From NCBI GenBank assembly GCA_021845505.1, contig JAJZVU010000027.1, positions 1 to 51,426 of the forward strand: DNA of 51,426 bases, read 5' to 3'. Positions 1 through 51,426 of the stretch are shown piece after piece. Under the pieces are notes generated by a model, which saw only the letters and a program-made list of their open reading frames with translations, made no database searches and was not told the origin of the DNA. A program made the position numbers and the translations under genes. The DNA is from Pseudomonadota bacterium. GTDB lineage: Bacteria; Pseudomonadota; Gammaproteobacteria; Burkholderiales; Burkholderiaceae_C. How positions within the stretch are numbered: position 1 is the stretch's first letter; every line of letters starts with the position of its first letter.

Positions 1-63
1 CCTCACCCCCCGGCGACGAAGGGAGTCCTCGCCCCCCGGCGACGAAGGGGGCCCTCACCCCCC
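1..63. repeat. 26-bp GC-rich tandem repeat
   Basis: Two complete 26-bp units (1-26 and 27-52) and the start of a third (53-63) lie head to tail. Each full unit contains a C-tract, the core GGCGACGAAGGG and a following G- or A-rich end, so each can fold as a short C-run/G-run hairpin. The same core recurs at 200-214. The stretch is downstream of metW and no gene is recognised in it. The window edge cuts the array, so its full length is unknown. Confidence 0.7.
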
Positions 64-128
64 ACCCGGAGGTCCCAGCCCCACCGCCGCCTGACGGCCC
101 CAGCTCCCGCACCCCCTGCGCTGCCGAG

Positions 129-215
129 GGCCTTGCGGCCGCCGGGCCGCCCCAAGGCCGCAGGCGTCCCCCTCGGGGGGACGGAGCCGGGGTCGCCCCC
201 GGCGACGAAGGGGGC
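129..215. repeat. structured intergenic repeat downstream of metW
   Basis: This non-coding stretch is rich in inverted repeats. GGCCTTG (129-135) pairs with CAAGGCC (153-159). CGTCCCCC (165-172) pairs with GGGGGACG (176-183) across a 3-nt loop. A further copy of the CCCCGGCGACGAAGGGGG core follows at about 197-214, ending a few bases before the metW stop. No T-tract follows the hairpins in the metW direction, so a classic intrinsic terminator is not evident. It resembles the multi-copy GC-rich intergenic repeats seen in Burkholderiales genomes, which is an inference without a genome search. Confidence 0.5.
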
Positions 216-220
216 CCACC

Positions 221-796
221 TCACCCACTGAACACGAACATCGCCTCCGAAGCGAGCAGGTTGGGAAGGGTGTGCACCTCGCTGCCGGCGTGGATGCCGA
301 AGGCCTGCTGCACCCGCAGCCCGCACTTGGCGGCCAGCACCGAGAAGTCCGCCCAGGTGGCCACGCGCAGGTTCGGCGTGTCGTACCACTGGTAGGGCAG
401 TTCCTCGGTCACCGGAAGGCGGCCGCTGGCCACCCGCAACCGGATGCGCCAGTAGGCGAAATTGGCGAAGGTGGCGATGCCCGTGCGGCCGACCCGCGCC
501 GCCTCGCGCAGCGCGCGCTCGGTGTGGCGCAGGTTGGGCAGCGAGTCGATCATCAGCACGACGTCGAAACTGTCGTCGGCGAACATCGACAAGCCCTGCT
601 CGAGGTCGAGTTGCAGCACGTCGACGCCGCGCCTGGCGCAGGCGACGACCTTGTCGGGATCGATCTCCACCCCCTGCACCGAGCAGCCGCGCTGGTCGCG
701 CAACTGCGCCAGCAGCGCGCCGTTGCCGCAGCCCAGGTCGAGCACCCGGCTGCCGTGGGGCACGCGCGCCGCGATCAGGTCCAGGCGCCGGTTCAT
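221..796 (-). CDS. metW: methionine biosynthesis protein MetW (SAM-dependent methyltransferase fold)
   Basis: This 191-residue protein has a class I methyltransferase fold. The SAM-binding motif [12 protein letters not shown] is at residues 18-29, and the family-typical block [19 protein letters not shown] lies in the C-terminal half. MetW is nearly always encoded after metX and is thought to act with MetX in homoserine acylation for methionine synthesis; its own methyl acceptor is not established. The start ATG (796) overlaps the metX stop in an ATGA arrangement, so translation is probably coupled. Length is normal for the family. Confidence 0.93.
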
Positions 797-1944
797 GCGG
801 CCTCGCCGATGCCGAGCTCGTCGGCGATGCGTCCGAAATACGCCCGCACCACGTCGTGATAGTGGGGTTCGTCCATCAGGAAGGCGTCGTGGCCATGCGG
901 CGAGTCGATTTCGGCGTAGCTGACCTCGCGGCGATTGGCGAGCAGCGCGCGCACGATCTCCCGCGAGCGCTCGGGGGAGAAGCGCCAGTCGGTGGTGAAG
1001 CTGGTCAGCAGGAAACGCGCGGTCGCCGGCGCCAACGCTGCAGCCAGGTTGCCGTCGTGCTCGCCGGCGGGGTCGAAGTAGTCCAGCGCGCGCGTCAGCA
1101 GCAGGTAGGTGTTGGCGTCGAAGTAGCCGCTGAACTTCTCCCCCTGGTGGCGCAGGTAGCTCTCGATCTGGAAGTCCACGTCGAAGCCGTAGGTCAGCTC
1201 CCCGCTGCGCAGGCTGCGACCGAACTTGCTGGCCATCGCGTCGTCGCTCAGGTAGGTGATGTGGCCGATCATCCGCGCCACGCTCAGGCCCTGCCGAGGC
1301 ACCACGCCGTGCTCGTAGTAGTTGCCCTGGTGGAAGTCCGGATCGCTGGCGATCGCGCGGCGCGCGACTTCGTTGAAGGCGATGTTCTGCGCCGACAGGC
1401 TGGGCGCGGTCGCCGCGGCCACGCAATGGGCCACGCGCTGCGCATGGCGGGTGGTCCACGCCAGCGCCTGCATGCCGCCCAGGCTGCCCCCCATCACCGC
1501 GGCCAGGCGCTCGATGCCCAGGCGGTCGAGCACCCGGGCCTGCGAGTCCACCCAGTCCTCCACCGTGACCACCGGGAAGCGGCTGCCCCAGGGCTTGCCG
1601 CTGGCCGGGTCGATGCTCATCGGCCCGGTCGAGCCGAAGCAAGAGCCGAGGTTGTTGACGCCGATGACAAAGAAACGCCGGGTGTCGACCGGCCGGCCCG
1701 GCCCCACCATGTTGTCCCACCAGCCGCGGGTCTTGTCGTCGCCGCCGTAGCAGCCGGCCACATGGTGGCTGGCGTTCAGCGCGTGGCAGATCAGCACCGC
1801 GTTGCTGCGCTGGGCGTTGAGCCGGCCGTAGGTCTCGACCATCAGCTCGTACGCCGGCATCACGGCCCCGCTCCGCAGCGGCAGCGCAGTGTCGAAGTGC
1901 ATGCGCTCGGGCCGCGGCTCGGGCGCTTCCAGGGCAGGGGCCAT
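793..1944 (-). CDS. metX: homoserine O-acyltransferase MetX
   Basis: An alpha/beta-hydrolase acyltransferase of 383 residues that activates the hydroxyl of homoserine, the first committed step of methionine synthesis. The nucleophile Ser154 lies in GGSLGGMQ, Asp319 in [10 protein letters not shown] and the catalytic His352 in SPHGHDAF. Oxyanion/substrate elements [10 protein letters not shown] and [12 protein letters not shown] are present. Some MetX enzymes use succinyl-CoA rather than acetyl-CoA, and the donor cannot be decided here. The start at 1944 was chosen because upstream residues in the same frame do not look like the family; MHFDTALPL at 1902 is an alternative. It is translationally coupled to metW and divergent from the LOG gene across 108 bp. 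No SAM riboswitch was recognised. Confidence 0.92.
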
Positions 1945-2052
1945 CTCGGGGGCGGCGGGAATCAGGGGAAGCGGCAGCGGCCAGTATAGGGTTGGCTCCG
2001 CCGCCTGGCCGCACGCTGGCCGGCTGCCCGCCGGCCACGCTAAGCTGCGGGC

Positions 2053-2964
2053 ATGTCCAGAAAACGCAAGAACTCGCTGCACGCCCGCAACTTCCCCAGC
2101 GCGCGCGACGAGGCGGCCGAGCAGGGTCTGCCGTCACGCTATGCCGGCCCCGAGAGCAGCTACCGCCTGGCCTTCACCGACACCGCGTTCCTGTTGCACG
2201 ACGACCTGCGACCGGTCCGCCTGCAGCTCGAGTTGCTCAAGCCGGAGATGGTGCAACGCCAGCAGGGGATCGATGCCACCGTGGTGGTGTTCGGCAGCGC
2301 GCGCATCGTGGCGCCCGACATCGCCGAGCAGCGGCTGCAGCAGGCGCAGGCGGCCGGCGACACCCAGGGCGTGGCGCGCGCCCGCCAGGCGCTCAAGCTG
2401 TCGCGCCATTACGTCGAGGCGCGGCGCTTCGCCGAACTCGTCACCCGCGCCAGCCACGACCTGGCGCAACCGCTGGCGGTGGTCACCGGAGGCGGCCCCG
2501 GGATCATGGAGGCCGGAAACCGCGGCGCGCTCGACGCCGGCGGGCCCAGCGTCGGGCTGAACATCGTGCTGCCCCACGAAGGCGAGCCCAACCCCTACAT
2601 CACCCCGGAATTGTGTTTCCGCTTCCACTATTTCGCGATGCGGAAAATGCACTTCCTGATGCGATCGGTCGCCCTGGTGTGCTTTCCCGGGGGATTCGGA
2701 ACCCTCGACGAGTTGTTCGAAGTGCTGACCCTGACCCAGACGCGCAAGGTGCACCGGCGGCCGATCCTGCTGTTCGACCGGGAATTCTGGACCAGCCTGA
2801 TCGACTTCGACCACCTGGTCCGCACCGGCATGATCGGCGCCGACGACCTGAAGCTGTTCCATTACGTCGAGACCGCCGAGCAGGCCTGGCAACTGCTGCG
2901 GCGCGAACTCGCGCTCGACCCCCCCGACAGCGCCGACCCCGCGGCGCCGCGGCCCGCGGCCTGA
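2053..2964 (+). CDS. LOG-family (lysine-decarboxylase-like fold) protein
   Basis: A 303-residue Rossmann-fold protein of the LOG family. The two diagnostic motifs are GGGPGIME (residues 146-153) and PGGFGTLDE (212-220). Together they form the nucleotide-binding and catalytic site of cytokinin-activating phosphoribohydrolases and of the related nucleotide 5'-monophosphate nucleosidases (PpnN-like). A long N-terminal region before the core makes it bigger than the roughly 200-residue plant-type LOG proteins, so a nucleotide-turnover role is as likely as cytokinin release. It is divergent from metX and followed 17 bp later by the ExbD-like gene. In related Burkholderiales the position before exbD-leuS is often held by an exbB/tolQ gene. 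Confidence 0.85.
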
Positions 2965-2981
2965 GCGACGGCGACCCGGCG

Positions 2982-3473
2982 ATGGCCTTCGCACGCTTCG
3001 AGCGCGGCCGCGGCGAAACCCCGCTGAGCGACATCAACATGACCCCGCTGATCGACGTCATGCTGGTGCTGCTGGTCATCCTGCTGCTGACCGCTCCGCT
3101 GCTCGACGGCCGCATCGCGCTGCAGCTGCCGCGGGTCGATGCGGCGGCCGGCGCGGCGGCGGTCGACCTGCCGGTGCTCAGCCTGCGGCGCGACGGCCGC
3201 ATCGACCTGGACGGCCGCTCGCTGACCGAGGCGCAGCTGCCGGCCGCGCTGCGTGCGCTGGGCGCGTCGCCGACCCACCGCGGGCTGCGCATCCGCGCCG
3301 ACGCCGCGGTGCCGTACGGCGAGGTGGCGCGGGTCATCGCGGCGGCGCAGGCCGCCGGGCTGACCAGCCTGGACCTGATGACCCGGCCCGCGGCGCTCCC
3401 CGCGGGCCAGGCAACCGCGTCGCGACGCGGGCCGCAGGCCGCGGCCTCGCCGCGAAGCGTCGGCGGCAACTAA
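2982..3473 (+). CDS. ExbD/TolR-family biopolymer transport protein
   Basis: A 163-residue protein with a short cytoplasmic N-terminus, one transmembrane helix (about residues 22-42) and a periplasmic domain. The helix contains the conserved Asp25 in [14 protein letters not shown], the proton-channel residue of ExbD and TolR. These proteins work with ExbB or TolQ to couple the proton-motive force to TonB or to the Tol-Pal system. No exbB/tolQ gene is adjacent, which is unusual. The C-terminal tail after about residue 137 is Ala/Arg-rich and looks disordered. It lies upstream of leuS with a 55-bp gap. Confidence 0.85.
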
Positions 3474-3528
3474 CATGGCGGCTGGCGCGCCGCCGCGCAC
3501 GGCGCGAGACCTTCCAGCCCCAGCCGAT

Positions 3529-6213
3529 ATGAACTCCAAGTACGACGCCGCAGCGGTCGAGCTCGCCGCGCAGCAACACTGGCAGGCCACCGACGCCTAC
3601 CGGGTGCGCGAGGACGCGCCCGGGCCGAAGTTCTACGCCTGCTCGATGCTGCCCTACCCCAGCGGCAAGCTGCACATGGGCCATGTGCGCAACTACACCA
3701 TCAACGACATGTTGACCCGGTACCTGCGCATGAAGGGCTACAACGTGCTGATGCCCATGGGCTGGGACGCGTTCGGACTGCCGGCCGAGAACGCGGCGAT
3801 GAAGAACCGCGTGCCCCCGGCTCGCTGGACCTACGACAACATCGCGTACATGAAGCGCCAGATGCAGGCGATGGGCCTGGCGATCGACTGGAGCCGCGAG
3901 GTCGCGACCTGCTCGCCCGAGTACTACCGCTGGAACCAGTGGCTGTTCCTGCGCATGCTCGAAAAGGGCATCGCCGAGCGCCGCACCCAGGTGGTGAACT
4001 GGGACCCGGTCGACCAGACCGTGCTGGCCAACGAGCAGGTGATCGACGGCCGCGGCTGGCGCAGCGGCGCGCCGGTCGAGCGGCGCGAGATCCCCGGCTA
4101 CTACCTGCGCATCACCGACTACGCCGAGGAATTGCTGGCCGCGGTGGCCGACCCGGCCGACCGCAACTACCTGGCCGGCTGGCCCGACAGGGTGCGGCTG
4201 ATGCAGCAGAACTGGATCGGCCGCAGCGAGGGGGTGCGCTTCGCCTTCGAGCACGACATCCGCGACGCCGCCGGCCAGCTGATCCAGGGCGGGCGCATGC
4301 ATGTGTTCACCACCCGTGCCGACACCATCTTCGGCGTGACCTTCTGCGCGGTCGCGCCCGAGCACCCGCTGGCCGCGCACGCCGCTGCGGGCAACCCCGA
4401 ACTGGCCGCTTTCATCGCCCGTTGCGCCCAGGGCGGCACCACCGAGGCCGAACTGGCGCTGAAGGACAAGGAGGGCATGCCCACCGGGCTGCACCTGCGC
4501 CACCCGCTGACCGGCGACGCGGTGCCGCTGTGGGTGGGCAACTACGTGCTGATGAGCTACGGCGACGGCGCGGTGATGGGGGTGCCGGCTCACGACGAGC
4601 GCGACTTCGCCTTCGCCCGCAAGTACGGCCTGCCGATCCGCCAGGTGGTCGAGGTCGCCGGCGAGACCTTCAGCGATCAGCGCTGGGCCGACTGGTACGC
4701 CGACAAGCAGCGCTGCCGCTGCGTGCACTCGGGCCCCGGCTTCGAGTTCCTCGACGGTCTCGACCACCAGCAGGCGGTCGACCGCGTCGCCGAGCTGCTG
4801 GCCGCGCGCGCCCTGGGGGACAAGCGCACCACCTGGCGGCTGCGCGACTGGGGGATCTCGCGCCAGCGCTACTGGGGCACGCCGATCCCGATCATCCACT
4901 GCGAACACTGCGGCAGCGTGCCGGTTCCCGAAGACGACCTGCCGGTGCTGCTTCCCGAGGACCTGATCCCCGACGGCAGCGGCAACCCGCTGGCTCGCTG
5001 CGAGTCCTTCGTGCAGGTCGACTGCCCGCGCTGCGGCCGCGCCGCGCGGCGCGAGACCGACACCATGGACACCTTCGTCGATTCGTCCTGGTACTTCATG
5101 CGCTACACCTGCGCCGACAACGCGCAGGCGATGGTCGACCAGCGGGTCGACCAGTGGCTGCCGATGGACCAGTACATCGGGGGCATCGAGCACGCGATCC
5201 TGCACCTGCTGTACGCGCGCTTCTGGACCAAGGTGATGCGCGACCTCGGGCTGGTGCGCGCCGACGAACCCTTCCAGCGGCTGCTCACCCAGGGCATGGT
5301 GCTCAACCACATCTATTCGCGCCGCGGCCAGGCCGGGGGCGTCGAGTACTTCTGGCCGCACGAGGTCGATCCGGTGCTCGATTCCGACGGCCACATCGTC
5401 GGCGCGCGCCTGAAGCGCGACGGCAGCGCGGTCGACTACGGCGGCGTGGGCACGATGAGCAAGAGCAAGAACAACGGCGTCGACCCGCAGCAGCTGATCG
5501 ACCGCTACGGCGCCGACACCGCGCGGCTGTTCACCATGTTCGCAGCGCCTCCCGAGGCGACGCTGGAATGGAACGATTCCGCGGTCGACGGCGCGCAGCG
5601 CTACCTGCGACGCGTCTGGGAGGGCGCGCAGCAGGTGGCGGCGGCCGGCGATGCCGCGGCCGCGCCGTGGAACGACCTGCCCGCTGCGCTGGACGCGCTG
5701 CGCCAGGCCCGGCGGGAGATCCACCTGGTGCTCGGGCAGATCAGCCACGACTACGAGCGCATGCAGTACAACACCGTGGTGTCCGGGTGCATGAAGCTGC
5801 TCAACCAGATCGAGCAGGTGCAGGCGCAGCCGCTGCCCGACGGCAGCGACCCGGGCTGGCGCGCCAAGCTGCTGCACGAGGCCTGGGGGGTGCTGCTGCG
5901 CGCCCTCTATCCGGTCGCGCCGCACCTGTGCCATGTGCTGTGGGTGCAGCTGGGATTCGCCGCGGAGCAGGGCGAGCTGCTCGACGCCGCGTGGCCGCAG
6001 GTCGACGCCGACGCGCTGCGCCAGCAGCACATCGAGCTGGTGCTGCAGATCAACGGCAAGCTGCGCGGCAGCCTGCGCGTGGCCGCGCAGGCCGACCGCG
6101 CCGCGATCGAAGCGGCCGCGCTGGCCAGCCCCGAATTCACCCGCCACGCCCAGGGGCGCGCGCCGAGGAAGGTCATCGTGGTCGAGCAAAGGCTGGTCAA
6201 TGTCGTCGTCTGA
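3529..6213 (+). CDS. leuS: leucyl-tRNA synthetase
   Basis: A class I aminoacyl-tRNA synthetase of 894 residues that attaches leucine to tRNA-Leu in the cytoplasm. The HIGH signature is HMGH at residues 49-52 in [14 protein letters not shown], and KMSKS is MSKSK at 643-647 in [13 protein letters not shown]. The inserted editing domain has the threonine-rich [12 protein letters not shown] segment, and a zinc-type insertion with CEHCGS and CPRCGR is visible. The start MNSKYD was preferred over an in-frame ATG 18 codons earlier because it matches the family N-terminus. It overlaps lptE by 14 bp, giving the conserved leuS-lptE-holA order. Confidence 0.97.
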
Positions 6214-6769
6214 GCCGGCGACCCGCGCTGCGGCGCGCCGCAGCCTGCTGGCGCGCGCCGCAGCCGGCCTGCTGCCGGCTGCGGCCGCTTTGCTGCTCGG
6301 CGGCTGCGGGTTCGCGCTGCGCGGGTCGACCGACCTGGCCTTCTCCACCTTGGCAGTACGCGGCCAGGACGGGCCGCTGCTGCAGGCGATCCAGCGCAGC
6401 ATCGCGTCCACCACCAACACCCGGCTGGTCAGCGATCCTCGCCAGGCGCAGGCGGTGCTCTCGGTGCTGCAGGAGACGATGACCCAGACCCCGACCGCGT
6501 ACAACGCCGACGGGACGGTCGCGCAGTACACCTTGCTCGAGAGCGTGGTGTTCGAGCTGCAGACCGCGAGCGGACAGACGCTGATCGCACCGACCACGCT
6601 GACCCGCACCAGCCTGTTGAGCTACAGCACCGGGGCGGCGCTGGCCAAGGCCGAGGAGGCCGATCTGCTGTACAAGGGAATGCGCCGGGCGCTGGTCGAT
6701 CGCATCCTGTTCCAGTTGGCCAATTTCCGGCCGCCCGCCGGTGTCGTGTCGACGCCGCGCACCCGTTGA
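6200..6769 (+). CDS. lptE: LPS-assembly lipoprotein LptE
   Basis: A 189-residue lipoprotein that plugs the LptD barrel and helps place lipopolysaccharide in the outer leaflet of the outer membrane. A positively charged N-terminus is followed by a hydrophobic signal and the lipobox LLGGC with lipidated Cys36. The mature start CGFALRG is characteristic of LptE. The ATG lies inside the end of leuS, so expression is probably coupled, and holA follows after 13 bp. Length fits the family. Confidence 0.9.
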
Positions 6770-6782
6770 TCCGGCTGCCGCG

Positions 6783-7868
6783 ATGCCGCTGATCCGCCAG
6801 TCCCAGCTTGCCGATGCGCTGCGCTCCGGCCTGCGCGGGCCCTACACGGTGTTCGGCGACGAACTGCTGCTGGTCATCGAGGCGCTGGACGCGGTGCGCG
6901 CGGTCGCCGCGCAGGCCGGCTACCAGCGCGGCGAGCCCTACCAGGTCGACAAGGACTTCGACTGGCAGGTGCTGCTGGCGCAGATGCGCGAGCGCAGCCT
7001 GTTCGGCGAGCGCAAGCTGGTGGAATTGCGCATCCCCGGCGGCAAACCCGGGCGCGAGGGCGCCGCGGCGCTGGCCGAACTGGCGCAGCAGGACGACCCC
7101 GACTGCCTGTGCCTGGTGTGGCTGCCGCGACTGGACGCCGCGACGCAGAAGGCCGACTGGTTCGCCCGGCTGGCCGATCGCGGCACCGCGGTGCGGGTGG
7201 ACAACGTCGAGCCCGAGCAGCTCGGCGGGTGGATGCGCGAGCGCCTGCTGCGCCACGGCCTGCGGCTTCCCGCCGGCGCGGCCGGCCAGGAATGCCTGGA
7301 CCTGCTGGTAGCGCGCACCGAGGGCAACCTGCTGGCTGCGCACCAGGAGGTGGAAAAGCTGGCCTTGCTGGTCGAGCCCGGCGAACTGGCGGCGCAGGAG
7401 CTGCAGCAGCTGGTGCAGGCGGCCGCCCGCTACAACGTGTTCCGCCTTGCCGAAAGCGTGCTGGCTGGAGACGCCGCGCGGCTGCTGCGCATGCTCGAGG
7501 GCCTGCAGGGCGAAGGCGTCGCCCCGGTGCTGGCGCATTGGACGCTGGCCGAGGAATTGCGCGCCTGGTTGCGGGTACGCCAGGGGCTGGACGCTGGCCA
7601 GGGCTTCGCCGCGCTGGCGCGCGCCAACCGCATCTGGGGGGCGCGTGAAAAGCTGCTGCAGCGCGCGTTGCCTCGCCTGAGCCTGCGGGTGATCGAGGGG
7701 CTGCTGCTGCGCGCGGCCGCCTGCGACCGCGCGATCAAGGGACTGCGACCGCCCGAGCTGCCCCACGAGCCGTGGCAGGCGGTGCGCCAGCTGGCGCTGG
7801 CGATGGCGCAAAGCGTCACCCCGCTGGGAACCGGCAGCGCGCTGGCGCCGCGGCTGGTGCTGCTGTAG
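6783..7868 (+). CDS. holA: DNA polymerase III subunit delta
   Basis: The 361-residue delta subunit of the clamp loader, which opens the beta sliding clamp during loading. The N-terminal AAA+-like domain contains the clamp-interacting region MRERSLFGERKLVEL (about residues 70-85), typical of HolA. The C-terminal half is the helical collar domain (segment PHEPWQAVRQLALAMAQ near the end). The start MPLIRQSQL matches the family N-terminus. It ends the leuS-lptE-holA group and converges on cbbY with a 28-bp gap. Confidence 0.93.
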   Translation: MPLIRQSQLADALRSGLRGPYTVFGDELLLVIEALDAVRAVAAQAGYQRGEPYQVDKDFDWQVLLAQMRERSLFGERKLVELRIPGGKPGREGAAALAELAQQDDPDCLCLVWLPRLDAATQKADWFARLADRGTAVRVDNVEPEQLGGWMRERLLRHGLRLPAGAAGQECLDLLVARTEGNLLAAHQEVEKLALLVEPGELAAQELQQLVQAAARYNVFRLAESVLAGDAARLLRMLEGLQGEGVAPVLAHWTLAEELRAWLRVRQGLDAGQGFAALARANRIWGAREKLLQRALPRLSLRVIEGLLLRAAACDRAIKGLRPPELPHEPWQAVRQLALAMAQSVTPLGTGSALAPRLVLL

Positions 7869-7896
7869 AGCCGCGGCGTCGCGCCCGCGCTCGCGC

Positions 7897-8685
7897 CTAC
7901 GCTCGCGCCCACTCGCGCAGCTGGCTCACCCCGACGACCCCGCTCCAGTCCTGCCCGGCGACCCGGCCGCGCACCGTCGCGCGCGCCTCGCCCAGGCCGT
8001 CGAGCACCGCCCAGGCGCCGTCGAAGTCCTGCTGCAGCGTGTACTCGGCCGGGGTGACGATGGTGCGCAGACCCGCGTCCACCGCCGCGCGCAGGCCGAC
8101 GGCCGAATCCTCGAAGGCCAGGCACTCGTCGGCGGCCAGCCCCAGGCGTTGCAGCACCCACAGGTAGATCGCCGGATCGGGCTTCTTGCGCGGCACGCAA
8201 TCGCCGGCGCCCACGCAGGCGAACAGCCCCTGCGCGGCCTCGCCGAGGTTGGCGCGCAGCAGCGAGTGCACGTTGGCCTCGCTGGTCGTGGTCGCGATGG
8301 CCAGCGCCAAGCCGGCCCGGCGCGCCTGCCGCAGCAGCCTGGCCACGCCGCCGCGCAGCCGCACCTGCCCGGCGTCGACCTGGCGCAGGTAATGCGCGGT
8401 CTTGCGGCGATGCACTTCGGCGACCAGCTGCTGCGCCCCGGCCGCCGCGGCCGCCTGCGGGTCGACGCCGCGCCAGTAATGCAACACCCGCTCCTTGCCG
8501 CCGGCCACCGCCAGCAGCTCGCCGTACAGACCGACGTCCCAGTGCCAGCCGAGGCCGAGTTCGTCGAAAGCCAGGTTGAAGGCCACGCGATGGCCGTCGC
8601 GCTCGGTCTGCGCCAGCGTGCCGTCGACGTCGAACACCAGCGCCCGCAGCGGCGGACGCGGCCGGCTCAGCGCGCTTCGCGCCAT
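7897..8685 (-). CDS. cbbY: CbbY-type HAD phosphatase (xylulose-1,5-bisphosphate phosphatase)
   Basis: A 262-residue HAD-superfamily phosphatase. The nucleophile motif DVDGT has Asp19 and Asp21, and the C-terminal motif is FEDSAVGLRAA. The stretch DGHRVAFNLAFDELGL followed by WDVGLYGELL and GGKERV is the signature of CbbY from Rhodobacter and plants. That enzyme removes xylulose-1,5-bisphosphate, a misfire product that inhibits RuBisCO. It is last in the minus-strand cbb operon, and its start overlaps the preceding redoxin gene by 19 bp, which supports a Calvin-cycle role. A generic sugar-phosphate phosphatase is the alternative. Confidence 0.85.
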   Translation of the reverse strand: MARSALSRPRPPLRALVFDVDGTLAQTERDGHRVAFNLAFDELGLGWHWDVGLYGELLAVAGGKERVLHYWRGVDPQAAAAAGAQQLVAEVHRRKTAHYLRQVDAGQVRLRGGVARLLRQARRAGLALAIATTTSEANVHSLLRANLGEAAQGLFACVGAGDCVPRKKPDPAIYLWVLQRLGLAADECLAFEDSAVGLRAAVDAGLRTIVTPAEYTLQQDFDGAWAVLDGLGEARATVRGRVAGQDWSGVVGVSQLREWARA

Positions 8686-9227
8686 TTGATCGAGCAGCCG
8701 ATGCTGGGGATCTGCTCGTCGGGGCCGCCGCGCCCCTCGGCGATGCCCCGCATGGCTTCGTAGAGCTCGCGCCGGGTGTCGGGCGCCGGCTGCGCCAGCC
8801 CGCGCGCCGAATCGAGGCGGCCGCGGTATTGCAGCAGCAACCGGGCGTCGAAGCCGAACAGGTCGGGAGTGCACACCGCACCGTAGGCTTTCGCCACCTG
8901 CTGCGAGGCGTCGAACAGGTAGGGGAAGTCCCAGCCGTGGCGCTGCGCGAACTCCTTCATGTTGTCGAAGGAATCCTCCGGGTACGCGACGGTGTCGTTG
9001 CTGTTGATCGCCACGCTGTGCACCCCGAGTTCGCGCAGCGCCCGCGCCTCGCGCGCCAGCCGCGGGGCCACCGCCTGCACGTAGGGGCAGTGGTTGCAGA
9101 CGAACATCACCACCAGGCCGCGCGGGCCCCGCGCCTGCTCCAGGCTGCAGTCGCGGCCATCGACCCCGGGCAGCCGGAAGTCGGGCGCGGGCATGCCGCG
9201 GCGCACCGGGTCGGCGGTAGCTGCCAT
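8667..9227 (-). CDS. AhpC/TSA-type thioredoxin-like redoxin
   Basis: A 186-residue thioredoxin-fold protein with a redox motif CNHC (Cys44, Cys47) in MFVCNHCPYV and the redoxin pattern FRLPGVDG before it. Proteins with this CNHCP motif are widespread, and most have no assigned substrate. AGGAGG lies 7 bp upstream of the ATG. It sits between cbbA and cbbY in the cbb operon and overlaps cbbY by 19 bp, so it is probably co-transcribed with the Calvin-cycle genes. A thiol-redox role tuned to autotrophic growth is possible but only inferred from position. Confidence 0.8.
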   Translation of the reverse strand: MAATADPVRRGMPAPDFRLPGVDGRDCSLEQARGPRGLVVMFVCNHCPYVQAVAPRLAREARALRELGVHSVAINSNDTVAYPEDSFDNMKEFAQRHGWDFPYLFDASQQVAKAYGAVCTPDLFGFDARLLLQYRGRLDSARGLAQPAPDTRRELYEAMRGIAEGRGGPDEQIPSIGCSIKWREAR

Positions 9228-9249
9228 GTCGGTCCTCCTGCCGCGGGGT

Positions 9250-10314
9250 TCAGCGCACCTTGGGCGCGAGCTGGCCCTTGTCGTAGCGCTGGGACATGGC
9301 CTCCAGGCCGATCGCCCGGATGCGCGAAGCATGGCCCGCGGTGCCGAAGGCCTCGTAGCGCGCCTTGCAGATCTGCTTCATCGCCTGGATGGACGCGCTG
9401 AGGAATTTGCGCGGATCGAATTCCTTCGGGTGGGTCGCGAGGAACTTGCGGATCGAACCCGTCGAGGCCATGCGCAGGTCGGTGTCGATGTTGACCTTGC
9501 GCACCCCGTGGCGGATGCCCTCGACGATCTCCTCGACCGGCACGCCGTAGGTCTCCCCCATGTCCCCGCCGTACTCGTTGATGACCTGCAGCCAGTCCTG
9601 GGGGACCGACGACGAGCCGTGCATCACCAGGTGGGTGTCGGGGATGCGGGCGTGGATCTGCTTGATGCGCTCGATGGCCAGGATGTCCCCGGTCGGCGGG
9701 CGGGTGAACTTGTACGCGCCGTGGCTGGTGCCGATCGCGATGGCCAGCGCGTCGACCCCGGTGCGCGCGACAAAGTCGGCGGCTTCCTCGGGGTCGGTCA
9801 GCAACTGGCTGTGGTCGAGCTTGCCCTCGGCGCCGATGCCGTCCTCCTCGCCCGCGGTGCCGGTCTCCAGCGAACCCAGGCAGCCGAGTTCGCCTTCCAC
9901 CGACACCCCGCAGGCGTGCGCCAGCTCGACCACCCGACGCGTCACGTCGACGTTGTAGTCGTAGCTGGTCGGCGTCTTGCCGTCGGTACCCAGCGAACCG
10001 TCCATCATCACCGACGAAAAGCCCAGCTGGATCGAGCGCTGGCAGACCGCGGGGCTGGTGCCGTGGTCCTGGTGCATGCACACCGGGATCTGCGGGAATT
10101 CCTCGATCGCCGCCAGGATCAGGTGGCGCAGGAACGGCGCCCCCGCGTATTTGCGCGCCCCGGCCGAGGCCTGCACGATCACCGGCGAGTCGGTCTCGGC
10201 CGCCGCCTCCATGATCGCGCGCATCTGCTCCAGGTTGTTGACGTTGAAGGCGGGTACGCCGTAGGAGTGCTCGGCGGCGTGGTCGAGCAATTGCCGCAGG
10301 GAAATCAGGGCCAT
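9250..10314 (-). CDS. cbbA: class II fructose-bisphosphate aldolase, Calvin-cycle type
   Basis: A 354-residue zinc-dependent aldolase. It condenses glyceraldehyde-3-phosphate and DHAP to fructose-1,6-bisphosphate, and in the Calvin cycle also makes sedoheptulose-1,7-bisphosphate. Zinc and active-site residues appear in HQDHG (81-85), the glutamate of VEGELGCLG and the histidine of LVMHGSSS, followed by KVNIDTDLR. The insertion with [14 protein letters not shown] is typical of the Calvin-type class II branch. It follows pgk (59 bp) and precedes the redoxin gene (22 bp), all on the same strand. Confidence 0.95.
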
Positions 10315-10373
10315 GGTCGGGAGTCCGGTGGGATGGTCTACTGGGCGAACAACGGAAGAGGGACGGCTGGCGC

Positions 10374-11588
10374 TCAGGCGGGCAAGGCCTGGGCGTCCAG
10401 CGCGCGCTTGTGCAGGATTTCCAGCGCCGGCAGGGTCTTGCCCTCGAGCACCTCGAGGAAGGCCCCGCCGCCGGTGGAGATGTAGCCGATGTCGTCGGAG
10501 ATCCCGTACTTGGCGATCGCCGCCAGCGTGTCCCCGCCTCCCGCAAGGGAAAAGCCACGGCTGTCGGCGATCGCCCGCGCGACCACCTCGGTGCCGTGGG
10601 AGAAGGCTTCGAATTCGAACACCCCCAGCGGGCCGTTCCAGACGATGGTCCCCGCCGCCTCCAGGCGCTCGGCCAGGCGGCGCGCGGTGCGCGGCCCGAT
10701 GTCCAGGATCAGGTCGTCGGCCGCCACCTCGGCGGCCGGCTTCACGCTGGCGACCGCCGTGGCGCTGAACTCCTTGGCCACCACCACGTCCTCGGGAATC
10801 GGCACCTCGGCGCCGCGCGCCTGCATCGCCTGCATCACCTGCCGCGCCTGCTCGAGCAGCTCGGGCTCGGCCAGGCTCTTGCCGATGGGCATTCCGGCCG
10901 CGAGCAGGAAGGTGTTGGCGATCCCCCCGCCGACGATCAGGCCGTCGACCTTCTGCGCCAGGCTCTGCAGGATGGTCAGCTTGGTCGAGACCTTGGAGCC
11001 GGCGACGATGGCCACCAGCGGCCGCGCCGGCTGCGCCAGCGCGCGGTGGATGGCGTCGACCTCGGCGGCCAGCAGCGGGCCGGCGCAGGCGATCGGCGCG
11101 TATTGCGCGATGCCGTAGGTGCTGGCCTCCGCGCGATGCGCGGTACCGAAGGCATCGTGGACGAAAATATCGCAAAGAGCGGCCATCTTCCGCGAAAGCT
11201 CGGGATCGTTTTTCTTCTCGCCCGGGTTCAGGCGGCAGTTCTCGAGCAGCACCACCTCCCCCGGCGCGACGCGCAAGCCCCCGTCGACCCAGTTGGAGAC
11301 CAGCGGCACCGGGCGGCCGAGCAATTGCCCCAGCCGCTCGGCCACCGGGGCCAGGCTGTCGCAGGGCCGGAATACGCCTTCGGTCGGGCGCCCCAGGTGG
11401 GAGGTCACCATCACCGCGGCGCCGGCCTCCAGCGCCATGCGCACCGCCGGCACCGAAGCGCGCACCCGCGTGTCCTCGGCGATCTGCCCCTGCGCATCCA
11501 GCGGCACGTTGAGGTCGGCGCGGATGAACACCCGCTTGCCGCGTGCCAGTCCGCGCTCGCAGACGCTGGCAAAGGTCAGGATCGACAT
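10374..11588 (-). CDS. cbbK: phosphoglycerate kinase
   Basis: A 404-residue kinase that phosphorylates 3-phosphoglycerate in the Calvin cycle and runs in the opposite direction in glycolysis. The N-terminal substrate loop RADLNVPLD, the SHLGRP motif, the hinge region and the C-terminal GGGDTLAA nucleotide loop are all present. The second of two close ATGs (11588, MSILTF) is preferred because the GGGGAG upstream is only 3 nt from the first ATG but about 9 nt from this one. It is flanked by gap and cbbA. A single pgk copy would serve both carbon fixation and central metabolism. Confidence 0.95.
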
Positions 11589-11618
11589 GGTCATCGGCTC
11601 CCCGGCGGCGCGCCCGCT

Positions 11619-12686
<1,068 letters not shown>

Positions 12687-13373
12687 TCAGGCCGCGCGGG
12701 CCTGGCGCGCAGCCTCGGACAGTTCCCCGAGGGTGGCGATCATGCGGTCGGGATGGCAGAGCTCGACAGGCTGTCCCATGTTGTAGCCGTAGGGCACCGC
12801 CCATACCCTGACCCCGGCCGCGCGCGCGGCCTGCACGTCGAGCCGCGAATCGCCGACGAACAGCGCGCGCTCGCGCCGGACATGGAAGGTGTCCAGGCAA
12901 TGTTGTAGCGGAATTGGATCCGGCTTTTTCGCAGGCAGGCTATCGCCCGCGACAACGAGATCAAAACAATGCAGGATGTTGTGCGCCAGGAGCACGGCCG
13001 TTGTGAAGCGCGCCTCCTTGTTGGTGACCACCGCCAGGTGCACCCCGCGCTGCCGCAGGTCGACCAGGGTTTCGTACACCCGGGGGTACAGGGTGCTGCG
13101 GGTCGCGCAGCGCTGCTGGTAGTACGGCAGCATGCGCGGCAGCAACGAGTCGATGTCCGCGGCGCTGCGCACCTCGGCCAGCGCGGTCCCGGTCGCGTGG
13201 GCGTAGGCATGCGCCAGCAATTCGCGCGTGCCATGGCCGATCCACTCGGCCACCAGGTCCTCGCTGACCCGCGGCAGCCCGAGCTCGCTCAGCAGGTCGT
13301 TGACGGCATCGCAGATCTCCGGCGCGGTTTCCACCAGCGTGCCGTCGAGGTCGAACATCACCAGATCGAACAT
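12687..13373 (-). CDS. cbbZ: phosphoglycolate phosphatase
   Basis: A 228-residue HAD phosphatase with Asp8 and Asp10 in FDLDGTLVETAPEI, the VVTNKEARF motif, Lys in AKKPDP and the metal-binding FVGDSRLDVQAA. It dephosphorylates 2-phosphoglycolate, the product of the RuBisCO oxygenase reaction. Placement between transketolase and GAPDH matches cbbZ in other proteobacterial cbb operons. It begins 10 bp after the transketolase stop. With cbbY, the operon holds two HAD phosphatases that clear different RuBisCO by-products. Confidence 0.93.
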   Translation of the reverse strand: MFDLVMFDLDGTLVETAPEICDAVNDLLSELGLPRVSEDLVAEWIGHGTRELLAHAYAHATGTALAEVRSAADIDSLLPRMLPYYQQRCATRSTLYPRVYETLVDLRQRGVHLAVVTNKEARFTTAVLLAHNILHCFDLVVAGDSLPAKKPDPIPLQHCLDTFHVRRERALFVGDSRLDVQAARAAGVRVWAVPYGYNMGQPVELCHPDRMIATLGELSEAARQARAA

Positions 13374-13383
13374 GGGGTTCCCT

Positions 13384-15438
13384 TCAGTCGGCAGCGGTGC
13401 CGTGCGCCAACAGGTGCGTCGCCACCTCGGCGACATGCTCGGCGGTGATCCCGAAATGGCGGTACAGCTGCGGTGCCGGGGCCGATTCGCCGAAACTGGC
13501 CATGCCCACCACCGCCCCCGACAGCCCCACGTACTTGTGCCACAGATCGGGTTGCGCGGCCTCCACCGCCACCCGCGGCACGCCTGCGGGCAGCACCTGC
13601 GCTCGCCACGCTGCGTCCTGTCGGTCGAACAGCGCGCTGCAAGGCATCGACACCACGCGCGCGGCCACCCCCTGCGCGGCCAGCAGCCGGCTGGCCTGCA
13701 GCGCGATGTCCACCTCCGATCCGGTGGCGATGAGCACCAGCGCGGGCTCGCCGCCCGGTGCATCGGCCAGCACGTAGGCGCCGCGCTCGATGCGCGCCTC
13801 GTCGCCCTGCGGGTGCTGCTGCTGCGGCAGGTTCTGCCTCGACAGCAACAGCGCGCTGGGGCCGTCGCGGCGCTCCAGCGCGTGCTTCCACGCGACCGCC
13901 GTCTCCAGCATGTCGGCCGGGCGCCAGACGTCCAGCCCGGGGATCAGCCGCAGGCTGGGGGCCTGCTCGACGGCCTGGTGGGTGGGCCCGTCCTCGCCGA
14001 GGCCGATGGAGTCGTGGGAGAACACGTGCACCACCCGCTGCTTCATCAGCGCGCTCATGCGCAGCGCGTTGCGCGAGTAGTCGGAAAACACCAGGAAGGT
14101 GCCGCCGTAGGGCATCACCCCGCCGTGCAGCGCCAGGCCGTTCATCATCGCCGCCATGCCGAACTCGCGCACCCCGTAGGACAGGTAGTTGACCGGCCTG
14201 TCCTGCTGCCCGGTGGCCCAGGCGTTCGAGTCCTTCACCGCGGTCAGGTTCGATCCGGTCAGGTCGGCCGAGCCGCCGAACAGCTCGGGCAGCGCCGGCA
14301 CCAGGGTCTCGAGGGCGAGCTGCGAGGCCTTGCGGGTCGCGGTGGCGCCACCGACGCCGCGCGCCGCGGCGTACAGCCGCTGCACCACGGCCTGCCAGTC
14401 GGCCGGGAGTTCGCCGCGCAGCCGGCGCCGCAGCTGCTCGGCCAGCTCGGGATAGGCCTGCGCGTAGGCCTGCAGCCGCCGGTTCCAGGCCTGCTCCAGC
14501 GCGGCGCCGCGAGGGCGCGCGTCCCACGCCTGGTAGATGTCCTGGGGGATCTCGAAGGGCGCGTAGGGCCAGTCGAGCGCGCGCCGCGTGGCCTCGGCCT
14601 CGGCCTGCCCCAGCGGCGCGCCGTGCACCTCGTGGCCGCCGGCCTTGTGCGGAGACCCCCAGCCGATGCTGGTGGTGCACACGATCAGCGACGGCCGCTC
14701 GCTGGTCCTGGCCTCGACGCTGGCGCGCTCCAGCGCCAGCGCGTCGTGGCCGTCGACCGGCCCGATGACATTCCAGCCATAGGCGACGAAACGCTTGGCG
14801 GTGTCCTCGCCGAACCAGTGTTCGACATGGCCGTCGATCGAGATGCCGTTGTCGTCGTAGTAGACGATCAGCTTGTTCAGTCCCAGCGTGCCGGCCAGCG
14901 AGCACACCTCGTGGCTGATGCCCTCCATCAGGCAGCCGTCGCCGGCGAACACGTAGGTGTAGTGGTCGATCACGTCGTGCCCGGGGCGGTTGAACTCCCG
15001 CGCCAGCAGCCGCTCGGCCAGCGCCATGCCCACCGCGTTGGCCAGCCCCTGGCCCAGCGGCCCGGTGGTGGTCTCGACCCCGGGGGCGCAGCCGTATTCC
15101 GGGTGTCCCGGGGTCATGCTGTGCAGTTGCCTGAACCGGCGGACCTCCTCCAGCGGCAATGCGTATCCGCTGAGGTGCAGCAAGGCGTACAGCAGCATCG
15201 ACGCGTGGCCGTTGGACAGCACGAAGCGATCGCGGTTGGGCCACTGCGGGTTGGCCGGGTTGTGGTGCAGGTGGCCGCGCCACAGCACCTCGGCGATGTC
15301 GGCCATTCCCATCGGCGCGCCCGGGTGCCCGGAGTTGGCGGCCTCGACGGCGTCGATGGCCAGGAAGCGGATCGCATTGGCCAGCCGGCGGCGCTGGGCG
15401 GGGTCGATGACGGACTGCAGGCTTTTGTCGGGGTTCAT
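13384..15438 (-). CDS. cbbT: transketolase
   Basis: A 684-residue thiamine-diphosphate enzyme that moves two-carbon ketol units to regenerate pentose phosphates. Visible features are [11 protein letters not shown] with His38, the TPP-binding [12 protein letters not shown] (166-177), the pyrimidine domain segment [15 protein letters not shown], and a C-terminal domain near VSMPC. Length is standard. It lies between cbbP (41-bp gap) and cbbZ (10-bp gap), so it is the carbon-fixation copy. Confidence 0.96.
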
Positions 15439-15479
15439 GGTCGATTTCGAGACTAAATCGGGCAGAGCTCGGCAGCGCT

Positions 15480-16355
15480 CTACGCTGCCCTGCGTTTCAA
15501 GTCCATCAGCCGCAGGATCATCGGCGTGAAGATCAGCTGCATCGCCAACCCCATCTTGCCCCCCGGCACGACCAGGGTGTTGGGGCGGCTCATCCAGGAA
15601 TCATGCAGCATCGCCAGCAGGTAGGGAAAGTCGATTCCGTGCGGATCGGCGAAACGGATCACCACCATGCTCTCGTCCAGGCTCGGGATGTCCTTGGCGA
15701 TGAAAGGGTTGGAAGTGTCGACGGTCGGCACCCTCTGGAAATTGACATGGGTCCGCGAGAACTGCGGGGTGATGTGGTGCACATAGTCGGGCATGCGGCG
15801 AAGGATCGTATCCATCACCGCCTCCTGGGAGTATCCGCGCTGGGTCTGGTCGCGATGCAGCTTCTGGATCCATTCCAGGTTGATGATCGGCACCACGCCG
15901 ACCAGCAGGTCGACCTGGCCGGCGATGTCGATCCCGGCGTCGGCATAGCCGCCATGCAGCCCCTCGTAGAACAGCAGGTCGGAGCCGGGCTGCATGTCCT
16001 TCCATTCGGTGAAGTGGCCCGCGGGAACTCCGTGCTCGGCGGCCTCGGCGTCGTCGTGCACGTATTTGCGCACCTTGCCGCCGCCGCTGGCGCCGTAGTC
16101 GCCGAACACCCGCTGCAACTCGCCGAGCAGGTTGGCCTCGGGCCCGAAGTGGCTGAAGGCCTGGTCGGCCAGCTGCTCGCGCCGCTTCATCTCCTCGCGC
16201 ATCTCCGCGCGGTTGTAGCGATGGAAGGAGTCCCCCTCGATGATCTGGGCCTGCAACTTCTCGCGCCGGAAGATGTGCTGGAAACTGCGCATCACGGTGG
16301 TCGTGCCGGCTCCCGACGAACCGGTGATCGCGATGATGGGATGCTTGACCGACAT
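15480..16355 (-). CDS. cbbP: phosphoribulokinase
   Basis: A 291-residue kinase of the short, hexadecameric/octameric bacterial PRK class. It converts ribulose-5-phosphate to RuBP, a reaction specific to the Calvin cycle. The P-loop [10 protein letters not shown] is at residues 11-20 and a Walker B-like [10 protein letters not shown] segment follows. The family blocks [11 protein letters not shown] and [13 protein letters not shown] are intact. The start MSVKHP was chosen over a TTG seven codons upstream because it matches the family. With cbbF it is the strongest evidence that the host can fix CO2. Confidence 0.96.
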
Positions 16356-16389
16356 GGCAAAGGACTCGGAAGACAAGGCGAGGACAAGG

Positions 16390-16418
16390 CGCGGGCCGCC
16401 GCATCGCGGCGGCCCGCG
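16390..16418 (-). other. cbbF-cbbP intercistronic GC hairpin
   Basis: A perfect inverted repeat with 13-bp arms (16390-16402 and 16406-16418) and a 3-nt centre lies in the 109-bp gap between cbbF and cbbP. It is purely G/C in the stem and lacks a following T-tract on either strand, so it is not a standard intrinsic terminator. An mRNA-stabilising or attenuating element that sets the ratio of cbbF to downstream genes is the likeliest function, by inference. Confidence 0.6.
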
Positions 16419-16464
16419 CGGCGAAGCCGTGCTGGCGGGACGGTGAGGGCGTGCCCGCCCGCGA

Positions 16465-17544
16465 TCAGGCGCGCGCGCCGTCGGCGTACAGCGAGCGATC
16501 CTTGAACAGCGGGGAGACGAAAGGCTTGTCCTGACCGCTATCGTATTCCTGGTGGTAACGCTCCAGGCGCAGGATCTCGCTTTTCGACCCCAGGATCACC
16601 GGCACGCGCTGGTGCAGCGCCTCGGGCTGCAGGTCGAGGATGCGCTGGCGTCCGGTGGAGGCGGCGCCGCCCGCCTGCTCGACGATCAGCGCCATCGGAT
16701 TGGCTTCGTACAGCAGCCGCAGCCGCCCGGCGCGCCCCGGATCCTTGGTGTCCCGGGGATAGAGGAACACCCCGCCGCGCATCAGGATGCGATGCACCTC
16801 GGCGACCAGCGAGGCGATCCAGCGGGTGTTGAAGTCGCGCCCGCGGTCGCCGCTGCGACCCGCCTTGCATTCGGCGACGTAGCGCTGCACCGGGGGCTCC
16901 CAGAAGCGCTCGTTGCTGGCGTTGATCGCGAACTCGCTGGTCTCCTCGGGGATGCTCAGGTCGGGGTGGGTGAGGATGAAATTGCCGATCTCGCGGTCCA
17001 GCGTGAAGCCGTGGGTGCCCTTGCCGACACTGAGCACCAGCATGGTCGCCGGGCCGTAGATCGCGTAGCCGGCGGCCACCTGCTCGACGCCGCGCCGCAG
17101 GTAGTCGGCCTCGCGCGGCTCGCCGATTCCCTGCGCCCGCAACACCGAGAAGATGCTGCCCACCGAGACGTTGACATCGATGTTCGACGAGCCGTCCAGC
17201 GGGTCGAACACCAGCAGGAACGGTCCGCGCTCGAACTGCCGCGGCAGCGCGTAGGGCTGCTCCATTTCCTCCGAGGCCATGCCGGCCACCAGGCCGCCCC
17301 ATTCGCAGGACTGGATGATCACCTCGTTGGACAGCACGTCCAGGCGTTTCTGGGTCTCGCCCTGGACGTTGGCGCTGTCCAGCGAGCCCAGGAAGCCGCC
17401 GAGCGCGCCCTTGGCGGTCATCGCCGCGATGGCCTTGACCGCCGCGGTGACGTCGACCAGCAGGGCCGCCAGGTCGGCCTGGTCCTCGGCGCCGTGCAGT
17501 TGCTCGATGAGGAACTTGGAAATCGTGGTGCGGCCCTGCAGCAT
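16465..17544 (-). CDS. cbbF: class I fructose-1,6-bisphosphatase
   Basis: A 359-residue magnesium-dependent sugar bisphosphatase that yields fructose-6-phosphate; Calvin-type enzymes may also hydrolyse sedoheptulose-1,7-bisphosphate. The metal site [18 protein letters not shown] (about 112-129) and the substrate block [20 protein letters not shown] are complete. The start [12 protein letters not shown] matches the family. The frame stays open upstream through an 11-bp repeat, so a longer product cannot be excluded. It is the first gene of the cbb operon, with a leader of nearly 300 nt and a divergent cbbR. Confidence 0.95.
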
Positions 17545-17560
17545 GATGCGTCTCCCCGAA

Positions 17561-17623
17561 TGCCTGCCGAATGCCTGCCGTATGCGTGCCGTATGCGTGC
17601 CGTATGCGTGCCGAATGGCTGCC
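17561..17623. repeat. 11-bp tandem repeat in the cbbF leader
   Basis: Five full copies of TGCSTGCCGWA (17561-17571, 17572-17582, 17583-17593, 17594-17604, 17605-17615) and a partial sixth lie 17 bp upstream of the cbbF start. The period is close to one helical turn, so proteins bound to successive units would face the same side of the DNA. It lies downstream of the predicted promoter and would be transcribed. Possible roles are regulator binding, translation control or replication-slippage variation. Confidence 0.8.
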
Positions 17624-17638
17624 ATCTCCCGGCGCCGC

Positions 17639-17684
17639 CGGTTTCTTGCAAGCCCCCTGCTGGCAGGGGGCTTGAAAAAAACCG
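17639..17684. repeat. 46-bp near-perfect palindrome in the cbbF leader
   Basis: Arms of 22 bp around a TG centre (17661-17662) match at all but two positions. The inner core CAAGCCCCCTGC (17649-17660) pairs perfectly with 17663-17674, and the outer CGGTTT (17639-17644) pairs with AAACCG (17679-17684). As RNA in the cbbF direction it forms a long hairpin preceded, not followed, by a U-rich run. It therefore does not look like an intrinsic terminator for either gene. It could be an operator, an RNA leader structure or a palindromic mobile repeat. Confidence 0.8.
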
Positions 17685-17833
17685 CAGCCTCGACAACACG
17701 GAGACTCGCATGGATCCCAACCACCTTGGGGCTGCGGCACAAACCCCATGCCTGCCGCCGCGCGCCAGGTCCTTCCCGCGGGGCAGGCCGCGCAGCGGCG
17801 CTACGGGCCGGTGCGCGACAGGGGTCGAAGACA

Positions 17834-17862
17834 AATATAAGCGGACACGCAATTAAGGTAAA
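17834..17862 (-). promoter_or_regulatory. predicted cbbF operon promoter
   Basis: Read on the minus strand there is a -35 box TTTACC (complement of 17857-17862), a 17-nt spacer and a -10 box TATATT (complement of 17834-17839). It lies in the only AT-rich part of the cbbF-cbbR gap, next to the cbbR start, where CbbR normally binds. Transcription would begin near 17827, giving a leader of roughly 280 nt. A TGATCA palindrome at 17875-17880 lies upstream of it. No exact CbbR site was assigned. Confidence 0.6.
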
Positions 17863-17897
17863 TTCACGATTGCTTGATCATGACTTCAGGAACTCTG

Positions 17898-18956
17898 ATG
17901 AAAAACATCACCCTGCGCCAGCTTAGGGTCTTCGTCGCCGCGGCCAGGCACCTGCATTTCGGCAAGGCGGCGCAGCAGTTGCACCTGACACCGCCCGCGG
18001 TGTCGATGCACATCCGCGAGCTCGAGCAGCAGGTCGGCCTGCCGCTGTTCGAGCGCCACGGCAGGGCGGTGAGCCTGACCCTGACCGCCGAGTACCTGCT
18101 GGTCTACGCGCGCCGGGTGCTGGCCACGCTGAAGGAGGCCGAGGATGCGCTGGCGCGATTTCGCGGCCTGCAGTCCGGTCGGCTGAGCATCGGCATGGTC
18201 AGCTCGGCCAAGTACTTCGTGCCCCGGCTGCTGGCGATGTTCCGCGACGAACACCCGCACATCGAGGTGCGGCTGGCGGTGGGCAACCGCGAGCAGCTGG
18301 TCGAGCAATTGCAGGGCCACGACGTGGACCTGGCGATCATGGGCCGCCCGCCGCGCGAGCTGGCCACCCGCGGCGAGCCGTTCGCGGCCCACCCGCTGGG
18401 AATCGTCTGTGCGGCCGATCACCCGCTGATGCGCGGTGAGCCCAAGCCGGCGTCGGCGTTGGCGCAGTTCGGCTTTGTCATCCGCGAAGCCGGCTCGGGA
18501 ACGCGCAGCGCGATGGAGGACTACCTGCGCGAGTGGCGGGTGGAGCCGCGCATCGAAATGGAGCTCGCGAGCAACGAAACCATCAAGCAGATGGTGATGT
18601 CGGGACTCGGCGTGAGCTTCCTGTCGCTGCATGGAGTCGGCCTGGAACTGCGCAACGGCCTCATCGGCGTGCCGGAGATCGAAGGCCTGCCGCTGGTGCG
18701 CAGCTGGCAGATCGTCCACACCTCCAGCCACGCGCTGTCGCCCGCGGCCGAGGCCTTCCGCTACTTCGTGCTGGAAAACGGCGAATCCTGGCTGGCGCGC
18801 GAGTTCGGCAGCCTGCAGCCACTGCCGGTCGAGGCGCTGAGCCCCACGCCGGCGCAGCTGGCCGCCAGGCAACGAGTCAGGCGCGAAGCGCGGCAAGCCC
18901 CGCCAGCAGCGCCAGCGGCGCCGTCTCGGCGCGCAGGGTCCGCGGACCCAGGCTGA
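17898..18956 (+). CDS. cbbR: LysR-type regulator CbbR
   Basis: A 352-residue LysR-family regulator, divergent from the cbb operon it probably controls. The N-terminal winged-helix domain spans about residues 1-60 (ITLRQLRVFVAAARHLHFGKAAQ). A periplasmic-binding-protein-like sensor domain follows; in CbbR proteins it senses metabolites such as RuBP or NADPH. AGGA lies 7 nt before the ATG at 17898, favouring it over an ATG 18 bp upstream. The C-terminal tail, rich in Ala, Pro and Arg, overlaps rsmE on the other strand by 80 bp and looks like an extension beyond the usual end. Confidence 0.92.
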   Translation: MKNITLRQLRVFVAAARHLHFGKAAQQLHLTPPAVSMHIRELEQQVGLPLFERHGRAVSLTLTAEYLLVYARRVLATLKEAEDALARFRGLQSGRLSIGMVSSAKYFVPRLLAMFRDEHPHIEVRLAVGNREQLVEQLQGHDVDLAIMGRPPRELATRGEPFAAHPLGIVCAADHPLMRGEPKPASALAQFGFVIREAGSGTRSAMEDYLREWRVEPRIEMELASNETIKQMVMSGLGVSFLSLHGVGLELRNGLIGVPEIEGLPLVRSWQIVHTSSHALSPAAEAFRYFVLENGESWLAREFGSLQPLPVEALSPTPAQLAARQRVRREARQAPPAAPAAPSRRAGSADPG

Positions 18957-19611
18957 CGGGAACGAAGCCGGCGCGCAACGCAAGCCCGATCTCCGCATCG
19001 TCGAGTCCGCCCTCCGGGCCGCTGAGGGCCAGCACCGCCTGCCCGGCGGGCAGCCCGGCCGCCCAGCGCGCCAGCGGCAGCACCTGCGCCTGCGCCTGCG
19101 ACGGCGCCGCCAGCAGGCAACGCGCGGCCTCGTCCGCCGCAGGCAGCCCGCGCAGCCAGCGCTCCAGCGTCTGCACCGGGCGCAGCTGCGGCAGGCGGTT
19201 GCGCCCGCACTGTTCGCAGGCGGCGATGGCCACGCCGCGCCAGTGCGCGCAACGCCGCTCGGCGCGCTCGCCCTCCAGCCTGAGCACGGCGCGCGAGGTC
19301 ATCAGCGGCGCGATGCGCTGCGCGCCGAGCTCGACGGCCTTCTCGACCAGCCAGTCCATGCGCTCGTTGGCCGGCATGCCCACCGCCAGCTCGATCTCCC
19401 AGGCGGCCTCGCGTTCGACGCCCTCGAAGGCCAGCAACTCGACGCGGTCGCCGGCGTCGCCCAGCCGCGCCCGCCACTGGCCGCCGCCGCCGTCGAACAC
19501 GACCACCGGGTCGCCGGCGCGCAGCCGCAGCGCGCGCACGTGGCGCAAGGCCGGCGGGCCGAGCGCGACGACGCCGGCCTGCAGCGGGGGTTCGAGGTAG
19601 AGGCGGTGCAT
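18877..19611 (-). CDS. rsmE: 16S rRNA (uracil1498-N3)-methyltransferase
   Basis: A 244-residue SPOUT-class methyltransferase that methylates U1498 of 16S rRNA using SAM. The N-terminal PUA-like domain HVRALRLRAGDPVVVFDGGGG is followed by ERMDWLVEKAVELGAQRIAPL and CEQCGRNRLP. The C-terminal SAM-binding knot is ALSGPEGGLDDAEI then LGPRTLRAETAPLAL, typical of RsmE. It is the third gene after glnE and tal on the minus strand (30-bp gap to tal), and its 3' end overlaps cbbR by 80 bp on the opposite strand. Confidence 0.93.
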   Translation of the reverse strand: MHRLYLEPPLQAGVVALGPPALRHVRALRLRAGDPVVVFDGGGGQWRARLGDAGDRVELLAFEGVEREAAWEIELAVGMPANERMDWLVEKAVELGAQRIAPLMTSRAVLRLEGERAERRCAHWRGVAIAACEQCGRNRLPQLRPVQTLERWLRGLPAADEAARCLLAAPSQAQAQVLPLARWAAGLPAGQAVLALSGPEGGLDDAEIGLALRAGFVPVSLGPRTLRAETAPLALLAGLAALRA

Positions 19612-19641
19612 CGCGCAGCCGGCACGCGGCCGGCGGGTCCG

Positions 19642-20586
19642 TCAACCGCGCAGCAGCTCCAGCAGCGCCACGGTGTCGTCGACGAACGCGGCGATCCCCT
19701 CGGCCAGCTTGCTGCGGCTCATCGCGTCGCCGGCCAGCGCGGCGTCGAACTCGGCGCGCGTCACCTGCAGCGGCGCGTCGTCCTCGGCGGCTCCGGGGTG
19801 CCGCGGGTCCAGCCGCCTGGGCAGCGCCTGCGGCGAGCCGGCCAGCTCGTCCAGCAGCGCGGGCGACACGGTCAGCAGGTCGCATCCGCACAGCGCGGCG
19901 ATCTGCGAGGTCTGCCGGAAGCTCGCCCCCATGACCTCGGTGGCCACGCCACGCGACTTGTAGAAGCGCCAGATGCGCAGCAGCGCGCGCACCCCGGGGT
20001 CGGCCTCGCCGGCGTGGGCCGCGGCGTCCCAGGAATCGCCGGCCTGTCGACGCGCCCAATCGGTGATGCGGCCGACGAACGGAGACACCAGCTGCACCCC
20101 GGCGGCCGCGCAGGCGCGCGCCTGGGTGAAGCTGAACAGCAGGGTCATGTTGCAGGCGATGCCGTGCTCGCGCAGCCGGCGCGCCGCCTCGATGCCTTCC
20201 CAGGTGGTCGCCAGCTTGATCAGCACCCTCGAGCGCGCGACCCCGGCCGCCTCGTACAGCTCGATCACCCGCCGCGCGCGCTGCACGCTGGCCTGCGCGT
20301 CGTGCGACAGCCGGGCGTCGATCTCGGTCGATACCCGCCCGGGAACGCGCTGCAGGATCTCGCAGCCGAAGCGCACCAGCAGGCGGTCCATCGCCAGGTC
20401 GGGGTCGGCGGCCCGGCGCAGCGCCGGCTCGCCCAGCAGCGGCGCGTAGTCCGGCTGGCGCACCGCCCGCAGCACCAGGCTCGGGTTGGTCGTCGCCTCC
20501 TGCGCGCCCAGCCCGGGCAGGCGCAGGTACTCGGCGGTATCGGCCACCACCCGGGTGTGGCGCCGCAGATCGTCCAGGGAGCTCAT
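19642..20586 (-). CDS. tal: transaldolase
   Basis: A 314-residue TIM-barrel aldolase of the pentose phosphate pathway that transfers a dihydroxyacetone unit. The Schiff-base Lys124 lies in VLIKLATTWEG, and ATTNPSLVLRAV plus MTLLFSFTQARACA are the family signatures. It is 13 bp downstream of glnE and 30 bp upstream of rsmE. It is not in the cbb operon but lies just beyond cbbR, so the wider locus collects pentose-phosphate enzymes. The family is clear; the exact subfamily is not. Confidence 0.93.
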   Translation of the reverse strand: MSSLDDLRRHTRVVADTAEYLRLPGLGAQEATTNPSLVLRAVRQPDYAPLLGEPALRRAADPDLAMDRLLVRFGCEILQRVPGRVSTEIDARLSHDAQASVQRARRVIELYEAAGVARSRVLIKLATTWEGIEAARRLREHGIACNMTLLFSFTQARACAAAGVQLVSPFVGRITDWARRQAGDSWDAAAHAGEADPGVRALLRIWRFYKSRGVATEVMGASFRQTSQIAALCGCDLLTVSPALLDELAGSPQALPRRLDPRHPGAAEDDAPLQVTRAEFDAALAGDAMSRSKLAEGIAAFVDDTVALLELLRG

Positions 20587-20599
20587 GCCCCGATGGTAC

Positions 20600-23314
20600 T
20601 CAGCCGGCGCGGAGCTCGGTGGCCGCGTCGCCGAACACCACGGCGCTCAGCGCCTGCACCGCGGCGCGTTCGTGCGCCACCCGCTCGGGCTGGATCAGCG
20701 CCGCCTGCGTCGCGCCGCGCAGCCGCTGGGCATGCTGCAGCCGGCGCAGGCGGCGATACGCCGCGGCCGCGCGGCGGGCCACCCGGACGGGCAGCAGGCC
20801 CAGCCTGCCGGCCAGCCGCAGCAACGCGATGTTGCCGACGTTGGCCAGCAGCTGCGGGAAGCCGCCGGCGTGCTCGAGCACCAGCGCCTGGACCGCGAAT
20901 TCGACGTCGACCATGCCGCCGTCGTCGTGCTTGATGTCGAACAGCGCGCTGTCGTTGCGATGGCCCTCGGCCACGCGCTGGCGCATCGCGCGGATCTCGG
21001 CGCGCAGCGCGGGGCCCTGGCGGGGCATCCCCAGCACCTGGGCGCGGATGGCCTCGAAACGCGCACCCACGCGCGCGTCGCCGGCGCAAAAGCGCGCCCG
21101 CGTCAGCGCCTGGTGCTCCCAGGTCCACGCGGTGTTGCTTCCGCGCCCGAGCTGGTACTGCTCGAAAGCGTCGAGCGACGTCACCAGCAGCCCGGCGTTG
21201 CCGTTCGGCCGCAGCCGGGTATCGATGTCGAACAGCCCCCCGGCCGGCGTCGACGCGGTCAGCCACCACACCAGCTTGCGCGCCAGCGCCCCGTAGCGTT
21301 CGGCCGCCTCGGGAGCGTCGTCCTCGTAGATGAACACCAGGTCGAGGTCGGCGCCGTAGCCCAGCTCCTTGCCCCCCAGCTTGCCGTAGGCGATGACCGC
21401 CAGCGCCGGCTGCTCGCGGTGGCGCCGCGGCACTTCATCCCAGGCCCACTGCAGCGCCTGCTCGATCACCGTGTCGGCCAGCTCCGACAACTCGTCGGCC
21501 ACCTGCTCCACATGCAGCCGCCCGCCGAGGTCGCGCACCAGGATGCGGAACAGCTCGGCATGGAAGGAGCGCCGCAGCACGTCCAGGCCCTCGCCGGCGT
21601 CCCACGCCTGGCGCTGCTGCGCCCGCTCGCGCTGGCGCCGGCATTCGGCGCGGCAGGCTGCCGCCGAGAAGCGCTCGGCCGACGGCGCGATCAATTCGTC
21701 GACCACCATCGGGTTGCGCTTGATGTAGCCGGCGGCCCAGCTCGACGCCCCGAGCAGCGCGACCAGGCGGTCCAGCGCCTGCTGCTGCTCGGCGAACAGC
21801 GCCAGGTAGGCCTCGCGCCTGCCGATGGCCTCCAGCACGTCGACCAGCCGCGCCAGCGCCAGGTCGGGCTCGGGCTGGCGCGCGACCAGCCCGATGGCCT
21901 GCTCGATCACCCGCAGCAGCCGCGCGCGCCCGGCATCGCTGAGCGCGCCAAAGCACGCCGACTGGGCCATTGCGCGCAGCCGCGCGGGCGCCTGCTCGCC
22001 CGCCAGGCCGCTGGCGGCAAGCTGGTGCAGCAGCGCGTCGACGCTGTCCGCAGGCTTGCGACAACCAACGCAACGCGGTTGCGAAGAATTCAACAAGGCG
22101 TCGAATTCCCCGGCGACGAATTCGCGGATGGAGTCGAGTTCGCGCAACAGCGAGCAGACCGGCGCCTGTTTCGCCGCGACGCTGCCGCACGTGGCGGCCA
22201 GCCGCTCCAGGTCCGCGTCGTCGGCCGGCAGGCAATGGGTCTGCGCGTCGTCCAGGTACTGGATGCGATGTTCCAGCCGACGCAGGAACTCATAGCTGTG
22301 CGCCAGTTGCTCCGCCTGCTCGGCGCGCAGCAACCCGGCCTCGCCGAGCAGCGCCAGCGAACGCAGCGTGTTGCGATCGCGGATCTGCGGCATCCGGCCG
22401 CCCCGCACGATCTGCAGCAGCTGCACGATGAATTCGATTTCGCGTATGCCGCCGCGCCCGAGCTTGAGGTCGTTGGCGCGCTCGGGACGCGCGCTGGCGC
22501 GCCGCGCCGCCTGCTGGCGGATCTGCCGGTGCACCGAGCGCAAGGCCTCGAGCATCGAAAAATCCAGGTAGCGGCGCCAGACGAAAGGCTCGACCACCGC
22601 ATCCAGCGCCCGCTGCTGGCTGCACCCGGCATCCTGCGGCGACACCACCCGGCTCTTCAGCCAGGCGAAGCGCTCCCACTCGCGACCCTGGACCTGGAAA
22701 TACTCCTCCAGCATCGCCAGGCTGACCACCGGCGGCCCGCTGTCGCCGTTCGGGCGCAAGCGCGTGTCGACGCGGAACACGAAGCCCTCGGAGCGCGCCT
22801 CCGACAGCGTCGGGACCAGCGAGCGCACCAGCCTGGCGAAGTAATCGAAATTCGACAGCGGCACCGCGCCGTCGCTGTGGCCGTCCTCGTCGAACACGAA
22901 CACCAGGTCGATGTCGGAGGACACGTTGAGCTCGTCGCCGCCGAGCTTGCCCATGCCGACGACCATCAGCTGCGCCGCGCGGCCGTCTTCGGCGCGCGGC
23001 GTGCCGTGGCGCTGGCCGAGTTCGTCGGCGGCGTCGCGCAGCGCCGCCGCGATGGCGCTTTCGGCCATCGCGCCGATCCCACGGCACACTTCGCCCAGCC
23101 CGGCCTGCTGCTGCACATCGCACTCGATCAGGCGCAGCATCAGCGCGTTGCGCACGCGCCGCAGCGCCGCGCCCAGCCCCTGCGCGGCCGCGGCGCGCCG
23201 CACCGCGGCGTCGATGTCCTCGCGGCCGGGGATTCCCTGCGGCCACCAGGCATGGATATCGTCGAAACGCCCGGCGTGGCGGCGATAAAAACGAGAATAC
23301 GCCTCGAGTTGCAT
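20600..23314 (-). CDS. glnE: glutamine synthetase adenylyltransferase/deadenylylase
   Basis: A 904-residue bifunctional enzyme that attaches or removes AMP on glutamine synthetase, under control of PII and glutamine. It has two nucleotidyltransferase domains. The N-terminal one has GMGKLGGDELN with SSDIDLVF (about 120-139). The C-terminal one has AYGKLGGKELG with GADLDLVF (about 640-660). The start MQLEAYSRFY was chosen over a start 12 codons earlier because that extension reads as arginine-rich non-family sequence. It is somewhat shorter than the E. coli enzyme but retains both domains. A glnK gene lies about 21 kb away in the same window. Confidence 0.95.
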   Translation of the reverse strand: MQLEAYSRFYRRHAGRFDDIHAWWPQGIPGREDIDAAVRRAAAAQGLGAALRRVRNALMLRLIECDVQQQAGLGEVCRGIGAMAESAIAAALRDAADELGQRHGTPRAEDGRAAQLMVVGMGKLGGDELNVSSDIDLVFVFDEDGHSDGAVPLSNFDYFARLVRSLVPTLSEARSEGFVFRVDTRLRPNGDSGPPVVSLAMLEEYFQVQGREWERFAWLKSRVVSPQDAGCSQQRALDAVVEPFVWRRYLDFSMLEALRSVHRQIRQQAARRASARPERANDLKLGRGGIREIEFIVQLLQIVRGGRMPQIRDRNTLRSLALLGEAGLLRAEQAEQLAHSYEFLRRLEHRIQYLDDAQTHCLPADDADLERLAATCGSVAAKQAPVCSLLRELDSIREFVAGEFDALLNSSQPRCVGCRKPADSVDALLHQLAASGLAGEQAPARLRAMAQSACFGALSDAGRARLLRVIEQAIGLVARQPEPDLALARLVDVLEAIGRREAYLALFAEQQQALDRLVALLGASSWAAGYIKRNPMVVDELIAPSAERFSAAACRAECRRQRERAQQRQAWDAGEGLDVLRRSFHAELFRILVRDLGGRLHVEQVADELSELADTVIEQALQWAWDEVPRRHREQPALAVIAYGKLGGKELGYGADLDLVFIYEDDAPEAAERYGALARKLVWWLTASTPAGGLFDIDTRLRPNGNAGLLVTSLDAFEQYQLGRGSNTAWTWEHQALTRARFCAGDARVGARFEAIRAQVLGMPRQGPALRAEIRAMRQRVAEGHRNDSALFDIKHDDGGMVDVEFAVQALVLEHAGGFPQLLANVGNIALLRLAGRLGLLPVRVARRAAAAYRRLRRLQHAQRLRGATQAALIQPERVAHERAAVQALSAVVFGDAATELRAG

Positions 23315-23540
23315 ACGCGCTGTACGGCCCTGCCGCGCCTTGGGCGGCACTCAGGGCGCAGCATATTGCAGCCTGCGCCAGCTTGCAGCAGGCACGCCTG
23401 GGGCGCCCGGGACGCGCGTCCTTGGCTACCATCGCTGCAGCACTGCAGCACCGCCGTGCCCGGGGCATGCCGCGGCGGCGGTGCCGCGATACCGCATCCC
23501 CGGCGGGCGCCCGCCGCCCGCGTCCTGCCCAGCCGTCCTC

Positions 23541-26500
23541 GTGTCCGCGCTGCACCTGTCCCTCCGCCTGGCCACCCGCCTGCTCGAAGCGGCGATCGCC
23601 CTCGTCGTCGTCGCCTACCTGCTGCTGGGCGCGGGGCTGCTGACCCTGCGCTACGCGGTGCTTCCGAATGCCCAGCAGTTCGTACCCTGGCTGCAACGCG
23701 CGTCCAGCCGCGCGCTGGGCCTGCCGGTGCACATCGGCAGCGTGCAAGGCAGCTGGCAGGGCCTGCTGCCGGTGCTGTCGATCCACGACCTGGTGATCGA
23801 CGACGCGCGCGGCAAGCCGGCGCTGCGGCTGGCGGCGGTGCAGGCGATCCCCTCGTGGAAAAGCCTGCCCAGGCTGCAACTGAGCTTCGAGCAACTGGCG
23901 ATCCGCGGCGCCGACTTGCGCGTCACCCGGGTGGACGCGGACCACGTGGACATCGGAGGCATCGCGCTGAACCTGCGCGGCGGCGGCGCCGGCGCCGGCC
24001 AGCGCTTCGCCGACTGGCTGTTCTCCCAGGACCAGATCCTGGTGCGCGACAGCCGCATCACCTGGATCGACCGCACGCGCTCCGCGCCGCCGCTGCAATT
24101 GCGCGACGTCCAGTTCGAGTTGCGCAACGCGCTGCTGCGCCACCGCGCTGCGCTGCAGGCGCTGCCGCCGCCCGCGCTGGGCGGCCTGCTGAGCGTTCGC
24201 GCCGACATGGAGCAACCGCTGTTCGACCGCCACCCGGGCAACCTCGCCGCCTGGCATGGGCTGCTGTGGGCCGACCTGCGGCGCGTCGACCTCGACTCGC
24301 TGGCGCAATGGGTGAGCCTGCCGGGACAACTCGCGGGCGGCCAGGGCGCGCTGCGCGCCTGGTTGCAGCTGGGACGCGACTACACCCCGCAGAGCCTGAC
24401 CGTGGCGGCCGCGCTGGGCCGGGTCAGCGCGCGACTGGGCGCGGCGTTGCCGCCGCTGCAACTGGGCGAGCTGGCCGGACGCCTGCAGTGGCAGCGGTTG
24501 CCCCACGGACAGCAGGTGGAGGTGATCGGGCTGCGCCTGCGCGACGCCCGCGGCGACCTGCTGGCGCCGACGCGGCTGCTGTGGCGCCGGCAAGGGCTGC
24601 CGGGCCAGCCCGGCCAGGGCAGCGTGAGCTGCAGCGGCCTCGACCTGGGCGTGCTCGACCGCCTGGCGCAGGACTTCCCGCTGCCGGTGGCCTGGCGCGC
24701 GCGCCTGCAGCTGCTGCAGCCCCACGGCCGGCTGCAACGCGCCAGCCTGAGCTGGAGCGGCCGGCCGGCCGCCGGCGCGCTGCTGCCGCCGCGCTACGCG
24801 CTGCAGATGGACTTCTCCGCACTGGGCTGGAACAGCCCGGCGACGCGACCTTCGGACGCCGACGACCCGCTGGCGCAGGCGCGCGACGCAGCCGGGCTGC
24901 CGGCCGCGCTGCCCGGGGTGCAGGGCTTGAGCGGCACGCTCGACGCCAACCAGGACGGCGGCAACGCGCGGCTGCGCATGCAGGACGGCTCGGTGGCGCT
25001 GCCGACGGTGTTCGAGTCGCCCAGCCTGCCGCTGCGCAGCCTGGACGCGCGCCTGAGCTGGAGTCGCGCCGCCAACGGCCAATGGGACGTGCAGGGCTCG
25101 CAGATCCGGCTGCGCAACGCGGACGCGGCGGGCAGCGTGGACCTGCGCTACACCACCCAGCCGCATGGCCCGGGCCTGCTCGACCTCAGCGCCCGCCTGA
25201 GCCGGGCCGACGCGCGCGCGGTGCCGACCTACCTGCCGCGTGGCGTCGGCCAGGCCACCCGCGACTACCTGCGCAGGGCCATCGTCGGCGGCAGCTCGCG
25301 CGATGTGCACATGGTGGTGCAGGGACCGCTGGCGCGCTTTCCCTTCGTGCAACCCGGCAGCGGGGTGTTCGAGGTCGACGCGCGCATCGAAAACGGGGTG
25401 TTCGACGCCCAGCCGGGCGGCGACGCCAAGGCGCGTCCGGCATGGCCGCTGTTCCGCGACATCGACGGTCGCTTCGGCTTCAGCTCGCGCGGCATGACGG
25501 CGCGCGGCCTGAGCGCGCGGGTCAGCGGCATCGCGCTGCAGGGGGTGCAACTGGAGCTGGCCGACTACGCGCGGCCGCTGCTGCACGCGCAGGGCGATCT
25601 GCGCGGACAGGCCGGCGACGCACTGCGCTTCCTGCGCGACTCCCCGCTCGACCAGGCGCTCGGGCATGCGCTGACCCGCAGCCGCGCCAGCGGCGCGCTG
25701 CGCGGTCAGCTGTCGCTGAGCCTGCCGCTGCAAGGTCCGCAGCCGGCGCGGGTGCGGGGCCGGGTGCAGCTGCTCGACGATCGCGTCGAGTACTTGCCGT
25801 GGCTGCCGCCGATGGACGGCGTGCAAGGCCAGGTCGACTTCACCGAGCGCAGTTTCAACCTGCAGCTGGCGGCCCGCGATTTCGCCGGAGGGGCGCTGCA
25901 GTTGCACGGCTCGTTGGCCGGCGGTGGCGGACTTCGCCTGCAGGCCAGCGGCCAGATGCGCGCCGCGGCGCTGCAAGCGCTGCCGCAATGGGCCGCCTGG
26001 AAGCCTTGGCTGGACCGCCTGCACGGCGGCGCGCCCTTCACGCTGCAGGTCAGCTCGCAGCCGGGGCAGGCGCAGCCTCGCATCGAGCTGCGCAGTTCGC
26101 TGCAGGGCATGGCGGTCGATCTGCCGGCACCGCTGGGCAAGACCGCGCAGGCCGGCGGAGCACTGCGCCTGGATCTGTCCGGCGGGGGCGCGGGGCCGCG
26201 CCGCGTCGATCTGGAGTTCGGCAACAGCCTGCGGCTGCGCGGCAGCCTGAGCGACGGCGCCGCGGGGCAGGGCGCCGGCCTGCTCGGCCTGGGGATCGCG
26301 GTGGGCGCGCAGGCCGCACTGCCCCAGCCCGCGCAGGGCGTGCAGGTCAACCTGGTGCTGCCCTCGCTCGATCTCGACAAGTGGAGGCGCGCGCTGCCGG
26401 CCACCGGCGCCGCGGCGGCGCCCGGCGCGCCGGGCGCGAGCTCCCCCGCGCCGGCCGCGCCGCAGCCGGGCGCCGTCTCTGCCGGCGCCAGCGCGCTCGA

Positions 26501-27629
26501 CCGGTGGCTGCCCCAGGCCGTGTCGCTGCAGGTCGGCCAGCTGACCGTGGCCGACCGGGTGTTCGACCATGTGGTGCTGGGTGCCACCCGCGCCGGCTCG
26601 CTGTGGCAGGCGAACCTGCGCAGCAGCCAGCTCGAGGGCGCCGTGGATTGGCGCATGGGCCGGGGCGACGCGCCGGGCAGCATCCGCGCCAGGTTGAGCC
26701 GACTGCGGCTGCCCGAGAGCGCCGACAGCGATGTCGAGCACCTGCTCGACCAGCGGGTGCGCAGCCTGCCCGCGCTGGACCTGCAGGCGCGCGACGTGGA
26801 CATCCACGGGCACCATTTCGATTCGCTGCAGCTGCGCGCAGTCAACCGCGGGCGCGGCGCCGCCCGGCAGTGGGACCTGACCGACGTGCGGCTGAGCTCC
26901 GGCGACGCGCTGCTGAGCGCCAGCGGCAACTGGAGCCCCGCCGCCGCCGGCGACAGCGCCCGCCACCGCATGTCGCTGGGCTTCAAGCTCGATGTCGCCG
27001 ACGCCGGCGCGCTGCTCGCCCGCCTGGGCAAGCCCGGGCTGCTCAAGGGTGGCAAGGGGGTGCTGCAGGGAACGCTGACCTGGCTGGGTTCGCCGCTGGC
27101 GCTGGACTACCCGACGCTGTCGGGGCAGTTCAGCCTGCAACTGGGCAAGGGCCAGTTCCTCAAGGCCGACCAGGGGCTGGCCAAGCTGCTCGGGGTGCTC
27201 AGCCTGCAGAGCCTGCCGCGGCGCCTGATGTTCAACTTCAGCGACGTGTTCGCCAGCGGCTTCGCGTTCGACCGGGTCGACGCCGACGTGCAGCTGCTCG
27301 ACGGGGTCGCCACCACCAACGATTTCAAGATGGCCGGGCTGTCGGCCACGGTGTTCATCGACGGCTCGGCCGACCTGGCGCGCGAGACCCAGGACCTGTA
27401 CGTCGTCGTGGTGCCGGACATCAACGCCGGATCGGCCTCGCTGGCCTATGCTCTGATCAATCCGGCGATCGGCCTGGGAACCTTCATCGCCCAGCTGATC
27501 GCCCGCGAGCCGCTGATGAAGGCGCTGACCTATGGCTATCGCATCACCGGCACCTGGGACCATCCCAAGGTGACGCCGCAGCACGAGCCCCACGTGCCGG
27601 CGGCGGCCGCGCGCGCCACCGCGCCTTGA
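23541..27629 (+). CDS. yhdP: YhdP-family AsmA-like membrane protein
   Basis: A very large protein of 1362 residues with one N-terminal transmembrane anchor (about residues 12-35, LEAAIALVVVAYLLLGAG) and a long periplasmic part. YhdP proteins form bridge-like structures thought to carry phospholipids between inner and outer membranes. Family blocks visible include LPVHIGSVQGSWQGLLP near the N-terminus and AYALINPAIGLGTFIAQL near the C-terminus. A GTG start at 23541 was chosen because it precedes the anchor directly; upstream in-frame residues look non-coding. The 226-bp gap to the divergent glnE contains no recognised element. A nitrilase-family gene follows after 44 bp. Confidence 0.88.
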   Translation: MSALHLSLRLATRLLEAAIALVVVAYLLLGAGLLTLRYAVLPNAQQFVPWLQRASSRALGLPVHIGSVQGSWQGLLPVLSIHDLVIDDARGKPALRLAAVQAIPSWKSLPRLQLSFEQLAIRGADLRVTRVDADHVDIGGIALNLRGGGAGAGQRFADWLFSQDQILVRDSRITWIDRTRSAPPLQLRDVQFELRNALLRHRAALQALPPPALGGLLSVRADMEQPLFDRHPGNLAAWHGLLWADLRRVDLDSLAQWVSLPGQLAGGQGALRAWLQLGRDYTPQSLTVAAALGRVSARLGAALPPLQLGELAGRLQWQRLPHGQQVEVIGLRLRDARGDLLAPTRLLWRRQGLPGQPGQGSVSCSGLDLGVLDRLAQDFPLPVAWRARLQLLQPHGRLQRASLSWSGRPAAGALLPPRYALQMDFSALGWNSPATRPSDADDPLAQARDAAGLPAALPGVQGLSGTLDANQDGGNARLRMQDGSVALPTVFESPSLPLRSLDARLSWSRAANGQWDVQGSQIRLRNADAAGSVDLRYTTQPHGPGLLDLSARLSRADARAVPTYLPRGVGQATRDYLRRAIVGGSSRDVHMVVQGPLARFPFVQPGSGVFEVDARIENGVFDAQPGGDAKARPAWPLFRDIDGRFGFSSRGMTARGLSARVSGIALQGVQLELADYARPLLHAQGDLRGQAGDALRFLRDSPLDQALGHALTRSRASGALRGQLSLSLPLQGPQPARVRGRVQLLDDRVEYLPWLPPMDGVQGQVDFTERSFNLQLAARDFAGGALQLHGSLAGGGGLRLQASGQMRAAALQALPQWAAWKPWLDRLHGGAPFTLQVSSQPGQAQPRIELRSSLQGMAVDLPAPLGKTAQAGGALRLDLSGGGAGPRRVDLEFGNSLRLRGSLSDGAAGQGAGLLGLGIAVGAQAALPQPAQGVQVNLVLPSLDLDKWRRALPATGAAAAPGAPGASSPAPAAPQPGAVSAGASALDRWLPQAVSLQVGQLTVADRVFDHVVLGATRAGSLWQANLRSSQLEGAVDWRMGRGDAPGSIRARLSRLRLPESADSDVEHLLDQRVRSLPALDLQARDVDIHGHHFDSLQLRAVNRGRGAARQWDLTDVRLSSGDALLSASGNWSPAAAGDSARHRMSLGFKLDVADAGALLARLGKPGLLKGGKGVLQGTLTWLGSPLALDYPTLSGQFSLQLGKGQFLKADQGLAKLLGVLSLQSLPRRLMFNFSDVFASGFAFDRVDADVQLLDGVATTNDFKMAGLSATVFIDGSADLARETQDLYVVVVPDINAGSASLAYALINPAIGLGTFIAQLIAREPLMKALTYGYRITGTWDHPKVTPQHEPHVPAAAARATAP

Positions 27630-27673
27630 GCCTGCCGCCACGGCCCCTTCCCCCTCCTCCTCCGGAGCCCGCC

Positions 27674-28480
27674 ATGCGAGTCGCCGCCCTGCAAGTCGTT
27701 TCCTCCACCGACCTCGACCACAACCTGGCGCGTGCCGACGCGCTGCTCGACGAAGCCGCCCGGCGCGGAGCCGCGCTGGCGGTGCTGCCCGAGTATTTCT
27801 GCATCATGGAGCAGGTCGGCGCCAGCAAGACCCGCTTCGCCGAGGCGCCGGGCTCGGGCCCGGTGCAGCAGATGCTGGCCGCGGCCGCGGCGCGCCACCG
27901 CATGTGGGTGGTCGGAGGGTCGCTGCCGCTGCAGTGTCCCGAACCCGACCGGGTGTACAACAGCACGATGGCCTTCGGCCCGGACGGCAAGCTGATCGTC
28001 CGCTACGACAAGATGCACCTGTTCGCCTTCGAGCGCGGCGCCGAGCGCTACGCCGAGGCCGACACCATCGCGCCCGGCAGCCAGCCGGCCGCCTTCGAAG
28101 CGCAGGGGCTGCGAATCGGGCTGTCGATCTGCTACGACCTGCGCTTCCCCGAGCTGTACCGCGCGCTGTCGGCGCCGGCCCCCTGCGACGCCTTCCTGGT
28201 GCCGGCGGCCTTCACCTACACCACCGGGGAAAAGCACTGGGAGGTGCTGCTGCGGGCGCGGGCGATCGAGAACCTGGCCTACGTGGTGGCCAGCGCGCAA
28301 GGCGGGCGGCACGCCAACGGACGGCGCACCTGGGGCCACTCGATGATCGTCGACCCCTGGGGCGAGGTGCTGGCGATGCAGGCCGAGGGCGAAGGGGTGA
28401 TCACCGCCGACATCGAGCGCGAGCGCATCGCCTCGTGGCGCGCCAGCCTGCCGGCGCTGCAGCACCGGCGCATGCGCTGA
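27674..28480 (+). CDS. carbon-nitrogen hydrolase (Nit1/Nit2-type amidase)
   Basis: A 268-residue nitrilase-superfamily amidase with the full catalytic triad: Glu39 in LPEYF, Lys112 in RYDKMHLF and Cys152 in SICYDLRFPE. The KMHLF and CYDLRFPELYR blocks place it near Nit1/Nit2 enzymes, which hydrolyse deaminated glutathione or omega-amides such as alpha-ketoglutaramate. GGAG lies 6 nt upstream of the ATG. It follows yhdP, a common betaproteobacterial order. The substrate is inferred; a metabolite-repair role would fit the glutathione synthesis genes elsewhere in the window. Confidence 0.88.
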   Translation: MRVAALQVVSSTDLDHNLARADALLDEAARRGAALAVLPEYFCIMEQVGASKTRFAEAPGSGPVQQMLAAAAARHRMWVVGGSLPLQCPEPDRVYNSTMAFGPDGKLIVRYDKMHLFAFERGAERYAEADTIAPGSQPAAFEAQGLRIGLSICYDLRFPELYRALSAPAPCDAFLVPAAFTYTTGEKHWEVLLRARAIENLAYVVASAQGGRHANGRRTWGHSMIVDPWGEVLAMQAEGEGVITADIERERIASWRASLPALQHRRMR

Positions 28481-28526
28481 GGCATGCGCTGAGGCGTGCG
28501 CCGGTGCCGCGCGCGGACGCCCCGGC

Positions 28527-29189
28527 TCAGCCCGCGCTGGGCTGGGCGACGTAGATCTCCACCCGCCGGTTCATCGCGCGGCCGGCCGCCGTGGCGTTGC
28601 TGGCCACCGGATGGGTGGGCCCGAGCCCCTGCACGCCGATGCGCTGCGCGGCCACACCGCGCGATACCAGGTAGTTCTTCACCGACTGCGCGCGGTTGCT
28701 CGACAGCGGGTAGTTGATCGCGTCGGACCCGGTGTTGTCGGTGAACCCGATCACCTGCACCGTCTCGCCGGGATTGGCCTGCAGGCCCTGCGCGAGCTGG
28801 TCGAGCACCGGGTACAGCCGGGTGTTGAGCTGGGCACTTCCGGTGGCGAACCCGGCATCGGCCGGCACGCCGATCTTCAGCCTGTTGTCGGCGGTCTGCG
28901 ACACCTGCACCCCGGTCCCCGCGGCGGCGCGCTGCATCTGCTGCTTCTGCTGCTCCAGGTGGCGGTTCCACAGGTAGCCGCCGGCGGCACCCACCGCGGC
29001 TCCCAGCGCGGCGCCCTGCATCGCGCTGCTGCCGGTGTTGCCGCCGGCGGTCATCGCGCCGATCAGCGCTCCGGCCGCGGCGCCGAGGCCGGCACCCTGC
29101 GCGGTGGCGGTCTGCGACTGGTTCATATTGGCGCAGCCGCCGAGAACCACGGCGGCTGCCACTGCGGCTGCAAGGCTTCGTTGCAACAT
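28527..29189 (-). CDS. OmpA-family lipoprotein with glycine-zipper region
   Basis: A 220-residue envelope lipoprotein. A signal peptide ends in the lipobox VLGGC (Cys19). A Gly/Ala-rich glycine-zipper segment follows (about 33-70), then an OmpA-like peptidoglycan-binding domain with GFTDNTGSDAINYPLSSNRA and a C-terminal RRVEIY motif. Such proteins link the outer membrane to peptidoglycan. GAGGAGG precedes the ATG at 29189. It converges on the nitrilase gene and is divergent from the ferritin-like gene. Confidence 0.88.
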   Translation of the reverse strand: MLQRSLAAAVAAAVVLGGCANMNQSQTATAQGAGLGAAAGALIGAMTAGGNTGSSAMQGAALGAAVGAAGGYLWNRHLEQQKQQMQRAAAGTGVQVSQTADNRLKIGVPADAGFATGSAQLNTRLYPVLDQLAQGLQANPGETVQVIGFTDNTGSDAINYPLSSNRAQSVKNYLVSRGVAAQRIGVQGLGPTHPVASNATAAGRAMNRRVEIYVAQPSAG

Positions 29190-29226
29190 GAAATTCCTCC
29201 TCGGGCAAGGTCTTGCGCGACGGCGC

Positions 29227-29255
29227 ACAATATTCGACTGCGAAGTCTAAGTCAG
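29227..29255 (-). promoter_or_regulatory. candidate sigma-70 promoter for the OmpA-like gene
   Basis: On the minus strand CTGACT (complement of 29250-29255) and TATTGT (complement of 29227-29232) are separated by 17 nt, each matching four of six consensus bases. They lie about 40 bp upstream of the ATG at 29189 and ahead of a strong GAGGAGG ribosome site. Placement is good and the match is moderate. Confidence 0.4.
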
Positions 29256-29353
29256 CGAGCGGCCATGCGGTGCCCGGCGGGATCAAGGCGCGGGCGGCCC
29301 TGCGCGCCCGGCCTGTCTTGGACCTGTGCGCCCGACCGGAGGACCGAACCACC

Positions 29354-30187
29354 ATGTCCGCATCCGCCGCCGCGCCAGCCGGCACGCTGCGCTGGCACTT
29401 CGAGGACCTGAACCTGCAAGCCGTCGACCGCGAGGCGGTCGCCGCGCGCGACGACATCTTCCTGCTGGTGTGCAGCGCGTCGTTCATCGAAAGCGGCACC
29501 GACCTGTACACCCGCAATCTGCTCGAATACTTCGCCGGCGACGACGAATTCGGCGACTGGCTGCACCGGCGCTGGGAGCCCGAGGAGCTGCAGCATGGCC
29601 GCGCGCTGCGCGGCTACATCGAGCATGTCTGGCCCGGCTTCGACTGGCCCGCCGCGTACGCGGACTTCCACGCCGAGTATTCCGCGCTGTGCACCCTCGA
29701 CGAACTCGAGCCCACGCGCGGGCGCGAACTGGTCGCCCGCTGCATGGTCGAAATGGGCACCACCACCTACTACCAGGCGCTCAACGCCCTCTGCGACGAG
29801 CCGGTGCTGCGCGATCTGACCTGGCGCATACGCTCCGACGAGGTGCAGCACTACAAGCAGTTCTACCACCAGTTCCTGCGCTACCGCCGCAGCGAGAGCC
29901 TGGGACGCGGGCAGGTGGTCGCCGCGCTGTGGCGCCGCGTGGCCGAGCTGCGACGCAGCGACGCCGACGTGGCGCTGCGCCACGCTGCAGCGTGGCGCTG
30001 GCGCGACAGCCCGGCCCCGCCCGCGTTGCACGACGTGCGGCAGCAGGTTTTCGAGCGCATGCGCACCCGCTACCCGGTGGAACTCGCGGTGCGCATGATC
30101 ATCAAGCCGCTGCAGCTCGGCCCTCGGCTGCAGCGCTGGGCCGAGCGCCCGCTCAGCCTGCTGGCACGCCACGTGCTGCTGCATTGA
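29354..30187 (+). CDS. ferritin-like diiron protein, acyl-ACP-desaturase-like arrangement
   Basis: A 277-residue helical protein with a complete carboxylate-bridged diiron pattern: Glu46, Glu78-x-x-His81 (EELQH), Glu133 and Glu163-x-x-His166 (EVQH). The order of ligands matches ferritin-like oxidases and soluble desaturases. The C-terminal quarter is Arg-rich and may contact membranes or partners. No substrate is known. It converges on the glycosyltransferase gene with a 35-bp overlap. The neighbouring glycolipid-type glycosyltransferase makes a lipid substrate conceivable, but this is only context. Confidence 0.75.
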   Translation: MSASAAAPAGTLRWHFEDLNLQAVDREAVAARDDIFLLVCSASFIESGTDLYTRNLLEYFAGDDEFGDWLHRRWEPEELQHGRALRGYIEHVWPGFDWPAAYADFHAEYSALCTLDELEPTRGRELVARCMVEMGTTTYYQALNALCDEPVLRDLTWRIRSDEVQHYKQFYHQFLRYRRSESLGRGQVVAALWRRVAELRRSDADVALRHAAAWRWRDSPAPPALHDVRQQVFERMRTRYPVELAVRMIIKPLQLGPRLQRWAERPLSLLARHVLLH

Positions 30188-31361
30188 GCTCGGCGCGAGC
30201 CTGCAGCACGATCGACTCGAGCAGCGGCGGCAGCTCGAACACCGCGCGGTTGCGCAGCTGCGCGACCCGCGCGCGGTAGCCAGGCAGGTCGGCCAGCAGC
30301 TGCTCGACCGCCTGGGCGATCGACCGGAACGACGGCAGCACCAGTCCCAGCCCGCGCTCGCGCACCCATTGGGTGTTGTAGCGCTCCTGGGGCATCGTCC
30401 AGGCGTTGCGCGTGACCACCACCGGCAACCCCAGGTGCAGCGCCTCGCTGAGGCTCCCGGGCCCGGGCTTGCCGATGAAAAAGTCCGCCATGCGCAGCAC
30501 CTCGGCGACCTGCTGGGTGAAACCGAGCACCAGCCGCGGCGCGCCGGCCGGTTGTTCGCGCAGCCGCCGCGCCAGCGCCTCGTTGTGGCCGCACAGCAGG
30601 ATCAGCTGCAGGTGGCCGAGGCGCTCGGCGATGGGCAGCATCGCGCGCGCGCCGTGGCCGCCGAACATCACCACGCCGGTGGGAAGATCCGGCCGCAGGC
30701 CGTGCCGGACCCGCTCGCGCGCCTGGTCGAAGTCCGGCGCCAGGCGGTAGAACTCGGGCCGGATGATCATCCCCGAGGTGCCATGCACCCGCTGCGGCGG
30801 GTAGCCCGCGGCCAGCGCCTGCCGCACCGCGTGCGGGCTGCCGCAGACCAGGTGCTGGAGCTGCCCGGGCTCGATCCAGAAGTGCGGCGGATGGTCGGCC
30901 AGGTCGGTGAGCACCGTCACGTACGGGACCCCGGGAAGGCACTGGGCCAGGCTCTGGTAGAGCGCGCGGTTGAAATTGGGGATCAGCGACACCACGAGGT
31001 CGGGTTCGCTGCGCAGCCAGTGCTGCTGCAGCATGCGCACCAGGCTGGGGTGCAGCAGGTGGATCAGCGCCTGCAGCACCCGCAGCTCGGCGCGCATGCC
31101 CAGCGTCAGGCCGTGCGCCAGCCGCGCGTTGTAGTAGTCCTCGGGCGAAAAGGCCCGGCGCCGCAACCTGCCGTTGGGGTCGAGCACCTCGGTCAGGTTG
31201 ACCAGCCGCACGTCCCAGTCCAGCCCGGCTTCGGCGATCGCCTGCCGCAGCGCCAGCGCCGACGCCCGGTGGCCGCCGCCGGCGTTGAAATACACCAGGT
31301 CGACGCGCGTGGCGCGCGCACCCTGGGCCGCGGCTTCGTCGCCGCCCGGCGCCGCGTTCAT
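30153..31361 (-). CDS. MGDG-synthase-like GT28 glycosyltransferase
   Basis: A 402-residue GT-B glycosyltransferase. The N-terminal motif is GGGHRAS (28-34), and the donor-binding motif KPGPGSLSEAL (about 297-307) is followed by NAWTMPQERYNTQWV. These are close to the signatures of monogalactosyldiacylglycerol synthases and of MurG/UgtP relatives. It is likely a peripheral inner-membrane enzyme that glycosylates diacylglycerol or a similar lipid; donor and acceptor are unknown. The start overlaps the ABC ATPase stop in ATGA form, so it is the third gene of the permease-ATPase-glycosyltransferase operon. Confidence 0.82.
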   Translation of the reverse strand: MNAAPGGDEAAAQGARATRVDLVYFNAGGGHRASALALRQAIAEAGLDWDVRLVNLTEVLDPNGRLRRRAFSPEDYYNARLAHGLTLGMRAELRVLQALIHLLHPSLVRMLQQHWLRSEPDLVVSLIPNFNRALYQSLAQCLPGVPYVTVLTDLADHPPHFWIEPGQLQHLVCGSPHAVRQALAAGYPPQRVHGTSGMIIRPEFYRLAPDFDQARERVRHGLRPDLPTGVVMFGGHGARAMLPIAERLGHLQLILLCGHNEALARRLREQPAGAPRLVLGFTQQVAEVLRMADFFIGKPGPGSLSEALHLGLPVVVTRNAWTMPQERYNTQWVRERGLGLVLPSFRSIAQAVEQLLADLPGYRARVAQLRNRAVFELPPLLESIVLQARAELNAAARGVPAG

Positions 31362-32719
31362 GGCGCGGCACCCTCGACCGCCTCCTCGCCCGGGTTGTCC
31401 AGGCTGAACACGTCGGCGTTGTCGTCGTAGGCGTAGACCTCGGCGTAGCGCCCCCAGTCGATCGCGGTGTCGAGCACCCGCTCGGCCTCCTCCTCGCTGA
31501 GCAGGTCCTCGAGCTCGGCGCGAAAGCGCGTACCCGGAGCGCGGTGGTTGTGGCGCTCGTCGAGCACCGCGCGCACCCGCGCCGCCAGCGGCACGCGGGC
31601 GATCAGGTGGCGCGCGAACAGTTCCTTGCGCTGCTGCACGTCGGCGTCGACGAACACCCGGCCCGCCGCGGTGAGCTCGATGTCGCCCTCCGACACCTGG
31701 GCGAAACCCAGCAGTTCGACGGATTCGATCAACGGGAACAGGTCGTCGACCGAGAAGTGCATGTCCTCGGCCAGCGCCGGCAGGCTGATGCGGCTGTTGC
31801 CCGAGCCCTGCTCGAGGCCGTGCAGTTCCTCCAGCAGGCCGGCCAGCTGGTTCACCGACACCGCGGGCAGGCGGTGGCCGATGCTCAGCGCGCCGCGCTG
31901 CGCGACGTTGACCGCGGCTGCCGGGCGCGAGGTCATGATGCCGTAGATATGCTCGACCAGGTCGCGGAACTCCTGCGACTCGCGATCGCGCGGCCGCGCC
32001 AGCGCGACCGGGATCTCGGCGCGCACCCTCCCCGGGTTGGAGCCGAGGATGAGGATGCGGTCGGCCATCAGCGCCGCCTCCTCGATGTTGTGCGACACCA
32101 GCAGGATGCCCCGCGTCGGGATCTTGCGCTCGTCCCACAGGTCCAGCAGGTCGGTGCGCATGGTCTCGGCGGTCAGCACGTCGAGCGCCGAGAAGGGCTC
32201 GTCCATCAGCAGCACGTCGGGGTTGATCACCAGCGCGCGGGCGAATCCCACGCGCTGGCGCATGCCTCCGGAAAGCTCGCGGGGATAGGCCGACTCGAAG
32301 CCGTCCAGGCCGATGAGGTCGATCGCCGCCAGCGCGCGCTGGCGCCGTTCGGCCGGCGGCACCTTCAGCGCCTCCAGTCCGAGCTCGACGTTCTGCAGCA
32401 CCGTCAGCCAGGGGAACAGCGCGAAGCTCTGGAACACCATCGCCAGCCCGGGCACCGGGCCGTCGATCGGATGACCGCGATGCAGCAGGCGGCCTGCGCT
32501 GGGCTCGGACAGTCCGGCGAGCATGCGCAACAGCGTGGACTTGCCCGACCCCGAGCGGCCGAGCAGCACCAGGATCTCGCCCTCGCACAGCCGCAGGTTG
32601 ACGTCGTCGAGGATCAGCAGCTCGGTGCCGTCGGGAGCCTTGAAGGCCTTGCGCACGTGCTCGGCGCTGAAAATGTCGACCTGCGGCTGCGCCGCCTTGT
32701 CCTGCGGAAATGCTGCCAT
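31358..32719 (-). CDS. ABC transporter ATPase with AAA-associated C-terminal domain
   Basis: A 453-residue protein in two parts. Residues 1-260 are a nitrate/sulfonate/taurine-type ABC ATPase with Walker A GRSGSGKS (54-61), Q-loop MVFQSFALFPW, signature LSGGMRQR (149-156) and Walker B LLMDEPFSALD (170-180). The remaining roughly 190 residues match the AAA-associated domain found fused to this ATPase subfamily, probably regulatory. It lies 44 bp after the permease and is translationally coupled to the glycosyltransferase. No solute-binding protein gene is adjacent, so the substrate is unknown. Confidence 0.88.
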   Translation of the reverse strand: MAAFPQDKAAQPQVDIFSAEHVRKAFKAPDGTELLILDDVNLRLCEGEILVLLGRSGSGKSTLLRMLAGLSEPSAGRLLHRGHPIDGPVPGLAMVFQSFALFPWLTVLQNVELGLEALKVPPAERRQRALAAIDLIGLDGFESAYPRELSGGMRQRVGFARALVINPDVLLMDEPFSALDVLTAETMRTDLLDLWDERKIPTRGILLVSHNIEEAALMADRILILGSNPGRVRAEIPVALARPRDRESQEFRDLVEHIYGIMTSRPAAAVNVAQRGALSIGHRLPAVSVNQLAGLLEELHGLEQGSGNSRISLPALAEDMHFSVDDLFPLIESVELLGFAQVSEGDIELTAAGRVFVDADVQQRKELFARHLIARVPLAARVRAVLDERHNHRAPGTRFRAELEDLLSEEEAERVLDTAIDWGRYAEVYAYDDNADVFSLDNPGEEAVEGAAP

Positions 32720-32763
32720 CGACGTCGGCTCCGGAAGATGGGCTGGCTGGGGTCGGGCTGGTG

Positions 32764-34476
32764 TCAGTCCAGGCGCACGCGACGTATCGCCAGGTCGTAG
32801 AGGCGCCGCCAGAATACGCGGTTGACCACGGTCACGTACAGGCACATGACGCCCACACCGAGGGCGATGTCGGCACCCTTGCCGGCCGAGGTGGCCTGGC
32901 TGATGTAGGCGCCCAGGCCGTTGGCCACCAGGGTCTTGTCGCCCCAGCTGACGACCTCGGCGACGATGCTGGCGTTCCAGGCTCCGCCGGAGGCGGTGAT
33001 CGCGCCGGTGACGAAGCCGGGGAACACCCCGGGCAGATACAGGCGCTTCCACAACAGCCAGCCCTTGAGCCCCAGATTCTGCGCCGCCTCGCGCATGTCG
33101 GTGGGAATCGCCGAGGCGGCGCCGACGACCGAGAACAGCACGTACCACATGCTGCCCAGGATCATCAGCGGCGCGGTGAACAGGTCGACGTCGAGGTGCC
33201 AGCGCACGATCCCCAGTACGAACAGCGGGAACAGCAGGTTGGCGGGGAAGGCGGCCAGGAACTGCGCCAGCGGCTGCACCTTGGCGGCCCAGGTCGGGCG
33301 CAGGCCGATCCACACCCCGATCGGCACCCACACCAGCGCCGACAGCGCCACCAGCACGATGACCTTGAAGCCGGTGAGCAGGCCGAGCCACAGCACATGG
33401 CCGACCAGCGGCCAGCCGAAGTCGCGCGGCAGCACGTGCAGCAGCGTGACCAGCGCCCATGCGGCGAACACCAGCAGCGCCGCGAAGAACACCCCGTCGC
33501 CGTAGCGCCGCAGCCTGGGCGAGGGCGCGGCGGTGCGGCCGACCCGCGGCGACAGCCACAGGCTGAGTTCCCACAGCGCGCGCGGCGCGCTGCCGAGCAG
33601 CTTGATGAACCGGGTGCGACGCAGGAAGTCCAGCACGAACGAAGTCGGTGCGACGCCGGAGGCCGTCATCTCGAACTTGAACTTGTCGGCCCACGCGACG
33701 ATCGGCCGGAACAGCAGCGTGTCGTACAGCAGGATGATGATGACCATCGCGAAAATGGCCCAGCCGATGGCCCCCAGGTCGCGCGCGGCGATCGCGCGCG
33801 CGATGTACGAGCCGATCCCCGGCACCGTGACCGTCTGTCCCGACACGGTGATCGCCTCGGAGGCGACGACCATGAACCAGCCGCCCGACATGGACATCAT
33901 GGTGTTCCACAGCAGGCCGGGCATCGCGAAGGGCAGCTCGAGCTTCCAGAAGCGCTGCCACGCGTTGAGCCGGTACAGCGTGGCCGCTTCCTGCAGGTCG
34001 CGCGGCAGGGTCTTCATGCCCTGGTACAGCGCGAAGGCCATGTTCCACGCCTGTCCGGTGAACACCGCGAAGATCACCGCCATCTGCACCCCCCACAGGC
34101 TGCCGGGGAACAACGCGATGAATCCGGTCACGGTGATCGACAGATAGCCCAGCACCGGCACCGACTGCAGGATGTCCAGCGCCGGGATCAGCACCCTCTC
34201 GGCGTATCGGTTGTGCGCCGCCAGCCACGCGTAGACGATGGTGAACACCAGCGACACGACCAGCGCCGCCAGCATGCGCAGCACCGTGTACAGCCCGTAG
34301 GCCGGCAGCGCCAGCGGCGACAGCGAGATGGCCAGCTGCTGGCCGAGCTGGTAGGGCGCGACCATCTGGCGCCCTGCGTGGCTGATGATAAAAAACAACA
34401 CCAGCACCAGAGGCAACGCGACGAGGTCGCGCCGGTTCGGCACGGGCAGGGGCAGTCGGCGAAGTGCGTAGGACAT
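32764..34476 (-). CDS. fused double ABC permease (two BPD-transport domains)
   Basis: A 570-residue membrane protein carrying two permease domains in one chain. Each has its own EAA loop for contact with the ATPase: QEAATLYRLNAWQRFWKLEL in the first half and REAAQNLGLKGWLLWKRLYL in the second. Such tandem permeases pair with the ATPase type encoded next. Two in-frame ATGs (34491 and 34476) are possible; the second, MSYALRRLPLP, is used here. Relatives are named nitrate/sulfonate/bicarbonate-type, but no substrate evidence exists in this window. Confidence 0.88.
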   Translation of the reverse strand: MSYALRRLPLPVPNRRDLVALPLVLVLFFIISHAGRQMVAPYQLGQQLAISLSPLALPAYGLYTVLRMLAALVVSLVFTIVYAWLAAHNRYAERVLIPALDILQSVPVLGYLSITVTGFIALFPGSLWGVQMAVIFAVFTGQAWNMAFALYQGMKTLPRDLQEAATLYRLNAWQRFWKLELPFAMPGLLWNTMMSMSGGWFMVVASEAITVSGQTVTVPGIGSYIARAIAARDLGAIGWAIFAMVIIILLYDTLLFRPIVAWADKFKFEMTASGVAPTSFVLDFLRRTRFIKLLGSAPRALWELSLWLSPRVGRTAAPSPRLRRYGDGVFFAALLVFAAWALVTLLHVLPRDFGWPLVGHVLWLGLLTGFKVIVLVALSALVWVPIGVWIGLRPTWAAKVQPLAQFLAAFPANLLFPLFVLGIVRWHLDVDLFTAPLMILGSMWYVLFSVVGAASAIPTDMREAAQNLGLKGWLLWKRLYLPGVFPGFVTGAITASGGAWNASIVAEVVSWGDKTLVANGLGAYISQATSAGKGADIALGVGVMCLYVTVVNRVFWRRLYDLAIRRVRLD

Positions 34477-34823
34477 CGCGATCCGGGGCATCGGCACGCC
34501 GTCGCCGGCGTGCTGGTAGGAAGAGCGGGCCCGCTGCGGCAACGGCGCGGCTGCGGGCGGACGGTCCGGCACGCGCCCGTGGTGCCGTCGGGCAGGCTGG
34601 CTGGGCATTGTGCGCGCGCCGCGTGACCCGGCCCGCGAACCGGAAAGCGCGAGGCCGGGCGCACGAGGCGCAACGAACAAGGCCTCCGGCCCACAGTCTA
34701 TGGGTTTCGTTTTGACATTACCGTGACTCGGCCCTTGCGCCGGGTCGGCGCGGGAGCGCCGCGGCGAGCGCGACGCCGCCCGCCGAAGGCGGCACAATCC
34801 CACCAGCAACCCCCGGGCCGCCC
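34477..34823. other. intergenic region between permease operon and CDF gene
   Basis: This 347-bp divergent gap should hold promoters for both directions. A perfect TTGACA occurs on the plus strand at 34712-34717 in an otherwise GC-rich context, but no convincing -10 box was found at the right distance. No RNA gene, repeat or terminator was recognised. Confidence 0.4.
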
Positions 34824-35732
34824 ATGCGCCGTTATCTGCTCGCCTCGCTGGCCGCGGCCTTCGCGGTGATCGCCCTCAAGCTGGGCGCGTGGCGCCTGAC
34901 CGGCTCGGTCGGGCTGCTGTCGGACGCGCTGGAGTCGGTGGCCAACGTGCTGGCGGCGGCCTTCGCGCTGCTCATCGTGCGCATCGCCGGCCGCCCCCCC
35001 GATTCCGGCCACCCCTACGGCCACAGCAAGGCGGAGTATTTTTCCAGCGCCCTCGAGGGGCTGTTGATCGGCGCGGCGGCGCTGGGCATCGCCGGCGAGG
35101 CGGTGCAGCGCCTGCTGGCGCCGCAAGGGGTGCATGCCGTCGCGGCGGGCATCGCGCTGAACCTGCTGGCCACCCTGCTGAACCTCGGGGTGGCCCGCTG
35201 GATGCTCGGCGGCGCTCGCCGCCTGCGCTCGATCGTGCTGGAGGCCGACGCGCGCCACCTGCTCGCCGACGTCTGGACCAGCGCCGGGGTGATGGTCGGC
35301 GTGGCGCTCGTGCCGCTCACCGGGCTGGCCTGGCTGGATCCGCTGGTCGCACTGGCGGTCGCCGGCCATGTGCTGGGCGAATCCTGGCGGCTGCTCGCGC
35401 GCTCGGTCGACGGCCTGATGGACCATGCGCTGCCCGCGGAGGACATCGTCGCGGTGCAGCAGGTGCTGCGGGACTTCGCCAGCGAGGACCTGAGCTTCGA
35501 CCACCTGCGCACCCGGCGAGCCGGCACCCGGCGTTTCGTCGGCCTGCACATGCACATGCCGGCGTCGTGGAGCCTGGGGCGCGCCGCCGCCTGCCGGCTG
35601 CGGGTCGAGCGCGCGCTGACCGAGCGCATCGCCGGGCTGACCCTGACCATCGAGGTGCTTCCACAGGGCGCGGAGAGCCTGCAGGACAGCGCCGCGGCCG
35701 ACGCGTCGGCGCCGCCGCGGCAGGCGCCGTGA
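34824..35732 (+). CDS. cation diffusion facilitator family transporter
   Basis: A 302-residue CDF metal/proton antiporter with about six transmembrane helices and a short cytoplasmic C-terminal domain. Metal-site motifs are LLSDALESVAN in helix 2, HPYGHSKAEYFSS in the following loop (about 63-75) and DARHLLADVWTS in helix 5. CDF proteins export Zn, Co, Fe, Cd or Mn ions from the cytoplasm. The second-helix SD and fifth-helix HLLAD pattern is common to several subgroups, so the metal is not assigned. It is transcribed alone, 105 bp before the PEBP gene. Confidence 0.9.
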   Translation: MRRYLLASLAAAFAVIALKLGAWRLTGSVGLLSDALESVANVLAAAFALLIVRIAGRPPDSGHPYGHSKAEYFSSALEGLLIGAAALGIAGEAVQRLLAPQGVHAVAAGIALNLLATLLNLGVARWMLGGARRLRSIVLEADARHLLADVWTSAGVMVGVALVPLTGLAWLDPLVALAVAGHVLGESWRLLARSVDGLMDHALPAEDIVAVQQVLRDFASEDLSFDHLRTRRAGTRRFVGLHMHMPASWSLGRAAACRLRVERALTERIAGLTLTIEVLPQGAESLQDSAAADASAPPRQAP

Positions 35733-35837
35733 CAAGGCCGCCTGACTGCCATGCGATGCCCGGGGCGGCTACCATGACGGGCATCCTCCCGGCGCCGCGG
35801 CGCCGGCCGCCCTTCCGAGCCCGGCCAGGAGCCCGCC

Positions 35838-36470
35838 ATGCGACTACGCAGTGAATCCTTCGAGGATCAGCACGCCATCCCGCCCAGCTACGCGTTCTGC
35901 AAGCCGGCGTCGGTCGGGCACGTCGCGCTGTCGGACAACCGCAACCCCCATCTGGCATGGGACGCGGCCCCGCAGGCCACGCGCAGCCTGGTGCTGCTGT
36001 GCCACGACCCCGACGTGCCGAGTTCGGCCGAGGACGTCAACCGCGAGGGGCGCAGCGTGCCGGCCTCGCTGCCGCGGGTCGACTTCTTCCATTGGGTGCT
36101 GGTGGACATCCCCCCGCAGACCGCCGAAATCGCCGCCGGCTCGATGAGCGCAGGGGTGGTGGCGCACGGCAAGCCGCCGCTGCCGGGGCCGGCGCCGCGC
36201 CATGGCATCAACGACTACACAGCCTGGTTCCGGGGCGACCAGGACATGCAGGGGCGCTATTTCGGCTACGACGGCCCCTGCCCTCCGTGGAACGACGCAC
36301 TGGTGCATCGCTATGTGTTCACCGTGTACGCGCTGGACCTCGCGCGCTGCCCGGTGGACGGCGATTTCACCGGGCAGCAGGTGCGCGAGGCGATGGCCGG
36401 GCACATCCTGGCCCATGCATCGATCACCGGCACCTACACGCTGAACCCGGCGCTGGCCGGGGGCCACTGA
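35838..36470 (+). CDS. YbhB/YbcL-family (PEBP-like) protein
   Basis: A 210-residue phosphatidylethanolamine-binding-protein-like protein. Recognisable blocks are NPHLAWDAAP, CHDPDVP, FFHWVLVDIP and a C-terminal HILAHASITGTYTL. It is somewhat longer than the E. coli YbhB type, with a mid-protein insertion around GINDYTAWFRGDQDMQGRYF. The molecular function of bacterial members is not known. GGAG lies about 7 nt upstream of the ATG. A small membrane protein gene follows after 4 bp, so the two are likely co-transcribed. Confidence 0.85.
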   Translation: MRLRSESFEDQHAIPPSYAFCKPASVGHVALSDNRNPHLAWDAAPQATRSLVLLCHDPDVPSSAEDVNREGRSVPASLPRVDFFHWVLVDIPPQTAEIAAGSMSAGVVAHGKPPLPGPAPRHGINDYTAWFRGDQDMQGRYFGYDGPCPPWNDALVHRYVFTVYALDLARCPVDGDFTGQQVREAMAGHILAHASITGTYTLNPALAGGH

Positions 36471-36474
36471 GGCC

Positions 36475-36723
36475 ATGCCGGGCTCCAAGCCGCGCAATCC
36501 CCACCTGCAGGGGCTGTTCGGGGTACTGCTCGGGGCGCTGGCCATCGGCGTGCTGCTGTGGCTGCTGCACCTGCGGCGCAACGGCCTGCCGGTCGACCCG
36601 ACCGAACTCGAACTCAGCGCCACCTCGCCGTGCATGATCCAGGCCATCCGGCAGGCCCAGACGGGCGGGCATGTGATCACCTACGCCGAGCTCGACGGGC
36701 TGAAGCGGCGCTGCGGCTCCTGA
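36475..36723 (+). CDS. small single-pass membrane protein, unknown function
   Basis: An 82-residue protein with one hydrophobic helix (about residues 12-31, LQGLFGVLLGALAIGVLLWL) after a basic N-terminus, and a soluble C-terminal part of about 50 residues with two cysteines. No family was recognised. The tight 4-bp spacing after the PEBP gene and the clear helix support it as a real gene. It is followed 40 bp later by the glycerophosphodiesterase. Confidence 0.65.
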   Translation: MPGSKPRNPHLQGLFGVLLGALAIGVLLWLLHLRRNGLPVDPTELELSATSPCMIQAIRQAQTGGHVITYAELDGLKRRCGS

Positions 36724-36763
36724 GCCGCGGCGACCGCGCCCGCCGAAGCCGGCCCCGCCCGCC

Positions 36764-37534
36764 ATGCCCGGCAACCGGTCCTCGCCCCTGCCGCAGTCGC
36801 TGGTCGCCCACCGCCTGGGTGCCGGACTGGCGGCGGAGAACTCCCTGGCCGCCTGCGAGGCCGCCCTGGCGGCGGGATTCGGCGCGCTGGAATGCGACGT
36901 CAAGCTCAGCGCCGACGGCCAGGCCTTCCTGCTGCACGACGACACCCTGCTGCGCAGCCATCGCAACGCCGCGCGCGCCAGCGCGCTGCCGTGGTCGCGG
37001 CTGAGCCGGCCCGGCGCGGGCCCGCCGCTGCTGTCGCTCGCCGGGCTGCGCCGGGCGCTGGCCGCGCATGGCGACGCGGCCTGGGTGAACCTGGAGATCA
37101 AGCCCGACGCCGATGCCGGCGCGGCGCTGCAGGCGGCCTGGGGCGGCCGCGTCGCCACGCTGGCCGCGGCGCTGTGGCGCGACAGCGCGCAACCGCCGCT
37201 GCTGTCGTCGTTTTCCATCCCGGCGCTGCAGGCGGCCGCGGCCGCGGCCCCGGCGCTGCCCCGCGCCTGGCTGGTCGATCGGCTGCCGCGCGACTGGCGC
37301 GGCGTGGCGCAGGCGCTGGGCGCGCGCGCACTGCACCTGGCGGCCGAGACCTGCAGTGCCGAGGCTCTCGCGCAGCTGAAGGCGGCCGGCCTGCAGTCGC
37401 GCCTGTACACGGTCAACGATCCGCTGCTGCAGCAACACTGGCTGGAGCAAGGGGCGGACGGGGTGTTCACCGACGTCGTTCCACCGCCAGCGGTCGTTCG
37501 CTGCGCGCAACAGGCTGCCGCGCGCCATGGCTGA
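36764..37534 (+). CDS. ugpQ: glycerophosphodiester phosphodiesterase
   Basis: A 256-residue TIM-barrel phosphodiesterase with no signal peptide, so probably cytoplasmic. Active-site and metal residues are His16-Arg17 and Glu26 in AHRLGAGLAAENSL, Glu43 and Asp45 in LECDVKLSADG, and His58 in LLHDD; a further glutamate lies in VNLEIKPD. It releases sn-glycerol-3-phosphate and an alcohol from glycerophosphodiesters during phospholipid turnover. The stop overlaps the nucleosidase start by 8 bp, so translation is likely coupled. Confidence 0.9.
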   Translation: MPGNRSSPLPQSLVAHRLGAGLAAENSLAACEAALAAGFGALECDVKLSADGQAFLLHDDTLLRSHRNAARASALPWSRLSRPGAGPPLLSLAGLRRALAAHGDAAWVNLEIKPDADAGAALQAAWGGRVATLAAALWRDSAQPPLLSSFSIPALQAAAAAAPALPRAWLVDRLPRDWRGVAQALGARALHLAAETCSAEALAQLKAAGLQSRLYTVNDPLLQQHWLEQGADGVFTDVVPPPAVVRCAQQAAARHG

Positions 37535-38324
37535 CCCGCGCCGCCCGCGCATCGGGGTGCTCAGCGCGCTGCAGGCCGAGCAGCAGATGCTGCTGCAGCA
37601 GCTGCAGGCGGTGCGCCCGCTGCAGGTGCACGGCCAGCGCGCCTACCACCGCGGCCGCCTGTGGGGTTTCGACGCCGTGCTCGTGCTGTCGGGAGTCGGC
37701 AAGGTGGCGGCCGCCACCAGCGCCACCAGCCTGATCGCCGAATTCGGCTGCCAGGCGCTGCTGTTCACCGGCACCGCCGGTGGCCTCGGGCCGGGGGTGG
37801 GCATCGGCGACGTGGTGGTCGCCGAACAGTGCCTGCAGCACGACCTCGACGCCTCGCCGTTGTTCCCGCGCTTCCAGGTCCCGCTGACCGGCCGCAGCCA
37901 TTTCGCCACCGATCCCGAGTGGACCTCGCGCCTGGCGTCGGCCGCGCAGCGCGCGCTCGAGCGCATGCTCGGCGACGTCGCCGGGCATGCGCGGCTGCAG
38001 GCGCTGGGCATCGAGCGGCCGCGCCTGCATCGCGGGCTGCTGCTCAGCGGCGACCGCTTCGTGTGCGGCACGCAGCAGGTGACGCAACTGCTGGCGCTGC
38101 TTCCCGACGCGCTGGCGGTGGACATGGAAAGCGCCGCGGTGGCCCAGGTCTGTTCGGACTACCGCGTGCCCTTCGCTGCCGTGAGGTGCATTTCCGATCG
38201 GGCCGACGCCAGCGCGCCGGCCGATTTCGACCGCTTCACGACCATGGTGGCCAGGCACTACGGCGCCGCCGTGCTGCGGCTGGCGCTGGGCGAGACGCCA
38301 TGGGGCGTGCCGGCGTCGGGCTGA
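37527..38324 (+). CDS. mtnN: 5'-methylthioadenosine/S-adenosylhomocysteine nucleosidase family
   Basis: A 265-residue nucleoside phosphorylase-fold enzyme that removes adenine from MTA or SAH. Catalytic residues appear as Glu18 near the N-terminus, the ribose-binding VDMESAAVAQVC and an aspartate in RCISDRADAS. The FTGTAGGLGPGVGIGDVVVA block is typical. It is somewhat longer than E. coli MtnN, with an insertion around the middle, so a related nucleosidase specificity is possible. It converges on the RlmL-like gene with an 11-bp gap. Confidence 0.85.
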   Translation: MADPRRPRIGVLSALQAEQQMLLQQLQAVRPLQVHGQRAYHRGRLWGFDAVLVLSGVGKVAAATSATSLIAEFGCQALLFTGTAGGLGPGVGIGDVVVAEQCLQHDLDASPLFPRFQVPLTGRSHFATDPEWTSRLASAAQRALERMLGDVAGHARLQALGIERPRLHRGLLLSGDRFVCGTQQVTQLLALLPDALAVDMESAAVAQVCSDYRVPFAAVRCISDRADASAPADFDRFTTMVARHYGAAVLRLALGETPWGVPASG

Positions 38325-38335
38325 CGCGCCGACGC

Positions 38336-39532
38336 TCAGCCGACAGCCGGCAGCGCGCGCCGCGGCGGCCGCCCGGCGACCAGCGCGAAGGTGTACAGGC
38401 GGCATTCGATCGCGCCGTTGTACAGCACGTGGCGCCGCGCCGCGCGCAGCCCCAGGCTGCGCTCGGCGCGCAGGTCGGCGAGCAGCAGCGCGGCATTCCA
38501 GCCGACGAAACCGTGCTTCAAGCGGTCTCCCAGCCGGGCCAGGAAATCGGCGGCCTGCGAGCCCTTGGCCTCGATGCGCTCGGCATACGGCGGGTTGCTC
38601 AGCACCCAACCCACCTGCCCGGCTTCCAGCTGCAGCGGCGGCGGGCCTTGCAGCGCGTCGGCCTGGTGCCATCGCAGCTCCTGCTCGACGCCGGCGCGAC
38701 GCGCGTTGTCGCGCCCGATCTGCAGCATCCGCGGGTCGATGTCGGCGGCGCAGATCGGCGCCGGCGCCGCTCGCCGCGCCTGCAGCGCCTGCGCGCGCAG
38801 AGCCTGCCACTGCTGCGGCTCGAAACCCCGCAGCCGCTCGAAGCCGAAGCCGCGATGCAGCCCGGGGGCGATTGCGCAAGCGACCTGCGCGGCCTCGATG
38901 GCGATGGTGCCGGAGCCGCAGAAAGGGTCGTACAGCGCGGCCTGCGGCGTCCAGCCGGCCAGTCGCAACAGCCCGGCGGCCAGGTTTTCCTTCAGCGGCG
39001 CCTCGCCGTGCTCCAGGCGCCAGCCGCGCTTGAACAGCGCCTCGCCCGAGGTATCCAGGTACAGCCGGGCGCTGCCCGCGTCGACATGCAGATGCACCCG
39101 CACGTCGGGCTGGTGGCGCGCCACGTCGGGCCGCCGGCCGTCGCGCAGCCGGAAGTGGTCGCACACCCCGTCCTTGGCCCGCAGCAGCGCGAAATGCAGG
39201 CTCTGCAGCGGGCTGCGCTCGGCGCTGATGTCCACCCGCAGCGTCTGCGAGGGGTCGAACCAGCGCTCCCAGGGCTGGCGCAGCGCCAGTCGGTACACGT
39301 CGTCGGCCTGCGTGGCCGCCGCCTCGGCCACCTGCAGCAGCACGCGCGACGCGATGCGGCTGTGCAGGTTCAGCAGCATCACGTCGCGCAGGCTGCCGCG
39401 CAGCGCGATCCCGGCCGCGTGGCGCGCTCGCACTTCGGCGCCGCAGCCGGGGATGTCGCGGATTTCCTCCTCCAGCGCCTGCTCCAGGCCGCGCGGGCAG
39501 GGCAGGTACAGCTTGTGCAGTTCGTCGGACAT
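38336..39532 (-). CDS. rlmL: THUMP-domain 23S rRNA guanine-N2 methyltransferase (RlmL-type)
   Basis: A 398-residue RNA methyltransferase with an N-terminal ferredoxin-like/THUMP RNA-binding region (to about residue 160) and a Rossmann domain. The SAM and catalytic motifs are DPFCGSGTIAIEAA and NPPYAERI. It corresponds to the N-terminal half of E. coli RlmL, which makes m2G2445 in 23S rRNA; the RlmK half is absent, as usual in betaproteobacteria. The start MSDELHKLYLPCPRG matches the family. It is divergent from the binding-protein gene across 173 bp. Confidence 0.85.
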   Translation of the reverse strand: MSDELHKLYLPCPRGLEQALEEEIRDIPGCGAEVRARHAAGIALRGSLRDVMLLNLHSRIASRVLLQVAEAAATQADDVYRLALRQPWERWFDPSQTLRVDISAERSPLQSLHFALLRAKDGVCDHFRLRDGRRPDVARHQPDVRVHLHVDAGSARLYLDTSGEALFKRGWRLEHGEAPLKENLAAGLLRLAGWTPQAALYDPFCGSGTIAIEAAQVACAIAPGLHRGFGFERLRGFEPQQWQALRAQALQARRAAPAPICAADIDPRMLQIGRDNARRAGVEQELRWHQADALQGPPPLQLEAGQVGWVLSNPPYAERIEAKGSQAADFLARLGDRLKHGFVGWNAALLLADLRAERSLGLRAARRHVLYNGAIECRLYTFALVAGRPPRRALPAVG

Positions 39533-39705
39533 GGCGGGCGGTGGTCCGCGGAGCTCGGGCCCGACATCGTAGTGCCGCGCCGCCCCCGGCCACTCGCCGC
39601 GTCGACGCCCGGCGCGCGCCGCGCGCAGCGCGTCAGACTTGACCCGCACGCATCGCGCAGTTTAGATTGGACCGGCCGCCGCTGCGGCGCCACCTGCCAC
39701 CGACC

Positions 39706-40644
39706 ATGCCCCCGACCTCGCTGCCGCGCCCCGCACGCCCCCGTCCGCCCTGGTTGCGGCGCTGCCTGAGCGGCTGCGCCGCACTGGCGAGCGCGCTGCT
39801 GCCGGCACTGGCTGTCGCGGCCACGCCGCCCGCCGCCGCGGGCACCCAGTTGCTGCGCATCCAGAACGGCCTGGTGCAGGAAAACGAAGTGGCCCTGGCC
39901 GAAGGCGCGCAGGCGCTGGCCGACACCATCGGCCGGGCCACCGGCAAGCGAACCCTGTGGGTGGCCCACGACGCCATCGGCCCGGCGCTGGTGCAGCAGC
40001 CCGCCGCGTACGCGCTGATCAAGCCGCCGAGCATCAGCGCCAAGCTGCTGGCCAAGGGCTGGCAGCTCGTCGCGGTGGCGGTGCCGCCGCACGGCTTCGG
40101 CACCGACTTCATCGCCCAGCCCTGCCCCGGCCATCCCGGCTCGGTGCTGCTGGGCGGCCCCAGCCTGAGCACCCTGGGGGTGAGCACCGGCGAGCCGGCG
40201 CGCTGCGTGCCGCAATCGGCGGTGTGGACCTCCGCCGCGGCGATGCTGCTGGTGCCGGCCAAGGGCAGCCTGGTCGACCGGGTCGCGGCCAAGATGTGGC
40301 GCATGCACGCCAGCAAGCTGCCGCCGACCGTGCACGTGCAGTACCAGAACGCGGTGACCGACTTCATGCGCATCACCCACGCCGCGGTGATCGGGGTGGT
40401 CACGCCGCTGGTGTCGGCGCAGTGGCGCGCGCAGGGCGGCGTGGTGCTGGCGCACCAGGAAATGCCCTTCTGGACCGTGCTGGCCGCCCCCTCGGTCGCG
40501 CCGCAGCGGGTGGCCGCGGTGCGCGCGGCGTTGCTGGCGAGCAGCGCGAGCGGGCTGGACCGCGCGCTCCACGTGGCGGGCTGGAAGGCCGGCGATCCGC
40601 GGGTCTACGCCGACTTCCTGCACTGGCTGAAGGCCGGGCACTAG
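39706..40644 (+). CDS. PhnD-like periplasmic substrate-binding protein, orphan
   Basis: A 312-residue exported protein. A basic N-terminus and hydrophobic stretch (about residues 18-39, ending ALAVAA) form a probable signal peptide. The mature part resembles phosphate/phosphonate-type binding proteins (VAHDAIGPALVQQPAAYALI, then a hinge, and SAVWTSAAAMLLVPAKGSLV). No ABC permease or ATPase gene lies next to it. It may serve a distant transporter, signal through a sensor kinase or bind another oxyanion. Family assignment is moderate. Confidence 0.65.
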   Translation: MPPTSLPRPARPRPPWLRRCLSGCAALASALLPALAVAATPPAAAGTQLLRIQNGLVQENEVALAEGAQALADTIGRATGKRTLWVAHDAIGPALVQQPAAYALIKPPSISAKLLAKGWQLVAVAVPPHGFGTDFIAQPCPGHPGSVLLGGPSLSTLGVSTGEPARCVPQSAVWTSAAAMLLVPAKGSLVDRVAAKMWRMHASKLPPTVHVQYQNAVTDFMRITHAAVIGVVTPLVSAQWRAQGGVVLAHQEMPFWTVLAAPSVAPQRVAAVRAALLASSASGLDRALHVAGWKAGDPRVYADFLHWLKAGH

Positions 40645-40664
40645 CGGCGCGCGGCGCGCGGCGC

Positions 40665-40681
40665 GGCGGCCGCGGGCCGCC
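40665..40681. terminator. GC hairpin between convergent genes
   Basis: GGCGGCC (40665-40671) and GGCCGCC (40675-40681) form a perfect 7-bp stem with a GCG loop in the 55-bp gap between two converging genes. There is no T-tract on either side, so it is only a candidate transcription-ending or mRNA-protecting structure. Confidence 0.4.
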
Positions 40682-40699
40682 GGGCGGATCCCGCCGCGC

Positions 40700-41692
40700 T
40701 CAGCCGGCGGCGTGGGCGGGGGCGCGCAGCGCGTCCTCCAGCGCGTCGAGCATGCGCGCGGCGACGTCGAAGCCGGTCTGCTGGTGGATCTCGACAAAAC
40801 ACGTCGGGCTGGTGACGTTGATTTCGGTCAGCCGCGTGCCGATGATGTCCAGCCCCACCAGCAGCAGGCCGCGCGCGGCCAGCGTCGGCCCGAGCGCGCG
40901 GGCGATCGCGAGGTCGGAGTCGTGCAGCGGCTGCGCCTTGCCGAGTCCGCCGGCAGCCAGGTTGCCGCGGGTCTCGCCATGCTGCGGGATGCGCGCCAGC
41001 GCGTAGGGAACGGGCTCGCCGCCGATCAGCAGCACCCGCTTGTCGCCCTGGGCGATCTGCGGCAGGTAGGCCTGCGCCATGATGGTGCGCCGGCCGAGGT
41101 CGGTCAGGGTTTCCAGCGCGACCCCCAGGTTGGCATCGGGAGAGCCGTCGGCGCCGTCGCGCAGCCGGAACACCCCGCTGCCGCCCATGCCGTCCAGCGG
41201 CTTGACGATCACGTCGCGGTGGGCGCGGGCGAATTCGCGCAGCGCCGCCTGGTCGCGGCTGACCAGGGTGTCGGGGATGAACTGCGGCCACTCGAGGATG
41301 GCCAGCTTCTCCGGGTGGTCGCGCAGCGCGCGCGGGCGGTTGAACACCCGCGCGCCCTCGCGCTCGGCCTGCTCCAGCAGGTGGGTGGCGTAGAAGAACT
41401 CGCTGTCGAAAGGCGGGTCCTTGCGCATCAGCACCGCGTCGAAGTCGCGCAATGCGCAGTGCACCACCTCGATCTGGGTGAACCACGGACGCGCGGAGTC
41501 GAGCAGCTCGATGTGCCGGCAGGGGGCCCGCACCGGCTGCGCGCCCTGCGCGCCCGCGCTCCACCGCAACTGCCGCGGCTCGCAGGCCCATACCGCGTGG
41601 CCTCGCCGCGCGGCCTCGCGCATCATCGCCAGCGTCGAGTCCTTCTTCGGGTTGAAGGCCTCCAGCGGATCGGCGACGAACAGCACTCTCAT
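40700..41692 (-). CDS. gshB: glutathione synthetase
   Basis: A 330-residue ATP-grasp ligase that joins gamma-glutamylcysteine and glycine. The ATP-grasp glycine loop is VKPLDGMGGSGVFRL, followed by QAYLPQIAQGDKRVLLI and the metal/substrate block INVTSPTCFVEI. The N-terminus MRVLFVADPLEAFNPKKDST is typical. GGAGGC lies upstream of the start. It follows gshA by 34 bp on the same strand, so the two steps of glutathione synthesis are co-encoded. Confidence 0.96.
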   Translation of the reverse strand: MRVLFVADPLEAFNPKKDSTLAMMREAARRGHAVWACEPRQLRWSAGAQGAQPVRAPCRHIELLDSARPWFTQIEVVHCALRDFDAVLMRKDPPFDSEFFYATHLLEQAEREGARVFNRPRALRDHPEKLAILEWPQFIPDTLVSRDQAALREFARAHRDVIVKPLDGMGGSGVFRLRDGADGSPDANLGVALETLTDLGRRTIMAQAYLPQIAQGDKRVLLIGGEPVPYALARIPQHGETRGNLAAGGLGKAQPLHDSDLAIARALGPTLAARGLLLVGLDIIGTRLTEINVTSPTCFVEIHQQTGFDVAARMLDALEDALRAPAHAAG

Positions 41693-41726
41693 GGCAGCCT
41701 CCAGCCTCCCGCTCGCGCGGGAGAAG

Positions 41727-43019
41727 TCATTCGCCCTCGGCTTCGGGGTCGGTGCGCTCGAGCTCGTAGCTGGCCGCGACCAGCGCCAGGCGCGCGATCA
41801 CCCCGTACATGTGGAAGCGGTTGGGCCCGCTGGTGCCGGGCTTGGCTTCCGGGTTGGTGACATTGAACTGCTCGTCGAAGGCCAGCGGGACGAAATGCAT
41901 CCCGGGCGAATTCAGGTTTTCGTTCGGCCCGCGGTCGGCATGCACCCGGTAGAAGCCGCCGACCACGTAGCGGTCCATCATGTAGACCACCGGTTCGCAC
42001 ACCGCCTCCTGCAGGCGCTCGATGCTGGGGATGCCTTCCTGCACGATCACGTCGCGCACCTGCATGCCCTCCTTGACCACGCTCATCTTGTTGCGGGTGC
42101 GGCGGTTGAGGTCGCGCACCTCGCTGGCGTCGTGCACCATCATCACCCCCATGCCGTAGGTGCCGGCGTCGGCCTTGACGGCGACAAAGGGCTTTTCGTG
42201 GATTCCGTATTCCTTGTACTTGCGCCGCACCTTGCCCAGCACCCCGTCGACCGCCTCGGCGAGTTCCTCCTCGCCCTGCCGCTGCTGGAAGTCGATTCCG
42301 CTGCACTGCGCGAAGTAGGGGTTGAGCATCCAGGGGTCGACACCGATCAGCTTGGCAAAGCGCTTGACCACCGCGTCGTAGCTGCGGAAATGGTTGGTCT
42401 TGCGGCGGGTCGTCCAGCCCGCATGCAGCGGCGGCAGCAGGTACTGCTCGTACAGCCCCTGCAGCTCGCCGGGCACGCCGGAGGACAGGTCGTTGTTGAG
42501 CAGGATGGTGCAGGGATCGAAGTCCTTGGTGCCCAGCCGGCGCTTGCCGCGCTGCAGCGGCTCGAGCAGCAGGCTCTCGCCGCTGGGCAGGGTCACGGTC
42601 CTGGGCTCGGTGATGGTCTCGTCGACCGTTCCGACATGCACGTTCAGGCCCGCCTGGTGGAAGATCTGGGTCAGCCGCGCCAGGTTCTCCAGGTAGAAGG
42701 TGTTGCGGGTGTGGCGCTCGGGGATCAGCAGCAGGCCCTTGGCCTCGGGGCAGATCTTCTCGATCGCCGCCATCGCCGCCTGCACCGCCAGCGGCAGCAT
42801 TTCCTCCGACAGGTTGTTCCAGCCTCCGGGGAACAGGTTGGTATCCACCGGCGCCAGCTTGAAGCCGCCGTTGCGCAGGTCGACCGACGCGTAGAACGGC
42901 GGCTGGTGCTCCATCCACTCCAGGCGGAACCAGCGCTCGATCGACGGCTGGGCTTCGAGGATGCGCTGCTCGAGCTCGAGCACCGGGCCGCTTTCGGTGG
43001 AAACGAGATGGGGAATCAT
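41727..43019 (-). CDS. gshA: glutamate-cysteine ligase, proteobacterial type III
   Basis: A 430-residue ligase that makes gamma-glutamylcysteine, the first step to glutathione. The blocks YASVDLRNGGFKLAPVDTNL, IPERHTRNTFYLENL, VKADAGTYGMGVMMV and NVTNPEAKPG are characteristic of the betaproteobacterial-type enzyme, which is unrelated in sequence to E. coli GshA. The start MIPHLVSTESGP was chosen by family match, with AAGG about 11 nt upstream. It is separated from amtB by 210 bp containing the amtB terminator. A perfect TTGACA occurs on the minus strand at 43105-43110 without an obvious -10 partner. Confidence 0.95.
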   Translation of the reverse strand: MIPHLVSTESGPVLELEQRILEAQPSIERWFRLEWMEHQPPFYASVDLRNGGFKLAPVDTNLFPGGWNNLSEEMLPLAVQAAMAAIEKICPEAKGLLLIPERHTRNTFYLENLARLTQIFHQAGLNVHVGTVDETITEPRTVTLPSGESLLLEPLQRGKRRLGTKDFDPCTILLNNDLSSGVPGELQGLYEQYLLPPLHAGWTTRRKTNHFRSYDAVVKRFAKLIGVDPWMLNPYFAQCSGIDFQQRQGEEELAEAVDGVLGKVRRKYKEYGIHEKPFVAVKADAGTYGMGVMMVHDASEVRDLNRRTRNKMSVVKEGMQVRDVIVQEGIPSIERLQEAVCEPVVYMMDRYVVGGFYRVHADRGPNENLNSPGMHFVPLAFDEQFNVTNPEAKPGTSGPNRFHMYGVIARLALVAASYELERTDPEAEGE

Positions 43020-43129
43020 GCGCAATGCACCTTGGAATCGGCGGCGGCCCGCTTGGCCGCCACCGAGCATTGTTGCAGACCCCACGCCGACGCGTATCGA
43101 GCCGTGTCAAGGCCCGCTGCGACGGCCCG

Positions 43130-43157
43130 AAAAAAAGCGCCCGGCGAGGCCGGGCGC
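43130..43157 (-). terminator. intrinsic terminator of the outer-membrane-protein-glnK-amtB operon
   Basis: On the minus strand a perfect 9-bp GC stem (GCGCCCGGC, 3-nt loop, GCCGGGCGC; 43137-43157) is followed directly by seven T residues (complement of 43130-43136). It lies about 70 bp after the amtB stop. This is the clearest Rho-independent terminator in the window. Confidence 0.92.
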
Positions 43158-43229
43158 AACGTCCTGCTCTGGAGACGGGGAACCCGGGCCGGCGCGCGGC
43201 CCGGGGCGCAACAGCCGCGCGAGCGCGCG

Positions 43230-44627
43230 TTACAGCACCTGCTCGCCGTGCAGGCTGATGTCCAGGCCTTCGCGCTCCTGCTCTTCGCTGACGCGCAGGC
43301 CGATGACCATGTCGACCAGCTTGAGCAGCACGAAGCTGACGACGGCGTCGTAGACGATGGTCACCGCCACCCCCTTGGCCTGGATCAGCAGCTGCATCGT
43401 GTTGCCCTCGAGCACCCCGGCGGTGCCGCCGATGGACTTGACCGCGAACACCCCGGTCAGCAGCGCGCCCAGGATGCCGCCGATGGCGTGCACGCCGAAG
43501 GCGTCGAGGGAGTCGTCGTAGCCGATCAGCTCCTTCATGTACACCGCGGTCCAGAAGCACACCGCGCCGGCGGCCAGGCCGATGATCAGCGCCCCGCTGG
43601 GGCCGACGAAGCCCGACGCCGGGGTGATGGCCACCAGGCCGGCCACCGCGCCCGAGCAGATGCCCAGGATGGTCGGCTTGCCGCGGGCCATCCACTCGAC
43701 GAACATCCAGCTCAGCGCCGCGGCCGCGGTGGCGATCTGGGTCGCCGCCATGGCCATGCCGGCGCGGTCGCTGGCCGCGACCGCCGAGCCGGCGTTGAAG
43801 CCGAACCAGCCCACCCACAGCAGCGACGCGCCGATCAGGGTCAGCACCAGGTTGTGCGGGGGCATCGGCTCCTTGCCATAGCCCACGCGCTTGCCCATCA
43901 CCAGCGCCGCCACCAGGCCGGCGACCCCGGCGTTGATGTGCACCACCGTGCCGCCGGCGTAGTCCAGCACGCCGTCACCGCCGAGCCAGCCGCCGGGGCC
44001 CCAGACCATGTGGGCGATCGGCGCGTAGACCGCGAGCAGCCACAGCCCCATGAACCACAGCAGCGCGGAGAACTTCATGCGATCGGCGAACGAGCCCACG
44101 ATCAGCGCCGGGGTGATGATCGCGAAGGTCATCTGGAAGGTCATGTAGGTGGTCTCGGGGATGGTCGGCGCCAGCGAGTTGGCGCTGTCCAGCCCCATGC
44201 CCGACAGGAACAGCCGACTCAATCCCCCGACGAATCCCGAGCCGCTGGTGAACGCCAGGCTGTAGCCGGCGATCATCCACAGCACCGTGACCAGGCAGGT
44301 GATCGCAAAGCTCTGCATCAGGGTCGCCAGCACGTTCTTCTTGCGCACCATGCCGCCGTAGAACAGCGCCAGCCCGGGGATGGTCATCATCAGCACCAGC
44401 GCGGTGGAGGTGAGCATCCACGCGTTGTCGCCGGAGTTGATGAACGCCGACGGGTTCTTCGCCGCCGATGCCGCCGCCACCGGCGCGGCCGGTGCGGCGG
44501 CGGCGGGGGCCGCGGCTGCCGCGGGGGCCGTGGCTGCCGCGGGGGCGCTGGCGGTCTGCGCCGACGCCAGCGCCGGCAGCCCCAGCATGAGCAGGCTCAG
44601 CGCGATGCTTGCCAGATACTTTTTCAT
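43230..44627 (-). CDS. amtB: ammonium transporter AmtB with signal peptide and Ala-rich linker
   Basis: A 465-residue ammonium channel. A signal peptide (about residues 1-23, ending ALASAQ) and an Ala/Pro-rich linker (24-57) precede the eleven-helix Amt core, which begins near NAWMLTSTALVLMM. The pore histidine His230 is in GGTVVHINAGVAGL and its partner in DAFGVHAIGGILGA. The C-terminal tail LRVSEEQEREGLDISLHGE is the GlnK-interacting region. The linker is longer than in E. coli AmtB and is encoded partly by an 18-bp tandem repeat. It lies 29 bp after glnK. Confidence 0.95.
   Translation of the reverse strand: MKKYLASIALSLLMLGLPALASAQTASAPAAATAPAAAAAPAAAAPAAPVAAASAAKNPSAFINSGDNAWMLTSTALVLMMTIPGLALFYGGMVRKKNVLATLMQSFAITCLVTVLWMIAGYSLAFTSGSGFVGGLSRLFLSGMGLDSANSLAPTIPETTYMTFQMTFAIITPALIVGSFADRMKFSALLWFMGLWLLAVYAPIAHMVWGPGGWLGGDGVLDYAGGTVVHINAGVAGLVAALVMGKRVGYGKEPMPPHNLVLTLIGASLLWVGWFGFNAGSAVAASDRAGMAMAATQIATAAAALSWMFVEWMARGKPTILGICSGAVAGLVAITPASGFVGPSGALIIGLAAGAVCFWTAVYMKELIGYDDSLDAFGVHAIGGILGALLTGVFAVKSIGGTAGVLEGNTMQLLIQAKGVAVTIVYDAVVSFVLLKLVDMVIGLRVSEEQEREGLDISLHGEQVL
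44503..44556. repeat. 18-bp tandem repeat within amtB
   Basis: Two near-identical 18-bp units (GCGGGGGCCGYGGCTGCC, 44503-44520 and 44521-44538) and a degenerate third (44539-44556) encode part of the Ala-rich linker between the AmtB signal peptide and channel core. The unit length keeps the reading frame, so copy-number change would alter linker length by six residues without breaking the gene. Confidence 0.75.
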
Positions 44628-44656
44628 GTCCTTGACCTTTCGGGAATGCGGGATGG

Positions 44657-46127
<1,471 letters not shown>

Positions 46128-46208
46128 CAGGATTCTCCTCAGGGCGTAGCGGTTGGCTGGATGGACAGGGTGGATCGACCGGGATGCCCCCCGGTGTTCC
46201 CGATGGTC

Positions 46209-46224
46209 TGCAGCTTTCGTGCCA
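46209..46224 (-). promoter_or_regulatory. sigma-54 promoter of the outer-membrane-protein-glnK-amtB operon
   Basis: On the minus strand the sequence TGGCACGAAAGCTGCA (complement of 46209-46224) matches the sigma-54 consensus TGGCACG-N4-TTGCW with a single mismatch (C for the first T of the -12 element). The invariant GG at -24 and GC at -12 are present with correct spacing. Transcription would begin near 46198, about 70 nt before the start codon. It predicts RpoN-dependent, NtrC-activated expression. Confidence 0.85.
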
Positions 46225-46296
46225 AGGCCTCTGCAGGCGCCCGGCGTACCCGCGATGGCGCAGCAGCGCCCCGTCTTGGCGCGCTTGGGCGCCGCG

Positions 46297-46313
46297 CGCA
46301 CCTCCGTGGTGCG
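46297..46313. promoter_or_regulatory. NtrC-like enhancer site
   Basis: The palindrome CGCACC-N5-GGTGCG (46297-46313) fits the NtrC core GCACC-N5-GGTGC exactly. Its centre is about 107 bp upstream of the start point predicted from the sigma-54 promoter, the usual enhancer distance. It lies in the 293-bp gap shared with the divergent ubiK gene. No other strong site was seen there. Confidence 0.75.
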
Positions 46314-46420
46314 GAATCGCCGGCGTGACCATCCCGCGCCCATTGGCAAGGCCGCGATACTCCCGCGACCGCGCGCCAGGCGCGACAATGCGAGCATCGC
46401 CATGTCACTTCGCAGAGGCC

Positions 46421-46849
46421 ATGACCATGATCAACACCACTCCGCCTCCGGATCCGGGGCCGTCGTCGCCGAATTCCCCGCCGAACTCGCCGCGCGCCTT
46501 CCTGCGCCGGGCCGCGCAGGCGCTCGAGCAATCGCCGCTGAAGGACGTGCAGCGCAACGTGCGCGCGCTGGCCCACTCGGCCGCAGGCCGCCTCGACCTC
46601 GTCACCCGCGACGAATTCGACGCGCTGCAGGCCATGCTCGCCGCGGCGTCGCAGCGGGTGGCGCAACTCGAGGCCCAGGTCGCGGCGCTGGAGTCGCGCC
46701 TTGCGTCGGGTCCGGCCACCCAGCCGATGGCCGCGACGCCCCGGTCGGAGCCCACCGCGACCGCGCCGATCCAGGCCGCCTCCCAGGCCGCCTCCCAGGC
46801 CACCTCCCAGGCCGCGCCCCCCGGCTCCGGCGGCTCCGGCGGCAACTGA
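46421..46849 (+). CDS. ubiK: ubiquinone-biosynthesis accessory factor UbiK (BMFP family)
   Basis: A 142-residue protein with the family core (LKDVQRNVRALAHSAAGRLD then LVTRDEFDALQ) and a coiled-coil QRVAQLEAQVAALESRL. UbiK binds membranes and the UbiJ protein to assist aerobic ubiquinone synthesis. Both ends are extended: a Pro/Ser-rich N-terminus and a low-complexity C-terminus with a QAASQAASQATSQAA repeat, so it is longer than usual. AGAGG lies upstream of the ATG; a second ATG two codons later is possible. comM follows by 25 bp, a common order. Confidence 0.85.
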   Translation: MTMINTTPPPDPGPSSPNSPPNSPRAFLRRAAQALEQSPLKDVQRNVRALAHSAAGRLDLVTRDEFDALQAMLAAASQRVAQLEAQVAALESRLASGPATQPMAATPRSEPTATAPIQAASQAASQATSQAAPPGSGGSGGN

Positions 46850-46874
46850 CCCGGCAACCTGCTCGGCGGCTGCG

Positions 46875-47633
46875 ATGCCACTGGCGGTGCTCGCGAGCCG
46901 GGCACTGCTCGGCCTCGAAGCGCCTGCGGTGCAGGTGGAGGTGCACCTTTCGGGCGGCCTGCCCGCCTTTTCGATCGTCGGGCTGCCGGAAGCCGAGGTG
47001 CGCGAGGCGCGCGAGCGGGTGCGCAGCGCGCTGCTGAACAGTTCGCTGCCCTTTCCGTCGTCGCGACGGATCGTGGTCAACCTGGCGCCTGCCGACCTGC
47101 CGAAGGAATCCGGCCGTTTCGACCTGCCGATCGCCGTCGGACTGCTGGCCGCCCAAGGGGCGATCGACCCGGCGCGGCTGAGCGGCCACGAGTTCGCCGG
47201 CGAGCTGTCGCTTTCCGGCCAGCTGCGCCCGGTGCGCGGAGCGCTGGCGATGGCCTGCGCGGCCGGTTGCGACAGCTCGCCGCGTTTCGTGCTGCCGATG
47301 GCCAGCGCGCGCGAGGCCGCGCTGGCCGCCCCCGACGCGGTGCTGGGCGCTCAGCACCTGAACGACGTGGTCGCATACCTGTGCGGGCAGATCCACGCGG
47401 ATGCGTTGCGTGTGCCCGTCCCGGTCGCGACCCCGCCCGCGCTGGCCGACCTGGCCGACGTGCGCGGCCAGGCGCTGGCGCGGCGGGCGCTGGAAATCGC
47501 CGCCGCCGGCGGCCACCACCTGCTGCTGGTCGGTCCTCCGGGAAGCGGCAAGACCATGCTGGCGCAAAGGCTGCCGGGCCTGCTGCCGGAGCTGACGCGG
47601 CAGCAGGCGCTGCAAAGCGCGGCGATGCTGTGA
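46875..47633 (+). pseudogene. comM: comM (YifB), interrupted by a Tn7-like transposon
   Basis: The first 252 residues of ComM/YifB, a hexameric AAA+ helicase that extends branch migration when natural transformants integrate DNA. The N-terminal ChlI-like domain (about 1-170) and the Walker A GPPGSGKT (220-227) are intact. The frame stops just after LQSAAML, and the Walker B, lid and C-terminal parts (about half of a normal ~500-residue protein) are missing. Native sequence ends at about 47628; the final Leu codon and stop use transposon bases. The fragment is probably non-functional, so transformation may be impaired. Confidence 0.93.
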
Positions 47634-47636
47634 AGC

Positions 47637-47690
47637 GCAGAATTATCCCGGACATTTCCACAAGAGAGCCGAATTATTTCGGACATATCC
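47637..47690. repeat. two 23-bp transposon-end repeats (probable TnsB sites)
   Basis: Copies at 47637-47659 and 47668-47690 agree at 19 of 23 positions and start 31 bp apart. The shared core is GAATTAT-N2-CGGACAT. The second copy also contains the small palindrome CCGAA-TTAT-TTCGG. Position, length and spacing fit transposase-binding sites at a Tn7-like end. Confidence 0.82.
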
Positions 47691-47825
47691 CCCGCTTCGA
47701 CAGTGGGAAGACCTTTTTCGGCCGCGCAGCCGCGAGAGGCGCATTGCCCATATCCGCGCATCGTGCTCAGCGGGGTGTGCCTTCCAATTTCCGAAGCCCA
47801 CAAATCGACGCGCATTTTCCTTAGA

Positions 47826-47881
47826 GGCCCATTTGATGGGGCCCGCGCCAACAATTTGCATTTTTTAGCATTTTGCATTAT
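47826..47881 (+). promoter_or_regulatory. operator/promoter-like region upstream of the XRE gene
   Basis: A perfect inverted repeat CCCAT-TTG-ATGGG (47828-47840) is followed by a markedly AT-rich tract with three GCATT repeats starting at 47858, 47868 and 47875. The XRE gene begins at 47915 behind a strong GGAGG. No -35/-10 pair with normal spacing is convincing. An autoregulatory XRE operator overlapping the promoter is inferred from position. Confidence 0.5.
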
Positions 47882-47914
47882 CGTGGTTCACGGGTAGATC
47901 CACGGAGGTCAAAG

Positions 47915-48139
47915 ATGACGACGAAGATCGGAACGCTCAAGGCAATGCGTCTCGAGAAGAGGCTCACGCAGGCCGAGGTAGCTGCCAAGATGAAGGTCAG
48001 TCAGTCCTACTACTCAGGCATCGAGCAGGGGAACAAGCCTGGCGAGGTGGCCGAGGCGATGCAGCTTGTCAATCGGATGCGCTTCCGCGGTGATCGCACC
48101 CTTGGTGGAACACAGAAGGCTGGCCGAAGGAAGGATTGA
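47915..48139 (+). CDS. small XRE-family helix-turn-helix regulator
   Basis: A 74-residue protein that is almost entirely a lambda-repressor-type HTH (about residues 7-58, with [20 protein letters not shown] as the helix-turn-helix) and a basic tail. GGAGG lies 6 nt before the ATG at 47915, which fixes the start over an earlier one. It is first inside the transposon, in front of the SEC-C gene and tnsAB. It probably regulates its own operon or element gene expression. XRE regulators occur in other Tn7-like elements, though their roles differ. Confidence 0.85.
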
Positions 48140-48221
48140 CCCGGCGGACAGCACGCGCTTGATCGATCTGCCACGCCGTGGTTGGTCGCAGTACAGCGAT
48201 CCGGTCGATCACGAGATTGCG

Positions 48222-49823
48222 ATGCAGACGCCCCCTCAACGCAAGATTGGCCGCAACGAACTGTGCCCATGCGGGAGCGGGAAAAAGTTCAAGCGGTGCC
48301 ATGGCTCCACCGAGCGGCTGGATGATGTCGCCGAAATGCTGAGTCGCCTGCCGACACTGACGGCGAGGATGCGTGCAAGGGAACTCCAAAGGGAACAACA
48401 GCAGGGCCTCGGTCGTCCCATCGTTTCCGCCGAAATTGGCAGCCAGCGATTTGTTGCAGTGGGAGGGCGTCTCCTTCATTCGTCGCGGTGGAAGTCCTTT
48501 CATGACTTCCTCATCGACTACCTGAAGGGAGTTCTTGGCGCGGAGTGGGGCGAGGTAGAACTCGCTAAGCCTGCCGATGCACGTCACCCCGTAATTGTTT
48601 GGTACCAACTCCTTTGCGAGCACCAGCGGTCGTTCATCGTTGAGCCTGGAAAGGTGGTTGGGGCGCCGATGACGGGGGCGGTGGCAGCCTTTCTGAGCCT
48701 CGCCTACGACCTCTACGCGCTCGAACACTCCGCAGAAGTACAGCGCCGCCTCCTCGGCCGACTGCGCAATCACAAGACGTTCGAGGATGCGCTCCAGGAG
48801 GTGCGGGTAGCCGCGCACCTGTTACGTGCCGGCTTCGAATTGGAGTTCGAAGATGAGGACGATGGCAGTTCAACGCATGTCGAGTTCACGGCCACGAGCA
48901 AGCGCACTGCCAAAAAGTTCTCTGTCGAGGTCAAGCGACGCCACGCAGATCGTACGAAGGTCAATCGGCTGTTGCATCGCGCGCTCGTAAAGGAAGCGGC
49001 GCACGAGCGCATCGTCTTCATCGAAGTGAACGAGCCAGACTCGCTGTCGACAGAATTTCCCCCAAAGGTCCTGAAATACGCGCAAGCGCGGCTCTTTCAG
49101 TTTGAACGGGATCCTGGGGCTGCGCCGTTGCCGCGCGCCTACGTGTTCGTCACCAATGCTCCTTGGATGCATAGTCTGACCGGCCAAGATCACCGATGCT
49201 CGCTGCTCCTTCACGGGTTTCGAATTCCTGAAGTGCAGCAAGGGCATCCGTTCGTCTCGCTCCGCGCCGCAGTTGACGCTCGGGACAAACATCGAGAGAT
49301 TTTCGATATCGCTCGATCAATGCGGGAGCATGCGACGATCCCGTCGACCTTTGACGGCGAGGCACCGTCAGTCGCCTTTCACGCCGCCCAACATCGTCGA
49401 CTCCTGGTCGGAGAACGCGTTGCCGTGCCGGACGAAACGGGCGCGAATTGCGAAGGCGTGCTTGAACAAGGGCTGGTCATGCCGGAGAGTTGCGCTGCGT
49501 TTTGCGTTGTGAGGCTGTCGGATGGTCGCAGGATCCTATGTACCGTTCCGTTGACTCCCGAAGAGCTGGAGGCATGGCGCCAGCACCCTCAAACCTTCTT
49601 CGGAGTCATCGACCAAAATGTGAAGCCGCCTGTCAAGGATCCCATCGGGTTCTATGATTTCTTCTTTGATTGCTACCGCAACGCGCCGCGGGAGCAGCTT
49701 CTCCAGTTGATCAAGGGCGAGCCCGACTTCGACGAACTGTCCGAACTGGACACGTACGAGCTTGCGAGAACCAGTTGTGAACGGATGGCTTGGCGAGCAA
49801 TGGCGCTTGGCCAGGCTTCCTGA
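48222..49823 (+). CDS. SEC-C zinc-motif protein with PD-(D/E)XK nuclease-like core
   Basis: A 533-residue protein of unknown function. The N-terminus has a SEC-C metal-binding motif [13 protein letters not shown] (15-27), similar to the SecA tail. In the middle, [18 protein letters not shown] (193-210) followed by HVEFTAT and VEVKRR (E236, K238) resembles a PD-(D/E)XK nuclease fold with Glu221 where Asp is usual. The C-terminal 290 residues match no family I recognise. The ATG at 48222 was chosen because it starts directly before the zinc motif; the frame is open upstream. Lying between the transposon end and tnsA, it could be cargo (for example anti-phage) or an accessory to transposition. 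Confidence 0.7.
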
Positions 49824-49918
49824 CAAGTCTCCAGCCTTGTGCGAGACCGTCAGCTTCGCGTCTCACCCCGAAGCCGCAGAGAACGACGAATTCAAGATCT
49901 TCGGCTAAAACGCGCACT

Positions 49919-50554
49919 GTGAATCCATTCCCGCCCGTCCGAAAGATTGGCATTCAGACGCGCAGCGTCACGGGCACGATGCCCGGCGGCCAACGCTATG
50001 AGTCATCCCTCGAGCGCGACCTCATGGAGCTGGTTCGCGACGACCCCGACTTCGAGTCCTATCACCCTCAACCCGTTCGCATCGATTACGTAGGCGCTAC
50101 CGGGGAAGCGAAGTCCTATACGCCCGACGCGTTGATCTTCTGGAAATCAGGTCGCCGGCCGCTGCTCGTTGAGGTCAAGCACCGCGAAGATTGCCGTGGA
50201 ATCTGGCGAGAACTCATGCAGAAATTTCGTGCGGCCCGAGCGCACGCTCAAGAGCGCGGATGGGACTTCGCCGTCCTGACGGAAGATCGGATTCGGGGCC
50301 CACGCCTCGAGAACGTTCGCTTCCTCCATGCCTACGTCCGAGTGCTTGGAAGCCCCGCTGTTGAGCAGGCCATCCTCCTGGCCATTGAAGAAGGACACGT
50401 CACACCCAAGGCGATACTCGAACACCTTGACAGCAAGGGCCATGAGAAGGCGTCCACTCTGCCGAGTCTTTGGCACCTGATTGCCACGCACGCTGTTCAG
50501 ATCGATTGGACACGCAAGCTGGGCATGACGGTCGAACTGCGCGTTGGAGCTTGA
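49919..50554 (+). CDS. tnsA: TnsA-like transposon endonuclease
   Basis: A 211-residue restriction-endonuclease-like protein that cuts the 5' ends of a Tn7-like element so that it moves by cut-and-paste. The start motif RKIGIQTRSVTGTMPGGQRY and YESSLERDL match the family. The nuclease site is Glu28/Glu32, Asp70 in SYTPDAL and Glu85-x-Lys87 in LLVEVKHR. A C-terminal winged-helix region (EEGHVTPKAILEHLDSKG) follows. The GTG at 49919 gives the best family N-terminus; an ATG at 49790 adds residues that look out of frame. tnsB starts one base after its stop. Confidence 0.88.
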   Translation: MNPFPPVRKIGIQTRSVTGTMPGGQRYESSLERDLMELVRDDPDFESYHPQPVRIDYVGATGEAKSYTPDALIFWKSGRRPLLVEVKHREDCRGIWRELMQKFRAARAHAQERGWDFAVLTEDRIRGPRLENVRFLHAYVRVLGSPAVEQAILLAIEEGHVTPKAILEHLDSKGHEKASTLPSLWHLIATHAVQIDWTRKLGMTVELRVGA

Positions 50555-50555
50555 C

Positions 50556-51426
50556 ATGAAGCGACTGGCCCCCGGGTCCGTGATCGCCTGGCAAGACGAG
50601 CAATGGATCCTCACCGACTTGGTCGGTCTGGATCGCGCAGAGCTCCGGGCGATGAAGGGACGGCGCAAGGTCCTTGCGCCGGTGGCCGAGTTGTCATGGC
50701 CGGCGCCGGTTCCACCACGGGTGGGGATTCATTCCATCAGCGAGTCTCAGTGGGACAAGGCTCTGCGCACCTTTGACGCGCTGCAGGCGCTCATTGCCAA
50801 GCCCCGTCAACAACGAGGCCATGCCGAGGTCGACGCAGTTGCCGCGAGGCTTGGACGCAGTCGTAGCACTGTCTACTCGCTGCTCGCCAGTTGGGACAGC
50901 AGCGAACGGGTCTCCGACTTTGTCAGAAAGTCTCGTTCCGACAAAGGCGGTAGCCGTCTCGCACCCGAGGTCAAGTCCATCGTCGAGCGTGAGATCGATC
51001 AGGTCTATGCCCGACAGGAAAGGCCCACATTCGCGGAAACCTGGCGAAGCGTTCGTCTTGCATGTGTGATGGCAAAGCTCCCGCCCCCCTCAGAGGGCAC
51101 GGTCGTGCGCGCGATTCGCCTGCGCAATCCACGCGCGATGGACACGGCCCGGTATGGCGCAAAGCACGCCCGCGAAAAGTACGAGCCACTGCGCGGGTCG
51201 TTTCCCAATGCCGATTTCCCGCTTGCCGTCGTTCAGATCGACCACACTCCGATCGACCTGATCCTGGTCAGCGACCACGACCGCCAGCCGGTGGACCGCG
51301 CCTACCTGACCCTAGTCATCGATGTGTGCACGCGGATGGTGGCCGGCTTTTCGGTCGCCTTTGAGCACCCCGGTGCGTTGACCGCTGCACTGGCTCTGTC
51401 TCACGCCATCCTTCCCAAGGACGAGT
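50556..51426 (+). CDS. tnsB: TnsB-like DDE transposase (partial, runs off window)
   Basis: An open frame of 290 residues to the window edge, encoding the front of a Mu/TnsB/TniA-type transposase that cuts and joins the 3' ends. The N-terminal third carries a helix-turn-helix DNA-binding part (VAARLGRSRSTVYSLLASW, about 96-114). The integrase core starts with VVQIDHTPIDLIL, in which Asp229 is the first catalytic residue, then YLTLVIDVCTRMVAGFSVAF. The second Asp and the Glu lie beyond the window. The ATG is one base after the tnsA stop, so the pair is translationally coupled, as in Tn7. Confidence 0.9.
   Translation, partial: MKRLAPGSVIAWQDEQWILTDLVGLDRAELRAMKGRRKVLAPVAELSWPAPVPPRVGIHSISESQWDKALRTFDALQALIAKPRQQRGHAEVDAVAARLGRSRSTVYSLLASWDSSERVSDFVRKSRSDKGGSRLAPEVKSIVEREIDQVYARQERPTFAETWRSVRLACVMAKLPPPSEGTVVRAIRLRNPRAMDTARYGAKHAREKYEPLRGSFPNADFPLAVVQIDHTPIDLILVSDHDRQPVDRAYLTLVIDVCTRMVAGFSVAFEHPGALTAALALSHAILPKDE

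Follow-up and report, generated by a model that had tools for sequence, protein, structure and literature searches.

The window analysed here is the whole of contig C6 (51,426 bases) from a draft host genome of 3.7 Mb in 84 contigs, and its last part belongs to a Tn7-like element inserted in comM. This target gene, which encodes a YifB-type ATPase, is split over two contigs, HMM matches locating its N-terminal half at C6:46896-47636 and its C-terminal half at C3:3346-4089. In the window, the N-terminal part extends from 46875 to 47628 on the forward strand (TIGR00368, E 4e-77; NF007365), its start being predicted according to the NCBIfam model. Its last five bases, GATGC (47624-47628), are the left copy of the target duplication, and the same five bases follow the right end of the element on contig C3 (L043:3348-3352). 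At the left junction (47629), GATGC is followed by TGTGAAGCGC, and at the right junction (L043:3347), GGCTTACA, which closes the element with GCTTACA, is followed by GATGC. The element thus has TGT...ACA termini and a 5-bp duplication on both sides, and it carries tnsA and the part of tnsB encoding the N-terminal 290 aa. Its left end (47629-47914, forward strand) comprises the TGTGAAGC terminus as well as a pair of subterminal repeats of 20 bp (at +12 and +43), identical at 17 of 20 bases, which are candidate TnsB sites; an automated repeat search at 12 bp reported none in this end.

All genes that follow the left end in the window are on the forward strand. An XRE-type HTH protein of 74 aa (47915-48139; Pfam HTH_3, E 3e-9) is encoded 82 bp upstream of the gene under study. 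The latter (48222-49823) is a real ORF that encodes P0001, a protein of 533 aa with SEC-C, PD-(D/E)XK-like and Tudor-like parts according to Pfam, AlphaFold2 and alignment, and it ends 95 bp before tnsA (49919-50554; Tn7_TnsA-like_N, E 6e-17; Tn7_Tnp_TnsA_C, E 3.2e-7; start codon inferred). The tnsB gene (50556-51426), whose product shows 44% identity to TnsB of locus L192, ends with the contig. The split comM, the junctions and the Pfam domains of TnsA confirm the proposal of the first-pass annotation that the P0001 gene lies between the transposon end and tnsA. The host flank has a G+C content of 71.6%; that of the element is 67.3% in the C3 part and ranges from 53.5 to 63.4% over the stretch from the left end to tnsB. 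No region encoding the C-terminus of TnsB was detected in the assembly, where a TnsC query was silent too, as was a PF09299 search, whose controls were equally silent. The C3 end of the element (L043:142-3271) encodes a flavoprotein disulfide reductase that looks MerA-like by eye, a MerR-family regulator and, also by eye, thioredoxin-like and membrane-protein frames. The sole TniQ match of the host genome lies in an open frame at C39:23170-23316 (L170), about 3.6 kb from a contig end and unlinked to the element.

TnsA relatives at E<=1e-30 are found in 3 of 260 genomes of the host family, host included. In the two closest ones, L193 (in comM) and L192 (at metH), tnsA lies within about 100 bp of the target-gene fragment and no gene was seen between them. 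L193:9056-13110 is a related shortened element (tnsA and truncated tnsB) whose orientation within comM is opposite to that of the window element. These two elements agree with the earlier statement that the far side of the tns genes is the normal place for cargo, but the window is not unique: on Deinococcus gobiensis plasmid P3 (L196:5223-6929), tnsA of a related Tn7-like element is preceded by an MmeI-type restriction-modification gene, the distance between the two being 65 bp. Therefore, the slot before tnsA is also used elsewhere. In the excerpt of Faure et al. 2023 (PMC10293859), Tn6022 targets comM through TnsF. Compared with what is described there, the window element shares TnsA, TnsB and the insertion in comM, whereas no tnsC was detected in its assembly and XRE and nuclease-like genes are added before tnsA. 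Furthermore, Tn7-like elements carry restriction and other defence genes as well as mercury resistance, according to the excerpt of Benler et al. 2021 (PMC8649781). The window likewise has an immune-type gene on a Tn7-like element but, in contrast to the cargo reported in that excerpt, this gene belongs to a family devoid of a PADLOC model and is located on the tnsA side.

P0001 begins with a SEC-C zinc motif (residues 11-28; 48252-48305, forward strand) that has the form C-x-C-x8-C-(H/C), with C15, C17, C26 and H27. This motif, already recognised in the first-pass annotation, is the sole Pfam match of the protein and lies well above the threshold (PF02810, E 6.2e-10, 39.2 bits against a cut-off of 20.4). 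PADLOC, NCBIfam and PHROGs add little to it. The seven PADLOC 2.0.0 matches all begin at residues 6-13, their best stretches ending at residues 27-30 with one reaching 61, and no defence family was matched outside the motif; NCBIfam gives one match to a methyltransferase model (residues 384-416, E 0.016), far under its cut-off. AlphaFold2 models (pTM 0.78 and 0.86) analysed with DSSP place an alpha-beta-beta-beta-alpha-beta core at residues 187-333 (48780-49220, forward strand), with E193 on helix 187-202, E221 beside strand 222-226, and E236 and K238 in strand 232-239. They also predict a Tudor/SH3-like beta barrel at residues 392-443 (49395-49550, forward strand). The nuclease-like core with an E-x-K pair that had been proposed from the letters is therefore recovered in the models with a nuclease-type topology. 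Its predicted limits differ from those first given, since the fold extends to about residue 333 rather than 245, and what had been described as one large C-terminal domain corresponds to several pieces.

Neither sequence nor structure searches connect P0001 closely with a solved protein. Against solved structures, the family profile found no relative and the core profile only one row (E 1.4), and Foldseek retrieved no match of the model at E<=1e-3 in PDB or among viral models. In the fold comparison, the best nuclease row is a tRNA-cutting toxin domain; restriction enzymes and Hjc are also among the rows, within about 1-3 Z. Central domains of acetyl-CoA carboxylase score equal to the nucleases, a likeness of arrangement that we provisionally ascribe to chance. 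P0001 shares its modelled core topology and an acidic-acidic-ExK pattern with PD-(D/E)XK nucleases that have a helix glutamate and an E-x-K site, namely Hjc, PaqCI/BsmI/HindIII, McrC, XisH and CdiA-CT 4g6v. It differs from them in that its sequence matches neither Pfam nuclease families nor solved structures, and by the addition of the SEC-C motif, an N-terminal region, the Tudor-like barrel and a helical tail. Judging from the models and from conservation, the core appears to have a PD-(D/E)XK-type nuclease fold and active site, with predicted nuclease activity. We found no paper on such a protein by title or abstract in the open-licence literature.

The family has a patchy distribution. A scan of genome contigs with a profile of the full alignment (A1) gave 515 candidates; the 80 loci retained from these (L047-L126) match by the generic SEC-C motif only and were all discarded as unrelated SEC-C proteins. 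Later searches used core-only alignments (A2 and A3). With the core profile, and counting the host genome each time, relatives are present in 5 of 398 genomes of the phylum sample, 5 of 369 of the class sample and 6 of 399 of the order sample (one being a C-terminal piece). A single-sequence search in the host family gave some match in all 299 genomes, but among the matches listed most span only the N-terminal SEC-C (up to residue 92); full-length relatives are found in 3 of the 299, host included, and the best E-values per genome reveal no further strong match. Relatives also occur in 8 of 72,556 plasmid records (two covering at least 80%) and in IMG/VR, while none was detected in 50,697 GenBank phage records.

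The window protein and 28 relatives were aligned (29 sequences; median pairwise identity 35%, minimum 22%). This set excludes L163 (C-terminal part only), L140 and L138 (same neighbours as L139 and L157, respectively), L046/L010 and L042 (49% coverage, with two similar plasmids, H7 and H8). Genome G119 (L010/L046:7261-8307) encodes the equivalent of residues 435-527 alone, adjoining a DUF4365 gene and near an OLD/UvrD pair; the C-terminal tail may be a separate module. Twenty positions are invariant in the 29 sequences, including E193, E221, E236 and K238; loss of any of these four residues was not seen, although invariance by itself is no proof of catalysis. C15, C17, C26 and H/C27 are kept in 28 of the 29, the exception (L132) ending at a contig end. 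Four pairs of relatives show dN/dS ratios of 0.10-0.18, indicating purifying selection. In the tree, the window copy clusters with three copies from viral contigs (99/95), and L044 and L045, which come from the host family of the window, are placed apart from it. This speaks for horizontal movement of the gene.

Relatives are often located in mobile or defence settings, and not only as ordinary chromosomal genes. Ten of the 28 are carried by IMG/VR contigs and five by plasmids, and two (L045 and L156) lie no more than about 6 kb from an integrase; one further relative, L157, agrees with IMG/VR contig L138 both in its neighbours and in their offsets. No mobile marker was seen for the ten others, on genome contigs (L044, L152-L155 and L158-L162). 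Pfam confirms phage-type genes at several loci, namely a Mu-type transposase (L137), a portal (L165), a tail protein (L136) and Zot (L135), as well as a resolvase domain at L132; among ten neighbour proteins scanned for mobile markers, two (L157 and L141) had no Pfam match. In L165, which from its gene order is presumably P2-like, the portal gene directly adjoins the relative. The excerpt of PMC9122126 describes the stretch from gpA to the portal gene gpQ as a defence hotspot of P2-like phages. The L165 relative thus adjoins one border of this hotspot, the other (gpA) lying off the contig, and the P0001 family is not named in that excerpt.

Furthermore, a defence- or restriction-type gene is located near at least 11 of the 28 relatives (3 of 5 plasmid loci and 8 of 23 others), a lower bound since the neighbours were picked by eye, 20 for Pfam (17 matched something) and 10 for PADLOC (three matched). 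On plasmids, these are a type I restriction-modification (RM) system (L037), an AbiEi gene at 4.3 kb (L038) and an OLD and UvrD, Gabija-type pair (L041). Elsewhere they include a SIR2-domain gene and a predicted pPIWI-associated nuclease directly before the relative (L133:4470-7754, an IMG/VR contig), a trypsin-AAA protein (L134), a C5 methylase (L136), a methylase-like protein (L153), GmrSD (L139), an Abi_alpha gene 38 bp upstream (L155), AbiEi and RhuM-Fic (L159) and a HEPN protein (L161). In a broader and less biased tally, 19 loci contributed 173 neighbours, of which the nearest 110 hit 291 PADLOC models (E<=1e-10), with type I RM, GajA/GajB, specificity subunits and AbiE foremost. The control set of 110 genes (of 187, from 17 loci in nine of the same genomes) hit 12, with RtcR-type regulators foremost. 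Because many models fall on the same few proteins, the tally gives models and not the individual neighbours that were hit, and the controls include no plasmid loci, this is a contrast and not a rate. The type I RM and Gabija matches fit plasmid loci L037 and L041. RT_IX and PDC-S23, strong families in the tally, were not matched in the follow-up scan of ten neighbours.

Just upstream of three relatives (L040:9160-9987, L041:9170-9985 and L152:7628-8473) is a gene of 271-281 aa with a C..C..SHxIP motif. The L040 product shows 72% identity to that of L041 and 26% over 145 aa to that of L152 (E 8e-9 in a single comparison). The one Pfam match among the three products is HNH_5 (E 0.26), obtained with that of L040. 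The window has no such gene. At some loci, the product, with its HNH-like motif, may act together with the nuclease. No partner methylase is conserved among the relatives.

These data lead us to propose that the P0001 gene is accessory cargo of the comM Tn7-like element and probably encodes a mobile, mostly single-gene immune nuclease. Of the two functions suggested in the first-pass annotation, an anti-phage nuclease is the better supported by the nuclease-like core and by the mobile and defence settings. Recognition of an infection cue, either a phage product or DNA that is invading or modified, would fall to the zinc motif, the barrel and the N-terminal region; the E/E/E-x-K site of the core would then cut nucleic acid, most likely DNA, blocking phages or rival elements. 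Since no partner methylase is conserved, self would have to be spared by recognition of the cue (type IV-like or activation-dependent) rather than through methylation matched to the nuclease. We favour DNA over RNA as the substrate, since the fold rows repeatedly include restriction enzymes and Hjc. RNA is nevertheless a serious rival because the best nuclease row is a tRNA-cutting toxin domain; P0001 might then be an abortive-infection RNase, which on a phage trigger would cleave tRNA or other RNA and so arrest the host cell. We consider this unlikely, given that the DNA-cutting rows lie so near in the comparison and that no antitoxin-like partner is conserved. Another possibility is an Hjc- or resolvase-like helper of mobile elements in DNA repair or recombination, without any immune role. 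However, the neighbours are of restriction, Abi and Gabija type, and when 327 neighbour proteins were compared all against all (a comparison that shows only partners alike in sequence), no recurrent recombination gene emerged as a partner, making such a helper quite improbable.

The other suggestion of the first-pass annotation, a novel transposition accessory under XRE control, fares less well. TnsA is itself a PD-(D/E)XK protein, and the P0001 gene sits beside tnsA, on the same strand, between it and the left end. However, when TnsA, part of TnsB and the XRE protein of the window, together with TnsB and TnsC of L192, were used as tblastn queries, the 31 relative loci searched (472,350 bases) yielded no relative of tnsA or tnsC at E<=1e-3, and the single match of the TnsB queries was MuA, in the Mu-like phage L137 (E 1.7e-4). 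The positive controls were retrieved, L192 and L193 with TnsA (E<=1e-47) and TnsB, and L192 also with TnsC, which is its own. Since tnsA and tnsC do not co-occur with the relatives, and the two nearest tnsA relatives have no such gene beside tnsA, a role in transposition is not supported and seems highly improbable. Nor does the XRE gene accompany the family. Its position just upstream on the same strand and a match to NCBIfam couple_hipB (E 5.6e-6, below cut-off) might evoke a toxin-antitoxin pair in which the XRE protein would be the antitoxin or repressor, but its sequence, a short query without a positive control, has no relative in the 31 loci, nor in plasmids at E 1e-8. Moreover, no adjacent HTH gene was seen in most relatives, although other HTH genes do occur farther off: L137 has a different HTH_3 gene at 1.4 kb on the upstream side, and L045 an XRE-like frame at 2.5 kb on the downstream side. 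Hence the expected association of XRE plus tnsA with relatives is absent from these loci, control of the gene by XRE is not borne out, and we regard a toxin-antitoxin pair as very unlikely.

As a more tentative extension of the immune-nuclease proposal, P0001 and its relatives could form an unnamed family of immune nucleases that work as single proteins and travel on Mu-like and P2-like prophages, plasmids and a Tn7-like element; the zinc motif and barrel would sense the invader without a partner methylase. Some loci would have become two-gene systems including the partner with the HNH-like motif, and the slot between transposon end and tnsA would repeatedly receive nuclease genes for defence, such as this one in the window and the MmeI-type gene in Deinococcus. 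Such a sensing layout of zinc motif and Tudor-like barrel is not known to us from any listed solo nuclease. E236 and K238 provide one clear residue pair through which the function can be probed. If P0001 is defensive, its relatives would constitute a single-gene defence family devoid of a PADLOC model and picked up by elements of several kinds, and the tnsA-side end of Tn7-like elements would be a place to seek defence cargo that has been missed.
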